A stretch of DNA of 64,000 nt from Gordonia amicalis NBRC 100051 = JCM 11271 (GTDB lineage: Bacteria > Actinomycetota > Actinomycetes > Mycobacteriales > Mycobacteriaceae). The translations under genes were made by a program, and so were the position numbers. The stretch covers positions 1 to 64,000 of the forward strand of contig NZ_BANS01000014.1 of NCBI RefSeq assembly GCF_000332995.1, written 5' to 3'. Positions 1 to 64,000 of this stretch are shown here, in pieces. Under the pieces are notes generated by a model, which saw only the letters and a program-made list of their open reading frames with translations, ran no database searches and was not told the DNA's origin. Positions within the stretch are counted from its first letter, which is position 1. The number at the start of each line of letters is the position of its first letter.

Positions 1-1526
1 GACTTCGGGATCGCCTCGATGAACTCCACCGCACGAACCTTCTTGTGCGGAGCCACCTTCGACGCCACGAACCCCATCACCTCATCAGCGGTGAGCTGCG
101 CATCCGGCTGCCGCACCACGAACGCCTTGGGGATCTCCTCCCCCGACTCCGCATCGATCACCCCGATCACCGCAACATCGGCGACCCCCTCATGGGTCAA
201 CAACAACGCCTCCAACTCCGCCGGCGGCACCTGATAACCCTTGTACTTGATGAGCTCCTTGAGCCGATCGACGATGTAGACACACCCCGTCGGATCGACC
301 TGCGCCAGATCACCGGTGTGCAAAAACCCCTCGGCATCGATCGTGTCCGCGGTGGCCTGCTCGTTGTTGAGGTAACCGAGCATCACATTCGGGCCCTTCA
401 CCCACAGCTCGCCGGGTTCCGAGAGCCCTTCCTGCGGCAGCGGGAGGTCCTCGCCGGTGGCCGGATCGACGATCTTGTTCACCGTGTTCGGCACCGGCCA
501 GCCGGTCGACGACAACGGCGGATCCTCACGCCCCAGCGTCGCCTGGGTGTCGAACGGGATGGTGTGGGACACCGGGGAGAGCTCGCTCATCCCGTAGCCC
601 TGCAACATGTGCAGATCCAGACGCTTCGCCACCGCCTGACCGAGCTCGTCATCCAACGGGGCCGCCCCCGACATCATCGTGTGCAGCGAGGACAGATCGT
701 AGTTGTCGACGATCGGGTGCTTGGCCAGCGCCACCGCCACCGGCGGCGCGATGTAGGCCATCGTCACCTTGTGGTTCTGGATGTTCTCCAGGAACTCGAC
801 GAGGTCGAAACGCGGCATGATGACCAGCGATCCGCGGGCGGCCAGAGCCGCGTTGAGCAACACCGTCATGCCGTAGATGTGGAAGAACGGCAACACCGCG
901 ATCACCACGTCGTCGGCGGTCATGCCCTGCAGCGGACGCAGCTGGGCGACGTTGGCCACGAGGTTGCGGTGAGACAGTGCAACGCCCTTGGGATTTCCGG
1001 TCGTCCCCGAGCTGTACGGCAGCACCGCGACATGGGTCTTCGGGTCGAAGGAGACATCCGGGGCGGGGAGATTCGCACCCAGCAGATCCACCGCGTTCGG
1101 GTGACCCGAGGCCTCCTGCCCCTCACCGTCGAGGACGATCAGGTTCTCCGCGGGCAGCCCGACCTCGTCGGCGGCCGCCTTGGCCTGTTCGAACATCGGC
1201 GATATCGTGACCAGCATCTTCGCACCCGAATCCCGCAACTGCTTGGCGATCTCGGGCGCGGTGAACAGTGCGTTGATCGTCGTCGCCGTCGCGCCGGCCC
1301 GCAGGATGCCGTGGAACACCGTCGCGAACGCCGGAATATTCGGCGACAGGATGCCCACCACGTCCCCGACCCCGATTCCGCGCGACGCGAGGGCCCCGGC
1401 GGCGGCCTCGATCTGCCCGACGAGCTGACCGTAGGTGGTCGTCGTACCCGACTTCGGGTCCACCAGGGCAATCCGTTCGCGGTCCTCGTCGGCGATCGAC
1501 CCGAACAGGTAGTCGAAGACACTCAC
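1..1526 (-). CDS. 4-coumarate-CoA ligase-like acyl-CoA synthetase (3' end outside window)
   Basis: Adenylate-forming enzyme expected to make an acyl-CoA from a free aromatic or fatty acid, ATP and CoA. Visible motifs: the phosphate-binding loop SSGTTGNPKG near residue 171, GYGMSE, LHTGDLA, and the hinge stretch DRLKELIKYKGYQV. The reading stops at ...EAIPK on the window edge, just before the C-terminal catalytic lysine normally found in a PxSGK context. The only in-frame start is GTG 1526. An ATG at 1569 sits 3 nt behind a strong GGAGGTG ribosome site and would add about 14 residues typical of the family, but it is out of frame by one base (see findings). A TetR-like palindrome lies just upstream. 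The substrate cannot be told from sequence; 4-coumarate ligase and FadD-like fatty acid activation are both possible. Confidence 0.85.
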   Translation of the reverse strand, partial: MSVFDYLFGSIADEDRERIALVDPKSGTTTTYGQLVGQIEAAAGALASRGIGVGDVVGILSPNIPAFATVFHGILRAGATATTINALFTAPEIAKQLRDSGAKMLVTISPMFEQAKAAADEVGLPAENLIVLDGEGQEASGHPNAVDLLGANLPAPDVSFDPKTHVAVLPYSSGTTGNPKGVALSHRNLVANVAQLRPLQGMTADDVVIAVLPFFHIYGMTVLLNAALAARGSLVIMPRFDLVEFLENIQNHKVTMAYIAPPVAVALAKHPIVDNYDLSSLHTMMSGAAPLDDELGQAVAKRLDLHMLQGYGMSELSPVSHTIPFDTQATLGREDPPLSSTGWPVPNTVNKIVDPATGEDLPLPQEGLSEPGELWVKGPNVMLGYLNNEQATADTIDAEGFLHTGDLAQVDPTGCVYIVDRLKELIKYKGYQVPPAELEALLLTHEGVADVAVIGVIDAESGEEIPKAFVVRQPDAQLTADEVMGFVASKVAPHKKVRAVEFIEAIPK

Positions 1527-1602
1527 ATCGGGGATCTCGACGTCGGGGAAAGGACTCGTGAAGCTCATGGCACCTCCAGTGGTGGGTGGGTTTCGCCTGC
1601 GC

Positions 1603-1630
1603 ATCGTATCAACACTCGTTAATACGATGT
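1603..1630. promoter_or_regulatory. Operator-like inverted repeat upstream of the acyl-CoA synthetase
   Basis: Perfect 8-bp arms CATCGTAT and ATACGATG are separated by 12 nt. On the minus strand the arm includes TACGAT, a plausible -10 element for the acyl-CoA synthetase gene. The arm and spacer sizes resemble TetR-family operators. The regulator is not in this window. Confidence 0.5.
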
Positions 1631-1952
1631 GACCTGGACCTCTTTCATCGCCCAGTCTTCCCGAATCACCTCCGCGGCGTCGAGTATTTCGGGACGAGTC
1701 GCGCGGCCGAGAGTTCCGGACGGCACCATGAGAACCACCCGGCCACCACAGCCTCCACAGTCAGGCCGGTGCCGATCTCTCGACATTGCCGCCTGCCCCC
1801 GCCATCACGGCGCCAACTTCGCCCGGAATTCCGCGACTCGTGCACCTCGTGCGACTGGTGTTCACCAGTGGCGCGAGCATCCTTCACGAATGCGAAACAC
1901 CCTGACACAAGCATGGTTTCGCCAACCAATCGGTTGTGGAGAAGCCTGGCCA

Positions 1953-1975
1953 TCGAACGCATGTTCGAGTACATT
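1953..1975 (+). promoter_or_regulatory. LexA/SOS box and -10 element of the DUF222/HNH gene
   Basis: TCGAACGCATGTTCGA at 1953-1968 is a perfect palindrome of the actinobacterial SOS-box form TCGAAC-N4-GTTCGA. It is followed at once by TACATT (1970-1975), a TANNNT -10, and then 6 nt to the ATG at 1982. LexA bound here would cover the promoter. The region 1631-1952 between this site and the divergent gene shows no other gene or motif that I can support. Confidence 0.8.
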
Positions 1976-1981
1976 GGAGTC

Positions 1982-3221
1982 ATGGCGGAGCTCACCACAC
2001 TTCTCGACCAGCTCATCGAGATCACCCCACCCACCGACGACCCCACCGGCCGAACAACTCTCGAACAACTCGACACCTGGCGGTTGATACGCAACGTCGC
2101 CGACCACCAGATCGCAACGCATGCAGAAAAACTCGATGATCTACGCGTTGCAGAAAGGCTGGTTCCACCACCAAGAAGCTGCTGATCGAGATGGGATTCG
2201 CCCCCGCAGTATCAACACGCACCACCCGCATCGCCGACGCGATGGACACATTGGGCAAGGTCGAGGCCTGCGCGGCCGACGGACGTCTCTCCGCCGAGGT
2301 CGTCGACGCCATGGTGCGCGGAATGTCGACCATCAAGAAACGCTCCCCCACACAGCTCTCCGACGGCGACCACGCCATCTACGAGACCGAGCTCCTCACC
2401 CAGGCCCTGTCCGGCGCCACACCCACCGAAATACAGAAACACGCCCAGACCATCGGCAACACCATCGCTGACGATCAGGGCGGCATCCCAGCCAGCGACG
2501 ACCGCACCCTCGACACCCTCTCCCACCACACGACCGATGACAGTCGAGTCGAAATCCATGCCAACGTGACGCAACTCGTGGGCGAGAAGTTCATCGCGAT
2601 GATCGACGAACGCAGCTCCCCCAGCCCGAACCCGACGGGTCGCCCGATCGACGCTCGGCCGCCCAGATCCGCGCGGACGCACTGGAGGTGCTGTTAGATC
2701 AAGCTGCCGCAGGTGCGGCGATGGACACCATCGGCACCCCCAGAACCCAAGTGGCGTTGACCATCCCCGCCGACGGCGGCAACCCAGCATTCCTACCCTG
2801 GACCGGACCGGTCACCCACGCCATCGCCAAACAACTGTCCTGCGACGGGACCCTCACCGAGATCATCATCGACGGCGAGACCGTGCCACTGCAGATGGGC
2901 CGCGAACGACGACTCTTCCCAGCCCACCTACGCAAGGCGATCATCATCCGCGACCAGACCTGCATCAAATGCGGTGCGCCGCCATCCCATACACAGGTCC
3001 ATCACATCCAACACTGGACCGACGACGGTGACACCGACCTCGACAACGGCTGCCTGCTCTGCCAACGCTGCCACACCCAAGTCCACCACAACGGCTGGGA
3101 CATCCTCCTCGGCTACGACCGCCACCCCTGGCTCATCCCACCCGCCGACATCGACCCTCAGCGCCGACCGCTACCCGCCTACAACCGCCGCATCATGCGC
3201 CTAGACGACATCGCCGCCTGA
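1982..3221 (+). pseudogene. DUF222 / HNH endonuclease (13E12-type), two frameshifts
   Basis: Three consecutive reading-frame segments together give one DUF222-HNH protein. The N-terminal segment runs from ATG 1982 (MAELTTLLDQLIEI) to about 2160. The middle segment follows in the next frame to about 2625. The last segment runs in the third frame to TGA 3221. The junctions read naturally if single bases are restored: near 2162, before TTKKLLIEMG, and near 2625, before PDGSPDRRSAAQ. The C-terminus carries the HNH zinc/nuclease module CIKCG, VHHIQHW, DNGCLLCQRCH. DUF222-HNH genes are multicopy mobile-like genes of actinobacteria, and M. tuberculosis copies are known SOS targets, matching the LexA box upstream. 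Either a decayed copy or sequence error; an intact relative lies at 44325-45929. Confidence 0.8.
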
Positions 3222-3242
3222 CAAAACAGACTCACGCGCAGC

Positions 3243-3290
3243 GGGTTTCGATACGGCTCGTCGCAAGCTCCTCACCTACTCAACCAGCAG
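3243..3290. repeat. Intergenic imperfect inverted repeat (REP-like)
   Basis: About 48 bp with outer arms GGTT and AACC and a GAGC/GCTC-rich interior lies between the 3' ends of two genes. It resembles short intergenic palindromic repeats common in actinobacterial genomes. I see only one copy in this window, so its repeat nature is an inference. The rest of 3222-3378 holds nothing recognisable. Confidence 0.35.
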
Positions 3291-3378
3291 AGGCACCCGG
3301 CCACCAGCCGGGACCGCATCCGTTCCTTGACAACTCCACAGTGGAAATCCGGTTACCCGAGGTGGCCAGGAGGATTCC

Positions 3379-3987
3379 TCAGGCGCCGGAATCCTCCTGG
3401 TCGCTGGAGGTCTGAGCCCCCTCGACCACGGATTCGCCTGGGACATAACGCCCTTCGAGCGGAGCGCCGGCCTCGGGTAGCGCGTCCTTGTCGATGAGGT
3501 GCTCGAAAGCCAGGAGGTTGCGCAGGGATTCGCCACGCGAGACGCGCCACGCCCATTCGCGCTGGATCGAGGTGAGGAACCCGAGTTCGAGCAGGGTGTT
3601 GAAGTCACCGTCGGCCGCCTCGAGGACCTGCCCGAGGACGCGGTCGAGTTCATCCGAGCCGAGCGCGTCGGCCGAGATCCGGCCGACCAGGTAGATGTCC
3701 CCGGTGTTGTCGATGGTGTAGGCGACGCCGTACAGCCGACGGTTGCGCTTGAGGAGGTATCTGTAGACGCCGGTGTGGTTCTCGTCCGGCCGGCGACACA
3801 CGAAGGCCTCGACCCTGACCCCGTGCTCACTGGCGGTGAGCAGCACCGTCGTCTTGAGTTTCTGCTCACCCGGCAGTTCCAGGATGACGTGGTCGACGTC
3901 GGCGCCACCGCCGCTCTTCCGCGAGTAGGCGATCTCGTTCTCGGTCAGTGTCTTTTCGAGCAGGTCGACGACCTCGGTGCGACTCAC
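3379..3987 (-). CDS. YbjN domain-containing protein
   Basis: A 202-residue protein that aligns by eye with the YbjN/T3SS-chaperone-like fold family, including the conserved run VYRYLLKRNRRLYGVAYTIDNTGDIYLVGRI around residues 72-103. It has no signal peptide or membrane segment, so it is probably cytosolic. It begins 40 nt after mshA on the same strand; M. tuberculosis has the same pair (Rv0486-Rv0487). The molecular role of actinobacterial YbjN proteins is unclear. Linkage to mycothiol synthesis is suggested only by the operon. Confidence 0.8.
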   Translation of the reverse strand: MSRTEVVDLLEKTLTENEIAYSRKSGGGADVDHVILELPGEQKLKTTVLLTASEHGVRVEAFVCRRPDENHTGVYRYLLKRNRRLYGVAYTIDNTGDIYLVGRISADALGSDELDRVLGQVLEAADGDFNTLLELGFLTSIQREWAWRVSRGESLRNLLAFEHLIDKDALPEAGAPLEGRYVPGESVVEGAQTSSDQEDSGA

Positions 3988-4027
3988 GACATCCTCTCAG
4001 CTGGGGAACGGGGTTCGGCGAGACCGT

Positions 4028-5395
4028 TCAGACGGTCACCCGGTTACGCCGCCGACGCCAGCGCCGGCGTACTCGTGCGGGCCCACCCGGGCCTTGCGCC
4101 GCCGCCTGTTCGGCCTCTGCGTGGGCGGCATCCGACTGGGCGGCGAAGGAGTGCATTGCGTGGCGGTAGCTCTCGATCAGCTGGTCAACCGTGTGCTCCC
4201 AGGAGAACCTCTCGGCGTGCCGACGGGCGTTGCGGCCGAGTTCAGCCAGCCGATCGGGTTGCGCGAGAAGCTTTTCCAGCGCATTCGTCCAGTCACCGAC
4301 CGCGTGACCGTTGACCAGCACGCCGGTGCGGCCGTCGTCGACGGCGACGCCAAGACCTCCCACGTTGGCGGCGATGACCGGCGTCCCACAGGCCTGCGCC
4401 TCGATGGCCACGAGCCCGAAACTCTCGGAATGGCTCGGCACCGCGACCACATCTGACGCGCGGTACACCTGGACCAAGCGGTCCGACGGCTGCGGCGGGA
4501 GGAAGGTGACGGACTCGGAGATCCCGAGTTCGGCGACCTGATCCATCAGCGCGGTCGGCCGCTGAAGCCCGGAACCCGAAGGCCCGCCGACGATCAGGAG
4601 CCGCAGCTGTCGCCCGGACGCGGACGCATCCTTGATCAGGGGCGCGATCGCCGAGACCAGGAGGTCGGGCGCCTTGAGCGGCTGGATTCGTCCCACGAAT
4701 GTCACGATCGTCTCGTCGGGGTCGAGGCCGAGGATCGATCTGGCTTCCGCCGACGATCCGGGGGTATAGCACTCGAGGTCGGCGCCCGGCGTCACCACGT
4801 CGATGCGGTCGGCGTCGGCGTCGTACATCGAGAGAAGTTCCACCGCTTCGGTTTCGGTGTTCGCGACCAGCCGATCGGCCTCGCCGACCACCTGCTGCTC
4901 GCCGATGACCCGCAGCTGCGGTTCGGCGGTGTCGCCCTCGGCCAGTGCGGCGTTCTTCACGGCGGCCAGGGTGTGGGCGGTGTGCACCAGCGGCACACCC
5001 CATCGGTCGCGCGCGAGCCAGCCGACCTGTCCCGACAGCCAGTAATGCGAGTGGATCACGTCGTAGTGGCCGGGCGCCTGCGCCGCCTCGGCCCGCAACA
5101 CCCCCGTGGTGAAGGCACACAACTGAGCGGGGAGGTCGCGTTTGTCGAGGCCCTCGAACGGTCCGGCGACCACGTTACGGACGGTCACGCCCGGAGCGGC
5201 CGCGACCGAGTGCGCATCGGACGACGACGTCGCCCGGGTGAAGATCTCGACCTCGATACCGCGCCGCGCCAGCCGGATCGCGGTCTGCCACACGTAGACG
5301 TTCATCCCACCCGCGTCACCGGTGCCCGGCTGCGCCAACGGCGAGGTGTGCACGGAGATCAGCGCGACACGCCGCGGCAACGGGCTGGAGGTCAT
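4028..5395 (-). CDS. mshA: D-inositol-3-phosphate glycosyltransferase MshA
   Basis: First committed step of mycothiol synthesis: transfer of GlcNAc from UDP-GlcNAc to 1L-myo-inositol 1-phosphate. GT-B fold of family GT4. The N-terminal loop [12 protein letters not shown] (residues ~24-35) and the donor-site region [20 protein letters not shown] are both intact. Length is 455 aa from ATG 5395, normal for MshA, plus an Arg-rich C-terminal tail. The start was chosen because GGAGG precedes it; an in-frame upstream start at 5449 lacks this. A -10-like TAAGGT also lies 7 nt before the ATG. Confidence 0.95.
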
Positions 5396-5500
5396 GGCCT
5401 CCACCTTAGAGAAATGGCGTCGACGGTGACGCGCGCCCTCCGCTTCCACCAGCGCTCACCCGAGCAGTCCCGCGGCTTCGCGTCCGGCCCGACGATCCCC

Positions 5501-5526
5501 TACACTGTTTTCGGTAACGATTGTCA
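5501..5526 (+). promoter_or_regulatory. Promoter and candidate metal-sensor operator of the ABC importer
   Basis: A -10-like TACACT at 5501-5506 is followed by TAACGATTGTCA (5515-5526), an imperfect palindrome with 8 of 12 matching positions. The A/T-rich ATT-centred form resembles Zur/Fur-family sites. It lies between the -10 and the start codon, where a repressor would block transcription. The match is weak, so this is a candidate only. Confidence 0.4.
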
Positions 5527-5544
5527 TTTGCGAAAAAGGGTGTC

Positions 5545-6489
5545 ATGAGGAAATCGCTTCTGGCCGCGGCCGGAGTTCTGTCCGCCGCCGCGCTGGTGCT
5601 CACCGGTTGCTCGAGCGACTCCGGGAACGGAGACGGCACCCCGACCGTGGTGACGTCGACCAACGTCTGGGGCTCGGTCGCCTCCGCGGTCGCCGGCGAC
5701 AAGGCCACCGTCACCGCCCTGTACACCAGCACCGATGGCGATCCCCATGAGTTCGAGCCGTCCGCCGCCGACACCGCGACGGTCGCCGACGCCGACATCC
5801 TCGTGATGAACGGCGGTCACTACGACGCCTACATGGAGCAGGCCGCGAAGTCCTCGGACGCGACCGTCGTCGATGCATTCGAACTCGCCGGCAGCGACGA
5901 GCACGATGCCGGCGACCACACCGACCATGGCGACGCAGGTCACGACCACGGCACCGAGAACGAGCACGTCTTCTACGACCTGCCGGTGGTCGCGGAGGTC
6001 GCCGGCAAGATCGCCGATGCGCTGTCCGAGCAGGACCCGGAGAACGCCGGGACCTACCGTGCGAACGCCGAGACCTTCACCTCCGGCATCGACGGTCTGC
6101 GGACCGAGCTCGCCGGCATCCGCAAGGCGCACGACGGCACGAAGGTCGCCCAGACGGAGCCGCTCGCGGGTTACCTGCTCACCGAGGCCGGCCTGGTCGA
6201 CGCGGCTCCCGCCGGGTTCACCCAGGCCGTCGAGGAGGGTCAGTCGCCGTCCGCCGCGGACCGCGCCGCCATGCAGGATCTCCTCGCATCCCGCGGCGTC
6301 GCCGTCCTGATCTACAACGTCCAGGCCATCGACCCGGTGACCCAGGCGATGCTCGACGTCGCGAAATCCTCGAAGGTGCCGGTTGTCGAGTTCACCGAGA
6401 CCCTCCCGGACGGCGTCACCGACTACCTCGCCTGGCAGCGCGCACAGATCGACGCGCTCGCGGCAGCCCTCGACACCGAGAAGAGGTGA
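5545..6489 (+). CDS. Zinc/manganese ABC transporter substrate-binding lipoprotein
   Basis: Periplasmic-side metal-binding lipoprotein of the ZnuA/cluster A-I family, 314 aa from ATG 5545, which has AAGGG just upstream. The signal peptide ends in the lipobox LTGC. The central His/Asp-rich loop (HDAGDHTDHGDAGHDHG, ~residues 118-134) favours zinc. Likely metal ligands include the His in GDPHEFEP and the His in ENEHVFYD. First gene of a three-gene operon: it ends 5 nt before the ATPase start. Zinc is inferred from the His-rich loop; manganese cannot be excluded. Confidence 0.9.
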   Translation: MRKSLLAAAGVLSAAALVLTGCSSDSGNGDGTPTVVTSTNVWGSVASAVAGDKATVTALYTSTDGDPHEFEPSAADTATVADADILVMNGGHYDAYMEQAAKSSDATVVDAFELAGSDEHDAGDHTDHGDAGHDHGTENEHVFYDLPVVAEVAGKIADALSEQDPENAGTYRANAETFTSGIDGLRTELAGIRKAHDGTKVAQTEPLAGYLLTEAGLVDAAPAGFTQAVEEGQSPSAADRAAMQDLLASRGVAVLIYNVQAIDPVTQAMLDVAKSSKVPVVEFTETLPDGVTDYLAWQRAQIDALAAALDTEKR

Positions 6490-6494
6490 CCGCG

Positions 6495-7298
6495 ATGACG
6501 GTGGGCACCGACCCGGTGGTGACGTTCTCGGGTGCGCGACTCGGCTTCGGCGACCGCGTGCTCTGGGACGACCTCGACCTGACGATCCGCCCGGGTGAGT
6601 TCGTCGCCGTGCTCGGTCCCAACGGCTCCGGCAAGACGTCCCTACTTCGTGTCCTGCTGCGTCAGTACCCTCTCGACAGCGGCGCCGTCGCGACCACCGG
6701 CGCGATCGGCTACATCCCGCAGCAACACGCCGATGACGCCGACCCCATGGCGATCCGCGGCCGGGACCTGGTCGGTTTCGGCGTCGACGGCAGCCGGTGG
6801 GGTCTCGGCCTGCGCGGCCGGTCGCGCAGGCGCGAACTCGTCGACCGGGCGCTCGCCGCGGTGGATTCGCTCCCCTACGCCGACGCACCGCTCGGCGTCC
6901 TCTCCGGCGGCGAACAGCAGCGACTGCGCGTGGCCCAGGCCGTCGTCAGCGATCCCGCCCTCCTCTTGTGCGACGAGCCGCTGGCGAGCCTGGATCCCAC
7001 CAATCAGCAGGTCGTGGTCGACCTCATCGACCAGCGTCGACGTCAGGCCGGGACCGCGGTCGTGTTCGTCACGCATGAGATCAACCCGATCCTCCCCTAC
7101 GTCGATCGTGTGCTCTACCTGGTCGGCGGGCGGTTCCGCATCGGCACCCCCGACGAGGTGATGACCACCGAGACGCTCAGCGAGCTGTACGGCAGCGACG
7201 TCGAGGTGCTCCGGGTCAATGGTCGACTCATCGTGATCGGCGGCGAGGACGCACACCACTGCGTCGACATCGCCGACGCCGGAAGCCAGTCCGCATGA
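6495..7298 (+). CDS. Metal ABC transporter ATP-binding protein
   Basis: ATPase subunit of the importer, 267 aa. Walker A GPNGSGKTS near residue 38, Q-loop IPQQHADD, signature LSGGEQQRL, Walker B LLLCDEPLASLD and switch His in FVTHE are all present. ATG 6495 is preceded by GAAGAGG at 8 nt spacing; a GTG at 6486 overlapping the previous stop is the alternative start. The 3' end overlaps the permease start by 4 nt (ATGA), indicating translational coupling. Confidence 0.92.
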   Translation: MTVGTDPVVTFSGARLGFGDRVLWDDLDLTIRPGEFVAVLGPNGSGKTSLLRVLLRQYPLDSGAVATTGAIGYIPQQHADDADPMAIRGRDLVGFGVDGSRWGLGLRGRSRRRELVDRALAAVDSLPYADAPLGVLSGGEQQRLRVAQAVVSDPALLLCDEPLASLDPTNQQVVVDLIDQRRRQAGTAVVFVTHEINPILPYVDRVLYLVGGRFRIGTPDEVMTTETLSELYGSDVEVLRVNGRLIVIGGEDAHHCVDIADAGSQSA

Positions 7299-8164
7299 GC
7301 GTGACCTCGCTGGCCGTCGAACGTCGGTTCAGCGACCTCTGGGACTTCTCCGAAACCGTGAACCTGCTCGGCTACGACTTCATGCAGCAGGCGCTGCTCG
7401 CGATGATGTTGCTCGGACTGCTCGGCGGGCTGCTGGGACCGCTGATCGTGGCGCGGCAGATGTCGTTCGCGGTCCACGGCTGCAGCGAGTTGTCCGTGAC
7501 GGGTGCGGCGGCCGCTCTGCTGATCGGCTTCAGTGTCAATCTCGGTGGTGTCATCGGTGCGGTGATCGCGGCCGCGGTATTCGGGTTCCTCGGCAACAAG
7601 GCCCGCGAACGCGACTCCGTGATCGGTGTCGTGATGGCGTTCGGCCTCGGAATCGGTGTCCTGTTCCTCGCCCTCTACGGCCGCATCGGTACCGGTTTCG
7701 CGCTGCTGACCGGACAGGTCGTCAGCGTCGGGATCGACGGTCTCGTGGCGATCGCGATCACCACCGCCGTGGTCGTCGCGGTGCTGGCGGTGATCTATCG
7801 ACCGCTCCTGTTCGCATCCACCGATCCGCGGGTCGCGCAGGCGCATGGCGTGCCCGTCCGGACGCTGTCCGTCGTCTTCGCGGTCATCATGGGACTCGCG
7901 GCGGCCCAGGGTGTCCAGATCATCGGCGCGCTGCTGGTGATGTCGCTGCTGATCACCCCGGGTGCGGCGGCGGCGCGGGTGACCGCGAATCCGGCTCGGG
8001 CTCTGGTGCTGTCGGTCGTCTTCGCCGAGATCGCCGCGGTCGGCGGGTTGCTGATGTCACTCGCGCCGAAACTCCCGGTCTCGGTGTTCGTCACGATCAT
8101 CTCGTTCGTGATCTACGTCGTGTGCCGCTTCATCGGCTCACGCCGCGTGCACGCCACGCGCTAG
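7295..8164 (+). CDS. Metal ABC transporter permease (ZnuB/cluster A-I family)
   Basis: Polytopic membrane subunit, 289 aa, with about eight hydrophobic segments. Family-typical stretches include MLLGLLGGLLGPLIVARQMS near the N-terminus and ALLVMSLLITPGAAAAR near residue 210. It completes the importer with the two upstream genes. Its stop codon lies in the first unit of a 16-bp tandem triplication shared with the convergent lipoprotein gene. Confidence 0.92.
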   Translation: MSVTSLAVERRFSDLWDFSETVNLLGYDFMQQALLAMMLLGLLGGLLGPLIVARQMSFAVHGCSELSVTGAAAALLIGFSVNLGGVIGAVIAAAVFGFLGNKARERDSVIGVVMAFGLGIGVLFLALYGRIGTGFALLTGQVVSVGIDGLVAIAITTAVVVAVLAVIYRPLLFASTDPRVAQAHGVPVRTLSVVFAVIMGLAAAQGVQIIGALLVMSLLITPGAAAARVTANPARALVLSVVFAEIAAVGGLLMSLAPKLPVSVFVTIISFVIYVVCRFIGSRRVHATR

Positions 8165-8209
8165 TACTCCTGGGCGCTAGTACTCCTGGGCGTCAGTACT
8201 CCTCGGCGA
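8162..8209. repeat. Tandem triplication of a 16-bp unit at a gene junction
   Basis: Unit TAGTACTCCTGGGCGC occurs at 8162, again at 8178 with one change, and at 8194 with three changes. The first copy supplies the TAG of the permease gene. The third encodes the end (EEY) of the convergent lipoprotein, whose stop falls at the second/third unit border. It looks like slippage at the junction of two convergent genes. Confidence 0.85.
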
Positions 8210-8735
8210 ACCCCGGATTGCAGCGGGCGCCGATCATGTCCTCTTCGGTGACGACGGGGCGTCCCGGTTCGAGGTTCCAGCTCGGTTTCTCGGGTTCGAC
8301 GATCCGCGCGAAGCGCCAGTGGCACTCGAACTGCGCCTGCATGCCGGGGGTGTCGGCGCCGGCGTCGAGTCCGACGACCTCCCGCCACGCCGCGGCCATG
8401 GCCGTGGGGTCCTGCGTGTACCGCCCGGAAGTGGTCGGGAACACCGAGAGGCTGGGACCGACCTCGGTGTCGGTCCATTCGACGCGTTCGATGAAGGGTG
8501 CCCGGTAGACCACCGTCGGAGTGGTCGGCGAGTCGCTCGCCCCGTGGGTCGTCGTGGCCGCCCCCGCCGTGACACCGCTGGGCGTGACACTGCCCGGCGT
8601 CGTACTGCTCGGGGTGGCGCTGATCGGGGCACCGGTACCGGCGGGTTCGGTCGAACCACATCCGCCGAGGACGATCGCGACGCCGACACCACCGGCGCAG
8701 GCAGAAGCGAAGATCCGCGCCCTCGTTTGTGCCAT
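8193..8735 (-). CDS. Lipoprotein with DUF2599-like domain
   Basis: A 180-residue secreted lipoprotein with signal peptide and lipobox VLGGC, then a Ser/Thr/Pro-rich linker (~residues 25-65), then a compact domain. Conserved-looking features of that domain are VEWTDTEVGPSLSVFPT, a Cys in QFECHW, PSWNLEPGRP and a Cys in GARCNPG, suggesting one disulfide. ATG 8735 has AGGAG upstream, preferred over ATG 8750. I recall this pattern as DUF2599, without a known function. It diverges from the GH5-like gene with about 48 bp between starts. Confidence 0.65.
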   Translation of the reverse strand: MAQTRARIFASACAGGVGVAIVLGGCGSTEPAGTGAPISATPSSTTPGSVTPSGVTAGAATTTHGASDSPTTPTVVYRAPFIERVEWTDTEVGPSLSVFPTTSGRYTQDPTAMAAAWREVVGLDAGADTPGMQAQFECHWRFARIVEPEKPSWNLEPGRPVVTEEDMIGARCNPGFAEEY

Positions 8736-8783
8736 CGACGTACTCCTCATGACGCCACCCTAGGCGACGAGTAGCCTGCAGCT

Positions 8784-9899
8784 GTGAGACACCGGCGCAC
8801 GATGCGGATGCTCGCCGCCGCCCTCGTCGTCGTGCTCGGCGGACTGATCTGCATGACCGGCTGCGCCCTCACCCCGCTGGCCGGTCCACCGGAGTCCACC
8901 CAATCCCACCGAGTCCGCGCCACGCCCACCGGCCTCACCCTCGACGGGAAGCCGTGGTGGCCCGTCGGTTTCAACGCCTACCAGCTCGGCACGGACTGGT
9001 CGGTCAACACCGGTTGTGGCGCGGAGGTCGATCTCGACGACTATTTCGCGCAACTGCCGCCGCGCGCGCTCACCCGTTTCAACCTGTATTCGTCCTTTGT
9101 CGTCGACAAGCGCAGTGGGCTTATGGATTTCGGACCGCTCGACCGGGTCTTCGCGGCCGCCTCCCGTCATCGGCAGCTGGTGTTGCCGGTGCTCACGGGC
9201 GGATCGGGAGACTGCGAGGACGGCCGGTTCAAGGACCGTGGCTTCTATGTGAACGGCTGGCGCACCCAGAAGTCGCGAAGTCACCAGACCTATGCCGAGT
9301 GGGTGCAGACGGCCGTGACCCGGTGGCATGACGAACCGTCGATCATCGGCTGGGAACTGGTCGGCGAACCGGAGGCCAGCAGCTGCGGCACCGCCTGCGA
9401 CTGGCGGAACCGGGTGTGCCCCGACGACGCCACCGCGGTGCTGCGAGGCTTCTTCGATCAGGCCGGTGCGCACCTCCGTTCCTTCGACGACGCACGACCG
9501 ATCTTCTCCGGACTGGTGGGTGGCGACCAGTGCGGAATCGCCGGGGACGCCTATGCGGAGGTCGCCGGGTCGAGCGGGATCGATGTCCTCGACTTCCACG
9601 ACTACAGCTCCGGCACGCACTCCGGACCGCGCGGCAGCAATCTGCCCACACGCATCACCCAGTCGCGTCAGCTCGGAAAACCACTGGTGGTCAACGAGAT
9701 CGGCGTCGAAGCCGGATCGTGCCTGCCGCTGTCCACCCGGGCGCGGCAGCTCGACGCCATCATCACCCGCCAGCGCGACGCCGGAACCGCGGGCGCACTG
9801 CTGTGGTCGTATGTACCCGACCCCCGCACCTCGGAATGCACCTACGACATCGGCCCACACGATCCCGCGTGGAAGGTCGTCCGCGACCATGCGCGCTGA
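8784..9899 (+). CDS. GH5-like (cellulase/mannanase fold) secreted glycoside hydrolase
   Basis: A 371-aa exported protein with signal peptide and lipobox MTGC near residue 30, so probably anchored outside the membrane. The mature part reads as a (beta/alpha)8 glycosidase. The acid/base would be the Glu in WELVGEPE (residue ~195, the NEP-type site) and the nucleophile the Glu in VVNEIGVEAG (~residue 310). DFHDY supports the fold. The GTG at 8784 follows TAGCCT (8772-8777) by 6 nt, fitting a leaderless transcript. It converges, with a 6-bp gap, on the polysaccharide-type locus, recalling the endoglucanase (BcsZ) that accompanies bacterial cellulose synthases. The substrate is not predictable. 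Confidence 0.75.
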   Translation: MRHRRTMRMLAAALVVVLGGLICMTGCALTPLAGPPESTQSHRVRATPTGLTLDGKPWWPVGFNAYQLGTDWSVNTGCGAEVDLDDYFAQLPPRALTRFNLYSSFVVDKRSGLMDFGPLDRVFAAASRHRQLVLPVLTGGSGDCEDGRFKDRGFYVNGWRTQKSRSHQTYAEWVQTAVTRWHDEPSIIGWELVGEPEASSCGTACDWRNRVCPDDATAVLRGFFDQAGAHLRSFDDARPIFSGLVGGDQCGIAGDAYAEVAGSSGIDVLDFHDYSSGTHSGPRGSNLPTRITQSRQLGKPLVVNEIGVEAGSCLPLSTRARQLDAIITRQRDAGTAGALLWSYVPDPRTSECTYDIGPHDPAWKVVRDHAR

Positions 9900-9905
9900 T
9901 CGTCG

Positions 9906-11564
9906 TCATCTCATGATCTGATAGACACGCCAATCCGGCAGGTCCGCACCGTCGTTGCGCGCCTCGAGGACGAGCGCCCCGATCTGGGCACCGTTCTCGT
10001 ACATGGTCGGATAACGCTGGTTGATCGCATCGGCCACACCTCGACCCTCGACCGGAGCGGTGAGGAAGTACCTGACACCGAGGTCCGCGGGAGCGTTGAG
10101 CCGTTGGGCGAAGTCCCGGTCCGACGGGATGACGAACTGTCGCGGCCGCTCGGACTGCACGACCACCGCGAATCCGTAGACGGTGTCACACAGGACCGAA
10201 CCGTCCGGTAGGGCAAGCCCGTCGAGGTACTCGGCCAGAGCACGTTCGGTGGAGAACGAGCGGACCACGCGTTGTTCATCGAGATACTTCTGCTGAACCG
10301 AATCCGGTTGCGGGTTCACCACCGATCCCAGCGCGAACTCCTGCGGGGCGTACTTCGGTGACGTCATCCCCATCGCGGTCACGGGCAGCGCCGACGCCAT
10401 CACCACGATGGCCACCGTGCACGCGATCGTGTACCCCCACCGCGATGCGTAGGGCCGCACAGGCGCCGGGTCCGCGTGGGCGCCCGCGCGACGCATCGGG
10501 ATCGGCCGGCGCAGCGGTACCGACATCAACGCCACGATGGCGGCCAGGAGGATCACCGTCATGTAGAACCGCAGGAAGCCGAAGGTCGAACCCCGCGCGT
10601 AGCCGAAGACCTGGAAGGCCAATACCGCCACGATCACGAGCCCCGGCAACAGGGGTGACAGCCGGTGGCGCCGCGCACGCACGCCGATCAGCCCCACGAC
10701 GAGGATCGGCAACAGCGGCGCGAGAATGGCCAACTCGGTGATGGAGAACCAGATGGCTTCGCTCGTCGTCGACGATCCGCTGCCGCCGGATTGCGCGATG
10801 ATGGCGGCGTTGCCGTACTCGGAGGTGAACTGTGCGAACGCGTTCCCGGTGATCAGCCAGCCGGTCGCCGCCCAGGCGAGGAAGGCCAGCGCGCTCGGGG
10901 CGACGACGAGGGTGATGTCGACGAGGCTTCGCGACAGACGTTTTCGCCCGTCGCGGCGGCGGTAGGTGACCCATCCGACGACGCATCCGGCGGCCAGCGC
11001 GGCCGCCCCGCCGTCGTAGCGGGTGAGGTAGGACAGTGCGAGCGCGATTCCCGCGACGACAAGCTCGTGTACGTCATCGGTGGAGACCCAGCGGATCAGG
11101 CGGCGCGACGCCCAGGCGAGAAAGAACAGGTACGGCGCCTCGCTCATCCCGTTGGCGCCGTACAGCACGACCATCGGATTCGCTGCGTAACAGATCGTGA
11201 AGACCGCGGCGACAACCGGATCGAGACCCCGATCGCGAGCGATACCCGAGACCTGGACGACCGAACCGGCCATGAACATCGACGACATGATCACCGCCGA
11301 CAGCGCGTGGGTGGTCATCTCCGGCCACCACGGGCTCAACGCGACGAGGGGCAGTTGCACCACCGCGGTCAGCGGGGTGAAGACGAAGCCGATGGCCGAC
11401 AGACGCGGTGTCCGGCTGAACAACACGCTCTGCGCCGACTGGACCCTGGACAACGCGTCACCGAAGAAGAGATGCACCTCGGTCGCCAGGTACACCCCGA
11501 CGACCAGATACGGCAACCAGGCGGCCAGGAAGATCAGGACCCCGACCCGAAGCCGCCGGTTCAC
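9906..11564 (-). CDS. GT-C type polytopic membrane protein (ArnT/PMT-like), putative glycosyltransferase
   Basis: A 552-aa protein with about ten to twelve hydrophobic segments in the first 420 residues and a soluble C-terminal domain outside. Topology and stretches such as GDALSRVQSAQ in the first external loop, ANPMVVLYGANGMSEAPY and YLTRYDGGAA fit lipid-phosphate-sugar-dependent GT-C enzymes. The acidic residues in those loops could serve as catalytic bases. GTG 11564 overlaps the stop of the GT2 gene by 4 nt, so it is the last gene of the locus operon. The donor and acceptor are unknown. Confidence 0.65.
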   Translation of the reverse strand: MNRRLRVGVLIFLAAWLPYLVVGVYLATEVHLFFGDALSRVQSAQSVLFSRTPRLSAIGFVFTPLTAVVQLPLVALSPWWPEMTTHALSAVIMSSMFMAGSVVQVSGIARDRGLDPVVAAVFTICYAANPMVVLYGANGMSEAPYLFFLAWASRRLIRWVSTDDVHELVVAGIALALSYLTRYDGGAAALAAGCVVGWVTYRRRDGRKRLSRSLVDITLVVAPSALAFLAWAATGWLITGNAFAQFTSEYGNAAIIAQSGGSGSSTTSEAIWFSITELAILAPLLPILVVGLIGVRARRHRLSPLLPGLVIVAVLAFQVFGYARGSTFGFLRFYMTVILLAAIVALMSVPLRRPIPMRRAGAHADPAPVRPYASRWGYTIACTVAIVVMASALPVTAMGMTSPKYAPQEFALGSVVNPQPDSVQQKYLDEQRVVRSFSTERALAEYLDGLALPDGSVLCDTVYGFAVVVQSERPRQFVIPSDRDFAQRLNAPADLGVRYFLTAPVEGRGVADAINQRYPTMYENGAQIGALVLEARNDGADLPDWRVYQIMR

Positions 11565-13104
11565 GTGGCGCCTCCGGGCTCTTCCCCACTCGTGCCGTGT
11601 GCGCCCTGCTCACCGGGATCGTCCGCCGCGGATTCCTGATGGCTGGTCGACAGGCCGTGGAAGGTCTTCTCCCAGTATGACGGATTGACCAGGATCTGCC
11701 ACATGCCCTTGATGGCCGCGACGCTCATCATCAGCCAGTACAGCGGGATCAGCAACGCCGAGAACAGCAGTTCGCTCCGGTCGTCCTCCCGGATCGCGAT
11801 CAGGTTCATGTATATCGCCGCACCGTTGCCCAGCAGCATCGAGACGAGCGCGAGGTAGTAGATGGGTCCCGGGAAGAGGTCGACGACGATCAGCGGCTGC
11901 CCCGCGATCCACAGCGCGAGGATCAGCCAGAACACCATGTTGACGCACGCGATCACCGGCGTGCCCGCGATGAGCAGCGTGAAGCGGACGAACGCAACGG
12001 GTCCGAGGATGTGCCACAGCTTGACCGGGTGACGCATGTGCACGAGCCAGGTCTGCATGCAGCCCTTGTACCAACGGGATCGCTGGCGCACCCAGTTGAT
12101 GGCGTCGACGTTGGCCTCTTCCAGCGTGATCGAGTCCAGCACGACCGTGCGGTAACCGTGGTCGGCGATCCGCACCCGAGGTCGGCGTCCTCGGTGACGT
12201 TGAAGGGCTCCCACGCCCCGATCCGGTCGAGCACATCGCGTTTGAAGTGATTCGACGTGCCGCCCAACGGAATCGGCGCCCGACTCACCATCATCCCGGG
12301 CAGCAGGAAGCCGAACCAGATCCCGTAGTCCGCGGTGAACCACTCGGTGAGCATGTTGTCGCGGACGTTGTGGAAGCTGAGCTTGCCCTGGACGCACACG
12401 ACCGACTCGTCGTCGGAGTTGTTCAGCACGTAGACCGCACGACGCAGTTGCAGGGGATCGGGTTTGTCCTCGGCGTCGAAGATGGTGACGATGTCACCGG
12501 TCGCGAAGTGCATGCCGAAATTGCACGCCTTGGGTTTGGTTCGCGGTTGTGCCGGCGGTGTGAGGACCACGGTGACAAGGCCATTCGCCTCGACCCCGCG
12601 TGCGGCTTCGATCGTCGGCTCGTCGTCCTCCTCGAGCAGCAGGAGGACCTGGAGCTTCTCGCGGGGGTACTCGATGGTCTCCATGGCGGCGACGAGGTCG
12701 CCGACCACTTCGGGCTCACCGTATGCGGGGACGAGGACCGTGTAGCGGGGAAGTTCCTCGTCGGGGATCGACCGGGCCTGCTCGTCGCTGACCCGGATTG
12801 CCCCGTTCACCGGTCCCCGCCGGAAGATCACCAGCCGATCGGCGAGAGTGACGACGTAGGCGACGGTCGCCGTCGACACCAGCGCCGCGCAGGTGCCCAC
12901 CGGGAAGAAGACCATCAGCACGGCGATGACGCCGAGCAGCGTGAACCCGATGATCTTCTGAATCCGGTTGAACGCCACCGATGCCGACATGTCCGCATCG
13001 GCCTCGCGCAACCGGTCGACGGCGTCGCGGAGCGCTTCCGCACGGTAGTCCTCGTCGGCGAGCAGTTCGGCGACCGGCCGCCGGGGCCGCGTGCTGCGCG
13101 CCAC
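11561..13104 (-). pseudogene. Processive GT2 glycosyltransferase (cellulose synthase/XagB-like), one frameshift
   Basis: Two frames join into one family-2 synthase of about 515 aa. Two N-terminal membrane segments come first. The catalytic domain has LPRYTVLVPAYGEPEVV, LLLEEDD, the metal-binding DAEDKPDP, TEDADLG as acceptor-site motif, and the processivity motif QRSRW. Several C-terminal membrane segments follow. The frame breaks at the CCC run 12175-12177: one extra C would join DADLG to VRIADHG. GTG 13104 starts the first frame. Alternatively GTG 13141, overlapping the upstream stop as GTGA, starts it if the six-C run 13104-13109 has one base too many. Either a natural knockout or two homopolymer errors; all catalytic motifs are preserved, which favours a working gene. 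Confidence 0.8.
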
Positions 13105-13137
13105 CCCCCGGCGCGTCGGCGTCGCGTTCGTCGATGG

Positions 13138-14688
13138 TCACGGCTCGGCCCTCGCGACCTCGACGAGTTGTGACCGCACCAGCCCGCCGGCGAGCCCCAC
13201 CAGGAGATCGCGATCCTTGTACTGCGGGTCGGTGTCGAGGAGAACCGCGTTGCCGCGCAACAGGATCGTCATGAGCGAGGTGAGGTTTTCCAGGAGGGTG
13301 ATCCGCGGTTCCGGGAAGTACGCCGCCGGCTCGTGATCGTCGACGGCCCAGATCATCACCTGTTGCGTGCGGCGCCCGTTGTTCCACCACCACGAGACCA
13401 CCGTGTACGTCAGGTATCTCGCATCGTCGACCACGCTGCACATTTTTCCGCGAACCCCGAACGGCAACGCCACGTCGACGGGTTCGTTCGAGCGTTCGTC
13501 GGACAGGTCGTAGCGGAAGATGTCGGGATACACCTCGAGCGCGAGCGGTCGCCGGCTGTCGACGCTGTCGACGACGACGCGGCGGGGTCGGGCGAATTTG
13601 TCGAATGCCCGTGTCCCCCGGCTCTGGACGAGCACCTGGCGGGTGAGGACCGCACCGGGACCGTACAGGCGGGACACCCAGCCGTAGACGCGAACCGATT
13701 CCTGACGCCAGCCCGGTGGGATGTTGAGCTGCCCGCCGATCTCGAGCTGCGGGTATGTGTTGCTCTGCCAGGTACTGCCCACCGGCGGGGTGGGGATGAA
13801 TGCCAGCAGGATGGCCGCGAGGACCACCACCAGCACGGGCCGCCCGACGAAGCCGACCGTCGGATCCTTGACCTCCCCTCGCACCGGCGGTGACCATCTC
13901 CGCCCGCCGCGTCGCCGGTAACTGACCAGCATGATCCCGGAGGTCGCGACGGCCGCGATCAGAGCCGGTCCGGGGACGAGCACATTGCGCGGCGCCTCGA
14001 GGGCGTTGAGCACCAGCAGTGCGAGAAGGCCCACCGCACCGGCGATGAGCGCCGCGACCGCCTTGCGCCGCCAGGTACGTCCCACCGCGACGACCGTGGC
14101 GGCGACGGCCATCAGCACGAGGGCGAATCCGGCGGCCATCGAGGTGCCGCCAAGCGCCAGCACCAACCCCCGCACCGGGATGGGGAAGATGAGCAGGAAC
14201 ACCAGCCAGGCCCACTTGTAGCGGGAGACCGGCCGCAGACCGAACAGCAGGATCGACGCTCCGAGCACGAACATCCACAGCGCCAGCAGATCCATGTGCG
14301 ACGTCAGATAGGCCCGGCCGTAGCGCGGCGTGACGAGAAGCTTGCCGGCCACCGCCAGGACGATCACCACGATTCCGACGATCACGTCGGTCTGCCGGTC
14401 GTGGATGGGTGGCTCGTCGAAGTCGCGCCACGAGACCCCGACGACGGCGATCAGGCTCAGGACCACGAGCACGGGCACGGGCACGGGCACGGGCACGTAC
14501 AGGATGAGTGTCTGGGCCCGCAGTTCGTCGATCACCGCCGCGATGGTGTTCCAGAAGCCGAGCACCGTGCACGTCACCAGCAGCACCCACCGGAACGCGA
14601 TGACCCGCCATGGGTGATCGCCGAACAGCGGCGTCTCGGGACAGGAGAGTGTCGCCATGGCGACGACCTGTGAGGCGGTCAGGGCCAT
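13138..14688 (-). CDS. Polytopic membrane protein with large C-terminal extracytoplasmic domain, unknown function
   Basis: 516 aa. About eight or nine hydrophobic segments fill residues 25-320; a soluble domain of about 190 residues follows, starting at GSTWQSNTYPQLEIGG. The segment WLVFLLIFPIPVRG recalls exosortase-like proteins and the soluble part slightly recalls EpsI, but no membrane-embedded catalytic Cys is present, so an active exosortase is unlikely. A hexamer tract encodes VPVPVPVP in an early hydrophobic segment. It begins 6 nt after the BcsB-like gene and its stop overlaps a GTG start for the GT2 gene, so the three are co-translated. The function is unknown; a structural or export role in polysaccharide assembly is inferred from position. 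Confidence 0.7.
   Translation of the reverse strand: MALTASQVVAMATLSCPETPLFGDHPWRVIAFRWVLLVTCTVLGFWNTIAAVIDELRAQTLILYVPVPVPVPVLVVLSLIAVVGVSWRDFDEPPIHDRQTDVIVGIVVIVLAVAGKLLVTPRYGRAYLTSHMDLLALWMFVLGASILLFGLRPVSRYKWAWLVFLLIFPIPVRGLVLALGGTSMAAGFALVLMAVAATVVAVGRTWRRKAVAALIAGAVGLLALLVLNALEAPRNVLVPGPALIAAVATSGIMLVSYRRRGGRRWSPPVRGEVKDPTVGFVGRPVLVVVLAAILLAFIPTPPVGSTWQSNTYPQLEIGGQLNIPPGWRQESVRVYGWVSRLYGPGAVLTRQVLVQSRGTRAFDKFARPRRVVVDSVDSRRPLALEVYPDIFRYDLSDERSNEPVDVALPFGVRGKMCSVVDDARYLTYTVVSWWWNNGRRTQQVMIWAVDDHEPAAYFPEPRITLLENLTSLMTILLRGNAVLLDTDPQYKDRDLLVGLAGGLVRSQLVEVARAEP
14470..14493. repeat. Hexanucleotide microsatellite inside a membrane-protein gene
   Basis: Four perfect copies of CACGGG plus a partial fifth encode Val-Pro repeats in a hydrophobic segment of the 516-aa protein. 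Gain or loss of units keeps frame but changes segment length by two residues each. Confidence 0.9.
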
Positions 14689-14694
14689 GCGCGC

Positions 14695-16641
14695 TCAGCC
14701 CCCGGAGGAGGTCCGCCGCCGGCGCCGCAGCAGGAAAGTCGCCAGTGCCGTCGCCACCACGACGCCCGCCGCGACGACGGTGACGGTGACCCACGAGGTC
14801 CCGCTCGACGACTCGGACGGATCCGGTGCCACCTCGTCGGCGACCACGACGACCGGCTGCTGGCCGGCCACCTGCAGGACGGCGTCGCCGCCGAGTGACG
14901 GCCAGCGGTCGGGGTCGGCGTCCAGCCAGGCCAGTACGGCATCGAGGTCCGCGGCGGTCCCCGTGGACGTCGCCAGCAGGACCGTCCGCCCGTCCTCCCG
15001 CGCCACCTGCAGCGATCCGAAGCGTGCGGCCGGGGCGAGGACGACGTCGGAACGCTGCCCGTCGGCTCCGAGCACGGAGAGTGTGCCCCCGTCTGCCTCG
15101 ATGGGCAGCGGGAGTTCGGGTACGTCCCGTCCGTCGGCGGCAACGATCACGACCGGCCCGTTCGTGGACATCGCGTCGGCGACCGGCATGACGTCGACGC
15201 CGAGCCGGACCGCCGACAGTCGCTGCAGTCCGGTCATCAGCGCGACCGCGCGGCGGACGTCGTCGACCCCGCCGTCGGTCCAGGCCAGCGCCGTACGGGG
15301 CATGAGGGCCTGCGGAAGTGATGCGAAACCGGACGGCTGCGGCGGGTCGGCGACCTCGGATCTGACCTCACCGGTCGAGGAGAGACTCAGCGATGCCCGC
15401 GTCCCGGTTCCGCATCCTTCGCCGACGTCGGGATGGTTGTAGGTCACCGTGACCTCGGTGAACCGCGCCAGGAGATCCGGCGGGATGTCGACCCACGTGT
15501 TGTACCTGCCGGACGGGTCCGCCGGCACGGAGGCGATCACCCGCGGCCCGACGGTCACCGCGATCTGACCGCCGAGCGGGGTGTAGGTGCCCGACAACTG
15601 GACTCGGACGTCCTCGGAAGGTCGTCCCAGTCTCGCCTGGTCGATCCCGAAGGAGATCGACGGCCATCCCGCGGCGGCGGTGACCAGTTGATCGCTGACA
15701 CCCAGGTCGGCCAGTGTGTTGACCGCCGGCGCGAGTTGCGGTGCGGCAAACGGTGCTCCGGCCACGGCGGCCGAACTGATCGCGATGCTCGACAGCTCCG
15801 AGGTGAGGAACTGCACCTGCGTCGCCAGCTCCTCGGGGTTGCCGCCGATTCGCAACACCGGCCATCCTGCTCCCGGTCCGAGGCTCAGGCCGGCCGGCGC
15901 ATCGGTACTGATGACGACCTGCCGTTCGAGCGGGCCGACGGCAGCGGCCGGCCTGGTCTCGTTCCGGGGCAGCGACGCGGTCCGGATGTCGACGGCCGCC
16001 GAACCGTAGTTCGCGACCACCGCGGTCGCGAGTTGCACGGCCGCGGCACCTTCCGCGGGTTTCACATCCTCGGGGACGTAGATGGTCAGGGCGCGCAGGA
16101 TCGGGGGCAGGAATCCGGCGACTCTCGCCGGTGTCGCCTCGCGTCCGCCGTAGGCCACGACCGCGTTGACGATCCGGAATCGGTTGTCGGCGTCGAAGTC
16201 ACAGGAACCGGCCGTGCGCAGGTAGGTGCGCAGGACGATGTCGGCGGAATTCCGGTCGAGGCGCACGCCTCGAAGGGGCAGGGCGATCGGCGAATTCACC
16301 GCCGGGTCGATCGGCGTCCGCGAGATGAGTCGATCACCTTGCAGCACATCGACATTCCCACAGGTGACGAACGACGGGAACTGGGCGGTCCCGCGGATCT
16401 CGGTGGGGGTGAGGTTCGGCGGCACGGCGAGCGAGAGGCTGACCTCTCCCTGTTGTCCTGGAAAAGCGATCGTCGACGACGAGCCGAGATATCGAAGACT
16501 CAACGGCGGTGGCGGGTCACCGGACGCGGCGGCCGCGGGTGGCGCAGAGAGGACCCCCACCGAGGCGCTACCCGCGGTCAGCAGGCCCGCCAACCCGACG
16601 CCCACCGCATGTTTCCAGCGACTTACGCAGGACACGTGCAA
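14695..16641 (-). CDS. Secreted, C-terminally anchored BcsB-like protein
   Basis: A 648-aa protein with an N-terminal signal peptide ending near PPAAAASG, a long extracytoplasmic region, and one C-terminal membrane helix (TVTVVAAGVVVATALATFLL) followed by an Arg-rich cytoplasmic end. The layout and the alternating beta-rich and Rossmann-like parts (GPVVIVAADGRDVPELPLP, then TVLLATSTGTAADLDAVLAWL) match BcsB, the periplasmic partner of cellulose synthase. TTG 16641 was chosen because GGAG lies 9 nt upstream; GTG 16635 is possible. First gene of a four-gene operon with the membrane protein, GT2 and GT-C genes. Homology to BcsB is by architecture, not clear sequence identity. Confidence 0.65.
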   Translation of the reverse strand: MHVSCVSRWKHAVGVGLAGLLTAGSASVGVLSAPPAAAASGDPPPPLSLRYLGSSSTIAFPGQQGEVSLSLAVPPNLTPTEIRGTAQFPSFVTCGNVDVLQGDRLISRTPIDPAVNSPIALPLRGVRLDRNSADIVLRTYLRTAGSCDFDADNRFRIVNAVVAYGGREATPARVAGFLPPILRALTIYVPEDVKPAEGAAAVQLATAVVANYGSAAVDIRTASLPRNETRPAAAVGPLERQVVISTDAPAGLSLGPGAGWPVLRIGGNPEELATQVQFLTSELSSIAISSAAVAGAPFAAPQLAPAVNTLADLGVSDQLVTAAAGWPSISFGIDQARLGRPSEDVRVQLSGTYTPLGGQIAVTVGPRVIASVPADPSGRYNTWVDIPPDLLARFTEVTVTYNHPDVGEGCGTGTRASLSLSSTGEVRSEVADPPQPSGFASLPQALMPRTALAWTDGGVDDVRRAVALMTGLQRLSAVRLGVDVMPVADAMSTNGPVVIVAADGRDVPELPLPIEADGGTLSVLGADGQRSDVVLAPAARFGSLQVAREDGRTVLLATSTGTAADLDAVLAWLDADPDRWPSLGGDAVLQVAGQQPVVVVADEVAPDPSESSSGTSWVTVTVVAAGVVVATALATFLLRRRRRTSSGG

Positions 16642-16810
16642 CTCTCGCTTCTCCTCACGTGACCCCAACCACTCACATCACACCACCCCTGAGTACAGAA
16701 GCTAACGCAGGGAGTCCGTTTCGATACCTTTTCGCCCGATCTGAGCACCGATGTCGTTGCGAGTCGCGAACGTTCCACGGGGCCGCACCGATGTCTGCGA
16801 CGATGGCCTC

Positions 16811-16840
16811 AGAGCACCCGAGAACACCCGAGAACACCCG
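16811..16840. repeat. Three 10-bp direct repeats upstream of the 16855 gene
   Basis: AGAGCACCCG, AGAACACCCG, AGAACACCCG run head to tail and end 14 nt before ATG 16855. The 10-bp period equals about one helical turn, so a protein could bind all three on one DNA face. Slippage is the simpler view. Confidence 0.7.
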
Positions 16841-16854
16841 ACCCGAGGACCAGC

Positions 16855-17658
16855 ATGCGCCCAGTTCACGTCGGCGACGAGATCGACGGCGGCGTGTATG
16901 TGGATGTCGCCGGGACGACGCTGTGGCACTTCATCGAAGGCAACCCTCAGGGCGCCCCAACCGTGCTCCTGCACGGCATCTTCGCCTCGGCGGCGTCCTG
17001 GGGCGCGCAGGTCCCCGATTTCCTCGATGCCGGGCTGTTGCTGTTCATGCCCGAACGGCCCGGTCACGGGCACAGTCCCGACACCGACAGCGATTTCACC
17101 TGTGCGTCCATCGCCGCACGCACGATCGCCTATCTCGAAACGGTCGTCGGACGTCCGGCGAATCTCGTCGGCTGGGGCGACAGTGCGGCCGTCGCACTCG
17201 TCATCGCGCGGGACCGTCCCGATCTGGTGAACCGCGTGGTGGCCGTCGGCGGTTACCTCAATCCCGGTGGTCGCCGGATCGACCGATTCGTCCAACTGGT
17301 GATGGACCGCAATCCGGTGACTGTCGAGTACCTGCGTACCCACCACGACGAGATATCCCCCGATGGTCCCGAGCACTTCACCGTCGTCTACGACAAGACG
17401 ATCCGGATGCTCGCCTCCGAACCCGACTATGCGGTGGCCGATTTCGCCGACGTACCGGCATCGGTGCTGCTGGTGGTCGCCGATCGTGGGCTGGTACGCA
17501 TGGAGCACGCGCTGGAGATCGTCCGAACGCTGCCGCACGCTCGGCTCGCGGTGCTGCCGGGGACCCACATCCTCCCGGTGGAGGCACCCGAAACGTTCAA
17601 CCCACTGGTGCTGTCGTTCCTCGCGGCCGATCCGCCCACCGAGTGGCTAACGGAGTGA
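16855..17658 (+). CDS. Alpha/beta hydrolase fold protein lacking the usual nucleophile
   Basis: 267 aa, cytosolic. The oxyanion region LLHGIFASAASW and PERPGHGHS are typical of the fold. A possible acid Asp in VVADRGLV and the His in LPGTHILP sit at the expected places. The nucleophile elbow reads VGWGDSAA, where relatives have GWSDGG/A: glycine replaces the nucleophilic serine and a serine comes two residues later. The enzyme may be inactive as a hydrolase or use other chemistry. It stands alone, convergent with the carboxylesterase gene. Confidence 0.8.
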   Translation: MRPVHVGDEIDGGVYVDVAGTTLWHFIEGNPQGAPTVLLHGIFASAASWGAQVPDFLDAGLLLFMPERPGHGHSPDTDSDFTCASIAARTIAYLETVVGRPANLVGWGDSAAVALVIARDRPDLVNRVVAVGGYLNPGGRRIDRFVQLVMDRNPVTVEYLRTHHDEISPDGPEHFTVVYDKTIRMLASEPDYAVADFADVPASVLLVVADRGLVRMEHALEIVRTLPHARLAVLPGTHILPVEAPETFNPLVLSFLAADPPTEWLTE

Positions 17659-17674
17659 CCGGTCGCGTCGGCGG

Positions 17675-19228
17675 TCAGGCCTGCGATGGTGCGTGCACCC
17701 GGTTCCAGGCCTGGCGCCGCAGGGTGTCGGGATCGGTGACGACGCGGTCCGGGTCGTTGATGACCAGGACCTTCCGCTCGGCGGTCGTGTAGGCCGGCCA
17801 GCCGAGACCGGGGTCGCCGGTGCGGGCGAAAGCAGCCCAGCGGCCCTGCACGCTGTCGGTGACACGACGCGTGCCCGGCCAGTCCGCGATCGCGAGTCCC
17901 GCGCCCATCGGCGCGCGGTAGGCACCGAACACGGTGAACAGTTCCGTCGCGTGGGTCGCGCCGAAGCCCGTCGCGTCCAGGACCTTGGTCCGATAGTCAT
18001 AGCGGTACATGTAGGTCGGCGCGACCTTGCTGTGCCCGTCGGCGAAGGCACTCATCGGCGCCCAGAAGATCGAGTCACCGGCCAGGCGGATCCGATCGCG
18101 GTCGCCGTTGGAGTAGTGGGCGGCGATCTCGCGGCGGACCTCCTCGTCCTTCACCCGCATCAGCATGCGTTCGGAATCGGGCAGGACGTTCCAGAGTTTC
18201 GCGAAGAGTCTCCCCTCGTCCTTGTTGCTGCCGATCACCAGCGGCACCGGCAGCGTCAGGCCGTCGGCGGCCGCAGCGAGCGGCGAGCGCGGCAGCAGAT
18301 CACCGTCGACGACGGGCGCGAACGGGATGGACCCGCCCGAGGACTTGGTCGCGAACCGCATGAGACGATTGCCCGCTTCGAGCAGCAATGCGGGATTGGG
18401 GGTGGTGAGAAGGCGTTGCGCCTCGGCCGGGTCGAGGGGGTCCTCGGTCCGCTCCATCGAGGTGTTCCGACGTTGCGGATCGCGGAGGATCCGGACGAAC
18501 TCGTCGGCGTAGACGGTCGCGGCGTCCTGCTCGACCACGAGTTCCGGGGCGGGACTCTGCGCGATGGCGTGATGGAACAGGCCGGTGGCCTCCGGAGCGG
18601 ACAGCAGGGCGAGCACCGACGACCCACCGGCGCTCTCGCCGAAGACGGTCACGTTGTCGGGGTCACCGCCGAACGCGGCGATGTTGTCCTGCACCCATCG
18701 CAGCGCGGCGATCTGGTCGCGCAGACCCGCGTTGGTGTCGAACGGCCGGTCGTCCGTGGCGAACTGCGAGAGATCGAGGAAACCGAAGGGACCGAAACGG
18801 TATTGGATCGTCACGACGACGACGTCCTGGGCACGGGCCAGGAAGGCGCCGTCGTAGAGCGGGGTCGCGGCGGTGCCGAGGATGAAGGCGCCGCCGTGGA
18901 TGAAGACCATCACCGGCCGCGGCCTCGACGACGCGACGTCGGGTGAGAAGACGTTGAGCGTGAGGCAGTCCTCGGCCATCGGCGCGAACTTCCCCGGCGC
19001 GACGGCGGTGAACCGCTTCTCCTGGATGGCGGCCTTGGCGAGTTTGGTGCAGTCACGCACGCCGGGCCAGTCGTGGGCCGGTTCGGGTGCGCAAAACCGG
19101 CGGTGGGCCACCGGGGGCGCGGCGAACGGAATGCCTCGCCAGCTGATCGTGCCGCGGCGCAGCCGCCTTCCCCGTGCGCCACCGACGACGCCGTTGACCG
19201 TGGTGACCTTGGTGTCGAGCAGTGCCAT
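17675..19228 (-). CDS. Type B carboxylesterase/lipase family protein
   Basis: 517 aa, the full length expected for the family. Landmarks: EDCLTLNVFSP, the oxyanion hole HGGAFILGTA, the nucleophile elbow FGESAGGSSV, an acidic-residue candidate in GSNKDEGRLF, and the catalytic His likely in GFGATHATEL. There is no signal peptide, so the enzyme is probably intracellular. ATG 19228 is preferred; longer in-frame extensions read like non-coding sequence. It diverges from pxpA. The substrate is unknown; ester hydrolysis is inferred from the conserved triad. Confidence 0.9.
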   Translation of the reverse strand: MALLDTKVTTVNGVVGGARGRRLRRGTISWRGIPFAAPPVAHRRFCAPEPAHDWPGVRDCTKLAKAAIQEKRFTAVAPGKFAPMAEDCLTLNVFSPDVASSRPRPVMVFIHGGAFILGTAATPLYDGAFLARAQDVVVVTIQYRFGPFGFLDLSQFATDDRPFDTNAGLRDQIAALRWVQDNIAAFGGDPDNVTVFGESAGGSSVLALLSAPEATGLFHHAIAQSPAPELVVEQDAATVYADEFVRILRDPQRRNTSMERTEDPLDPAEAQRLLTTPNPALLLEAGNRLMRFATKSSGGSIPFAPVVDGDLLPRSPLAAAADGLTLPVPLVIGSNKDEGRLFAKLWNVLPDSERMLMRVKDEEVRREIAAHYSNGDRDRIRLAGDSIFWAPMSAFADGHSKVAPTYMYRYDYRTKVLDATGFGATHATELFTVFGAYRAPMGAGLAIADWPGTRRVTDSVQGRWAAFARTGDPGLGWPAYTTAERKVLVINDPDRVVTDPDTLRRQAWNRVHAPSQA

Positions 19229-19292
19229 ACCCCCACCGTAGACGAATCGCCTGTTACGTCTGCTCAACCGGCGCAGATCTAGAATGTTGCCC

Positions 19293-20087
19293 ATGACCGC
19301 CGACAAGGCCCGCTCCGACAAGGCCACCGTCGAACCGGCACGCGCTCGCATCGATCTCAACGCCGACCTCGGCGAGGGAGTCGGCGACGACGAGACGATG
19401 CTGACCATCGTGACCAGCGCCAACATCGCGTGCGGTTTCCACGCGGGAACTCCCGCAGACCTGCTGGCGACGTGCCGGGCGGCCGTGGCCGCCGGTGTCC
19501 GCATCGGCGCGCAGGTCTCCTATCCCGACCGCGCCGGCTTCGGCCGCCGGTTCATGGAGATGTCGACGCCGGACCTGATCGCCGATCTCGTCTATCAGAT
19601 CGGCGCGCTCGACGCCCTCGCCCGATCCGTCGGCGGGTCGGTGACCTACGTGAAACCCCATGGCGCGCTGTACAACACGGTCGTCCACCACGAGCAACAG
19701 GCCGACGCGGTGGTCGCTGCGGTGCGCGACGTGAACCCGGGTCTGGCGATGATGGGGCTACCGAACTCGGAGATTCTGGCCCGTGCCGAACGCGCCGGGC
19801 TGCGGGTCATCACCGAGGCCTTCGCCGACCGCGCCTACACCCCCACGGGGACACTCGTTCCGCGCACCGAGCGTGGGGCCGTCCTCTCCGACAGCGCGGA
19901 GATCGCACGGCGGGTCGTCGAGATGACCACCACCGGACGCCTGACGGCGATCGACGGCACGGTGGTCGCGGTCGACGCCGATTCGATCTGTCTGCACGGC
20001 GACACCCAGGGCGCGGTCGGCCACGCCCGTGCGGTTCGCGAAGCACTCGCGCAGGCCGGTGTCGAGATCGGTCTCACCCGGTCGTGA
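19293..20087 (+). CDS. pxpA: 5-oxoprolinase subunit PxpA (LamB/YcsF family)
   Basis: 264 aa. LamB/YcsF family with IDLNADLGEG, NIACGFHAGTPADL, RIGAQVSYPDRAGFGRR, VKPHGALYN and CLHGDTQGAV, all conserved. In bacteria PxpABC cleaves 5-oxoproline with ATP to glutamate; here no pxpBC genes are adjacent, so the partners must lie elsewhere. TAGAAT (19280-19285) lies 7 nt before ATG 19293, which suggests a leaderless mRNA; ATG 19284 is the alternative. Confidence 0.88.
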   Translation: MTADKARSDKATVEPARARIDLNADLGEGVGDDETMLTIVTSANIACGFHAGTPADLLATCRAAVAAGVRIGAQVSYPDRAGFGRRFMEMSTPDLIADLVYQIGALDALARSVGGSVTYVKPHGALYNTVVHHEQQADAVVAAVRDVNPGLAMMGLPNSEILARAERAGLRVITEAFADRAYTPTGTLVPRTERGAVLSDSAEIARRVVEMTTTGRLTAIDGTVVAVDADSICLHGDTQGAVGHARAVREALAQAGVEIGLTRS

Positions 20088-20100
20088 ACCGGCGCGCGGA

Positions 20101-21051
20101 CTACCGCCGGCGCTGGCGTGCGAATTCGGCGAGCACGACGCCCGCCGCGACCGACGCGTTGAGGCTCTCGACCTCCCCGGCCATGGGGATCGACAGGATC
20201 GAGTCGCAGCTCTCGCGCACGAGGCGCGACAGGCCCTTGCCCTCCGATCCCACGACGATCACCGTCGGACCGGTGCCGTCGTAGTCGTCGAGGGTCACGT
20301 CGCCGCCGGCGTCCAGACCCACGAGCTGGGCCCCGGAGTCGGCCCAGTCCTTGAGCGTCCGGGTGAGGTTGGTGGCACGCGCGACCGGGAGTCGTGCGGC
20401 GGCACCGGCGCTGGTCCGCCAGGCCACCGCGGTCACGCTCGCGCTGCGTCGCGCCGGGATCACCACGCCGTGCCCGCCGAAGGCGGCCACCGAGCGGATC
20501 ACCGCACCCAGGTTGCGCGGGTCGGTGATGTTGTCGAGCGCCACCAGCAGCGGCGGGGTGCCGCTGGCCTTGGCGTCGGCCATCAGATCGTCCGGATGGG
20601 TGTACTCGTACTCCGGCACCTGCAGGGCGATGCCCTGATGCATTCCGTTGGTGGACAACCGGTCCAGCTCCGGCTTGCCGACCTCGAGGATGGAGATCGC
20701 CTGATCGCCGGCGATCTTGACCGCCTCGGCGACACGCTCGTCTGGTTCGGAGTTGGTGGCGATGTAGAGCGCCGTCGCGGGCACGCCCGCACGCAGGCAC
20801 TCGACGACGGGGTTGCGGCCGAGCACGTACTCGGGACCCTCGTCCTTCCCGCGCACGCCGCCCCGGCCGGTGCCCGACTTCGCCGCGGCCTTCGCCCGCT
20901 TGTGAGCGGGGTGGTACGGGCGGTCGACCGCCTTCGGGGTGGCGCCCCGGGCCTCGAGACCGCGTCGCCGCTGGCCGCCGGACCCGACGACCTGCCCCTT
21001 CTTGGTGCCCGACTTGCGGATCGCACCCTTACGCTTGGAATTTCCTGCCAT
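20101..21051 (-). CDS. rlmB: 23S rRNA (guanosine-2'-O)-methyltransferase RlmB (TrmH/SPOUT)
   Basis: 316 aa. A Lys/Arg-rich N-terminal tail (~70 residues), an L30e-like substrate domain, then the knotted SPOUT domain with [35 protein letters not shown] and [20 protein letters not shown], the three TrmH motifs. The ATG overlaps the cysS stop by one base (TGATG), so the two are coupled, as in M. tuberculosis Rv3580c-Rv3579c. Confidence 0.93.
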
Positions 21052-22442
21052 CACGCCTCACCCTTCAATGCCCACTGTGCACCATCAGGGGTGTCGGTCA
21101 CCTCGATGCCGGCCTCGGCCAGACGATCCCGGACCGCATCCGCGGTCGCCCAGTCCTTGGCGGAACGCGCGTCGGCGCGCCGTTGCAGTTCGGCGCGCAC
21201 CAGCACGTCCAGTGCAGAGGTGGCGGCCGAGTCGTCGGCCGCACCGGCCCACTGATCGTCGAGCGGGTCGACGCCGAGGATCCCCATCATGCCCCGCACC
21301 GACGATGCGGCGGCCAGCGCGGCCGCCCCGTCACCCGATTCGAGTGCGGTGTTGCCCTGACGGACGACGTTGTGCACGACCGCGAGAGCCGCCGGGACGC
21401 CGAGATCGTCGTCGAGCGCGTCACCGAAATCGGGGTCGATGTCGCCGACGGCCACATCGCCCACGCGGGCGGCGACACGTTCGACGAAGGACTCCACCCG
21501 CCGGTAACCGGCGGCCGCCTCGGTGAGCGCACCCGGCGAGTACTCCAGCATCGACCGGTAGTGCGCACTGCCGAGGTAGTACCGCAGTTCGACGGCACGG
21601 ACGCGCTGCAGCATCGCGGGGATCGACACCACGTTGCCCAGCGACTTGCTCATCTTCTCGCCACCCATGGTGACCCAGCCGTTGTGCAGCCAGTACCGCG
21701 CGAACGGGTCTCCGGCGCCGTGCGCCTGGGCGATCTCGTTCTCGTGGTGCGGGAACACCAGATCCATTCCGCCGCAGTGGATGTCGAACTCTGCCCCCAG
21801 CAGGCTGGTGGCCATCGCCGAGCACTCCAGATGCCAGCCGGGGCGTCCGGGACCCCAGGGGGTCGGCCACGACGGCTCATCGGGCTTGGCCGCCTTCCAC
21901 AGCGTGAAGTCGCGGTGATCGCGCTTGCCGGTGCCCGCGCTCTCGCCCTGGTGCACGTCGTCGAGCTTGTGCCCGGACAGTGCACCGTAGTCGGGGAGGC
22001 TCCGGACGTCGAAGTAGACGTTGCCGTCGGCGACGTAGGCGTGGCCACGCTCGATCAGGCGCTGCATGTACTCGACCATCTGGGTCACGAACCCGGTCGC
22101 CCGCGGTTCTGCCGACGGCGGCAGGACGCCGAGCGCGCGGTAGGCGTCGTCGAAGGCGCGCTCGTGCGTGGCGGCCCACTCCCACCAGGGACGGCCCGCG
22201 TCGGCGGCCTTGCGGAGGATCTTGTCGTCGATGTCGGTGACGTTGCGGACGAACAGCACGTCGAGGCCCTGGTGGCTCAACCAGCGGCGCAGGATGTCGA
22301 AGGCGATACCGCTGCGGACGTGGCCGATATGGGGAACACCCTGCACCGTCGCGCCGCACAGGTACACCGATGCCTGGCCTGGGCGCAGCGGCACGAAGTC
22401 GCGCACCTCTCGGGAGCTGGTGTCATAAAGGCGCAGGGTCAC
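21051..22442 (-). CDS. cysS: Cysteinyl-tRNA synthetase
   Basis: 463 aa class Ia synthetase. [19 protein letters not shown] holds the first zinc Cys and the HIGH motif; the Zn site continues in [10 protein letters not shown] and [20 protein letters not shown] is the KMSKS loop. The GTG 22442 start gives the N-terminus [16 protein letters not shown], matching M. tuberculosis CysS; in-frame sequence upstream is not coding. In M. tuberculosis ispF lies immediately upstream; here an 8.5-kb acyltransferase/glycosyltransferase island intervenes. Confidence 0.95.
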
Positions 22443-22524
22443 GACCGGCCATCCTACCGGACCACGGACGGGCCACCGACCGCCCGAGTGGCCGGACCAG
22501 ACCCGTTCCGCAGCCGGAATGCCA

Positions 22525-23856
22525 TCAGCCCGCGTCGGCGGCGAGAACCGGCTCGAGGACGGTGCCGACCAGCGCTTGCATCGTGTCGAGTGTGTCGGTG
22601 AGGACCGCCACGGCCCGGTCGGTGTGCGGGTACCGCACCCGGACGTGGATGCCGTCGCGGTCACGCCAGAACCACCACTGGGCGGTGTCGGTCGGCTTCT
22701 GACTCGATATCTGCCGGACGACGACGTCGCCACGCGGCATGGGCAGCCGCGTGTAGTCGACGTAGGACATCATGAAGACGTCACTTCGGCCGGGGCGCAG
22801 GCGATCGCCGAAGGCCGCGTATACCGGCGTCAGTCCGATCTCCGCCAGCGGGAGCGCCGCCGCGAGGCGTCGCGTGTTCCGGTACATGGCCGCGTACAGG
22901 TCGCCGGTCGCGCTGATCAGCATCGGCGCGTTGCCCACCGACCAACTCACGCAGCCCGGCCCCGCCCCGGCCCCGGTGGGCACCACGGTGGCCACCTCAT
23001 CGGGTCCGCCGGCGGCGTTGATGGCCATGCCGGCACAGGTGAGCACGGCCGGATAGGTACGGGCCCCGCGCCGGTGGACCGTCGAGCTGAACGTCGCGGC
23101 GTCGTCGCCGGACATCAGCGTCCGGACCATCGTGTGGACGGGGAGGCTCTCCCCGGCGGCGACCCCGAGGTCGAGCGGGAATTCGGGAACCGTCCAACCG
23201 GTCGCGGCGAGGAACTGCTCCCAGCCGCTCAGGCGGGGATCGTCGGCGGTCACCGATGCCTCGGCTTCCGCGACGATCCGGAGTGCGTCGAGGCCGGACT
23301 CCGCCGGTGCCGGCGCGCGACCGGCGAGCAGCTCGCAGATCTCGGTCGACACGACGGCCAGTGATCGCGCGTCGACGTAGCAGTGGTCGAAGGCGCACAC
23401 CAGCGTCGTGCCGCCGGGGCGGGTCACCGCCGCGAGGAAGTGCGGCATCGGTTCGAAGGGATTGCAGGTCGCGCCGATGTACCCGGCCAGTCGCGAGACG
23501 AATGCCGATGCCGAGAGCCCGTCGTCCGCCTGCCGGAACTCTTCTTTGACGTCGACGCCCGGATGCAACAGGCGGGTGACGACGTCACCGGTCTGCACGT
23601 AGTGACTGCGGAGCGCGTCGTGGCGGGCGATCATCGTCCCGACGGCCTCGCAGATCTGGTCGAGATCGATTTGTTCCGGGAAATCCAGGGTGAGCGCCAT
23701 CCAGCCCGGCTGCCCCGCGGCGATCGACGCGAGGTGGAATCGCTCGTTCTCCGACACCGGTACGCTCGACCGGGCGGCCGCCCCGCCCGGTACGGCACGC
23801 CAGCACACCAGTTCTCCCGGCTCGACCGCCCACGATTCGGAACTCGAGAGCTTCAT
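22525..23856 (-). CDS. PapA/condensation-domain-type acyltransferase 1
   Basis: 443 aa. Condensation-like acyltransferase fold related to mycobacterial PapA proteins. The active-site segment reads [10 protein letters not shown] (~residue 170), keeping the catalytic His and the structural Asp of HxxxDG but with Ala in place of Gly. [16 protein letters not shown], in the position of the DFGWG-like latch, is family-typical of this subgroup. The start overlaps the stop of acyltransferase 2 by 4 nt (ATGA). Last of three tandem acyltransferase genes; 82 bp separate it from cysS. The likely job is acylating a sugar lipid or a carrier-bound product; the acceptor is not predictable. Confidence 0.75.
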
Positions 23857-25325
23857 CGCACAACCGATTCCGTCGCGTACCCGGCCGCATCCGCGTACTC
23901 GGCCAGGATTTCGCGCAGGGTCGCGAACTGCTCGAGGATCGACGTTCGCGCCACGTCGTTGTCGGGGATCTGCGACACCACGTCGAGTCCCGTCGCCGTC
24001 CGCGTGAACCAGAGGTTGGCGTTGCGCGTGGGACCGAGTCCGGTCAACAGCTGTGTCCCGTTCAGAACCGGGTCGTCACCGATCGGCAGGCGGCGGAGGT
24101 CGGTGTAGGACACCATGTACGGACTTCCGTCGAGTCCGCGGAAGACGCCCTCTCCGGCGAGTTGCGCGAGCACCGCGTGCGCGGGGATCTCGGCCGCGCC
24201 GCGGGCGAGTCGAACGCTCTGGGCGGCCGCGCGCACCAGGTCGTCGAAATCGACGTCTCCGATGTTCGGTACCTCGACGGCGATCGGCGCGAAGTTGCAC
24301 AGCCAGCCCTGCGTCCAGAAGTGCTCCGGCGCACGGGTGGCCAGCACGGTCGACACGAAGAACCGGTCACGACCGGTCATTCGGCGGTGCCACTCCGCGA
24401 GCGCCGCGTAGATGAGCCCGGAGAAGCTGCCGTCGGTCGCGGCGATCCGGGCATCGCAGCGGGCGAGGGTCTCGGCGTCGAGCAGCACTGTCTGGGCCGT
24501 GACCGACGGCTTCGGCAGCCCGTCGGTCAGCCCGAGGTCGAGCGGACAGCTCGGCGTACGACCGTCGTTGTGCACCAGTGCGTCCCGCCAGACCGCGACA
24601 CGATCGTCGGCGGGGTCGAGTGACGCCGCGATCCGGCGTTCCGCCAGTATCGCGTCCCCGAAGGAGCCGGCCGCCGCCAGCTCCGCGGGCTCGCCGGCAC
24701 AGTGGCCCCGGTACAGCTCGACGATCTCGAACATCGCGAGGACCAACGAATATCCGTCGCCCCGGACATGATCCGTCGAGGCGAGGAACGTGAACCCGTT
24801 GTCGTCGCAGGTCGCGCCCCACCACGAACCCGGAACCAGATCGGACCAAGCGGTCTCGGCGGCCCGGCCGCCCACCCAGTCACCGAGTTCGGCGTCGTGC
24901 ACGTGGACGGATTCACGGTCCGCGGTGACGATCTCGACCTCGTCCGGTGGCGACACCCATCGCTCGTGCCCTGCCGGACCCGAGCGATAGTGCGCGCGCA
25001 ACTCCTCATGGCGCCGAACGAAGTCGGTCAGCGCGGCCGACATGGCATCGGGCACCAAGGGAGTATCGAATCGTGTTGCGGCCACGATGAATCCGTGGTG
25101 CGCCTCGCCCTCCCGGCGTTTGGCCGCCATCGTCGCCAGATGGTCGGATTGCAGGAACGACACCCCGTCGCCCCAGCGTTGCGCTGCTTTCGCAACACGG
25201 TCCGGATCGCGCAGCTCCCACTCGACGGCCCGCCCACCGGTCAGGTGTGGGCGGAGCCGAGCGACCAGCGACCCGGAATCGCTGAACCGGGGAGGGATGT
25301 CGCGTGACTGCAGCGTTCCCGACAT
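23853..25325 (-). CDS. PapA/condensation-domain-type acyltransferase 2
   Basis: 490 aa. Complete active-site motif DHVRGDG (~residue 187) within STDHVRGDGYSLVLAMFEIVELY. The subgroup signature MVSYTDLRRLPIGDDP is near residue 400. ATG 25325 overlaps the preceding stop by one base (TGATG), and the 3' end overlaps acyltransferase 1 by 4 nt. The only member of the minus-strand trio with a canonical HxxxDG, so it is the best candidate for a conventional acyl-CoA-dependent transfer. Confidence 0.78.
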   Translation of the reverse strand: MSGTLQSRDIPPRFSDSGSLVARLRPHLTGGRAVEWELRDPDRVAKAAQRWGDGVSFLQSDHLATMAAKRREGEAHHGFIVAATRFDTPLVPDAMSAALTDFVRRHEELRAHYRSGPAGHERWVSPPDEVEIVTADRESVHVHDAELGDWVGGRAAETAWSDLVPGSWWGATCDDNGFTFLASTDHVRGDGYSLVLAMFEIVELYRGHCAGEPAELAAAGSFGDAILAERRIAASLDPADDRVAVWRDALVHNDGRTPSCPLDLGLTDGLPKPSVTAQTVLLDAETLARCDARIAATDGSFSGLIYAALAEWHRRMTGRDRFFVSTVLATRAPEHFWTQGWLCNFAPIAVEVPNIGDVDFDDLVRAAAQSVRLARGAAEIPAHAVLAQLAGEGVFRGLDGSPYMVSYTDLRRLPIGDDPVLNGTQLLTGLGPTRNANLWFTRTATGLDVVSQIPDNDVARTSILEQFATLREILAEYADAAGYATESVVR

Positions 25326-26848
25326 CAGCTGCCGAGGACCCCTGTCGGGCTTCCGGCGGACAGGACCGCGCGGTCGATACCGGTGGGTCCGTCCACCGCA
25401 CCCGCACGGTAGGAATACTCGCAATCGCCCTCGGCGACTATATCCTTCAGCGTCGCATGGAACGTGGACAGGAAGACCTCGACAGCAGGTGCGTTCGCGG
25501 CCGGGAAACGGGCGGACACGTTGACGCCGGTGGGGATGCGGTTGATCCAGAAGTAGACCTCGTCGGCGTCGCGGGTCGCGCTGCGCAGCACCCGTGCCGC
25601 ACGCGGCTCCCACTCGGTCGAGCCCTCCGCGTGTCGAAGGTCGATGTGGGACACCACGAATCCCGGAGGTGTCACGTCCCCACCGATCAGCTCGGCGACC
25701 GGCGCGAACGGGGCAGCGCCCACATCCTTGTACTGGGCCGCGGTGGCCGCGACGGCGGTCAGCGCGTCGGTGAACTTCAGCGGCCGGCCCGGGCGGACGG
25801 CCACCGGGATGATCCCGACGAACCAGCCCACCGCCTCGCCCCACTCGATCGCGTTGCGGGTGTGGATCGGACTGATGAAACGGAGATCCGCGGAACCGGT
25901 CAGGGCCGCCGACGTCATCGACAGCGCGGTGTAGATGCCGGCGGTCATCGACGACCCGGCCGCCTTGCAGATCGCGTCGAACCGCTTGGTGTCGGCGGCG
26001 TCGAGCAGCCAGTGCGACAGGGTGGCCTGGAAGCCCTCCTCCGGGGTCCGCTGAGCCGCGATGGTGCGCGGTGCATCGGCGGGGACGTCGAACTGCGGGA
26101 ACCGCGGGATCGACTCCGGCTGTACGGCGGTGGTGGTGTCGTCGAAGAAGGTGCGCCACTGGCTCACCGCGGCGTTGTTGGCGTCGATCTGCTCACCGAG
26201 ACGACGCTCCGCGTCACTGAAGTCCAGGTAGCTGCCGAACGCCGCGAGTCCGTGCGGCTCGCCGGTGACCTCGGCGAGGTACAGCGCGGTCAGTTCGCGG
26301 ATCGCGAACACCTGGGTGTAGGCGTCCATCACCGTGTGATCGGCGGCGAACACGACGAGGAAACCCTCGTCGTCGCCGGGCGTCTCGACCGTCACCGCAA
26401 GGCAGTGCGGCCACGTCAGCGGGGTGACGGTGGTGTTGAAGTACTCGGTGACGAGTTCGGAGACCTCGGCGGGTTCCAGATCGGACCCGAAGGCCCGCTC
26501 ACGCACCGCGATCGTGTCGGCGGCGACGGTGATGCGGGTCAGGTCGCCCTGCGGGTGCCCGGCGTCGTGGACGCGCACCGAGGTCCGGAACGCCTCATGC
26601 CTGCGGTACCACGCAACGAGCGTGCGCGAGAACGCATCACGATCGAGCGGACGCTGAATCCGGAAAGCGGTCCCGATCCACTGGCTGTACCAGTCGGAGC
26701 CCTCACGAACCGCCCGTCGGGCGTGCTCGAGGTGCATGTACGACAGTTGTCGCGAATCGCTCTGCCACTCGGACGCGTCAACCGCGGGCTCCCAGGCGGT
26801 GACGGTTCCGCCGGGCATCGAGTAGTCAGTCAGTTCGGTGTATTCCAT
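25325..26848 (-). CDS. PapA/condensation-domain-type acyltransferase 3
   Basis: 507 aa. The active-site segment FAADHTVMDAYTQV (~residue 175) keeps the His and Asp of HxxxDG with Ala at the last position, as in acyltransferase 1. GFVVSHIDLRHAEG is near residue 400. ATG 26848 follows GAGAGG at 6 nt spacing; a longer start at 26869 is less likely. First gene of the minus-strand acyltransferase operon, 157 bp from the antigen-85-like gene, which could supply the promoter or have its own. Confidence 0.76.
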   Translation of the reverse strand: MEYTELTDYSMPGGTVTAWEPAVDASEWQSDSRQLSYMHLEHARRAVREGSDWYSQWIGTAFRIQRPLDRDAFSRTLVAWYRRHEAFRTSVRVHDAGHPQGDLTRITVAADTIAVRERAFGSDLEPAEVSELVTEYFNTTVTPLTWPHCLAVTVETPGDDEGFLVVFAADHTVMDAYTQVFAIRELTALYLAEVTGEPHGLAAFGSYLDFSDAERRLGEQIDANNAAVSQWRTFFDDTTTAVQPESIPRFPQFDVPADAPRTIAAQRTPEEGFQATLSHWLLDAADTKRFDAICKAAGSSMTAGIYTALSMTSAALTGSADLRFISPIHTRNAIEWGEAVGWFVGIIPVAVRPGRPLKFTDALTAVAATAAQYKDVGAAPFAPVAELIGGDVTPPGFVVSHIDLRHAEGSTEWEPRAARVLRSATRDADEVYFWINRIPTGVNVSARFPAANAPAVEVFLSTFHATLKDIVAEGDCEYSYRAGAVDGPTGIDRAVLSAGSPTGVLGS

Positions 26849-27005
26849 CACAACCTCTCGTGTTGTCACACGTTCTGGACCCCTGATGGTCCATGCTCGG
26901 CTCCTCCCCTGAAGCCGCCCCGGCGCATCGAGTACCGGTCAGTTCCGCCGGCGACAGCCGTCGGAGACCCACCTCCTCATCCGTCCGTAAACGATCCGCG
27001 CACGG

Positions 27006-28034
27006 TCACAAACCCAATCCGCGGGCAATCGTGGGCCAGGACTGGCGCTGCTGGTCCACCCAGTACGGCCACGAGTGCGTGCCGGGATCGACATATCGGA
27101 TGGTGGCGGGAATCTTCAACTGTCCGAGTCGGGCCTGCAGCTGCTGCGTACACCACAGCGCGCCGAGCTCGATCGCACCACCCACGACCTGACGATCGGT
27201 CGGATCGTCGTTGCCAGGATAACCGGGAGCGTCGTACTTGCCAGGCCGTCCGGTCCCGGTGGAGACGTAGACCTCGGTGCCTCTCAGACCGGCGGCCCGC
27301 AAGAGAACGTCGTGCGCGGCCCAGGCGGGGTCGGACGGCGGCCCCCACATGTTGTCGGGGTTGCCACCGAAGGCGGTCACGATGCCTCGCGGGTATGCCT
27401 GACCAGCAGGTCCGGTGGTCGTGAAGCACCCGCTGTAGGCGGCGACCGTGTCGTAGAAACCGGGGTTCCGGACGGCGAGGACCAGCGCGGCGCCGGCCCC
27501 CATGGACAGTCCGGCGAGACCACGTGCACCGTTGCCGTCGAAGCGTTCGTCGATCAGCGGGGGCAACTCGCGCGTGAGAAATGTCTCCCATTTGTAGCGA
27601 CCGAGCACAGGATCGTCGCGCTGCCAGTCGGTGTAGAGACTGCCGTTGCCCGCGATGGGCATGACGACGTTGACGTTCTTGTCGGCGTAGAAGCCCGCGA
27701 CGTCGGTCTTCAGAGTCCAGATGCTCTTCTCCGGGTTCTCCTCACCCAGACCACCCAGCAGGTACAGCGACGGGCGGGGCCCAGCCGATGCCTCAGGTGT
27801 CACGACCTGCACCTTGACGGTCTTCTGCATGGCTGCGGAGTAGACGTACACACCGTGGGAGTGCGGGCCTTCCGCCACGACGCGCTCGATGGTCGAACGA
27901 GTCGGCGCCGCATTCGCCCCGCCCGCCTGCGCCAGACCGGCAAAGGCCGTCAGCGCAGCCGCCAGTATGGCGATGAGAGCGGTGGTCTGCGATGCCACGC
28001 GGCGATCTGATGTACGGCGGGCGGCACCCGTCAT
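27006..28034 (-). CDS. Antigen-85-like secreted acyltransferase/esterase
   Basis: 342 aa with a cleavable signal peptide (hydrophobic residues ~18-37, ending GGANAAPT). Alpha/beta hydrolase of the antigen 85/mycolyltransferase family: LGGLGEEN, NGSLYTDW, KWETFLTRELPPLID, nucleophile GLSMGAGAAL, and His in DPGTHSW. Antigen 85 proteins transfer mycolates between trehalose molecules or onto arabinogalactan outside the membrane; related Chp proteins finish acyl-trehaloses. Placed beside four PapA-type enzymes it may carry out the last extracellular acyl transfer of a glycolipid. The role in this island is inferred. Confidence 0.82.
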   Translation of the reverse strand: MTGAARRTSDRRVASQTTALIAILAAALTAFAGLAQAGGANAAPTRSTIERVVAEGPHSHGVYVYSAAMQKTVKVQVVTPEASAGPRPSLYLLGGLGEENPEKSIWTLKTDVAGFYADKNVNVVMPIAGNGSLYTDWQRDDPVLGRYKWETFLTRELPPLIDERFDGNGARGLAGLSMGAGAALVLAVRNPGFYDTVAAYSGCFTTTGPAGQAYPRGIVTAFGGNPDNMWGPPSDPAWAAHDVLLRAAGLRGTEVYVSTGTGRPGKYDAPGYPGNDDPTDRQVVGGAIELGALWCTQQLQARLGQLKIPATIRYVDPGTHSWPYWVDQQRQSWPTIARGLGL

Positions 28035-28111
28035 GTCGTCGCGTCCTCCGGATTCTGCGAAAGGATCAATGGAATGACCCGATGGCAACAAGATGCTGAA
28101 GGCCACCGAAG

Positions 28112-28125
28112 TTAGGCGCACCTCA
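28112..28125. promoter_or_regulatory. Candidate DtxR/IdeR-type iron box
   Basis: TTAGGCGCACCTCA matches 11 of 14 positions of TTAGGCTAACCTAA, the right-hand part of the 19-bp DtxR/IdeR consensus. It lies in the 377-bp divergent region between the antigen-85-like gene and acyltransferase 4. The left part of the consensus is poor, so this is tentative. No other gene or motif stands out in 28035-28411. Confidence 0.3.
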
Positions 28126-28411
28126 CAGTGATGACGACAGTAACCTGCTTCGCGGCGAATTGATAGTTGGACAAACGAAAAAACTCCCGGGCGATCAGCG
28201 AAAATCAGGGACGTATCGCCCGCTCGGGGTGATTCGACACCGAGCCGCCGTGGACCCGGAGAACCCGAGGGCCTCGGGTAGGGTTGCGGTGTCCTGTCGG
28301 CCTGTACGGCCGTGCGCCGCACCGCAGCCGCCGGGACCGATGACCGTGATTTCTGGACCATCGTCTACATCGATCACCGACTTTTTGCATGCACGAACGG
28401 CAGCTGCAGAC

Positions 28412-29764
28412 ATGAAACTCGCACCCTTCGGCCGGTCCACCCGGGTCAGCCGGGACGTCCCTGTGGATCGGCTCACACCCGACGACGACCTCTTCGTGAA
28501 GATGGACGTCGTGCTCGATCTTCCCGTCGTCACGCAGACGCTCTGGCGGTTCCCCGGCACGATCGACGTCGACGCCATCGCGTCGGTGGCCGAGCGACTG
28601 CGTCGTGGACGTCTCGGCCGGCTGGTCGGGAGTCACCGCGGGCCGGGACGGGCCTACTGGCGCTACACGCACGACGCAGGCGACTTCGCCATCGACACCG
28701 AGCCCCTGCCGGCCGGCGGAGAAGAGGCGTGGGGTCGCGCCCGGGCTCTCGACCCGCTCGACATCGTGAACGGTCCCGCCTGGCGGCTGTCCGTCGCCCG
28801 TACCGTCGACGATGCCTCGGTCGTGGTATCGCTGACGATCGCTCACGTCATCGCCGACGGCGGTGCGGGTACCTCCGCGATCGTCGAGGCGGTCAACGCC
28901 ACCCCCTATCTCCCCGGAACCACGCCCGGGATCGCCGACGACGTGTTCGACGCAGTGGACCTGCTCCGCACCGCGGGCACGACCGCCTACCGCGTGTGGC
29001 GCGAGAGCCGGGGGGGATCACCGGAGTCACCCGCCCGGGTGACAGACAACCCCGCCCCCGACACCGACCTGACCGGGGCCGAAGCCACGCCGAACGCGAC
29101 CGTGCTCATCCCGCACGCCGACTACGCGGCAGCGGCGACGTCGCGCGGTGGCACGGACAACAGTCTGTTCGCAGCATTGATGGTCGGCATCCTGAAACGC
29201 TGCGGCCGGGTTTCCGACGGCGACGTGGTTCCGGTGTCGCTGCCGGTCTCCACCCGTACGGATGGCGACCGACGCGCCAACGCGACCTCGGGTGCGACGG
29301 CTTTCGTCGAGGTTGCGCCCGGCCGGTACGAGGACTTGACCGATGTCCGCGTCGCCTGCAAAGAGGCCTACGGCCGTCTGGCGGAGAAGTCCAGCGCGGT
29401 GGCCAACAGCGCGGTCATCCTGCAGGCAGTGAACGACTCCATCGCCCGACGCCTCGCGGCCAACGCCTCTACCCCGCTGTGTCTGGCGTCGAACCTCGGT
29501 CCGATGCCCGACGAGTTCGTCACGCTCGGCACCGGCACCCGCGCCACGATGGCGATCCGGGCCGTCACCGTGACCGAGGACGTGACCCAACTGCGCGACC
29601 GCAAGGGCGGTATCAGCGGATGGCTCGGGATCAACGGCGACCACGTGATGTTGAGTGTCAGCTCGCTCGACCCGGTGCGCATCCCCGACGCCTCAGCGAT
29701 GCGCGGTCTGCTGACCGACGAGCTCGCAGCCTGGGGACTGCACGGAACCGGTTGGGGCGCATGA
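28412..29764 (+). CDS. WS/DGAT- or PapA-like acyltransferase 4
   Basis: 450 aa from ATG 28412; an upstream ATG at 28340 is in frame, but the 72 nt between look A/T-rich and non-coding. Active site LTIAHVIADGGAGTS (~residue 150) has a full HxxxDG. Later motifs: VPVSLPVSTRTDGDRRANAT, and TPLCLASNLGPMP, which resembles the C-terminal NVPGP-like motif of wax ester synthase/DGAT enzymes. Its stop overlaps the glycosyltransferase start by 4 nt. It probably attaches an acyl chain to the product of, or substrate for, that glycosyltransferase. Confidence 0.75.
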   Translation: MKLAPFGRSTRVSRDVPVDRLTPDDDLFVKMDVVLDLPVVTQTLWRFPGTIDVDAIASVAERLRRGRLGRLVGSHRGPGRAYWRYTHDAGDFAIDTEPLPAGGEEAWGRARALDPLDIVNGPAWRLSVARTVDDASVVVSLTIAHVIADGGAGTSAIVEAVNATPYLPGTTPGIADDVFDAVDLLRTAGTTAYRVWRESRGGSPESPARVTDNPAPDTDLTGAEATPNATVLIPHADYAAAATSRGGTDNSLFAALMVGILKRCGRVSDGDVVPVSLPVSTRTDGDRRANATSGATAFVEVAPGRYEDLTDVRVACKEAYGRLAEKSSAVANSAVILQAVNDSIARRLAANASTPLCLASNLGPMPDEFVTLGTGTRATMAIRAVTVTEDVTQLRDRKGGISGWLGINGDHVMLSVSSLDPVRIPDASAMRGLLTDELAAWGLHGTGWGA

Positions 29765-30996
29765 GGGTTTCGTTCACTGTTCACGGCAGCCGCGGCGACA
29801 TCCAGCCGGCGGTGGCCGTCGGCGCCGAACTCGCCCGGCGCGGGCACGAGGTCCGGTTCGCGGTCCCCGAGGATCTGGTCGAGCTGACGGCCGCCACCGG
29901 CCTGGACACCCGGGTGCTCGCGCCCTCGACGGGCGAGTTGTTGGCCAGTCCGCTGGTCAAGCAGCGACTGAAGTCGAAGAACCCGAAGGTGCGACTCGCG
30001 GCCCTACGCGAGGTCGCCGACCACGGTCGCGCCACCTCGGAGCAGGTGATGAGTGAACTCGCGGATGTCTCGGACATTCTCGTGACCGGACCGCTGGCAC
30101 AGGACCGCGCCGATGCGATCGCCGAGAGCCGCGGGATCCCGTTCGCGCCGTTGCACTACTGCCCCTTGCGGCCCAATGCGGGAGTGGACGTCGGATACCG
30201 AAGCAACCCGCGCCCGGTCTCCCGGGCGTTGTGGTGGCTGGCCGACCAGACGTACTGGATGACCACGCGCTCGGCGGATCGCCGACTGCGAAGCGAACTC
30301 GACCTCCCGCCGGCGAAAGGCCCACTGGGAAGCCGACTTCGGCGTCAGGGCAGACCGGAGGTCCAGGCCTACGATGCCGCCCTCTTCCCCGGACTGGAGA
30401 GCGACTGGGGGCCGCAACGTCCGCTCGTCGGATTCCTGTTGCCGGACAAGGACACTCGTGCCGCACTCCTGAACGGCGACGACGCCACCTCACATGCGGT
30501 CGAGTGGGCGACCGCCGGCGAGGAACCCGTCTACGTCGGCTTCGGCAGCATGAAGATCACCGCCGAACAGATCGGAGGAATCGTCACCACTCTCCTCGAT
30601 CGCGGGCTGCGGGTCATCGGGCACACCGATCACGAACTCCCCCGACGTGAGCGGCTTCTACACCTCGACCAACCGGTCGACCACGAGGCCCTGTTGCCCC
30701 GGTGTCGCGGCGCGGTGCACCACGGGGGCGCCGGCACCACTGCGGCGGCGACCCGGGCGGGTATCCCGTCGGTGATCGCCTGGCTCAGTGCGGATCAGCC
30801 GATGTGGGCGGCAGCCCTTCGGCGGGCAGGCGCCGGCTCCGGAAACAAGCTGGCACGTTTCGGTCCGTCCGACCTCGACCCGCTCACCGATCCGGCGGTG
30901 GCCGCCGCGGCCGCGCGTCTCGGCCGAGAACTCACGCCGCCGGCCGATGCCGTCGACCGTGCCTGCGAGATCTTGCTGGACGCGGCGTCACGCTGA
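29761..30996 (+). CDS. UGT-like (GT1/GT28) glycosyltransferase
   Basis: 411 aa, GT-B fold. N-terminus MRVSFTVHGSRGDIQPAVAVG is the acceptor-side signature of mycobacterial Gtf proteins of glycopeptidolipid and related pathways. The donor site reads YVGFGSM, then HHGGAGTTAAATRAGIP, then WLSADQPMWAAAL. ATG 29761 overlaps the acyltransferase 4 stop (ATGA). It glycosylates a lipid or small molecule using a nucleotide sugar; the acceptor is unknown. The pair 28412-30996 diverges from the other island genes. Confidence 0.85.
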   Translation: MRVSFTVHGSRGDIQPAVAVGAELARRGHEVRFAVPEDLVELTAATGLDTRVLAPSTGELLASPLVKQRLKSKNPKVRLAALREVADHGRATSEQVMSELADVSDILVTGPLAQDRADAIAESRGIPFAPLHYCPLRPNAGVDVGYRSNPRPVSRALWWLADQTYWMTTRSADRRLRSELDLPPAKGPLGSRLRRQGRPEVQAYDAALFPGLESDWGPQRPLVGFLLPDKDTRAALLNGDDATSHAVEWATAGEEPVYVGFGSMKITAEQIGGIVTTLLDRGLRVIGHTDHELPRRERLLHLDQPVDHEALLPRCRGAVHHGGAGTTAAATRAGIPSVIAWLSADQPMWAAALRRAGAGSGNKLARFGPSDLDPLTDPAVAAAAARLGRELTPPADAVDRACEILLDAASR

Positions 30997-31029
30997 GCCA
31001 ACTCCCCGCGCTGCGGTCGACGAACCGAA

Positions 31030-31494
31030 CTAGACGTCGTCGAGAAGCGCGGTGGCGACCGCGGCGATCCCCTCGCCCCGACCGGTCATGCCGAGACCAT
31101 CGGTGGTCGTCGCCGACACGGACACGGGTCCGCCGACGGCCGCCGACAGCACTTCCTGCGCCTCCGCACGACGCGGACCGATCTTGGGACGGTTGCCGAT
31201 CACCTGGACGGCGGCGTTCACGACGCGAAACCCTTCGGCGGCGATCAGCTCGGCCACATGGGTGAGCATCGCGACTCCCGAGACGCCCTCCCATTCGGGC
31301 CGTCCGGTGCCGAACACCGAGCCGACGTCGCCGAGTCCGGCGGCCGAGAGCACCGCGTCACACAGTGCGTGAGCGCCGACGTCGCCGTCGGAATGGCCCT
31401 CACAACCGGGCTCGTCGGGAAAGCGCAGGCCGACCATCCAGCATTCGGCCGAGGAGTCGACCCGATGCGCGTCGGTACCGATCCCGACCCTCAT
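31030..31494 (-). CDS. ispF: 2-C-methyl-D-erythritol 2,4-cyclodiphosphate synthase
   Basis: 154 aa trimeric MEP-pathway enzyme forming MEcPP with release of CMP. Metal ligands in [12 protein letters not shown] and in [34 protein letters not shown] is the cytidine-binding/C-terminal signature. ATG 31494 overlaps the ispD stop by 4 nt, so ispD and ispF are coupled. Confidence 0.96.
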
Positions 31495-32207
31495 CGTCGG
31501 GCCTCGGGGCCGGATGCAGGTTCGCCGACGACGCTCCGGACGATACGGAGGTCCCACGGTGTGGTGATCTTCATGGCGAGAGGGTCTCCCGGGACGACGT
31601 GAACGGGGATTCCGCAGCGTTCGGCGAGGCCGGCGTCGTCGGTCGCGAGACCGGAGTCGTCGGCGTGTGCCCGCAGCAACGCCTCGCGGGTGAAACCCTG
31701 CGGGGTCTGCACGGCGCGGAGTTCCTCGCGGTCGACGGTCCGGGTCACGAGTTCGAGGCCGTTCGCGTCCGGCGCGACCTGCTTGAGGGTGTCGACGACG
31801 GGCAACCCGGGCACCACGGCTGGGTGACCGGCGGCCACGGCTTGCACGACGCTCGTGAAGACATGAGCGGGTGTGAGCGGCCGCGCCGCGTCATGGACGA
31901 GGAGTATCTGCGCAGCGTCCGCCGCGGCGATACCCGCGCGCACCGAGTCGGACCGGTGGGCGCCACCCGACACGACGACGACCCCGGGGAGCAGCTCTCG
32001 AGCACGCTCCACGAGGTCGGCCGGTACTACGACGACGATCGACGCCCCGAGCGAGTCGGGGATGTTGTCGACGCAACGCTCGATGATCGTGACGCCGCAC
32101 AGGTCGACGAAAGCCTTGGGAACCGGCTCGCCGAGTCGGGTTCCCGACCCGGCAGCCGGGATGATGACGCAGACTCTTGCGCCGGAATCACCCGGCGTGG
32201 TGGTCAA
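31491..32207 (-). CDS. ispD: 2-C-methyl-D-erythritol 4-phosphate cytidylyltransferase
   Basis: 238 aa. Transfers CMP to MEP. Nucleotide-binding loop [19 protein letters not shown] near the N-terminus, LVHDAARPL, and TPQGF are conserved. TTG 32207 was chosen because AGGA lies 8 nt upstream; GTG 32228 would add seven residues and has no ribosome site. It follows carD closely (about 30 nt), forming carD-ispD-ispF as in M. tuberculosis. Confidence 0.93.
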
Positions 32208-32237
32208 TTGGGTTCCTGAGCCAGGCACGACCCGACG

Positions 32238-32726
32238 TCAGGAGGCGGCAGCGAGGACCTCGTCCAGAATGCTGGTCGCCTTCTCGTCATCGGTGTTCTG
32301 CGCGAGCGACAGTTCGTCCACGAGGACCCGACGGGCACGGGTCAGCATCCGCTTCTCACCGGCCGACAGTCCGCGGTCCTGCTCACGACGCCACAGGTCG
32401 CGCACGATCTCGGCGACCTTGATGATGTCGCCCGAGATGAGCTTCTCCTGGTTCGCCTTGAAGCGCCGTGCCCAGTTGGTCGGCTCTTCGGTGTGCGGGG
32501 CCCGCAGCACCTGGAAGACCTGGTCGAGACCCTCCTGCCCGACCACGTCGCGGACGCCCACGTATTCCAGCTTCGTCGAGGGAATCTGAACGGTCATGTC
32601 ACCGTCGGCAACCTTGAGAACAAGGTATTCGATCTGCTCACCCTTGATGGTCCGGGTAACGATGTCTTCGACCCGAGCAGCACCGTGATGGGGGTAAACG
32701 ACGGTGTCGCCAACTTTGAAATTCAA
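32238..32726 (-). CDS. carD: CarD RNA polymerase-binding transcription regulator
   Basis: 162 aa. N-terminal Tudor-like RNA polymerase interaction domain starting [19 protein letters not shown], and a C-terminal helical DNA-binding domain with Trp85 in NWARRFK, the residue that wedges the open promoter bubble in mycobacteria. The start is TTG 32726, since no ATG or GTG fits; AAGGA lies just upstream. TAGACT (32754-32759, minus strand) is a good -10 for this gene about 27 nt from the start. Confidence 0.96.
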
Positions 32727-33043
32727 TGTTCCTTGCCCCTTTCGAGTGAACCCAGTCTAGCACGGGCGTTCCGGGGGCCCCACCCAACGGTGCAGGTCAA
32801 CGCGGTGAACCGGTTTCAGTGCCGCCTCTTGCGAGGTGGCAAGGGGTGCCGTAGCAGCGTGTTGGGCATCACGCAACACCTGGCCCGGGGCAGCCGTCCG
32901 GACCCCTTCGCCGACCCGGTGGACACGCCCGTGCGGACACGAATCGGGCACCCGGGCGGACTTTTCCGCACGGCCCCCACTACGCTGCGTAGTGCAGGGT
33001 TTCGCGCGCTGCAATTCGACTTCGTTTGACCTGGGAGGATCGG

Positions 33044-33760
33044 GTGTCAGTGCTTCCACTATCCGCACGGCGGTCGGCGGTTCGGCCATCTCGTCTGGCC
33101 ACCGCAGTAGCCACGATCGGCATCGCCGTTGCCCTGGGCACCACCGGTTGCGGTGCGGGACAGATCTCGCAGACCGCCAACCAGCTGCCCGCCGTCAACG
33201 GCGCGAACGTCAACATCGACTCGCTGCAGCTGCGGGACGTGCAGATCGTCTACCCGGAGAAGGACGCACCGACCGTCTTCGGCAACGGCGGGCCCTTCGA
33301 GATCGCGTTCGTCGTCGCGAACTCCGACCCGACGGTCTACTACCGCCTGAAGGAGATCAAGCCCGAGAAGGGGTCGATCGAGTTCGTCGAGGGCAGCGAC
33401 TCCGCCGATCGCGTCATCCCGCCGGGCCAGGCCCTGCGCGGCGGCACACCCGTCGGCGCCACGCGTGACGGCGAGAAGAAGGTCACCGCCGAGCTGACCA
33501 ACGCCGGTGACACCGTCGCCAGCGGACTGACCACCGAACTGACGTTCGTCTTCGAGAAGCGCGAGAGCAACGGCTCGTGGGTCCCCGCCGGTGAGACCAC
33601 CGTGCAGACCCCGGTCGATGCCGGCGCGAAGCTCGAGCGCCAGGACGTCGCCCGCAACGCGGAGCCGACGTTCTACAACCAGGGCCACGGCGAGGGCGGC
33701 CACGGCGAGGGCGAAGGCGGCGCTCCGGAGACCGGAAACGAAGAGGGCGGCGGGCACTGA
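33044..33760 (+). CDS. lpqE: LpqE-like lipoprotein
   Basis: 238 aa. Signal peptide with Arg-rich start and lipobox GTTGC; the mature part is a small beta-sandwich-like domain (VNIDSLQLRDVQIVYPEKD, IPPGQALRGGTPV), then a disordered Gly/His/Glu-rich tail (HGEGGHGEGEGG) that could bind metal. GTG 33044 follows GGGAGG at good spacing. Position between carD (divergent) and radA is the same as lpqE (Rv3584) in M. tuberculosis. The function is unknown. Confidence 0.85.
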   Translation: MSVLPLSARRSAVRPSRLATAVATIGIAVALGTTGCGAGQISQTANQLPAVNGANVNIDSLQLRDVQIVYPEKDAPTVFGNGGPFEIAFVVANSDPTVYYRLKEIKPEKGSIEFVEGSDSADRVIPPGQALRGGTPVGATRDGEKKVTAELTNAGDTVASGLTTELTFVFEKRESNGSWVPAGETTVQTPVDAGAKLERQDVARNAEPTFYNQGHGEGGHGEGEGGAPETGNEEGGGH

Positions 33761-33780
33761 CCCCTCCCCGGAACACACAC

Positions 33781-33817
33781 GACGAGGCCTGGCATCCGCC
33801 GGGCCTCGTCTGTTTTG
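33781..33817 (+). terminator. Intrinsic terminator after lpqE
   Basis: Perfect 9-bp stem GACGAGGCC/GGCCTCGTC (33781-33789, 33802-33810) with a 12-nt loop, followed by CTGTTTTG. Confidence 0.8.
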
Positions 33818-33843
33818 TCGGTGCGCCCGCCTAGGCTGACCGG

Positions 33844-35223
33844 GTGGCAAAACCCAAATCCTCGTATCGCTGCGCCGGTTGCGGTCACCAGGTCGCCAAA
33901 TGGGTCGGACGCTGCCCCGAATGCGGCGAGTGGGGATCGATCGACGAGGTCGCCGGCGTGCCCACGTCCTCGCGGACGACCGCCGCGGTGGCACCGTCGA
34001 GCCCGGCTCTGCGCATCACCGAGGTCGACGCAGAGTCGTCGGCGGCGGTGCCGACCGGTATCGGTGAGCTCGACCGCGTCCTCGGGCGCGGCGTCGTCCC
34101 GGGGTCGGTCATCCTGCTCGCCGGAGAACCCGGTGTGGGCAAGTCGACGCTGCTGCTCGAAGCCGTCAAACACTGGGCCGCCAAGGATCGCGTCGCGCTG
34201 TACATCACCGGCGAGGAGTCGGCCGGACAGGTCCGGATGCGGGCCGAGCGCACCGGCGCGGTGCACCCCAACGTCTACCTCGCCGCCGAGACCGATCTCG
34301 CGACCATCCTCGGCCACGCCGACACCGTGCGGCCGACGCTGATGATCATCGACTCGGTCCAGACCGTCGTGGCCTCCGGCGCCGACGGCGTCACCGGTGG
34401 CGTCACGCAGATCCGTGCCGTCACCACCGCGCTGGTCTCGCTGGCGAAGAACCGGGGCATCGCGGTGATCCTGGTGGGCCACGTGACCAAGGAGGGCGCG
34501 GTCGCCGGTCCCCGCTCACTCGAGCACCTCGTCGATGTCGTACTCGCCTTCGAGGGCGACAAGCACTCGACGCTGCGCATGGTCCGGGGCGTGAAGAACC
34601 GCTTCGGCGCCGCCGACGAGGTCGGCTGCTTCGAACAGCGCGACGACGGCATCCACCAGGTTCCCGATTCGTCGGGAATCTTTCTGCACCAACGGGATTC
34701 GGATGTGAGCGGCAGCGTCACCATGGTGACGATGGACGGCAAACGCGCGCTTGTCGGCGAGGTCCAGGCACTCGCCAACGGCACCGAGATGTCCAACCCC
34801 CGTCGGGCGGTGTCAGGTCTGGACTTCAACCGGGTGGCGATGGTCCTCGCCGTCCTCCAGGCACGCGCCGGCCGCAAGGAACTGGCGAAGTCCGAGGTCT
34901 ACCTCTCGACGGTCGGCGGCATGCGTGTGACCGAACCCGCCGCCGATCTCGCGATCGCGCTCTCGGTCTATTCGACCCTGACCCAGCGACCGGTCCCCCA
35001 GTCGACCGTCGTCATCGGGGAGGTCGGTCTCGGCGGCGAGATCCGTCGGGTCTCCGCGGTCGCTCGCCGCCTGGCGGAGGCCAAGCGACTCGGTTTCCGG
35101 GAGGCGATCATCCCCGCGGCCACCGACGAGGAACTCCCGAAGGGCATTCGCATCCTCCGGGTCGCCAACCTCGGCGACGCCGTTCACCTGCGCGACTCCG
35201 ACCCGGTGGACGCGCCGTTCTGA
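33844..35223 (+). CDS. radA: DNA repair protein RadA
   Basis: 459 aa. A C4 zinc finger at the start (CAGCGHQ...CPECGEW), a RecA-like ATPase with Walker A GEPGVGKST near residue 97, the RadA-specific KNRFG motif, and a C-terminal Lon-like domain. Acts in processing recombination intermediates. TAGGCT (33832-33837) lies 6 nt before GTG 33844, indicating a leaderless mRNA just downstream of the lpqE terminator. Confidence 0.96.
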   Translation: MAKPKSSYRCAGCGHQVAKWVGRCPECGEWGSIDEVAGVPTSSRTTAAVAPSSPALRITEVDAESSAAVPTGIGELDRVLGRGVVPGSVILLAGEPGVGKSTLLLEAVKHWAAKDRVALYITGEESAGQVRMRAERTGAVHPNVYLAAETDLATILGHADTVRPTLMIIDSVQTVVASGADGVTGGVTQIRAVTTALVSLAKNRGIAVILVGHVTKEGAVAGPRSLEHLVDVVLAFEGDKHSTLRMVRGVKNRFGAADEVGCFEQRDDGIHQVPDSSGIFLHQRDSDVSGSVTMVTMDGKRALVGEVQALANGTEMSNPRRAVSGLDFNRVAMVLAVLQARAGRKELAKSEVYLSTVGGMRVTEPAADLAIALSVYSTLTQRPVPQSTVVIGEVGLGGEIRRVSAVARRLAEAKRLGFREAIIPAATDEELPKGIRILRVANLGDAVHLRDSDPVDAPF

Positions 35224-35230
35224 CCCCTCG

Positions 35231-35782
35231 TCAGAGCTGCGGTTTGCCGCCCAGATACTCCGCCGCCTTCGCACTGTTCTCGACGTGCTCGGCGAAGTGC
35301 TCCCGGACGTCGACGGTCACGAACACACCGTTCGCGCGCGCCACCGGCCGCCCCGGATCACCCAGGTGCGCAACACCTTCGGTGTAGATCTTGCGCCGCT
35401 GCCGGCCCAGGATCTCCGCGCGGATATGAAGCGTCTTGCCCACCGGGATCGGCTGCAAGAAATCAACCTGGAGGTGGACGGTCACCCCGGGCGGGCCGAG
35501 GAGTCGCGGCGTCATACCCATGACGTCGTCCAGCGCACTGGAGAGGATGCCGCCGTGGATCACGCCCGGCCCACCCTCCATCCACTGCTCGACAGGCATC
35601 TTCGCCTCCACGGTGAAGCCCTCGCCGGCGTACATCTCGAGGTGCAGACCGTGCGGGGATTCCGCGCCGCAGCCGAAGCACATCAGGTTGTGTGGTCGCA
35701 TGACCTCACCGGGCTTGGCCGTCTTCGGATGACGCTCGAGCACGTCGAGCTCGTCGGGCACCACAAAACTGCTGTTCTTCAC
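35231..35782 (-). CDS. PaaI-type hotdog-fold thioesterase
   Basis: 183 aa. Hotdog domain with HGGILSSALDDVMGM, where the Asp on the long helix is the usual catalytic residue, and VDFLQPIPVGKTLHIRAEILG. A CFGCGAESPHGLHL segment near residue 35 is typical of actinobacterial members. Likely hydrolyses an acyl-CoA. GTG 35782 lies 8 nt after TAGGGT, another leaderless-type start. It converges with radA (7-bp gap). Confidence 0.85.
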   Translation of the reverse strand: MKNSSFVVPDELDVLERHPKTAKPGEVMRPHNLMCFGCGAESPHGLHLEMYAGEGFTVEAKMPVEQWMEGGPGVIHGGILSSALDDVMGMTPRLLGPPGVTVHLQVDFLQPIPVGKTLHIRAEILGRQRRKIYTEGVAHLGDPGRPVARANGVFVTVDVREHFAEHVENSAKAAEYLGGKPQL

Positions 35783-35866
35783 ATCCCGGTACCCTAGTCA
35801 CCGTCGACGACCCGCGCAGACGCGAGTCGCCCGTCCCGGGGAGACTCGGCTGCCGAAGGGGAAACA

Positions 35867-36952
35867 GTGCTGACCGATGCGGTGAAGTCCGAGCTCACGC
35901 GCGAGACCCTGGCGCGCGTCGCGCCGGGCACCCCGCTGCGCGACGGCCTGGAACGGATCCTGCGTGGCGGCACCGGCGCCCTGATCGTGCTCGGGCACGA
36001 CTCAGACGTGGAGAAGATCTGCGACGGCGGCTTCCACCTCGACGTCGAATTCGCCCCGACGCGGCTGCGCGAACTGGCGAAGATGGACGGGGCGGTGGTG
36101 CTGTCGACCGACGGCAAGCGCATCGTGCGCGCCAACGTCCAGCTCGTGCCGGATCCGTCGATCCCCACCGAGGAGTCGGGTACCCGGCACCGCAACGCCG
36201 AACGCACCGCGATCCAGACCGGCCATCCGGTGATCTCGGTCAGTGCCTCGATGTCGATCGTCAGCGTCTACGTCGACGGCGCCCGCCGCGTCGTGGAGAG
36301 CCCCGACCCCATCCTCTCGCGCGCGAACGTCGCCCTGGCGACCCTGGAGCGGTACAAGGCACGCCTCGACGAGGTCATCGCCGCGCTGTCGCGAGCCGAG
36401 ATCGAGGACTACGTGCTGCTGCGCGACGCCATGTCGACCGCACAGCGCATGGAGATGGTGCGGCGCGTGTCGGTGGAGATCGAAGAGTACGTCCTCGAAC
36501 TCGGCACCAACGGCCGGCAGGTGAGCCTGCAGCTCGAGGAGCTCATCAGCGACAACGACACGATGCGCGAACTCCTCGTCCGCGACTACTTCGCCAGCCC
36601 CGAACCGGCCACCGCCGAGGATGTACGCCAAGCCCTCGAGGTCATCGAGGGACTCAGCGACGCCGATCTGCTCGACCTCACCCAGCTCGCCGGCGCCTTC
36701 GGCTACCCGACGACCATCGAGGCCCAGGACAACGCCATGAGTCCGCGCGGCTACCGGCTGCTCGCCCGCATCTCACGGTTGCAGTTCGCGCACGTGGACC
36801 GGCTCGTTCGCAGCTTCGGCACCCTGCAGGCGCTGCTTGCCAGCACGTCGGCCGACCTGCAGGCCGTCGAGGGCATCGGGAGCATCTGGGCGAGGCACAT
36901 CCGCGAGGGACTGTCCCGCCTCGCGGAGACGAGCATCGAGCGCTACGACTAG
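35867..36952 (+). CDS. disA: DNA integrity scanning diadenylate cyclase DisA
   Basis: 361 aa. N-terminal DAC domain with MDGAVVLS (DGA motif) and [11 protein letters not shown] (RHR motif), a central helical spine, and a C-terminal helix-hairpin-helix domain ([16 protein letters not shown]). Synthesises c-di-AMP and scans DNA. GTG 35867 has GAAGGGGAAA upstream. In M. tuberculosis disA directly follows radA; here a convergent thioesterase gene lies between. Confidence 0.97.
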
Positions 36953-36974
36953 CGGCCCGACGAGAACGAAACGA

Positions 36975-37751
36975 TCAGGGCTCTTGCGCCGGGGCGACCA
37001 CGTTGAAGGTGATCGGGAACGACTCGCGCTCCCCGATCTTGCCGATGGCCGAGTACGAACCGGCGGGCACCTGAGTCCGCGGGCGCTCACAGCCGGGGCT
37101 ACTGGTGGTACCCGACCAGGTGATGGTGTCCTTGACCTGCTGTGCGGGCTTGAGAACCACGTTGTTCACCGTGTCCAGCGGTGAACAGTCCCGCGCCGAC
37201 CACAGGGTGCGCGATCCGTCGAGAGTCCGGACGATGACGTTCTGGACCGACTTGCCCACGTCGCGGGTGCATTCGGACAGCCCGGCATTGGTGGTGACGA
37301 TCGTGAAGACCGGTTGCTGACCGATCGTGTATGTCGGCTTGTCGGTGTAGAGGACCACCGAGATCGCCTGATCCGGACAGAGGTTGGGGCCCGCGGGACC
37401 TCCCGGTGCGCCGGCCGGACTCGCCGATTCCGGAGGTGAGGACGCCGATGCGGGCGCACCGCCCGGCGCTCCTCCACCCGCGGGAGCATTGCCGCCCGGA
37501 GCACCACCGGCACCGGCGTCGCCGGCGGCGGGCGGTTCGGACGACGGCGGTGCCGACTCCGAGGACGGAGCCGCACTGCTCGACGCGGACGAGGTGGCCG
37601 CAGTGTTCTGCGGAGCGTCTCCACCGGAGGTCATCCACACGATGAGGGCGACGACCAGCCCCACGATGACCAGCGCACCACCCCCGGCGACAACGCGTCG
37701 TCGCCAGTAGATCTCGGGTGGCAGCGGGCCCTGGGGTTCGATCACGCCCAC
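36975..37751 (-). CDS. Membrane-anchored protein with Pro/Ser/Gly-rich linker (Rv3587c-like)
   Basis: 258 aa. Short cytoplasmic N-terminus, one membrane helix (residues ~22-41), a low-complexity Ser/Pro/Ala/Gly linker (~45-120), then an extracytoplasmic beta-rich domain with Cys residues in NLCPDQ, LSECTRD, RDCSPLD and PGCERPR, possibly two disulfides. M. tuberculosis has a similar membrane protein (Rv3587c) between disA and canB. The role is unknown; the single anchor and wall-spanning linker suggest an envelope location. Confidence 0.78.
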   Translation of the reverse strand: MGVIEPQGPLPPEIYWRRRVVAGGGALVIVGLVVALIVWMTSGGDAPQNTAATSSASSSAAPSSESAPPSSEPPAAGDAGAGGAPGGNAPAGGGAPGGAPASASSPPESASPAGAPGGPAGPNLCPDQAISVVLYTDKPTYTIGQQPVFTIVTTNAGLSECTRDVGKSVQNVIVRTLDGSRTLWSARDCSPLDTVNNVVLKPAQQVKDTITWSGTTSSPGCERPRTQVPAGSYSAIGKIGERESFPITFNVVAPAQEP

Positions 37752-37804
37752 AACGCTAACGGCCGGGTCTTGACTTCCGGTTGATCACGTGCGGCGTGTC
37801 GCGG

Positions 37805-37862
37805 CCGAAAAGCGGCCCCGAACAGGCAAAGTCTAGAGTTCGCCTTCAGGCTCGGGGCCGCT
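37805..37862 (-). terminator. Intrinsic terminator of canB with a long loop
   Basis: Perfect 11-bp arms AGCGGCCCCGA (37811-37821) and TCGGGGCCGCT (37852-37862) enclose 30 nt that can form a small inner stem. On the minus strand the stem is followed by TTTTC. Confidence 0.75.
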
Positions 37863-37869
37863 CGGAGGG

Positions 37870-38520
37870 TCAGGCGCTCTCGGGCACCGCTTCGGCCCGG
37901 GGATGCTCGCCGATGTCGCCGAAGACGCCCTGGAGGCTCACCCGGCCCTCGCTCAGCTTGTACGTCAAGCCGACGATCGCCAGGTTGCCGGTGCTGATGC
38001 GGTCGGCGATGATCCGGCTGCGCTGCATGAGCAGGCGTCCGGTCTCGACGACGTGACGGGCCTCGAACTCGTCGACCCGGGTCAGGCCCTCACTGCGTCC
38101 GGCCAGAATGCTCGGCGTGACGCGTTCGACGACGTCGCGGATGTAGCCGCCGGGGATCTGGAGGTCGTCGAGGGCGTCGAGGGTCGCCTTCACCGCGCCA
38201 CAGCTGTCGTGGCCGAGGAGGACGATCAGCGGGACGTCGAGAATCTCGACGGCGTACTCGAGCGAGCCCATCACCGCCGAGTCGATGACGTGACCGGCGG
38301 TGCGGACCACGAACATGTCGCCGAGTCCCTGGTCGAAGATGATCTCGGCGGCCAGGCGGGAGTCCGCGCAGCCGAACAGCACCACGTGCGGGTACTGCCC
38401 GTCGGCGAGACGTGTTCGATCCTCGATACCCTGGCTCGGATGTTGAGATTCTCCGGCCACAAAACGGTCGTTTCCATCGCGCAGAATGCGCCAGGCCTCA
38501 CGTGGTGTCTTTCCGATCAT
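37870..38520 (-). CDS. canB: Beta-class carbonic anhydrase
   Basis: 216 aa. Zinc ligands in FGCADSR (Cys, Asp-Arg dyad) and GHDSCGA (His, Cys). Interconverts CO2 and bicarbonate. Matches M. tuberculosis CanB (Rv3588c) along its length, including FDQGLGDMFVVRTAGHVID. ATG 38520 shares two bases with the start of divergent mutY, so its promoter must lie within the mutY coding sequence. Confidence 0.94.
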   Translation of the reverse strand: MIGKTPREAWRILRDGNDRFVAGESQHPSQGIEDRTRLADGQYPHVVLFGCADSRLAAEIIFDQGLGDMFVVRTAGHVIDSAVMGSLEYAVEILDVPLIVLLGHDSCGAVKATLDALDDLQIPGGYIRDVVERVTPSILAGRSEGLTRVDEFEARHVVETGRLLMQRSRIIADRISTGNLAIVGLTYKLSEGRVSLQGVFGDIGEHPRAEAVPESA

Positions 38521-39412
38521 GCTCAATAGTGTGCCACCCGAGCGATTGATCGGTTGGTTCGATACCCACGAGCGCGACCTGCCGTGGCGGGATCCGGCCT
38601 GTACCGGGTGGCAGATCCTCGTCAGCGAGATCATGCTCCAGCAGACCCCGGTGTCCCGCGTCCTGGAGCCGTGGCGGGCCTGGGTCGAGCGATGGCCGGT
38701 GCCGTCGGCGATGGCCGCCGAATCCGCCGGCGAGGTTCTCCGTGCCTGGGGCAAACTCGGCTATCCCCGACGCGCGCTACGCCTCCACGAGTGCTCGAAG
38801 GTCCTCGCGAGCGATCACGACGACCGGGTGCCCGAGGACGTCGAGACGATGCTGACCCTCCCCGGAATCGGTGACTACACCGCACGGGCGGTCGCCTGCT
38901 TCGCCTACGGTCAGGCCGTTCCCGTCGTCGACACCAACGTCCGCCGGGTGATCGCGCGGGCGGTGCACGGTCGCGAGCAGCCGGGCAACCCGTCGCGCCG
39001 CGACCTCGACGACGCCGAGGTGCTCCTCCCCCGCTCCGCCGCCACCGGCTACGCAGCCAGCGCACCGCGGTTCTCGGCGGCACTCATGGAACTCGGCGCG
39101 CTGGTGTGCACGGCCCGGAACCCCAAGTGCGACAACTGTCCTCTGGTCGACTGCACCTGGGTCCGACTCGGCCGGCCCGCTCACACCGGCCCACCGCGGA
39201 AGACCCAGAAGTTCGCCGGCACCGACCGCCAGGTCCGTGGCCTGCTGCTGGATGTACTGCGCGGCACCACCGGTGCGGTGGAGCGGGCGAAGCTCGACGT
39301 GGTGTGGACGAGCGACACCGCACAGCGCGACCGCGCCCTCGACTCCCTGCTCGTCGACGGTCTCGTCGAGATCACCGCCGACGGCCGTTACTGTCTGGCG
39401 GGCGAGTGCTGA
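38519..39412 (+). CDS. mutY: A/G-specific adenine glycosylase
   Basis: 297 aa. Removes A mispaired with 8-oxoG. Helix-hairpin-helix LPGIGDYTARAVACF followed by the catalytic Asp in VPVVDTNVRR; [4Fe-4S] Cys set CTARNPKCDNCPLVDC. The start at ATG 38519 overlaps that of canB (CATG read on both strands); GTG 38531 is an alternative. The C-terminal region aligns with the short mycobacterial form. Confidence 0.95.
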   Translation: MLNSVPPERLIGWFDTHERDLPWRDPACTGWQILVSEIMLQQTPVSRVLEPWRAWVERWPVPSAMAAESAGEVLRAWGKLGYPRRALRLHECSKVLASDHDDRVPEDVETMLTLPGIGDYTARAVACFAYGQAVPVVDTNVRRVIARAVHGREQPGNPSRRDLDDAEVLLPRSAATGYAASAPRFSAALMELGALVCTARNPKCDNCPLVDCTWVRLGRPAHTGPPRKTQKFAGTDRQVRGLLLDVLRGTTGAVERAKLDVVWTSDTAQRDRALDSLLVDGLVEITADGRYCLAGEC

Positions 39413-39578
39413 GTCCGCCCGACCACCGGCGTCACCGCAGGTCGGGAAACACCGGGCGACGCCGAGAAGACAGCTCGCCCACGAGCGCCCATAATTCGTG
39501 CCAACATCGATGACCAGTCATTTGATCGTTCGGGCATAGTCTCCCGCTACACCCGAATCGTTGCTAATGTCCCGATCC

Positions 39579-40532
39579 ATGAGTCAGCCGCCGTATCCTC
39601 CTGTCCCGCCGTCGGACCCGAACCAGCCGGGCCAGCCTCCGCAGTACGGTCAGCAGCCCCCGCCCCCGCCCCAGTACGGGCAGCAGCCCGGGTACGGGCA
39701 GCAACCGCCTCAGTACGGCCAGCAGCCCGAGTACGGCCAGCCGCAGTACGGCCAGGCACCGCCCCCGCCGCCCCCGGGCGTACCGCAGTACGGGGAAATG
39801 GGCGCCTACCCCGGTGGTCCGGGCGTCCCCGGCACCAAGGTCGATGTGGGCGAGGCGTTCTCCTGGGCCTTCAACAAGTTCAAGAACAACGTGGGCGCGA
39901 TGATCCTGCCTGGTCTCGCGGTGTTCTTGCTCGGTGCTGCACTCATCGCGGTGGGATTCTCGGCGGTGGCACTCTTCGGCACCACCGAGAGGGTCGACTA
40001 CGGCAACGGTTTCTACTACGAGGAAACGTCGCTGGGCTTCGGTGGTTCGGTCCTGCTCGCGCTCGTGTACGCCGTGTTCATCGTGGGCCTCCTCTACATC
40101 CAGGCGAGCATCATCTCGGGCGCGGTGCGCGTTGCCAACGGCGAACCGGTGACCGCGAAGTCGTTCCTGACCCCGATCCGATTCGGGCCGGTCGTCGGCA
40201 CCGCGATCCTGGTCGGCATCATCACCGCGATCGGCTACGCACTGTGCATCATCCCCGGCATCATCGCGATGTTCTTCCTGATGTTCTCGGTGGTCGCGAC
40301 CATCGACAAGAGCCTCTCGCCCATCAACGCGATGAAGACGTCGTTCGAGCTGACCAAGTCGAAGGTCGGCGACTCGATCATCACGTTGCTCGTCACCTAC
40401 GCCATCAACCTCGTCGGCGTACTCGTCTGCTACGTCGGACTGATCGTCGCCGCCCCGGTCGCCCAGCTGTTCCTGGTGCACTGCTGGCGTCGACTCAACG
40501 GCGCACCGATTGCACCCGCCGATCCCGCCTGA
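39579..40532 (+). CDS. Pro/Gln/Tyr-rich N-terminus membrane protein (DUF975/GDPD-membrane-domain-like)
   Basis: 317 aa. The first ~85 residues are a disordered tail with repeated QYGQQP/PQYGQ units; the rest holds five or six hydrophobic segments with VDVGEAFSWAFNKFKNNVG, SIISGAVRVANGEPVT and SPINAMKTSFELTKSKVGDS, typical of polytopic actinobacterial proteins of unknown role. TAATGT (39565-39570) lies 8 nt before ATG 39579; ATG 39567 is an alternative. It occupies the place of a PE_PGRS gene in M. tuberculosis. The 166 bp before it hold nothing else. Confidence 0.75.
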   Translation: MSQPPYPPVPPSDPNQPGQPPQYGQQPPPPPQYGQQPGYGQQPPQYGQQPEYGQPQYGQAPPPPPPGVPQYGEMGAYPGGPGVPGTKVDVGEAFSWAFNKFKNNVGAMILPGLAVFLLGAALIAVGFSAVALFGTTERVDYGNGFYYEETSLGFGGSVLLALVYAVFIVGLLYIQASIISGAVRVANGEPVTAKSFLTPIRFGPVVGTAILVGIITAIGYALCIIPGIIAMFFLMFSVVATIDKSLSPINAMKTSFELTKSKVGDSIITLLVTYAINLVGVLVCYVGLIVAAPVAQLFLVHCWRRLNGAPIAPADPA

Positions 40533-40546
40533 TCCTCATCCACCTC

Positions 40547-40580
40547 TCGGGGCGCGCACGAGCCATCGTGTGCGCCCCGA
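40547..40580. terminator. Bidirectional terminator hairpin between convergent genes
   Basis: 15-nt arms TCGGGGCGCGCACGA and TCGTGTGCGCCCCGA pair with one G-T, with a 4-nt loop. They sit midway between two gene ends. Confidence 0.8.
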
Positions 40581-40593
40581 CCCATATGGCGGG

Positions 40594-41421
40594 TCAGGTG
40601 TCGAGCCCCGACAGAAACGCCTCCACCGCACCGCGATACACGTGCGGCGCATCGTCGTGGACGAGGTGTCCGGCACCGTCGACGCGCAGATACTGCGCGT
40701 GCTCGTTGACCTCGCACATGCGACGCATCTGGCCGGGCGGTGTCACCGTGTACTCGGCTTCGATGACCAGCGACGGCACCGCGACCGCCTGCCACTGCGA
40801 CCAGAAGTCGCGGACCCCCCACTCGTCGGCGATCGCGCGCCACAACGGGATCCGGCCGTGCAGCCGGCCGTCGTCGAAGGCCTCGTAGAAGTACCGGCCG
40901 GCAACCGGGCCGAACATCGCGACCGCCTCGTCGACGGAATCGAAACGCTCGGGCCACGACTCGAACCACGGCGTCCAGTTGGTGGTGGTCCGGCCACGGA
41001 AGTCGGGGGCCATGTCCTCGACCACGAGCGCCGTGACGAGCTCCGGGTACTCGGACGCCGCGCACCAGGCGTGGAGCGCCCCCATCGAGTGCCCGATGAG
41101 GACCGCCGGCCCGCGGTCGATCCAGGTGAGGATCTCGGCGAGGTCGGCTACGAACCGTTCGGTCGCGAGTTCTGTTGCGCTGCCAGGCTCTTCGACGTCG
41201 GCCCCGGTGTGGAAGGCGGCGTCGTAGGTGAACACCCGGCCGTAACGACGCAACCACGGCACCTGCCTCCGCCACGTGCGACCCCGCCCCATCAGCCCGT
41301 GCAACAGCACGATCGGCCGCGTCGGCGTATCGACGTCGAGCGAACCGCGTGCGTCCTCCGCGACCCTCGGCCCGCCGTGGTCGCGGAGCCCGATCTCGCC
41401 GATCGCCTGGATGTCGAGCAT
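40594..41421 (-). CDS. Alpha/beta hydrolase (Rv3591c-like)
   Basis: 275 aa. Oxyanion region LLHGLMGRGRTW, nucleophile elbow IGHSMGALH, acid candidate in VIEAEYT, catalytic His in GAGHLVHDD. It is cytosolic. TACAGT ends 7 nt before ATG 41421, a leaderless-type start, and it diverges from mhuD with about 83 bp between starts, the same arrangement as M. tuberculosis Rv3591c-Rv3592. The substrate is unknown. Confidence 0.85.
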   Translation of the reverse strand: MLDIQAIGEIGLRDHGGPRVAEDARGSLDVDTPTRPIVLLHGLMGRGRTWRRQVPWLRRYGRVFTYDAAFHTGADVEEPGSATELATERFVADLAEILTWIDRGPAVLIGHSMGALHAWCAASEYPELVTALVVEDMAPDFRGRTTTNWTPWFESWPERFDSVDEAVAMFGPVAGRYFYEAFDDGRLHGRIPLWRAIADEWGVRDFWSQWQAVAVPSLVIEAEYTVTPPGQMRRMCEVNEHAQYLRVDGAGHLVHDDAPHVYRGAVEAFLSGLDT

Positions 41422-41504
41422 GGCCGAAACTGTAGCCGCCCGAACCACCCCTCGGAGCCGGGCAACACCGTCACGGCCGCAACCACAACGCCTATGGTGG
41501 ACGC

Positions 41505-41813
41505 ATGTCTGTTGTGAAGATCAATGCAATCACCGTTCCCGACGGCGCCGGGCCCGAGCTGGAGAAGCGGTTCGCCAACCGCGCCCATTCCGTCGACGGG
41601 TCCAAGGGCTTCCTCGGGTTCCAGCTGCTCCGTCCGGTCAAGGGTGACGACCGCTACTTCGTGGTGACGCAGTGGGAGTCCGAGGAGGATTTCCAGGCGT
41701 GGGCATCCGGCCCGGCCCGTGAGGCGCATGCCGGCGAGCGGGCCAAGCCCGTCGCCTCGGGTGCCGACCTGCTCGAGTTCGAGGTCGTCCTCGACGCGCG
41801 CCCCAAGGCCTGA
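41505..41813 (+). CDS. mhuD: Haem-degrading monooxygenase MhuD
   Basis: 102 aa. ABM-fold haem oxygenase giving mycobilin and free iron. All key residues of M. tuberculosis MhuD are at the same numbers: Asn7, Arg26, Trp66 and His75. TATGGT (41493-41498) lies 6 nt before ATG 41505, so probably leaderless. No classic iron box is visible at its promoter. The LON-domain gene follows 12 nt later. Confidence 0.95.
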   Translation: MSVVKINAITVPDGAGPELEKRFANRAHSVDGSKGFLGFQLLRPVKGDDRYFVVTQWESEEDFQAWASGPAREAHAGERAKPVASGADLLEFEVVLDARPKA

Positions 41814-41825
41814 CGGAGTGGCCCT

Positions 41826-42503
41826 CTGAGCCCGTCCATTCCGGCCGGCGAGCGATTCGTCTCGCCGATCTTTCCGCTCGGCACCGCATTGCTGCCGGGC
41901 GGCGAGCTGCCGCTGCGAGTCTTCGAGCCGCGCTACCGGCAGATGCTGACCGACCACATCGAGGAGTCCGACGGGCGATCGACCGTACGTTTCGGCGTCG
42001 TGTTGATCGCCCGCGGCTCCGAGGTCGGCGGCGGCGAGGTGCGTCGCGGGGTCGGCACGATGGCGCGCGCCGACGTCACCGAACGGCACCCGGACGGCCG
42101 GGCCCTGCTGTCCGGCAGCGGCACCCATCGTTTCCGGGTCGTCGAATGGCTGCCCGACGATCCTTATCCGCTGGCACGTGTCGAGGTGCTACCCGAGCCC
42201 TCCCCCACCGACGCCGATCTCGAACGCCTGCATTCGATCGACCAGCGCCTCCGCGCGGTCATGCGCCAGACCTTCGAGGCCGCGGGCAAGGACGTCGACA
42301 CGATCTTCGCCGCACTCGACATCATCGACGCCGATCCGCTCACGGCCGACCTCTCACCCGTGTACCGCTGGGCCAACCGGCTCCAGATCGAACCGCACGA
42401 TCAGCAACGACTCCTCGAGGCCGTCGATCCGTCCGGACAGCTGGACGTCCTCGACGACGTCATGGAGGGCCTCGAGGCCCGCGCCGCGTTCGGACGGGGC
42501 TGA
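41826..42503 (+). CDS. LON substrate-binding-domain protein (probable CTG start)
   Basis: 225 aa if CTG 41826 is used. Family core IFPLGTALLPGGELPLRVFEPRYRQML begins at residue ~15, so the commonly callable TTG at 41889 would cut into the fold. There is no ATG, GTG or TTG between the in-frame stop at 41811 and the core; CTG 41826 has GGAG 7 nt upstream. Resembles the N-terminal domain of Lon protease without ATPase or protease; such stand-alone proteins are widespread and of unclear role. Likely co-transcribed with mhuD. Confidence 0.8.
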   Translation: MSPSIPAGERFVSPIFPLGTALLPGGELPLRVFEPRYRQMLTDHIEESDGRSTVRFGVVLIARGSEVGGGEVRRGVGTMARADVTERHPDGRALLSGSGTHRFRVVEWLPDDPYPLARVEVLPEPSPTDADLERLHSIDQRLRAVMRQTFEAAGKDVDTIFAALDIIDADPLTADLSPVYRWANRLQIEPHDQQRLLEAVDPSGQLDVLDDVMEGLEARAAFGRG

Positions 42504-42529
42504 TTCCGCGACGCCCCTGGCGCCAAAGT

Positions 42530-42547
42530 TAGAACGTGTTCTAGTAT
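42530..42547 (+). promoter_or_regulatory. KstR-type operator over the aldehyde dehydrogenase promoter
   Basis: TAGAACGTGTTCTA (42530-42543) fits the KstR consensus TnnAACnnGTTnnA at every fixed position and has perfect 6-bp arms. TAGTAT (42542-42547) overlaps it as a -10, so binding would repress. Confidence 0.72.
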
Positions 42548-42634
42548 TGCGTGTGCCGTAGTTCACACTTGCCCGCGCGGCCTGAATCCGCTGCTGACCG
42601 GCAAGGCCCCGTCCTCCTGAGGAGCACACGCGTA

Positions 42635-44134
42635 ATGACCGAGACCGTGGAGTCCCACACCGCACCACCCACCGGCGGCGGGGATCAGCCCCAGTTGCTC
42701 ATCGGCGGCCGATGGGTCGACCCGCATTCCAGCGAGACCCTCGAGGTCTTCTCCCCCGCCACCGGCGAACGTGTCGGATCGGTGCCGAACGCCGACGCGA
42801 CCGACGTCGACGCCGCCGTACGGGCGGCCCGCGCGGCCTTCGACTCCGGCGTCTGGAGTTCAACGCCCCCGGCACAGCGCGCCGACATCATCGCCAAGGT
42901 CGCCGACCTCATCGACGAGCGTGGGGACGAGATCACCGCCCTGGTGTCCGCCGAGATGGGTGCGCCGCCCAGCGCCATCAGCACCCTGCAGCAGCTGCCC
43001 GGCACCGGCGTCCTGCGCGCATATGCCAACGCCGCCCGCGACTACCAGTGGGAGGAATATCGGACCGGCCTGTTCGGCACCACACGCATCACCCGCGAGC
43101 CGGTGGGCGTCGTCGGCGCGATCTGCGCCTGGAACGTCCCGCTGTTCATCACCTGCAACAAGATGGGCGCGGCGCTCGCCGCCGGCTGTTCGGTGGTACT
43201 CAAGCCCGCCCCGGAGACGCCGCTCACCGGTAACTACGTGGCCCAGCTCTTCATCGAGGCCGGCGTGCCCGCCGACGCCATCTCGGTCGTCACCGGCGGC
43301 ACCGAGACCGGCCAGGCACTCGTCGCACATCCCGACGTCGACAAGATCACCTTCACCGGGTCGACCGCCGCGGGCAAGGCCATCGGCGCCGCGTGCGCCG
43401 AGACCCTGAAGCGCTGCTCGCTGGAGCTGGGCGGCAAGTCCGCGGCCATCGTGCTCGACGACGTCGACATCGCCGCGAACGCCTTCATGCTCACCTTCCT
43501 CGGCCTGTTCAACACCGGCCAGGCCTGTGTGGCGCAGACCCGAATCCTGGTGCCGCGCAGCCGCCAGGACGAGATCGTGGCGGCGATGGTCGATGCGGCG
43601 AAGGCCATGAAGGTCGGCCTGCCCTCCGACCCGGAGGCCCAGCTCGGCCCGCTGATCACCGAGAAGCAGCGCCAGAAGGTCGAGGAGTACATCGAACTCG
43701 GCAAGAAGGCCGGTGCGACACCGGCTCTCGAGAGTGAACGTCCCGCCGGACTCGACTCGGGATACTTCCTCACCCCGACGATCTTCACGGGTGTCACCAA
43801 CGACATGGCCATCGCCCAGGAAGAGATCTTCGGTCCCGTCCTGTCGGTGATCGCCTACGACGACGTCGACGAGGCCATCGCCATCGCCAACGACTCCAGC
43901 TACGGACTCGCCGGCACGGTGTGGACCGACGACGTCGAGCGCGGTATCGAGATCTCCACCAAGATCCGGACGGGAACCTTCGGGATCAATTGGTACGCAA
44001 TCGATCCCGAGTCACCGTTCGGTGGTTACAAGAACTCCGGCATCGGCCGCGAGAACGGCCGCGAGGGCTTGGAGTCCTTCCTCGAGCACAAGTCGACGAT
44101 GCTGCCGATGGGTTACGAGGTCGCGAGCAGCTAG
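42635..44134 (+). CDS. NAD(P)-dependent aldehyde dehydrogenase
   Basis: 499 aa ALDH superfamily member. Oxidises an aldehyde to the acid. CAWNVPL and FTGSTAAGK form the cofactor site; Glu in LELGGKSA activates water; Cys in FNTGQACVAQTR is the nucleophile; EEIFGPVLSV is near the end. ATG 42635 has GGAG 10 nt upstream. The KstR-type operator suggests induction during sterol degradation; a specific aldehyde cannot be named. Confidence 0.92.
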   Translation: MTETVESHTAPPTGGGDQPQLLIGGRWVDPHSSETLEVFSPATGERVGSVPNADATDVDAAVRAARAAFDSGVWSSTPPAQRADIIAKVADLIDERGDEITALVSAEMGAPPSAISTLQQLPGTGVLRAYANAARDYQWEEYRTGLFGTTRITREPVGVVGAICAWNVPLFITCNKMGAALAAGCSVVLKPAPETPLTGNYVAQLFIEAGVPADAISVVTGGTETGQALVAHPDVDKITFTGSTAAGKAIGAACAETLKRCSLELGGKSAAIVLDDVDIAANAFMLTFLGLFNTGQACVAQTRILVPRSRQDEIVAAMVDAAKAMKVGLPSDPEAQLGPLITEKQRQKVEEYIELGKKAGATPALESERPAGLDSGYFLTPTIFTGVTNDMAIAQEEIFGPVLSVIAYDDVDEAIAIANDSSYGLAGTVWTDDVERGIEISTKIRTGTFGINWYAIDPESPFGGYKNSGIGRENGREGLESFLEHKSTMLPMGYEVASS

Positions 44135-44157
44135 ACCCTCCCCTCTCACAGGAGATC

Positions 44158-44186
44158 CGGGGCCGGACGCCATGCGTCCGGCCCCG
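44158..44186 (+). terminator. Hairpin terminator after the aldehyde dehydrogenase
   Basis: A 13-bp perfect stem built on CGGGGCCGGACGC and its complement, with a 3-nt loop. No clear T-run follows, so its efficiency is uncertain. Confidence 0.7.
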
Positions 44187-44324
44187 ATTCCGTTGTGCCC
44201 GGGGCTGCACAGCCTCTGTCACCGCACCTGTGGATGGACATCTGTTCTTGTCGGTGGGGTGTTCTACCTTGGTTGGTGACAGATTCGACCATCCAGGTTG
44301 GGCTGTAGACGTTGTGGGGGCAGC

Positions 44325-45929
44325 GTGTCAGACAAGTGGACCGATCTACCGGCCGAGTTTCTCGCCGGGGTCGATCCTGCCCATCCCGAATCGTCCGACA
44401 CCGCAACCCATATGGAACGGATGCGGTCGATCCGCCACGGCGAAGCCTTCCTGGCCTGGTGTCGCTACCAGTCGATCGCCACCGTCTACGACCAACTCGT
44501 CCTCAACAGCCGCGGCGGGTTCTTCATCGACCGCTACACCGAGATGGTCACCCGAGTGTGCCGCGAAGACGCCATCACCCGCTACCAGGCCGATCAGTGG
44601 GTCGGCGAAGCACTCGCGCTGCGCGACCGGCTACCCAAAGTACTAACCACCCTGCGCGACGGCATCCTCTCACGCCAGTTGATCCAGACCGTCGTCTCCC
44701 GCACCGACCTCATCACCGACGACGACACCATCGCCGACCTCGACACCGAGATCGAACACATCCTGCGCAGCCGCAAGGGCGCGTGGACCACGGTGCGACT
44801 GCGCGACATGGTCGATCGCCTGGTCTTCCGTCACGACCCCGACGCGGTGCGGGAACGTCGCCGCGAAGCCTTGGACAAACGCGGCATGTGGACGGAGAAC
44901 TTCGCCGACGGCACCGGCGAGATCACCGGCGTCATGGCCGCCGAAAACGTGCGCATCGCCGAGAAAGCAGTGAAAGCGTTGGCCGACACCGTCTGCGCCC
45001 AGGATGGTCGCACCCGGAACCAACGGAACTCTGATGCCATGTTCGCACTGTTGACCGGCACCGTCTTCGAGTGTCAGTGCCAGCGGGAGGACTGCGACGC
45101 CGACATCCCCGACCCGGCCGAGGTTGTCCGCTCGGTGAGCACCGAGATCGTCATCCACGCCGTCACCGACCCCGCCACCCTCGACGGTGCCCCCGGTATC
45201 GCCTGGGTCAACGGCCACGGCGTCATCTCCGACGAACACATTCGCGACCTCGCCAACCGGCCCGACGCCACCATCAAACCCATCACCCCAGTCCGTACCC
45301 CACCCATAGGTGTTGCCGCAGAACGACCCACGACAAACGCGTCAGACACTCCCGTCGAACCAAACCCGAGCAGTGCTCCGTCGACCGATGCCGTGATCGT
45401 CTACCCCGGTGCGCAATCCGCCGATCCGTACCGACCCACCACCGCCTGCGCCGACTTCGTGCGAGTCCGTGACGGCTACTGCACCGAACCCGGCTGCGCG
45501 TGTTCAGCCTTCGACAGCGACCTCGACCACGTCACCGAGTACGACCGCACCAACCCCACCCAGGGTGGTGCGACGTCGAGTGAGAACCTCAACGCCAAAT
45601 GCCGGTTCGGGCACCTGCACAAAACCTTCGGCGACTGGATCGATGCCCAGTACCGCGACGACGACGGCCACCTGGTCACCGAATACCGCACCCCCGAAGG
45701 CTTCACCATCCTCGGTGACGCCGAAACCCTCGAAGACCTCTTCCCCAACCTGCGACGCATCCGCTACGAACAACCACCCCAGGCACCACCCACACCCCGA
45801 GTCATCACCGGGGACGACGCCCCCTCCACCGACAACCGGCTCGCGCGGAAACACGCACGCCGGCGGGCCGAACGCGCCCGCAACAAGAAACAACGCCTCA
45901 CCGACCAGGCAGACCCGCCACCGTTCTGA
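44325..45929 (+). CDS. DUF222 / HNH endonuclease signature protein (intact)
   Basis: 534 aa. DUF222 region in the first ~300 residues (MRSIRHGEAFLAWCRYQ, VMAAENVRIAEKAVKAL), a variable Pro/Thr-rich linker (~300-370), and the HNH module CTEPGCACSAFDSDLDHV, GATSSENLNAKCRFGHLHKT near residues 395-445. GTG 44325 follows GGGGG. No SOS box is visible upstream, unlike the broken copy at 1982. The function is unproven; nuclease activity is inferred from HNH residues. Confidence 0.88.
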   Translation: MSDKWTDLPAEFLAGVDPAHPESSDTATHMERMRSIRHGEAFLAWCRYQSIATVYDQLVLNSRGGFFIDRYTEMVTRVCREDAITRYQADQWVGEALALRDRLPKVLTTLRDGILSRQLIQTVVSRTDLITDDDTIADLDTEIEHILRSRKGAWTTVRLRDMVDRLVFRHDPDAVRERRREALDKRGMWTENFADGTGEITGVMAAENVRIAEKAVKALADTVCAQDGRTRNQRNSDAMFALLTGTVFECQCQREDCDADIPDPAEVVRSVSTEIVIHAVTDPATLDGAPGIAWVNGHGVISDEHIRDLANRPDATIKPITPVRTPPIGVAAERPTTNASDTPVEPNPSSAPSTDAVIVYPGAQSADPYRPTTACADFVRVRDGYCTEPGCACSAFDSDLDHVTEYDRTNPTQGGATSSENLNAKCRFGHLHKTFGDWIDAQYRDDDGHLVTEYRTPEGFTILGDAETLEDLFPNLRRIRYEQPPQAPPTPRVITGDDAPSTDNRLARKHARRRAERARNKKQRLTDQADPPPF

Positions 45930-45935
45930 CTTCGG

Positions 45936-47654
45936 TCAGCGCGTGGAGACCGCCGGAGCCAACTCCACCACCTGCGCTCCACCGACATCCGCCGGAAGCT
46001 GGTGCGTCACGACCACCACGATGCGATCGGGACCGAAGAGATCGTCTTCGACACCGAGGAGCCGGCGGAGCAAGCCGGTGGCGTCGTCGGCCGAGAGGTG
46101 TTCGGTCGGTTCGTCGAGCAGGACCATCGGAGCCGGGTGGAGCAGCGCGCGAGCCAACAGCAGGCGCCGGCGCTCGCCGCCGCTGACAGCTTCCGCCCCG
46201 CCGGACAGTGTGGTGTCCAGACCGTCCGGAAGCCGCGCGACCCAACCGTCGAGGCCGACCGTCGTCAACGCGTCGAGAATCTCTTCGTCGGTGGCGTCAC
46301 CCCGCGCAACCCGCAGGTTCTCGCGGACCGACGTCGAGAAGATGTGCGCCTCCTCCGCGAAATAGCAACCGGCCGAACGAAGCCCGACCGGCGAACGGCT
46401 CGACACGTCGACACAGGTGACGTTCCCGTCCACCGGGTTGAGCAGGCCCCCGATGGTGAGCAGCAACGTGGATTTCCCTACGCCGCTGGGTCCGACCACG
46501 GCCAGCCGCGACCCCGGTCGCAGATCGAGGTCGAGGCCGCCAGCGGGTCCGAGAACGTTCCGTTGCGCGCGCCCCCATCGCAATCCGTCGGCAGATACCT
46601 CGACCATCCCGCGGTGTACCGCCACGTCCGCGCCGGAGGGTTCGGACCCCGTCGGATCGGCATGGGCGCCGTCGACGAGCGCCATGACCCGCGCCGCGCT
46701 CTGGCGACTGCGTTCGATCTGGAGTCCGGCCTCGGTCAGCGGCGCGGTCGACTCGAAGGCCGACAGCGGCAGGAGGACCAGGACGCCGAGGATCATCGGG
46801 GTGAGCCCCTCCCCGGAGGCCACGTCCGCGAGCGAACCGGTTGTCTGCGAGGCCAACTGGATGGCGATCACACACGCCGCCACCAACGACGCTCCCATTG
46901 CGAGCGGGGTGGCCGCGGCGGCCGCCGCCTCCAGTCGTCGACCGCGGTCGGTGGCCGCGAGGTGCCGACGGTCGGCGTCCGCGGCGGTGGCGAGCAACGC
47001 ACCGCGACGACGCGCGACGACGAGTTCTGATGCGTGCCACAGCGCCGTCGTCGTGGCCTCCGCCGACTCCGTGGCAGCGCGCGAGCCGTCCCGGAGCGCG
47101 GAGGCTGCACCGCGCGCCGCGAGCCACGGGGCGACACCGCCGCTGATGACGAGAGCGACCGCGAGCACCCCCGCGGCGGGCAGCGACACCAACGCCATCA
47201 CGACGACCGCGGCCACCGCCGTCGTCACGCCCACACCGATGGGGATCAGACCGCGGATGAGGGCATTGCCGATCTCGTCGATGTCATCGCCGGTGCGGGT
47301 CAACAGATCTCCGCGCCGGAGCCTGACCGAGTAGGCCGGTGAACCGGTCGCGAGGGCGGTGTACACCCGTTCGCGGGCGGTCGTCATCGCGCGCAGGGCG
47401 AGGTCGTGGGTGGCGAGACGTTCGAGGTAGCGGAACAGACCACGAGAGATGCCCAGTGCGCGAACGGCGGTGATCGCGACCGACAGGTACAGCACCGGCG
47501 GCATCTGCCAGGCACGGGTGATCAGCCACGCCGACAGGGCCGCGAGACCGAGTGCCGAGAGCGAACCGCCGACGCCGAGCAGCAGGGCCTTGGTGACCGC
47601 ACCCCGGCGCAGCCCGAGGAATCCCAGCGCCCGGATCAGTGGGTCGTCGCGCAT
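45936..47654 (-). CDS. cydC: Heterodimeric thiol ABC exporter subunit CydC
   Basis: 572 aa, six-helix membrane domain plus ATPase: Walker A GPSGVGKST, signature VSGGERRRL, Walker B MVLLDEPTEHL, His in VVTHQL. With CydD it exports reductant (cysteine/glutathione in E. coli; the actinobacterial cargo may differ) and is needed to assemble cytochrome bd. Overlaps cydD by 19 nt. Last gene of cydABDC. Confidence 0.94.
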   Translation of the reverse strand: MRDDPLIRALGFLGLRRGAVTKALLLGVGGSLSALGLAALSAWLITRAWQMPPVLYLSVAITAVRALGISRGLFRYLERLATHDLALRAMTTARERVYTALATGSPAYSVRLRRGDLLTRTGDDIDEIGNALIRGLIPIGVGVTTAVAAVVVMALVSLPAAGVLAVALVISGGVAPWLAARGAASALRDGSRAATESAEATTTALWHASELVVARRRGALLATAADADRRHLAATDRGRRLEAAAAAATPLAMGASLVAACVIAIQLASQTTGSLADVASGEGLTPMILGVLVLLPLSAFESTAPLTEAGLQIERSRQSAARVMALVDGAHADPTGSEPSGADVAVHRGMVEVSADGLRWGRAQRNVLGPAGGLDLDLRPGSRLAVVGPSGVGKSTLLLTIGGLLNPVDGNVTCVDVSSRSPVGLRSAGCYFAEEAHIFSTSVRENLRVARGDATDEEILDALTTVGLDGWVARLPDGLDTTLSGGAEAVSGGERRRLLLARALLHPAPMVLLDEPTEHLSADDATGLLRRLLGVEDDLFGPDRIVVVVTHQLPADVGGAQVVELAPAVSTR

Positions 47655-49360
47655 GGCACACCTCCGTCGAATTCGACCACCTGGTCGGCGAACTCACGTG
47701 CGACGCCGCGATGGGCCACCACGACGACCGTGTCCCCGGCGCGCGCTCGCTCCCGGAGCGCGGTGAGCACCGCACGTTCGGAGTCCTCGTCGAGATGGGC
47801 GGTCGGCTCGTCGAGCAGCAGCAGCGGGGCCGGCGACGCCAGGACGCGGGTGAGGGCGAGACGCTGTCGCTGTCCGGCGGAGAGGCCGACGCCGCCCGCA
47901 CCGAGCCGGGTGTCGAGCCGTTTCGGCAGTTCGAGCACCACGGAGTCGAAACCGCTTGCCACGGCCGCTCGTTCGGCGGCGTCGCGGTCCAGCACCCCGA
48001 AGAGTTCCACGTTCTCGCCGACCGTGCCCGGCACGACGACGGGCTGCTGAGGGAGCCACGCGATCTGTTCGTGCAGGGACTCGGGATCGGCGTGATCGAC
48101 GGGGATGGACCCGATGAGTACCGAACCGTCGTCCGGTGCCAGCAGACCCATGATCGCGGCCAGCGTGGTCGATTTGCCCGACCCGTTCGGGCCGGTGAAC
48201 AGGGTGAGCGAGCCGGGCTGGATCGTCGCCCGCAGGGACTCCGGAGCCCAGCCGTCGCGACCGTGCACCCCGAGGTCGAGGATCGTGATCGGCGCGCCCG
48301 CGACCGTGACGCCCCGGCCACCGGTGACCGGCATCGTCGCGGACCCCTTGGGCGAGTCGATCAGCTCCAAGACCTGACCCGCAGCGGTCAGACCGTCGGT
48401 GGAGTTGTGGAACTGTGCGCCGACGCGACGCAGTGGAAGATAGGCCTCCGGCGCCAGAATCAGTGCGAAAACACCTGCGTAGAGGGACATCTCGCCGAAC
48501 ACCAGACGCAGGCCGATGCCCACCGCGACCAAGGCCACGCACAGCGTCGCGAGCAGTTCGAGAACCGCGCCGGACAGGAAGGCCACCCGTAGCGAGCTCA
48601 TCGTGGAACGCCGGTGCGACTCGCCGAGTTCGGCGACCTGGGCGGTCGGGGCCTCGGCGCGGTTCAACGCCCGCAGCGTGGGCAGACCCGCGATGAGATC
48701 GAGCAACTGCGCCGTCAGCCTGCTCATCGTCGCCAGCTTGCGGCTGGTGCGATCCCTGGTCATGAGGCCCACCAGGATCATGAAGATCGGGATGAGTGGC
48801 AAGGTGATCAGGATGATCAGCGCCGAGGGCCAGTCGGCGAAGGCGATCACCACGGTCACAGTGGGGGTGAGGATCACCGCGGTCACGAGCGCGGGCAGAT
48901 AGCCGGAGAGGTACGGCCCGAGCGCGTCGAGTCCCCGCAACAACACGGTGGCCGCCTGCTCGCGCAGGAGGGTCAGCAGCGTGCGCGGCGAGGTACGACG
49001 CGGATCGGTGAGCACGTCGAGTGCCTCGGCGCGCAGCTCCGCGATCGCCTGTTGGGCCGCGCGGTGCGCGTACCGGTCGTGCCCGTAGGCCATTCCGGCG
49101 CGCGCCGCCATGGCCGCGATCAGGACCGCCAGATGCGCCCATTGCGCATCGAACGACCGCAGATCCGGGAGGACGATCAGCTCCGACAGGATCGAGGCCG
49201 CCATCGCCGCCGCGACGATGATCGCGATGACCTCGGCGATTGCGAACACCGCCGTGACCAGGACGTAGCGCTGCGTGGTCGGCGAGTACCGCAGCAGGCG
49301 CGGATCGACGGGCGGCCGGGCCCGCCGCCGCGTGTCCGCCGACGGTTCCTGCGGCGTCAC
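47636..49360 (-). CDS. cydD: Heterodimeric thiol ABC exporter subunit CydD
   Basis: 574 aa. Membrane domain (residues ~25-320) and ATPase with GPNGSGKST, LSAGQRQRLALTR, LLLLDEPTAHLD and VVVAHRG. GTG 49360 overlaps the cydB stop (GTGA), and its end overlaps cydC, so the operon is translationally coupled throughout. Confidence 0.94.
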   Translation of the reverse strand: MTPQEPSADTRRRARPPVDPRLLRYSPTTQRYVLVTAVFAIAEVIAIIVAAAMAASILSELIVLPDLRSFDAQWAHLAVLIAAMAARAGMAYGHDRYAHRAAQQAIAELRAEALDVLTDPRRTSPRTLLTLLREQAATVLLRGLDALGPYLSGYLPALVTAVILTPTVTVVIAFADWPSALIILITLPLIPIFMILVGLMTRDRTSRKLATMSRLTAQLLDLIAGLPTLRALNRAEAPTAQVAELGESHRRSTMSSLRVAFLSGAVLELLATLCVALVAVGIGLRLVFGEMSLYAGVFALILAPEAYLPLRRVGAQFHNSTDGLTAAGQVLELIDSPKGSATMPVTGGRGVTVAGAPITILDLGVHGRDGWAPESLRATIQPGSLTLFTGPNGSGKSTTLAAIMGLLAPDDGSVLIGSIPVDHADPESLHEQIAWLPQQPVVVPGTVGENVELFGVLDRDAAERAAVASGFDSVVLELPKRLDTRLGAGGVGLSAGQRQRLALTRVLASPAPLLLLDEPTAHLDEDSERAVLTALRERARAGDTVVVVAHRGVAREFADQVVEFDGGVPCATTH

Positions 49361-50439
49361 TCGCCGAAGGCGCGCAAAGATCGCAACCCCGACGGCTTGG
49401 GCATGATCTCCACGGACAGACGCTTGCGGAACACCCAGTAGGTCCAGGCCTGGTACGCGATCACGACAGGTGTGACCAGAGCCGCGGCCCAGGTCATGAC
49501 GACGAGGGTGTAGTGACTCGAGGACGTGTTGTCGATGGTCAGGTCATATGCCGGGTTGAGCGTCGACGGCAGCACCTCGGGGTAGAGCGACCCGAACAGG
49601 GCCGCCACGGTGCCCACGATGGCGATCGAGGTGGCGGCAAACGCCAGGCCCTCCTTGCGCACCTGCGTGGCACCCACCATCACCAGGGCGGCGACCGCCG
49701 CGATCAGCACCGGAATCCAGGTCCACGCACTGCCGTAGGCGAACTGTGTCCACAGCAGGAACGCCCCCGCGACGACCAGCGTCGGGATCGACAACCGCGA
49801 CGCGTAACGCATCGAATCCTCGCGGAGCGCGCCGTCGGTCTTCAACGACAGGAAGACGGCGCCGTGCGTCAGAAAGGCCAGCAGCGTGGTCAGGCCGCCC
49901 AGCAGGGCGTACGGGTTGAACAAATCGAGGAATCCACCCGTGTACTGCGCGTCGGCGTCGATCGGCAGACCGCGGACGACATTGGCGAAGGCGATGCCCC
50001 ACACGATGGCCGGGATCCACGAGCCGAGTCCGATCCCGACGTCGCACCACATCCGCCATCTCGGGTTGTCGATCTTGCCGCGCCACTCGATGGCGCAGAC
50101 GCGCGTGATGAGGCCGATCAGGATCAGGAACAACGCGAAATAGAAGGCGGAGAACATGGTGGCGTACCAACCGCCGAATGCGGCGAACAACGCTCCGCCG
50201 GCGGTGATCAGCCACACCTCGTTGCCGTCCCAGACGGGGCCGATCGTGTTGAGCAGCACCCGCCGACGGGTGTCGGGATCGGCGGCCGGTTCATCGGGCG
50301 CCACCCGTGCATCGCCGCCGGTGTGGCTGCGGCCCAGGAAGGGCATCAGCATGCCGACGCCGTAGTCGAACCCCTCGAGGACGAAGTAGCCCACGAACAG
50401 CATCGCGATGATCAGGAACCAGAACTCCGGAAGTCCCAC
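49357..50439 (-). CDS. cydB: Cytochrome bd ubiquinol/menaquinol oxidase subunit II
   Basis: 360 aa, eight to nine membrane helices. N-terminus LPEFWFLIIAMLFVGYFVLEGFDYGVGMLMPF is the CydB signature; GPVWDGNEVWLITAGGALFAAFGGWYAT follows. Pairs with CydA; 26 nt separate the genes. Confidence 0.96.
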   Translation of the reverse strand: MGLPEFWFLIIAMLFVGYFVLEGFDYGVGMLMPFLGRSHTGGDARVAPDEPAADPDTRRRVLLNTIGPVWDGNEVWLITAGGALFAAFGGWYATMFSAFYFALFLILIGLITRVCAIEWRGKIDNPRWRMWCDVGIGLGSWIPAIVWGIAFANVVRGLPIDADAQYTGGFLDLFNPYALLGGLTTLLAFLTHGAVFLSLKTDGALREDSMRYASRLSIPTLVVAGAFLLWTQFAYGSAWTWIPVLIAAVAALVMVGATQVRKEGLAFAATSIAIVGTVAALFGSLYPEVLPSTLNPAYDLTIDNTSSSHYTLVVMTWAAALVTPVVIAYQAWTYWVFRKRLSVEIMPKPSGLRSLRAFGE

Positions 50440-50465
50440 TGGTCTCTCCTATGGTTACGTGGCCG

Positions 50466-52046
50466 TCAGTACGCGAACGAGAGCTGTTTGGGCTCATCGC
50501 TGTCGGCGTCTGGGTCGGAATATCCCGGTGGCCTGGAGTCGTAGGTCGCCGGCCCCTCGATGACGTATCGCCGCTGGAGCATGAACCACACGACACCCAG
50601 CGCGCCGTAGAGCAGGGTGAAGCCGATCAGCGTCACCCACACCGTCGCCGACGTGTGGTTCGAAACACCGTTCTGGACGAGCATGTTGATCCGCAGCGGG
50701 TCGAGGTCGTTCTCCCAGTTGGGTGCGACGACCCACGGCTGACGTCCCATCTCGGTGAAGATCCAGCCGGAACTGTTGGCCAAGAACGGTGTCGGGATCA
50801 TCCACAGCGCGAGAGTGCCGAACTTGCGGGATTCCACGACTCGCTTGCGACGCGTGAGCCACAGCCCCCCGAGCGCCACCACGACCGACCCGAGAGCCCA
50901 GGTGATCATCGCCCGGAAACTCCAGTAGGTGACGAACAGGTTCGGGGCGAAGTTCTGTCCTGCGGGCACACCCGGTTGTCCTGCGAGCGCCTCGGTGTAC
51001 TGCTGTTGCAGCTCCTCGACGCCCTGCAGGGTGCTGTCGAAACTGTGATCGGCCAGGAACGACAGCATCTTCGGAATCTCGATGACGTGTTCGATGTTGT
51101 CGCAGTTGTTCTGTCGTCCGATGGCCAGCACGGAGAACCCGGCACCGGTCTGGGTCTCGCACAGTGATTCCGCCGCAGCCATTTTCATCGGCTGCTGGTT
51201 GAACATGATCTGCGACTGGATGTCGCCGGTGATGAACAGACCGACGCCGGAGACCATCACGACCCAGAGAGCCAACCGGGTGACCGGCCGCCAGAAGCGG
51301 CGGGCGTCGAGTTCGAGATCCTCGGGCGTGGCGTCGATGTGACTCGGCGAGGTCGTCTTGGGCATCTCCGAGGTGTCACCGGTCTCGATGGCCTCACGGA
51401 GTTTCTTTGCGCGCCACATGTTCCGGGCCATCCACCAGCAACCGATGGCGGCGACGAAGGTGCCTGCGGTGAGGAAAGCACCGGCGATCACGTGCGGGAA
51501 CGCCGCCAGCGTCGTGCTGTTCGTGATCACCGCCCAGAAGTCGTTCATCCTCGGCCGGTCCCGCGTCTCGTCCCACACGACGCCCACCGGGTGTTGCATG
51601 AACGAGTTCGCCGCGATGATGAAGTACGCCGAGGCGATGACTCCCGCCGAGGCCAGCCAGATGCACGCCAGGTGGACCCTACGCGGCAACCGGTCCCAGC
51701 CGAAAATCCAGAGTCCGATGAAGGTGGACTCGAGGAAGAACGCGACGAGCCCCTCCATCGCGAGCGGGGCGCCGAAGACGTCCGCGACGAATCGGCTGTA
51801 CTCGCTCCAGTTCATGCCGAACTGGAACTCCTGCACGATGCCGGTCGCGACGCCCAACGCGAAGTTGATCAGGAAGAGTTTGCCGAAGAACTTCGTCGCG
51901 CGAAGCCACTGTTCGTTGCCGGTCACATGCCAAACCGTCTGCATCACCGCGATCATCGGCGCGAGGCCGATGGTCAGCGGCACCAGGATGAAGTGGTAGA
52001 CGGTCGTGATACCGAATTGCCATCTGGAGACGTCCAGAGCGTCCAT
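50466..52046 (-). CDS. cydA: Cytochrome bd oxidase subunit I
   Basis: 526 aa. Haem ligands expected at the early His in TTVYHFILVPLT, the His in AAFPHVIAGAF and the Met of the MAAAESL region; EYSRFVADVFGAPLAMEGLVAFFLEST and GRQPW near residue 435 belong to the quinol site. A short Q-loop is present. Reduces O2 with high affinity, useful in low oxygen. ATG 52046 begins the cydABDC operon. Confidence 0.97.
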   Translation of the reverse strand: MDALDVSRWQFGITTVYHFILVPLTIGLAPMIAVMQTVWHVTGNEQWLRATKFFGKLFLINFALGVATGIVQEFQFGMNWSEYSRFVADVFGAPLAMEGLVAFFLESTFIGLWIFGWDRLPRRVHLACIWLASAGVIASAYFIIAANSFMQHPVGVVWDETRDRPRMNDFWAVITNSTTLAAFPHVIAGAFLTAGTFVAAIGCWWMARNMWRAKKLREAIETGDTSEMPKTTSPSHIDATPEDLELDARRFWRPVTRLALWVVMVSGVGLFITGDIQSQIMFNQQPMKMAAAESLCETQTGAGFSVLAIGRQNNCDNIEHVIEIPKMLSFLADHSFDSTLQGVEELQQQYTEALAGQPGVPAGQNFAPNLFVTYWSFRAMITWALGSVVVALGGLWLTRRKRVVESRKFGTLALWMIPTPFLANSSGWIFTEMGRQPWVVAPNWENDLDPLRINMLVQNGVSNHTSATVWVTLIGFTLLYGALGVVWFMLQRRYVIEGPATYDSRPPGYSDPDADSDEPKQLSFAY

Positions 52047-52093
52047 ATCTCCTCGAATCAGGTCACCGGCTCAGCCGGCAGGTGCCGAAGTCT

Positions 52094-52114
52094 CCTACTA
52101 CTTCCGGTAGTAGG
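52094..52114. promoter_or_regulatory. Inverted repeat upstream of cydA
   Basis: CCTACTAC and GTAGTAGG are perfect 8-bp arms around TTCCG, 48 bp before the cydA start. It resembles an operator for a dimeric regulator; it is not a Rex site. It has no T-run, so a terminator is unlikely. Confidence 0.5.
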
Positions 52115-52252
52115 CACTGATCGCGACGTTACGCCTGGTCATCGGCCTCTTTCAAGCGCCAAAGGTCCCATCGTGCCGCCGCTCCTGGTGCATTCGCTCT
52201 CACCCGGGACCCGGTGTGACCCGGGCCCGGGATCAGATATGAGTGACCGGGA

Positions 52253-53122
52253 TCAATTGTCTTCCACGGCAATGGCGCGGTCCACCAAACCGGAGAATCT
52301 GTCGGCGTCGGTCGGCACCGGCATCACGTACCGGTTGAGGTGAGTGACCCGGGCCGCGAGGGTCACACTGCTGACGAGCCAGACCGAGTCGGCCGCCACG
52401 AGATCCTCCGGGCGCAGGATCTCGATCTTCGTCTTCCAGCCCTCCGCGTCCGCGAGGTCGAAGACCGCGCGAGCGGTCGTCGAGGCGAGGATGCCGATCT
52501 CCGTCGGCGGGGTCACCAGCGTGTCCCCGTACACCGCCACCACGGTCGACCGCGGGCCCTCGAGAACCGCTCCCTCGCTGCTGACGAAGATGACGTCGTC
52601 GTAACCCTCGGAGGCCGCGTGACGCAGGGCGGCCATGTTGGTGGCATAGCTCAGGGTCTTCGCACCGAGCAGCTGCCACGGCGCCTTGGCGGCCAGGTCG
52701 ATGGAGAAGCCACGCTCGAGGGTGATCACCGAGACACCGTCGGCCCGTGCGGAAGCGACACGTTCGGGCACCGCTTCCACGGTCAGATAGGCCGTCGGGG
52801 CATATCCGTGTTCACGCCCGCGGGTGTAGACCAGCCGCACCAGGGCCTCGTCCGACGTCCCGTGCTCCTCGCTCCACAGCTCGGCCGCCCTGTCGATGGC
52901 GCCGCGCCATTGGTCGAGATCGGGCGCCGGTAGCTCCATCGCCGTCGCGCTGCGGGCGAGACGTTCGAGGTGCAGGCGGACACCACGCGGCCGGCCGGCG
53001 CGGATGAGCAGGGTCTCGAAGACGCCGTCGCCGCGGACCACGGCGAGGTCGTCGGCATGGAGAAAAGGTGCTTCGGCATCGTGTTGGGTGCCGTCGAGAG
53101 TGAGCAGGATCGAATCCGACAT
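52253..53122 (-). CDS. pabC: Aminodeoxychorismate lyase / class IV aminotransferase
   Basis: 289 aa PLP fold type IV enzyme. Lys in LLGAKTLSYATNM binds PLP; VRGDGVFETLLIRAGRPR and SSEGAVLEGPRSTVV follow family pattern. It most likely releases pyruvate from 4-amino-4-deoxychorismate to give PABA for folate; a branched-chain or D-amino acid aminotransferase is the alternative. Diverges from ygfZ, as Rv0812-Rv0811c. ATG 53122 selected; upstream in-frame sequence overlaps the ygfZ promoter. Confidence 0.85.
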   Translation of the reverse strand: MSDSILLTLDGTQHDAEAPFLHADDLAVVRGDGVFETLLIRAGRPRGVRLHLERLARSATAMELPAPDLDQWRGAIDRAAELWSEEHGTSDEALVRLVYTRGREHGYAPTAYLTVEAVPERVASARADGVSVITLERGFSIDLAAKAPWQLLGAKTLSYATNMAALRHAASEGYDDVIFVSSEGAVLEGPRSTVVAVYGDTLVTPPTEIGILASTTARAVFDLADAEGWKTKIEILRPEDLVAADSVWLVSSVTLAARVTHLNRYVMPVPTDADRFSGLVDRAIAVEDN

Positions 53123-53196
53123 GGGTATGAGGCTCCCACGAGGGCCCGCACCCTGCTCCACACACCTGGCGCCCAGCAGACCCGTAGAATCGACCC

Positions 53197-54375
53197 GTGA
53201 GCCGTTCACCCATCCTGACCAGGCATTCCGAGGGCGGGGCGGTCCCCGGCCCCGGCGAGTTCCACTCGTCGGAGACCCCGTGGCACTTCGGTGATCCACT
53301 CGGCGAGCAGCGAACCGCCGCCACCGGGGTGATCATCGTCGACCGCTCCGACCGTTCGGTCATCGAGATCCCGGGCGACGAACGCCTGAGCTGGTTGCAC
53401 ACCATCTCGAGCCAGCACATCGCCAAACTCCCCGACCGCCGGAGCGCGGAGAACCTCTCCCTCGACGCGAACGGCCGCGTGGAGGAGCACTTCGTCCTGA
53501 CCGACATCGACGGCGTCACCTGGATCGACACCGAGGGCGCACGGGGCGAGGCGCTGATCACCTTCCTCACCAAGATGGTGTTCTGGGCCAAAGCCGAGCC
53601 GGCCACACGGACCGACATGAAGGTCCTCACCCTCGTCGGTCCCGGCGCGGTGACCGGCCCGGTCGCCGAGCTCCTCGAGATCGACGCCGACGCTGAGGTC
53701 TACCAGGCGGGCAGCCTGCCCGAGACGCATCACGAGGACGAGCCGCTGGGTTTCTGGCGACGCATGCCGCCGCTCGGCGAGCACCGCGATCTGCCCGTGG
53801 TCGACCTCGTCGTGCCCGAATTCGTCCTGCTCCGCTGGTGGGACGCGCTGACCGAGGCGGGCGCCCGGATGGCCGGCAGCTGGGCATACGACGCGCTGCG
53901 CGTCGCCGCCCGTCGCCCCCGCCTCGGCGCCGACACCGACGAACGGACGATCCCGCACGAGGTCGACTGGATCGGCGGCCCGGCCGAACAGGGCGCCGTC
54001 CACCTCGACAAGGGGTGCTACCGCGGCCAGGAGACGGTCGCCCGTGTCCACAATCTCGGCAAGTCCCCGCGACGCCTGGTGCTGCTGCACCTCGACGGCA
54101 GCTCGGATCGGCGCCCGACGACCGGCGACCCGGTCACCGCGGGCGGCCGGACCGTCGGACGTCTGGGCACCGTCATCGACCATTACGAGTGGGGTCCCAT
54201 CGCGCTCGCGCTCGTCAAGCGCAACGTCGGCGCCGACACCGAGCTCATGATCGGGGCCGAGGAACCGGTCAGTGCGCGTATCGACCCCGACTCCATCCGA
54301 GAGGACGAACACGTGCAGGCCGGCCGCGCCGCCGTCGAGCGGTTGCGCAGCGGCGCCACCGGCCCCGGCCTCTGA
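53197..54375 (+). CDS. ygfZ: Folate-binding YgfZ/GcvT-like Fe-S assembly factor
   Basis: 392 aa. GcvT-fold with the YgfZ signature KGCYRGQET near residue 268, whose Cys is needed for Fe-S repair in E. coli. TAGAAT (53185-53190) lies 6 nt before GTG 53197: a leaderless start. The MOSC gene begins 5 nt after its stop. Confidence 0.92.
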   Translation: MSRSPILTRHSEGGAVPGPGEFHSSETPWHFGDPLGEQRTAATGVIIVDRSDRSVIEIPGDERLSWLHTISSQHIAKLPDRRSAENLSLDANGRVEEHFVLTDIDGVTWIDTEGARGEALITFLTKMVFWAKAEPATRTDMKVLTLVGPGAVTGPVAELLEIDADAEVYQAGSLPETHHEDEPLGFWRRMPPLGEHRDLPVVDLVVPEFVLLRWWDALTEAGARMAGSWAYDALRVAARRPRLGADTDERTIPHEVDWIGGPAEQGAVHLDKGCYRGQETVARVHNLGKSPRRLVLLHLDGSSDRRPTTGDPVTAGGRTVGRLGTVIDHYEWGPIALALVKRNVGADTELMIGAEEPVSARIDPDSIREDEHVQAGRAAVERLRSGATGPGL

Positions 54376-54380
54376 GGCGC

Positions 54381-55058
54381 GTGGGCACCGGTACCGTTCT
54401 GGCCGTCTGCGCGGCCGGCCAGGACGTCGTCCTCGACGGCATCGGCCCGTCCGCCATCGACAAGCGTCCGCTGACCGGCCGCGCCGAAGTGCACGAGTTG
54501 GGGCTCGCCGCCGACCACCAGCGCAACCGCAAGTACCACGGTGGCGTCGACCAGGCGGTCTACGCATACGCCGAACGCGACGCACGACGCTGGGCCGGCG
54601 AACTCGGACGTGACCTTGCTTACGGCTGGTTCGGCGAGAACCTCCGCATCGATGGGATCGACGTCACCGACGCCTTCGTCGGCGAGCGGTGGCAGGTGGG
54701 TGAGGACGGTCTCGTCCTCGAGACCACCATTCCGCGCGTCCCGTGCCGCACCTTCGCGGTCTGGGCGGGCGAGCCCAGGTGGGTAAAGCGGTTCATGGAA
54801 CAGGCCGATTTCGGCGCCTACCTGCGGGTTCTGCAGCCGGGAACGGTGGCGGCCGGCGATTCCGTGACCGTCATCCACCGTCCGGACCACGGCGTGCGTG
54901 TCCGGCATCTCCTCGCCGACGGCGATCCCGAGGCGATCCGCGGGCTCCTCGAGCACGACGATCTGCCCGCCAAGGTGCGACGTGAGGCACTACGCGTCGT
55001 GACCAGGACGGACACACGCCGCGGCGTGGCGAGGCAGGGCGAGGCACACAAATCCTAG
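54381..55058 (+). CDS. MOSC domain protein (YiiM-like)
   Basis: 225 aa from GTG 54381 with GAGG just before it. MOSC core: RAEVHELGLAADHQRNRKYHGGVDQAVYAYA, WFGENLRIDGIDV, and the Cys in TIPRVPCRTFAVW that would carry sulfur or bind Mo. A C-terminal tail (HLLADGDPEAIRGLLEHDDL) resembles YiiM-type 3-alpha domains. Likely acts with molybdenum cofactor-linked detoxification; the substrate is unknown. In an operon with ygfZ. Confidence 0.88.
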   Translation: MGTGTVLAVCAAGQDVVLDGIGPSAIDKRPLTGRAEVHELGLAADHQRNRKYHGGVDQAVYAYAERDARRWAGELGRDLAYGWFGENLRIDGIDVTDAFVGERWQVGEDGLVLETTIPRVPCRTFAVWAGEPRWVKRFMEQADFGAYLRVLQPGTVAAGDSVTVIHRPDHGVRVRHLLADGDPEAIRGLLEHDDLPAKVRREALRVVTRTDTRRGVARQGEAHKS

Positions 55059-55066
55059 AGGCGCGC

Positions 55067-55137
55067 TAGACTGGTCAGCACGACAGAATTTCTTCAAGAG
55101 AACGGGGCCGCCAAATCGTTGGCCGCCCCGTCATTTT
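55067..55137 (+). promoter_or_regulatory. Promoter and structured leader of the DUF3073 gene
   Basis: TAGACT (55067-55072) can act as a -10, giving a leader of about 70 nt. The leader contains a 13-nt stem (55102-55114 with 55119-55131, one mismatch), a 4-nt loop and CATTTTG right after, the form of an intrinsic terminator placed before the ATG at 55153. It could end readthrough from the MOSC operon or attenuate DUF3073. Confidence 0.55.
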
Positions 55138-55152
55138 GCGAGGGGGTCCCGA

Positions 55153-55329
55153 ATGGGCCGCGGCCGGGCAAAGGCAAAGCAGACGAAGGTTGCTCGTCAG
55201 CTGAAGTACTCCACTCCGAACACCGATCTCGAAAGCCTGCAGCGCGAGCTGTCCGGGCAGACCAGCTCGGTAGATCGTCCGGATCCGGTGGATGAGTGGG
55301 TGGACGAGGACGAGTGGCGACGCGCCTGA
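55153..55329 (+). CDS. DUF3073 small protein
   Basis: 58 aa, from MGRGRAKAKQTKVARQLKYS to DEWVDEDEWRRA. The basic N-terminal half and acidic C-terminal half are typical of this actinobacterial family, present next to purM in M. tuberculosis (Rv0810c). GAGGGGG lies upstream of the ATG. There is no membrane segment. The function is unknown; the charge pattern suggests nucleic-acid or ribosome contact. Confidence 0.88.
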   Translation: MGRGRAKAKQTKVARQLKYSTPNTDLESLQRELSGQTSSVDRPDPVDEWVDEDEWRRA

Positions 55330-55440
55330 GGCGCGCCACTCGTGGATGCCGTCCTCATCAGCGGCACCCGACCCCACCCCACGCACGACCTCTCCGCTCA
55401 GCGGACCCGCGGTAACGCGGGTTGATGATTTCGTACGTAT

Positions 55441-55471
55441 CAGACGGCCGCATGTGAAGTGCGGCCGTCTG
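55441..55471 (+). terminator. Hairpin downstream of DUF3073
   Basis: 12-bp perfect stem CAGACGGCCGCA/TGCGGCCGTCTG with a 7-nt loop lies 112 bp after the DUF3073 stop. The rest of 55330-55599 shows nothing else. Confidence 0.65.
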
Positions 55472-55599
55472 GTGCGTGCGGGGTCGTTCTGGAGCCAGAC
55501 AGCGGTGCTCGTCGCGGTGACAACCGACGATGCGCATCGCTGCTGTGTGCTGCCCTCGGCGTGGGGGTGATGCGCGCCGACGAACCCACGACAAACCAG

Positions 55600-55630
55600 A
55601 AGCGGCGGGAACCGGAAGGTCCCGCCGCTT
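55600..55630 (-). terminator. Hairpin terminator downstream of purM
   Basis: 11-bp perfect stem AAGCGGCGGGA/TCCCGCCGCTT (55600-55610, 55620-55630), 40 bp past the purM stop. Symmetric, so it may serve both strands. Confidence 0.75.
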
Positions 55631-55669
55631 TGGCGTTGTCGTGCGAGAGATGTTGCGAGTCCGCGACTC

Positions 55670-56782
55670 TCAGAAGCGCGGGTGCTCGCCGACCAGCGAG
55701 ACGCGCGCGCCGGCCTCGGTGTTCTTGGGTTCGTTGGAACGCTTGATCGTGCCCAGCACCCAGTTGTCGACGTGCCGCGCCGTCAGAACCGCCTGTGCGC
55801 GGTCGGTGTCCTCCGGGGCGACGACCGCGACCATGCCGACACCCATGTTGAAGGTGCGCTCCATCTCGAGCTGCTCGACGCGTCCGCGTTGCGCGATGAG
55901 GGCGAAGATCGGGGCGGGGGTCCACGTGTTGCGCTCCAACTCGGCCACGAGGCCCTGAGGGATGACGCGCGCCAGGTTCTCCGCGAGTCCGCCGCCGGTG
56001 ATGTGCGCGAAGGTGCGCACGTCGGCCTCGGCGATCAGCGCCAGGCAGTCGCGGGCGTAGATCCGGGTCGGCTCGAGCAGTTCCTCGCCGAGCGAGCGAC
56101 CGAATTCCTCGACGTGGCCGAACAGATCCATGTGGCCCCACTCGAGCAACACCTTGCGGGCGAGGGAGTATCCGTTGGAATGCAGGCCCGACGACCCCAT
56201 GGCGATGACGACGTCGCCGGCCCGGACGCTGTCCGGCGTGAGGACCTTGTCGGCTTCCACGACACCGACCGCAGTGGCCGAGAGGTCGTAGTGGTTGTCC
56301 TGCATGAGCCCGGGATGCTCGGCCGTCTCGCCGCCGAGCAGCGCGCACCCCGCCTCCACGCAGCCGTCGGCGATGCCGGCGACGATCTCCGCGACGGTCT
56401 CCGGGACGACCTTGCCCACGGCGATGTAATCCTGGAGGAACAGCGGTTCGGCACCGCAGACGACGAGGTCGTCGACGCACATGGCGACGAGGTCACGTCC
56501 GACGGTGTCGTGCTTGTCGATGGCCTGCGCGACCGCGAGTTTGGTGCCCACCCCGTCGCTGGCGGCGGCGAGGACCGGTTCGTGATAGTTGCCCTTCAGC
56601 GCGAACAGGCCGGAGAATCCGCCGAGTCCGCCGAGGACCTCGGGGCGCGAAGCCCGCTTGGCGTGCGGTGTGATGAGCTCAACAGCCCGCTCACCGGCGT
56701 CGATGTCGACTCCGGCCGCCGCGTACGAGGCCTGCGGAGTACCGCCGGTCTTCTCGTCGGCAGCCGCATCCCGCTCCGTCAT
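55670..56782 (-). CDS. purM: Phosphoribosylformylglycinamidine cyclo-ligase (AIR synthetase)
   Basis: 370 aa. Fifth step of purine synthesis, closing FGAM to AIR with ATP. LGGFSGLFALKG, AASDGVGTKLAVA, MCVDDLVVCGAEPLFLQDY, LLGGETAEHPG and HITGGGLAENL are intact. ATG 56782 chosen; GTG 56794 is an in-frame option. 83 bp downstream of purF. Confidence 0.95.
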   Translation of the reverse strand: MTERDAAADEKTGGTPQASYAAAGVDIDAGERAVELITPHAKRASRPEVLGGLGGFSGLFALKGNYHEPVLAAASDGVGTKLAVAQAIDKHDTVGRDLVAMCVDDLVVCGAEPLFLQDYIAVGKVVPETVAEIVAGIADGCVEAGCALLGGETAEHPGLMQDNHYDLSATAVGVVEADKVLTPDSVRAGDVVIAMGSSGLHSNGYSLARKVLLEWGHMDLFGHVEEFGRSLGEELLEPTRIYARDCLALIAEADVRTFAHITGGGLAENLARVIPQGLVAELERNTWTPAPIFALIAQRGRVEQLEMERTFNMGVGMVAVVAPEDTDRAQAVLTARHVDNWVLGTIKRSNEPKNTEAGARVSLVGEHPRF

Positions 56783-56865
56783 CTCCGCAAGCACCCCTTG
56801 GTCAAAAGTCGTTCTCGGCGTGTTCGCCGACGATCACACGGTACCGGAGTGCCCGGCCCCCGAAT

Positions 56866-58473
56866 TCAGGGACGCATCACTGCGCTGACGTTGTCGTTGG
56901 GCTTGGTCAACGGGTCGACCGTCCCGTCGTGGGCAGCGGAGGCAAGCATCTGCTCGAGGACCGCCTTGCCCATGGAGGTCTCCTCGGGCAGTTCGATCGG
57001 GTAGTTGCCGTCGAAGCAGGCCGCGCAGAGCGACGAGGCGGGCTGCTCGGTCGCGCCGATCATCTCATCGATGCTGATGTAGCCGAGCGAGTCGGCGCCG
57101 ATGGCCTGGCGCACTCCCTCGACCATGCCCTCCTCGGACTCCATGCCGTTGGCGATGAGTTCGGCCGGAGAGGCGAAGTCGATGCCGTAGAAGCACGGCC
57201 AGCGCACCGGGCTGGAGGCGATCCGCACGTGCACCTCGGCGGCACCGGCCTCGCGCAGCATCCGGATGAGGGCGCGCTGGGTGTTGCCGCGCACGATCGA
57301 GTCGTCGACGACGACGAGGCGTTTGCCGCGGATGACCTCACGCAGCGGATTGAGCTTGAGGCGGATGCCGAGCTGACGGATGGTCTGCGACGGCTGGATG
57401 AAGGTGCGGCCCACGTAGGCGTTCTTCATCAGGCCCTGCCCGTAGGGGATGCCGGAGCCCTGGGCGAAGCCGACGGCCGCGGGCACACCCGACTCCGGCA
57501 CCGGGATGACCAGGTCGCCCTCGGCGGGGTGTTCCTTCGCCAGCCGGCGGCCGATCTCCACGCGGGTGGAGTGCACCGAACGCCCGTGGATGTTCGAGTC
57601 CGGGCGGGCCAGGTAGACGTACTCGAAGACGCAGCCGCGGGGTGTCGGCTCGGCGAAGCGCTTGGTCCGGACACCGTCGGCGTCGATGGCCAGCAGCTCA
57701 CCGGGCTCGATGTCGCGGACGAACGAGGCGCCGACGATGTCGAGGGCGGCGGTCTCCGAGGCGACCACCCAGCCCCGGTCGAGGCGGCCCAGCGAGAGCG
57801 GCCGCACGCCGTGCGGGTCGCGCGCCGCGTAGAGGGTGTGCTCGTCCATGAAGGTCAGGCAGAACGCGCCCTTGAGGGTGGGCAGCAGTTCCATCGCGGC
57901 CTGCTCGATCGAGCTGTCGGCGGCACCGTGCGCCAGGAGGGCGCCCACGACGTCGGAGTCCGATGTCGCCGCAGAGCTCTTGATGCCCTTCTCCCGGGCG
58001 CGGGCGGCCAGGTCGGCGGTGTTGACGAGGTTTCCGTTGTGCCCCAGCGCGACGCCGGTCCCGGCATCGGTGGTGCGGAAGATCGGCTGCGAGTTCTCCC
58101 AGGTGGTGGAGCCCGTGGTGGAGTACCGACAGTGCCCGATGGCGACGTGGCCGCTCATCGCACCGAGTGTCTGTTCGTCGAACACCTGGCTGACGAGTCC
58201 CAGGTCTTTGAAGACGACGACCTGGCTGCCGTCGCCGACCGCGATACCCGCGGCTTCCTGTCCGCGATGCTGCAGCGCGTAGAGGCCGTAGTAGGTGAGT
58301 TTGGCGACATCCTCGCCGGGCGCCCAGACACCGAAGACGCCGCATTCCTCGCGTGGCTCGTTCTCGGGCTGGTCCGACGGAGCCGGGCCGGGCGCGCAGG
58401 CACCGGCCGCAGCGCATCCGCCCGCCGGGGTGGGAGCGAGCAGGTTCACGTTGGCGATCGGATGATCAGTCAT
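56866..58473 (-). CDS. purF: Amidophosphoribosyltransferase
   Basis: 535 aa. First step of purine synthesis. A propeptide of about 43 residues precedes the nucleophile Cys in REECGVFGVW, followed by the Ntn glutaminase domain, then the PRTase domain with KRLVVVDDSIVRGNTQ. Three Cys (GIDF region, SSLCAACFDG) are placed as in the Fe-S-containing Bacillus-type enzyme. ATG 58473. The 160 bp upstream show no recognised regulator site. Confidence 0.96.
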   Translation of the reverse strand: MTDHPIANVNLLAPTPAGGCAAAGACAPGPAPSDQPENEPREECGVFGVWAPGEDVAKLTYYGLYALQHRGQEAAGIAVGDGSQVVVFKDLGLVSQVFDEQTLGAMSGHVAIGHCRYSTTGSTTWENSQPIFRTTDAGTGVALGHNGNLVNTADLAARAREKGIKSSAATSDSDVVGALLAHGAADSSIEQAAMELLPTLKGAFCLTFMDEHTLYAARDPHGVRPLSLGRLDRGWVVASETAALDIVGASFVRDIEPGELLAIDADGVRTKRFAEPTPRGCVFEYVYLARPDSNIHGRSVHSTRVEIGRRLAKEHPAEGDLVIPVPESGVPAAVGFAQGSGIPYGQGLMKNAYVGRTFIQPSQTIRQLGIRLKLNPLREVIRGKRLVVVDDSIVRGNTQRALIRMLREAGAAEVHVRIASSPVRWPCFYGIDFASPAELIANGMESEEGMVEGVRQAIGADSLGYISIDEMIGATEQPASSLCAACFDGNYPIELPEETSMGKAVLEQMLASAAHDGTVDPLTKPNDNVSAVMRP

Positions 58474-58634
58474 CGACTAGCTCCCCTGGGCTGCGAATCG
58501 GACTACACGTCAATGGGTTGGGAGACAACTGGGAGTTTACGTGCCGGTTGCCTCGCAGTGCGAATCTTGCAGCGGTGTGGGACGGGGCGTAATTCCACGT
58601 CGGGCTCCCGGAGTGACCGATCACACTCGCCCGA

Positions 58635-59054
58635 TCAGTCCTCTCGCCGGCCACCGGGTCCGAGCGGGATCAGGGGCAACAGCTCGGCTATCAGCTCGGC
58701 GCGGTGTCCCGAGGCGTCGACCCGACCGGCGGCCAGTGCCGCGTCGTACGTCAGCAGCCCGGTCACCAGCAGCAGCCAGGTGCGCGGCGAGGTCTCCACG
58801 ACGTTGGGTGGCGTCCCTCTCGTGTGCCGCGGTCCCTCGATGCACTGCAACGCCACGAACGGCGGGACCCTGACCTCGACCGAGTTGCCCGGGGCGAGGT
58901 GTTCGAGCGTGCGGGCGGTGAGGCGGACGGCAGCGGCGAGGGCGGGCCGCGGCGGTGCGGGTGACGCCTCGTCGGCGAGCCAGTCCGCCACCGCGAGTAC
59001 TGCGGCACGGACCTCGGCCGGGTCGGATCTCTTACGCGGGGGCACGCCAGTCAT
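58635..59054 (-). CDS. Sterol carrier family protein (Rv0807-like)
   Basis: 139 aa from ATG 59054. Compact alpha/beta domain with NSVEVRVPPFVALQCIEGPRHTRGTPPNVVET and TWLLLVTG, the pattern of the bacterial SCP-2-like family found next to purF in mycobacteria. Binding of a lipid or other hydrophobic ligand is suggested by the family name only. Divergent from the glutamate-cysteine ligase gene; starts are about 46 bp apart. Confidence 0.75.
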   Translation of the reverse strand: MTGVPPRKRSDPAEVRAAVLAVADWLADEASPAPPRPALAAAVRLTARTLEHLAPGNSVEVRVPPFVALQCIEGPRHTRGTPPNVVETSPRTWLLLVTGLLTYDAALAAGRVDASGHRAELIAELLPLIPLGPGGRRED

Positions 59055-59100
59055 CTTGCAACAAGGTTCACGACGCCCGGATTGGGGCAGTATGTGACGC

Positions 59101-60609
59101 ATGGGCGCGGAAGTGACCAAACAGGAGTTCACCGGCGAGGATCGCGTGAGGTTCCGCCGTCAGGTCAGTCGGGGGACCGACGCGATCGCGCGGATGCTGG
59201 CCGACGGGTTGTTCACCGACCAGGGGCGCCCACCGAAGCCGCTGCTCGGTATGGAGGTCGAACTCAATCTCATCGACGAGCAGATGCGTCCGGCCATGGC
59301 CAACGCCACCGTCCTCGAGGCGATCGCCGACCCCGACTATCAGACCGAACTCGGACAGTTCAACATCGAGATCAACGTCTCGCCCCGACCTTTCACCATC
59401 GATGACACGATCTCGCTGGAGCAGGCGTTGCGGACGTCGCTCAACCGTGCGGAGGAACGCGCCGCCCGCACGAACAACCACCTCGTCATGATCGGGATGC
59501 TCCCGACCCTGAAGTCCGAACACTTCGCCCACCACTGGATCTCGGCCAACCCCCGCTACGACCTGCTCAACGAGCAGATCTTCAACGCGCGCGGCGAGGA
59601 CATCGAGATCGACATCAGCGGCGTACCGCTGGGCGACGGCCATCACACCGAGCGTCTGCACACCTCCACCGATTCGATCCTGCCCGAGGCCGCGTGCACC
59701 TCACTGCAGCTGCATCTGCGGGTGGCCCCGGAAGATTTCGCCGCACACTGGAACGCCGCCCAGGCGATCGCCGGGGTGCAGGTTGCGCTGGCCGGCAACT
59801 CCCCTTTCCTTGCCGAGACCGCACTGTGGCACGAGAGCCGCATCCCGGTCTTCGAACAGGCCACCGACACCCGGCCGCTGGAGCTGAAGAACCAGGGGGT
59901 CCGGCCACGCGTGTGGTTCGGCGAACGCTGGATCAACACCATCTTCGATCTCTTCGAGGAGAACACCCGGTACTTTCCCGCACTGCTGCCGGTGTCGACC
60001 GACGTCGACCCGCTCGCCGAGCTCGACGCGGGTCGCATCCCCACTCTCGACGAGCTGCGGCTGCACAACGGCACCGTGTACCGCTGGAACCGGCCGGTGT
60101 ACGACATCCACGAGGGTCAGGCGCATCTGCGCGTCGAGAACCGGGTGCTGCCCGCCGGGCCCACGGTCGTCGACACGATGGCCAACGCCGCCTTCTACTA
60201 CGGGGTCGTGCGCGGGCTCGTGGAGTCCGACCGTCCACTGTGGTCGCAGATGTCGTTCAACGCGGCCGCGGAGAACCTGCAGTCCGGCGCCCGTTTCGGC
60301 ATGGAGGCGCAACTCTATTGGCCCGATGTGGGCTGGGTGCGCCCGGACGAACTCGTGCTCCGTCGCCTGCTGACCCTCGCCGAGAAGGGCCTTCGCGCTT
60401 ACGGTGTCTCCGACAAGGCGCGCAAGAGGTACCTGTCGGTGATCGAGGGACGTTGCGTCACCCGCCGGACCGGATCGGTGTGGCAGCGCGAGGCCGTCGC
60501 CGCCCGGGAGAAAGCCGGCGAGAGCCGGGCAGAGGCACTGACCGGCATGCTGTCCGACTATGTGACGCACATGCACGAGGGTGAACCCGTCCACACGTGG
60601 GAAGTGTGA
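59101..60609 (+). CDS. Glutamate-cysteine ligase family protein (GCS2/YbdK-like, long form)
   Basis: 502 aa. ATP-grasp-like carboxylate-amine ligase fold: LLGMEVELNLID supplies the metal-binding Glu residues; ELGQFNIEINVSP, STSLQLHLRVAP-like ACTSLQLHL, HLRVENRVLPAGPTVVD and the Arg of RVENR are conserved. It would join glutamate to an amine. The organism makes mycothiol, so glutathione is not expected; a gamma-glutamyl amide such as that in ergothioneine synthesis is one option but no egt genes are near. Confidence 0.75.
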   Translation: MGAEVTKQEFTGEDRVRFRRQVSRGTDAIARMLADGLFTDQGRPPKPLLGMEVELNLIDEQMRPAMANATVLEAIADPDYQTELGQFNIEINVSPRPFTIDDTISLEQALRTSLNRAEERAARTNNHLVMIGMLPTLKSEHFAHHWISANPRYDLLNEQIFNARGEDIEIDISGVPLGDGHHTERLHTSTDSILPEAACTSLQLHLRVAPEDFAAHWNAAQAIAGVQVALAGNSPFLAETALWHESRIPVFEQATDTRPLELKNQGVRPRVWFGERWINTIFDLFEENTRYFPALLPVSTDVDPLAELDAGRIPTLDELRLHNGTVYRWNRPVYDIHEGQAHLRVENRVLPAGPTVVDTMANAAFYYGVVRGLVESDRPLWSQMSFNAAAENLQSGARFGMEAQLYWPDVGWVRPDELVLRRLLTLAEKGLRAYGVSDKARKRYLSVIEGRCVTRRTGSVWQREAVAAREKAGESRAEALTGMLSDYVTHMHEGEPVHTWEV

Positions 60610-60618
60610 CAGCGCAAC

Positions 60619-61695
60619 CTATTCGGCGACCAGACCCCGTCCGGTGATGAGCGGCAGGTCGAGGGCGGTCACCAACCCGGGCTTCGCATCGACCACGGCG
60701 GCAACCGAATTCACCAGCCGCATGGCCGTGACGATCATCCCCGACACGTTGTGGTCGCCGTTCTCACCGTGATGGCCGAACTCGACGGTCATCTCCGGTT
60801 CGCCGGAGATGGCGATCCGGTAGCAGCCGTCGCCCTCGTGCGGGGTCGGCCAATCGGGGCACTGGTCCGCGTGTGTGCGCGTGTAGTGCTCCAGCACAAC
60901 ACGATCCACGCCATTGACCTGCCCGGCGACTTCGAACCGCAACGCCGCCATCGTGCCCTTCGGGATCTCCACCGACACCGTCGAGTAGTCGCGGTCCGCC
61001 TCGACCCGCTCGACCCGTTCGACGAGCGGCTCGTCGAGGGTGAGGTCGAGTCCGGCCGCGATCTGCCGCACCACACTGCCCCATCCCATCGAAAGGATTC
61101 CGGGTGACAGCAACAACGGCGTGGTGTCCATGGGCTTCCCGAATCCGAAGAGGTCCCGCATGACGACCGGCTGGTAGTACGTCGAGTAGTCGGCGATCTC
61201 CTGGCACCGCACCTCGTCGATGCGCTGCGAGAGGCTCGTCATCGACAGCGGCAGCACATCATTGGCGAAACCGGGATCGATACCGTTGACGTGAAGACTG
61301 GCACCGCCGGATGCGCCGGCCGCGGCGATCCGCTCCAGCAACCCGTCCGGCAGGATGCCCTGTGGGAACTGCAGCACCACCGGGCCGCTCGACACCACGT
61401 TGATCCCGCTCTCCACGAAGAAGATCAGGTCCTCGATCGACTCCATCACGCGGTCGTCGGTCATCGCGGTGTGCACGATGCAGTCGGGCGTCAGGGCGAT
61501 CAGCGCGTCCCGGTCGTCGGTCGCGGCGACGCCGAGGTCGCGTCCGAGGTCCGCCAGTTCGCCGGCGTCCTTTCCGACCTTCTCCGGATTCGAGACCCAC
61601 ACCCCGACCAGTTCGAGGTCGGGATGGGCGTCGATCCCGGCGATCGCATGTCTTCCGACGGTTCCGGTCGACCACTCGACCACGCGCAGAGCCAT
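60619..61695 (-). CDS. NAD(P)-binding dihydrodipicolinate reductase-like oxidoreductase
   Basis: 358 aa. N-terminal Rossmann motif RVVEWSTGTVGRHAIAG; C-terminal domain as in the DapB-like/2,4-diaminopentanoate dehydrogenase family (HVNGIDPGFANDVLP, PWD-like QEIADYSTYYQP). The reaction is unknown. TAGTTT lies 7 nt before ATG 61695 and is overlapped by a KstR-type operator, linking it to sterol or lipid breakdown. Confidence 0.8.
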   Translation of the reverse strand: MALRVVEWSTGTVGRHAIAGIDAHPDLELVGVWVSNPEKVGKDAGELADLGRDLGVAATDDRDALIALTPDCIVHTAMTDDRVMESIEDLIFFVESGINVVSSGPVVLQFPQGILPDGLLERIAAAGASGGASLHVNGIDPGFANDVLPLSMTSLSQRIDEVRCQEIADYSTYYQPVVMRDLFGFGKPMDTTPLLLSPGILSMGWGSVVRQIAAGLDLTLDEPLVERVERVEADRDYSTVSVEIPKGTMAALRFEVAGQVNGVDRVVLEHYTRTHADQCPDWPTPHEGDGCYRIAISGEPEMTVEFGHHGENGDHNVSGMIVTAMRLVNSVAAVVDAKPGLVTALDLPLITGRGLVAE

Positions 61696-61701
61696 GCCCC
61701 T

Positions 61702-61720
61702 CAAACTAGAACACGTTTCA
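61702..61720 (-). promoter_or_regulatory. KstR-type operator and -10 of the oxidoreductase gene
   Basis: TAGAACACGTTTCA (61707-61720 on the plus strand) fits TnnAACnnGTTnnA at all fixed positions. The -10 TAGTTT (minus strand, about 61703-61708) abuts it, 7 nt from ATG 61695. The site also covers the stop codon of the upstream membrane-protein gene. Confidence 0.68.
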
Positions 61721-62353
61721 AGTCCGCAAGGCGCGTTCGGTGAGAACGGGTCGTGACCGCCACCAGAGGCCGGTGACCACCGCGACGATCGCGGCCATGC
61801 AGACGCCGGCCAGGACGAAGGCGGCCGCCATCGCCACGGCGGGGGTGGACTCGTCGATGAACGGGCCGGGCAGGAAGGTGAAGACCAGCCCCACCGTCCA
61901 GGCGGCCGCATTCACCGGTATCCACTTCCACGCGCCGGGAAGCCGGTTCCGCAGGACGACGTACTGCGCCGAGGGGATGCTGGTCAGCAGTACCGCGGCG
62001 CCCGCACCGAACAGGAACCAGGTGAGGGGATTCCCGAAGTCGATGTCCGCTCCCAGATCGACGAGACTCGACGGCGCCATCCCCAACGACCACGCGAGCA
62101 TCCCGCCGACCGCGGTCGCCGGGACCCATCGCGCCGGCGGGACCTGCCACGACGTACCGCGAAGGGCGACCGCCTGACCGAATCCGAGAAGCGCGCCCTC
62201 GCCGGCCCCGCAGGCGACCATGAGCAACCAGGCCCATCCGGGCGAGAGCCCGGCGGTGCCGGAGATCGCGAACCCGGCCACCGGGATGAGGAATCCGGTC
62301 GACTCGGCCGCCGTCACAACACCGACCCACCGGGGCATCGAGAACGCCGCCAC
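61718..62353 (-). CDS. Small polytopic membrane protein, unknown function
   Basis: 211 aa with five or six hydrophobic segments. Gly-rich GAGEGALLGFGQAVALRG and IPSAQYVVLRNRLP recall the pattern of a family seen in many bacteria next to unrelated genes. GTG 62353 or ATG 62338 may start it. It ends 22 bp before the oxidoreductase gene, but the operator at its end suggests separate control of that gene. Confidence 0.7.
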   Translation of the reverse strand: MAAFSMPRWVGVVTAAESTGFLIPVAGFAISGTAGLSPGWAWLLMVACGAGEGALLGFGQAVALRGTSWQVPPARWVPATAVGGMLAWSLGMAPSSLVDLGADIDFGNPLTWFLFGAGAAVLLTSIPSAQYVVLRNRLPGAWKWIPVNAAAWTVGLVFTFLPGPFIDESTPAVAMAAAFVLAGVCMAAIVAVVTGLWWRSRPVLTERALRT

Positions 62354-62388
62354 GTGCCAGACCCTACCGAGACTAGGCTCGGAAGACG

Positions 62389-63333
62389 ATGTCCCAGATC
62401 AGCACACCTGCTCCCGATCCCTCCTCGGCACCCCTGTACATCGACTTCGACGGGCACCGGACCATGCTCAAGTGGCACCGCGGGCGTCGACGCGCCGACG
62501 ATCCGGCCTTCACCGCCACCCGCATCGTCGAGGGCATGCGGCACGGCGCGAGCATCGAGGTGGACCTGGTCATCCACGCCGACCGGGGCTTCGCGATCCT
62601 CCACGACCGCGTCGTCGACCACGCCACCACCGGCACCGGGGTCATCTCGGCACTGCCCGCCGCCTACCTTCGCGGACTGTCCTTGCGCGACAACCAGGGA
62701 AAGGCGCTCCGGGAGCCGGTCCTGCTCCTCGAGGACCTGACCGAATTGTTCTCGACGGTCGACATCGCGCCGACGTCGATCCTCCAGCTCGATTTCAAAG
62801 AAGACGACGCCGCGCTCGATCCACGGGCGGTGGACACCTTCGCGCGGAGCGTCGAGCCGTTGGCGTCGCACTTCATCCTGTCGTGCGGCGATGCGGCCGC
62901 CGTGGCCCGCCTGACGTCGGTCGCCCCCGGAATCCGCGTCGGCTACGACCCCTGCCACCACGGTGCCGCCGACGCCGCGATCCGGTCCGGGGAATTCGAC
63001 GGCTTCGTCGCGCGCGCCCTGTCCGCATCACCGGACGCCGAGATGATCTACCTCGAGAACCGGCTGATCCTCGCCGCGGACCGGCGCGGCCACGACCTCG
63101 TCGGCGCATTCCATCGACACGACCGGCTCGTCGACGGCTACACCGTCACCCGCATCGGACCGCGCGCCGTCCCGGAGATCAAGCGGCTCTTGGAGCTACG
63201 GGTCGACCAGATCACCACCGACGACCCGGAGGGGCTCGCCGCACTCGATCTCGACGCCACCCCGGCGGGCACCGGGTCGCGGCTGATCCGCTGGTTCCGA
63301 CGCACCGGATCAGCCGGCCGGTCAGACGTGTAG
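62389..63333 (+). CDS. Glycerophosphodiester phosphodiesterase-like protein
   Basis: 314 aa. GDPD TIM-barrel signs: LKWHRGRR (the HRG position), GASIEVDLVIHADRGFAILHD with the Glu, Asp and His metal ligands, then LQLDFKEDD. No signal peptide, so intracellular. The HRG segment is in a shifted context compared with typical GDPD, so activity on glycerophosphodiesters is likely but unproven. TAGGCT (62374-62379) sits 9 nt before ATG 62389. Confidence 0.78.
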   Translation: MSQISTPAPDPSSAPLYIDFDGHRTMLKWHRGRRRADDPAFTATRIVEGMRHGASIEVDLVIHADRGFAILHDRVVDHATTGTGVISALPAAYLRGLSLRDNQGKALREPVLLLEDLTELFSTVDIAPTSILQLDFKEDDAALDPRAVDTFARSVEPLASHFILSCGDAAAVARLTSVAPGIRVGYDPCHHGAADAAIRSGEFDGFVARALSASPDAEMIYLENRLILAADRRGHDLVGAFHRHDRLVDGYTVTRIGPRAVPEIKRLLELRVDQITTDDPEGLAALDLDATPAGTGSRLIRWFRRTGSAGRSDV

Positions 63334-63822
63334 GGACCAGAATGGTTCCACCGGAATGTTCCGGACGACGAACCAGATGAGCACCACGACGAGCACGACG
63401 ACGGCGGAATAGCGCATGTTCTGCCAGCTGCGAATCCTTCGTCCGGTCCAGAGCCGCAGACAATACGCACCAAAGGCGAAGAGCAGCAATCCGATCGCGG
63501 CCACCCCGGCCGCGTTGTAGTGCAGGGCCGCGGACAGGTCGCCGTGCAGGAGCGAGTAGAGCGCACGCTGCGAGCCGCAACCCGGGCAGGTCACGTTGAA
63601 CACCAGCTTCGTCGGACACATCGGTAGTACCCCGCCAGGTGTGGTGGGGTCGCCCAACAGCACTGCGCCACAGCAGATCCCGGTCGCGGCGACAACTGCC
63701 GCCGGACCGAGGACCCGATGATTCGAGAGGGCCGACACCCGTGAGAGAACTGCCCTTTCGAACCGCTCAGTACGTGGACGTGGTCGCTGCTGTGCCGAAG
63801 AGGACGACAAAGAAGAGGACAT
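63322..63822 (-). CDS. DUF2752 membrane protein
   Basis: 166 aa if ATG 63822 is used. Three hydrophobic segments; DUF2752 core CPTKLVFNVTCPGCGSQRALYSLLHGDL. The first 28 residues overlap the end of the CD225-family gene in another frame and are Ser/Arg-rich, so GTG 63738 may be the real start. The function is unknown. The CPGCG motif could bind metal or form disulfides near the membrane. Confidence 0.8.
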   Translation of the reverse strand: MSSSLSSSSAQQRPRPRTERFERAVLSRVSALSNHRVLGPAAVVAATGICCGAVLLGDPTTPGGVLPMCPTKLVFNVTCPGCGSQRALYSLLHGDLSAALHYNAAGVAAIGLLLFAFGAYCLRLWTGRRIRSWQNMRYSAVVVLVVVLIWFVVRNIPVEPFWSLHV

Positions 63823-64000
63823 AGGCCACGACGATCAGGATCGAACCGACAACACCGGCGATCGCACCCCACATCGCCCATTTCTTGGCATCATCGGCGG
63901 CTTTCTGGGCACCTGCGAAATCTCCTGCAGCCCACAGTTTGCTGACCGACGTGGACTTGACGATCGCCACGATGCCCAACGGCAGGCAGCACAGGACCGT
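63767..64000 (-). CDS. CD225/dispanin family membrane protein (5' end outside window)
   Basis: The 77 C-terminal residues are visible, beginning TVLCCLPLGIVAIVKS at the window edge. The CD225 signature continues as KLWAAGDFAGAQKAADDAKKWAMWG, followed by one membrane helix and a short tail TAATTSTY. Bacterial members have two membrane segments; the first lies partly outside. Such genes are often beside DUF2752 genes in actinobacteria. The role is unknown. Confidence 0.82.
   Translation of the reverse strand, partial: TVLCCLPLGIVAIVKSTSVSKLWAAGDFAGAQKAADDAKKWAMWGAIAGVVGSILIVVAYVLFFVVLFGTAATTSTY

Follow-up and report, generated by a model that had tools for sequence, protein, structure and literature searches.

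A set of five neighbouring genes in Gordonia amicalis NBRC 100051 = JCM 11271 raises the question of what is built at the cell surface when a secreted protein resembling the cellulose synthase subunit BcsB and a family 2 glycosyltransferase (GT2) share a locus with two further membrane proteins and an exported hydrolase. Our reading, to which we assign a probability of about 0.7 on the basis of sequence comparison and structure prediction, is that such loci would encode a complex with which Mycobacteriales assemble and export an exopolysaccharide by the synthase-dependent route. The core of the original prediction, namely a polysaccharide synthase-secretion system, is thereby retained, a BcsB-like protein, a BcsA-related processive GT2 and a GT-C membrane glycosyltransferase being encoded in one conserved operon.

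Organization of the locus

In the window, i.e. the whole analysed stretch of 64,000 nucleotides (contig NZ_BANS01000014.1, positions 1 to 64,000), the minus strand carries in this order the genes for the BcsB-like protein, a polytopic membrane protein, the GT2 and the GT-C protein, while the gene for a lipoprotein resembling glycoside hydrolases of family 5 (GH5) is convergent with them, six bases separating it from the GT-C gene. All five genes lie where they had been predicted, and the operon is indeed nearly gapless, with spacings of -4 to +6 bases, provided that GTG 13141 is the start of the GT2; the alternative start, GTG 13104, leaves a gap of 33 bases upstream of the GT2. Among the best 80 of 156 relatives, the loci closest to that of the window belong to G. 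lacunae, Gordonia sp. 'Campus' and G. namibiensis.

A gene for a DUF2599 lipoprotein (8193-8750 of the window; Pfam 4e-37) adjoins the hydrolase gene, an adjacency also seen in L032, L035 and L036.

Conservation and distribution of the gene set

The genes were expected to occur together in other genomes, and they do. In a family survey of 201 genomes, where the polytopic gene was sought with a one-sequence query and the BcsB-like gene with a profile, the former was found in 83 and the latter in 93, and all of the polytopic genomes (83/83) were among those with the BcsB-like gene, a co-occurrence that exceeds chance by a Fisher test in which kinship is ignored; ten of the 201 genomes had the BcsB-like gene alone, three of these at E values of 1.5e-4 to 5.1e-4, and 108 had neither gene. 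Gene neighbourhoods come from a scan that used the polytopic protein as query, found its relatives via one peptide pattern and confirmed 156 of them. In the best 80 loci, which were those analysed, the polytopic gene is present by construction (80/80, being the query), and beside it stand the BcsB-like gene (80/80), the GT2 gene (80/80) and the GT-C gene (77/80), the sequence ending in the other three loci, L074, L095 and L126. These 80 loci are from Gordonia, Williamsia, Millisia, Tsukamurella, Rhodococcus, Prescottella, Nocardia, Mycobacterium, Mycolicibacterium, MAGs and one Kitasatospora. The four-gene core, whose polytopic gene is in a considerable share of the survey and in many environmental mycobacteria, is a candidate for the production of a matrix polysaccharide, and the cluster can be put to the test as a possible source of the matrix sugars of mycobacteria, rhodococci and nocardiae, for which genes are still sought.

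The GH5-like gene accompanies the polytopic gene in 40/80 loci. The 40 loci lacking it comprise 35 from Mycobacterium/Mycolicibacterium, two Actinomycetota MAGs (L095, L127), and L074, L098 and L123, in which the sequence ends near the core genes and no GH5-like gene was seen. Since none was found beside the 35 mycobacterial loci, some of them on short contigs, the lipoprotein is an accessory and not a core component. Gene order varies in Rhodococcus, where six loci have a split operon, with polytopic-GT2 apart from GH5-GT-C-BcsB-like, and three further loci carry the GT-C and BcsB-like genes in opposite orientation.

The single Kitasatospora record (L080, NZ_JNYV01000003.1, titled Kitasatospora arboriphila) is 91-97% identical to L039 over five genes, and Williamsia muralis (L082) is 94-99% identical to L039; the Kitasatospora record is probably a contamination or wrongly labelled.

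With no M. tuberculosis record among the best 80 of 156 loci, and with M. tuberculosis reported in published work to be without BcsA and BcsB, the locus by itself offers no explanation for that species. As to novelty, we found no paper in the open-licence PubMed Central literature that describes the complete gene set, yet the label undescribed fits in part only: published work refers to putative components of a cellulose synthase in M. neoaurum and M. cosmeticum (PMC6364259, PMC7952908), and for Nocardia testacea bcsB is named (PMC13400229).

The BcsB-like protein

The first gene of the operon (14695-16641, minus strand, TTG start) encodes 648 aa with a signal peptide, a set of beta-sandwich domains that resemble carbohydrate-binding modules, and a C-terminal membrane helix (residues 618-644). 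Structure prediction yields a BcsB fold over 531 residues, and BcsB is the nearest solved relative, so that the secreted, C-terminally anchored BcsB architecture first proposed from the sequence holds when the comparison is made. Pfam BcsB (PF03170) matches 15/35 family members at E<=1 (best 1.2e-6), the protein of the window has no Pfam match at E<=1, and a PF03170 search of the genome to which the window belongs gave no match.

A cellulose synthase-like GT2 in two reading frames

The GT2 region extends from 11561 to about 13141 on the minus strand and occupies two frames. Its N-terminal part (12181-13104, minus strand; Pfam Glyco_tranf_2_3 2.3e-20) bears the LExDD, DAED and TED motifs, and its C-terminal part (11561-12177, minus strand) bears the QRSRW motif and hydrophobic C-terminal stretches in the other frame; a profile built from 29 relatives and searched against the genome matches 12172-13092 in one frame (E 3.6e-150) and 11618-12175 in another (E 5.8e-103), and reveals no second copy at E<=1e-5. 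The motifs of the predicted processive GT2 (D,D,QxxRW) are therefore present, but the intact gene that had been assumed is not, as D,D,TED and QxxRW fall in different frames. A codon-usage scan sets the frame change at about 12180, in agreement with the profile split (near 12,175-12,180), and this is the sole one of four close same-strand changes flagged in the window that lies inside a gene, the other three (~6,480, ~11,580 and ~54,360) being gene boundaries; wider-spaced changes were checked coarsely, so that the window may contain other indels. A further frame offset is possible at the extreme 5' end of the GT2, where the internal GTG 13104 could be the start, GTG 13141 lying in another frame.

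In the relatives, GT2 open reading frames of 450-560 aa are the rule (35/39 in one readout, 69/74 in another), the remainder being cut at contig ends, longer through start choice, or odd (400 aa, 1080 aa). The split in the window is either a lone assembly error or a true frameshift, and both fit. Because the gene is frameshifted in the assembly, GT2 activity in this strain is uncertain, and what we say of GT2 function rests on the relatives. It could be argued that the locus is a decaying pseudogene cluster in the window strain, as the GT2 is divided between frames and its profile found no other copy in the genome; we consider this unlikely, for the other four genes are open reading frames, the N-terminal part of the GT2 retains 89% identity to the relative in L031, and a small assembly error would look alike.

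The odd 1080-aa case is L039 (5695-8934), with GT2 and GT-C in one open frame, which may be a fusion or a sequence error.

The intact relatives place the family close to cellulose synthases. LExDD, DAED, TEDxDLG and QRSRWYKGY are present in 29/29 of them, and when the family is compared with solved structures, the six top matches are catalytic subunits of cellulose synthases (4.4e-16 to 5.5e-16). The CelA, MftF, PgaC and XrtP-associated models each match 29/29 members at E<=0.001, CelA best, and the GT2 of L071, for which the score was taken, reaches 64.8 bits against a curated CelA cut-off of 699; a score so far below the cut-off, together with the MftF, PgaC and XrtP-associated matches, means that cellulose is not implied. 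The first reading of the sequence had seen no PilZ domain, and none was found at E<=0.1 in the GT2s of L071, L087, L113 and L065; nor was a c-di-GMP receptor noticed in the operon, PilZ being the one kind sought.

These observations bear on whether the locus is simply the cellulose synthase of the Mycobacteriales, with a beta-1,4-glucan as product and the extra proteins as minor accessories. Among solved structures BcsA and BcsB are closest to the two central proteins, and cellulose has been reported in mycobacterial biofilms with no synthase gene known (excerpts of PMC7952908 and PMC12167362). The resemblance to the BcsA-BcsB-BcsZ operon encompasses the BcsB fold, a BcsA-related processive GT2 with D,D,TED,QxxRW and an adjoining exported hydrolase; the locus differs from that operon, however, in the distance of the GT2 from CelA (L071) and its likeness to MftF and PgaC, in the lack of PilZ in the four relatives, in the added GT-C protein and degenerate exosortase, and in a hydrolase that is nearest to mannanases instead of BcsZ and is not always there. 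Furthermore, a BcsB-like protein need not signify cellulose: in the Gram-positive pssA-E operon of Listeria, as described in excerpts of PMC4125290, the BcsB ortholog PssD pairs with a GT2, PssC, that is about equally like PNAG and cellulose synthases. We therefore hold a dedicated cellulose synthase to be rather improbable. The Listeria parallel, drawn by description and not by sequence, is incomplete in turn, since that operon includes PssE, a GGDEF-type c-di-GMP receptor, and no exosortase relative is mentioned in the excerpted account (PMC4125290).

The GT-C protein and the GH5-like lipoprotein

GT-C proteins of the group represented here (552 aa, 9906-11564, minus strand) take polyprenyl-phosphate sugars, often mannose in actinobacteria. 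Residues D36 and R40 are invariant in an alignment of 26 sequences, and the protein scores slightly below the cut-off of Pfam PMT_2 (E 1.3e-5; 25.9 vs 26.1 bits). It is one of the two extra membrane proteins noted at first as foreign to bcs operons; the other one, the polytopic protein, turns out to be of a recognizable kind (see below).

The lipoprotein (371 aa, 8784-9899, plus strand) has a lipobox-like MTGC, a pattern of a sort found in 14/21 relatives. The ten best solved matches to its family are all mannanases, endo-beta-mannanases with a best E of 9.7e-13, and Pfam Cellulase (GH5, PF00150) matches 8/21 members at E<=1 (best 8.6e-6), the protein of the window not among them. E195, E305, R98, H272, Y274 and W341 are present in 21/21 members, E195 and E305 corresponding to the two catalytic Glu of GH5 when the profile is aligned with GH5 mannanases. 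The residue before the acid/base Glu, usually Asn, is Gly in 20/21 members and Asn in 1/21, which makes the putative substrate, and even activity, of the hydrolase uncertain. A role equivalent to that of BcsZ had been envisaged; the protein is indeed exported and its gene convergent with the operon, but its identification as BcsZ is rejected in view of the mannanase-like profile and because no such gene was found beside the 35 mycobacterial loci.

One might instead suppose that the polymer is a beta-mannan or contains mannose and is trimmed by this lipoprotein, in keeping with the mannanase matches and with the usual donors of the GT-C group. We judge this unlikely: the gene was found beside 0/35 mycobacterial loci, the Gly substitution casts doubt on the hydrolase, and the donor used by the GT2 is not readable from sequence.

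A degenerate exosortase in the operon

The polytopic protein (516 aa, 13138-14688, minus strand) combines a membrane domain homologous to exosortases with an extracytoplasmic C-terminal domain. Its family aligns end to end with the exosortases of L177 and L174, which exceed the PF09721 and TIGR04178 cut-offs (hhalign 99.6%, E 1.5e-23, 493 columns), and HMMER profile matches were obtained at 1e-20 and 4.6e-6. XrtD, XrtC and XrtA models match some relatives at E<=1. Other comparisons gave nothing: no Pfam model matches the protein of the window at E<=1, a PF09721 search of its genome was negative, and direct profile matches were seen neither with the single XrtA-like exosortase of L175 nor with the one EpsI compared, for which reason an EpsI identity of the C-terminal domain was set aside. 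The polytopic protein has that domain in common with actinobacterial exosortases.

According to excerpts of PMC1569441, exosortases carry the catalytic motifs Cys-x-Gly, Asn-x-x-Arg and His-x-x-x-Gly. Within the first 330 residues the three occur together in 0/80 members and singly in 3 (CxG), 20 (NxxR) and 17 (HxxxG); no Cys column in the exosortase-like alignment exceeds 26%, and 18/80 members have no Cys at all. Profile and motif comparison thus identify the polytopic protein as an exosortase relative without active-site motifs, and the notion of an extra membrane protein of unrecognised kind is rejected on account of this homology. Compared with the EpsH/exosortase proteins of exopolysaccharide loci (excerpts of PMC1569441), it shares the membrane domain and the polysaccharide-gene neighbourhood but has not kept the motifs, nor is an EpsI match detectable in its C-terminal domain (one EpsI).

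A bridging operon suggests how this came about. In L177 (G513, 2932-9321), from an actinobacterium outside the family, genes on one strand encode a GT-C protein, a secreted protein of 388 aa whose C-terminus has a hydrophobic stretch and an Arg cluster, an exosortase and a GT2. The Mycobacteriales profiles match its GT2 (2.9e-179), GT-C (9.4e-95) and exosortase (8.6e-35), and no BcsB-like match was found in the operon at E<=0.01, so that the same pairing of GT2 and GT-C also occurs alongside a motif-complete exosortase where BcsB is missing. The simplest reading, inferred from this single clear instance, is that in the Mycobacteriales lineage a BcsB-like protein came to fill the C-anchored slot and the exosortase ceased to be catalytic. 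L174 (G283) has an exosortase followed by a GT2 that matches at just 1.4e-4, and no GT-C match was found there.

These four slots recur in the XrtG system of lactobacilli, with a C-anchored secreted protein, an exosortase-family protein and two glycosyltransferases (excerpts of PMC12854382), and the XrtG-associated GT2 model matches 28/29 of our GT2 relatives; it differs in that the XrtG exosortase model (TIGR03110) is absent among the NCBIfam matches listed for 32 members of the exosortase-like family at E<=1, that the C-anchored protein of the Mycobacteriales is BcsB-like, and that the active-site motifs are lost. These shared slots, and a C-terminal helix with Arg cluster resembling that of exosortase substrates, could be taken to mean that the exosortase-like protein anchors or moves the BcsB-like protein, to which GT2 and GT-C would attach a glycan. 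Such a system for modifying or sorting proteins is very improbable given the loss of the motifs and of any common Cys, the lack of a conserved motif preceding the C-terminal helix in 72 BcsB-like proteins, and a BcsB fold that indicates glycan export.

A model for glycan assembly and export

In the synthase-dependent complex that we favour, the BcsA-related GT2 would use a nucleotide-sugar donor to build a beta-linked chain, which would leave through a membrane channel formed by the GT2 itself. On the outer face the BcsB-like protein, held by its C-terminal helix, would receive the chain and lead it through the periplasm-like space in the direction of the mycomembrane, while the GT-C protein would add a side sugar on the outer face from a polyprenyl-phosphate donor. 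The degenerate exosortase would no longer cut proteins and might instead be a scaffold or partner in the membrane, touching BcsB or the chain with its outer domain, and the GH5-like lipoprotein, where present, might trim or release the polymer as BcsZ does.

Tentatively, at somewhat less than even odds, we go further and propose that an exosortase gave up its enzymatic function but persisted as a structural component of the complex that makes a polysaccharide and brings it towards the mycomembrane. The exosortase family may then have a part of long standing in exopolysaccharide assembly that does not involve proteolysis, a possibility raised by the motif-intact exosortase in the same type of GT2/GT-C operon elsewhere and by the four slots of the XrtG loci, and the locus would rank among the principal synthases of matrix polysaccharide in many Mycobacteriales. 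A dead exosortase in this setting bears on the frequent presence of exosortases among polysaccharide genes.

Diverged copies of the operon occur in three genera (L065, L070 and L182), the copy in L065 and L070 being a second one, and their exosortase-like proteins are without CxG. Nine mycobacterial loci (L107, L109, L125, L129, L135, L138, L147, L099 and L126) contain two exosortase-like genes, which in the first seven flank one BcsB-like gene, and this pairing may hint at a heteromeric partner.
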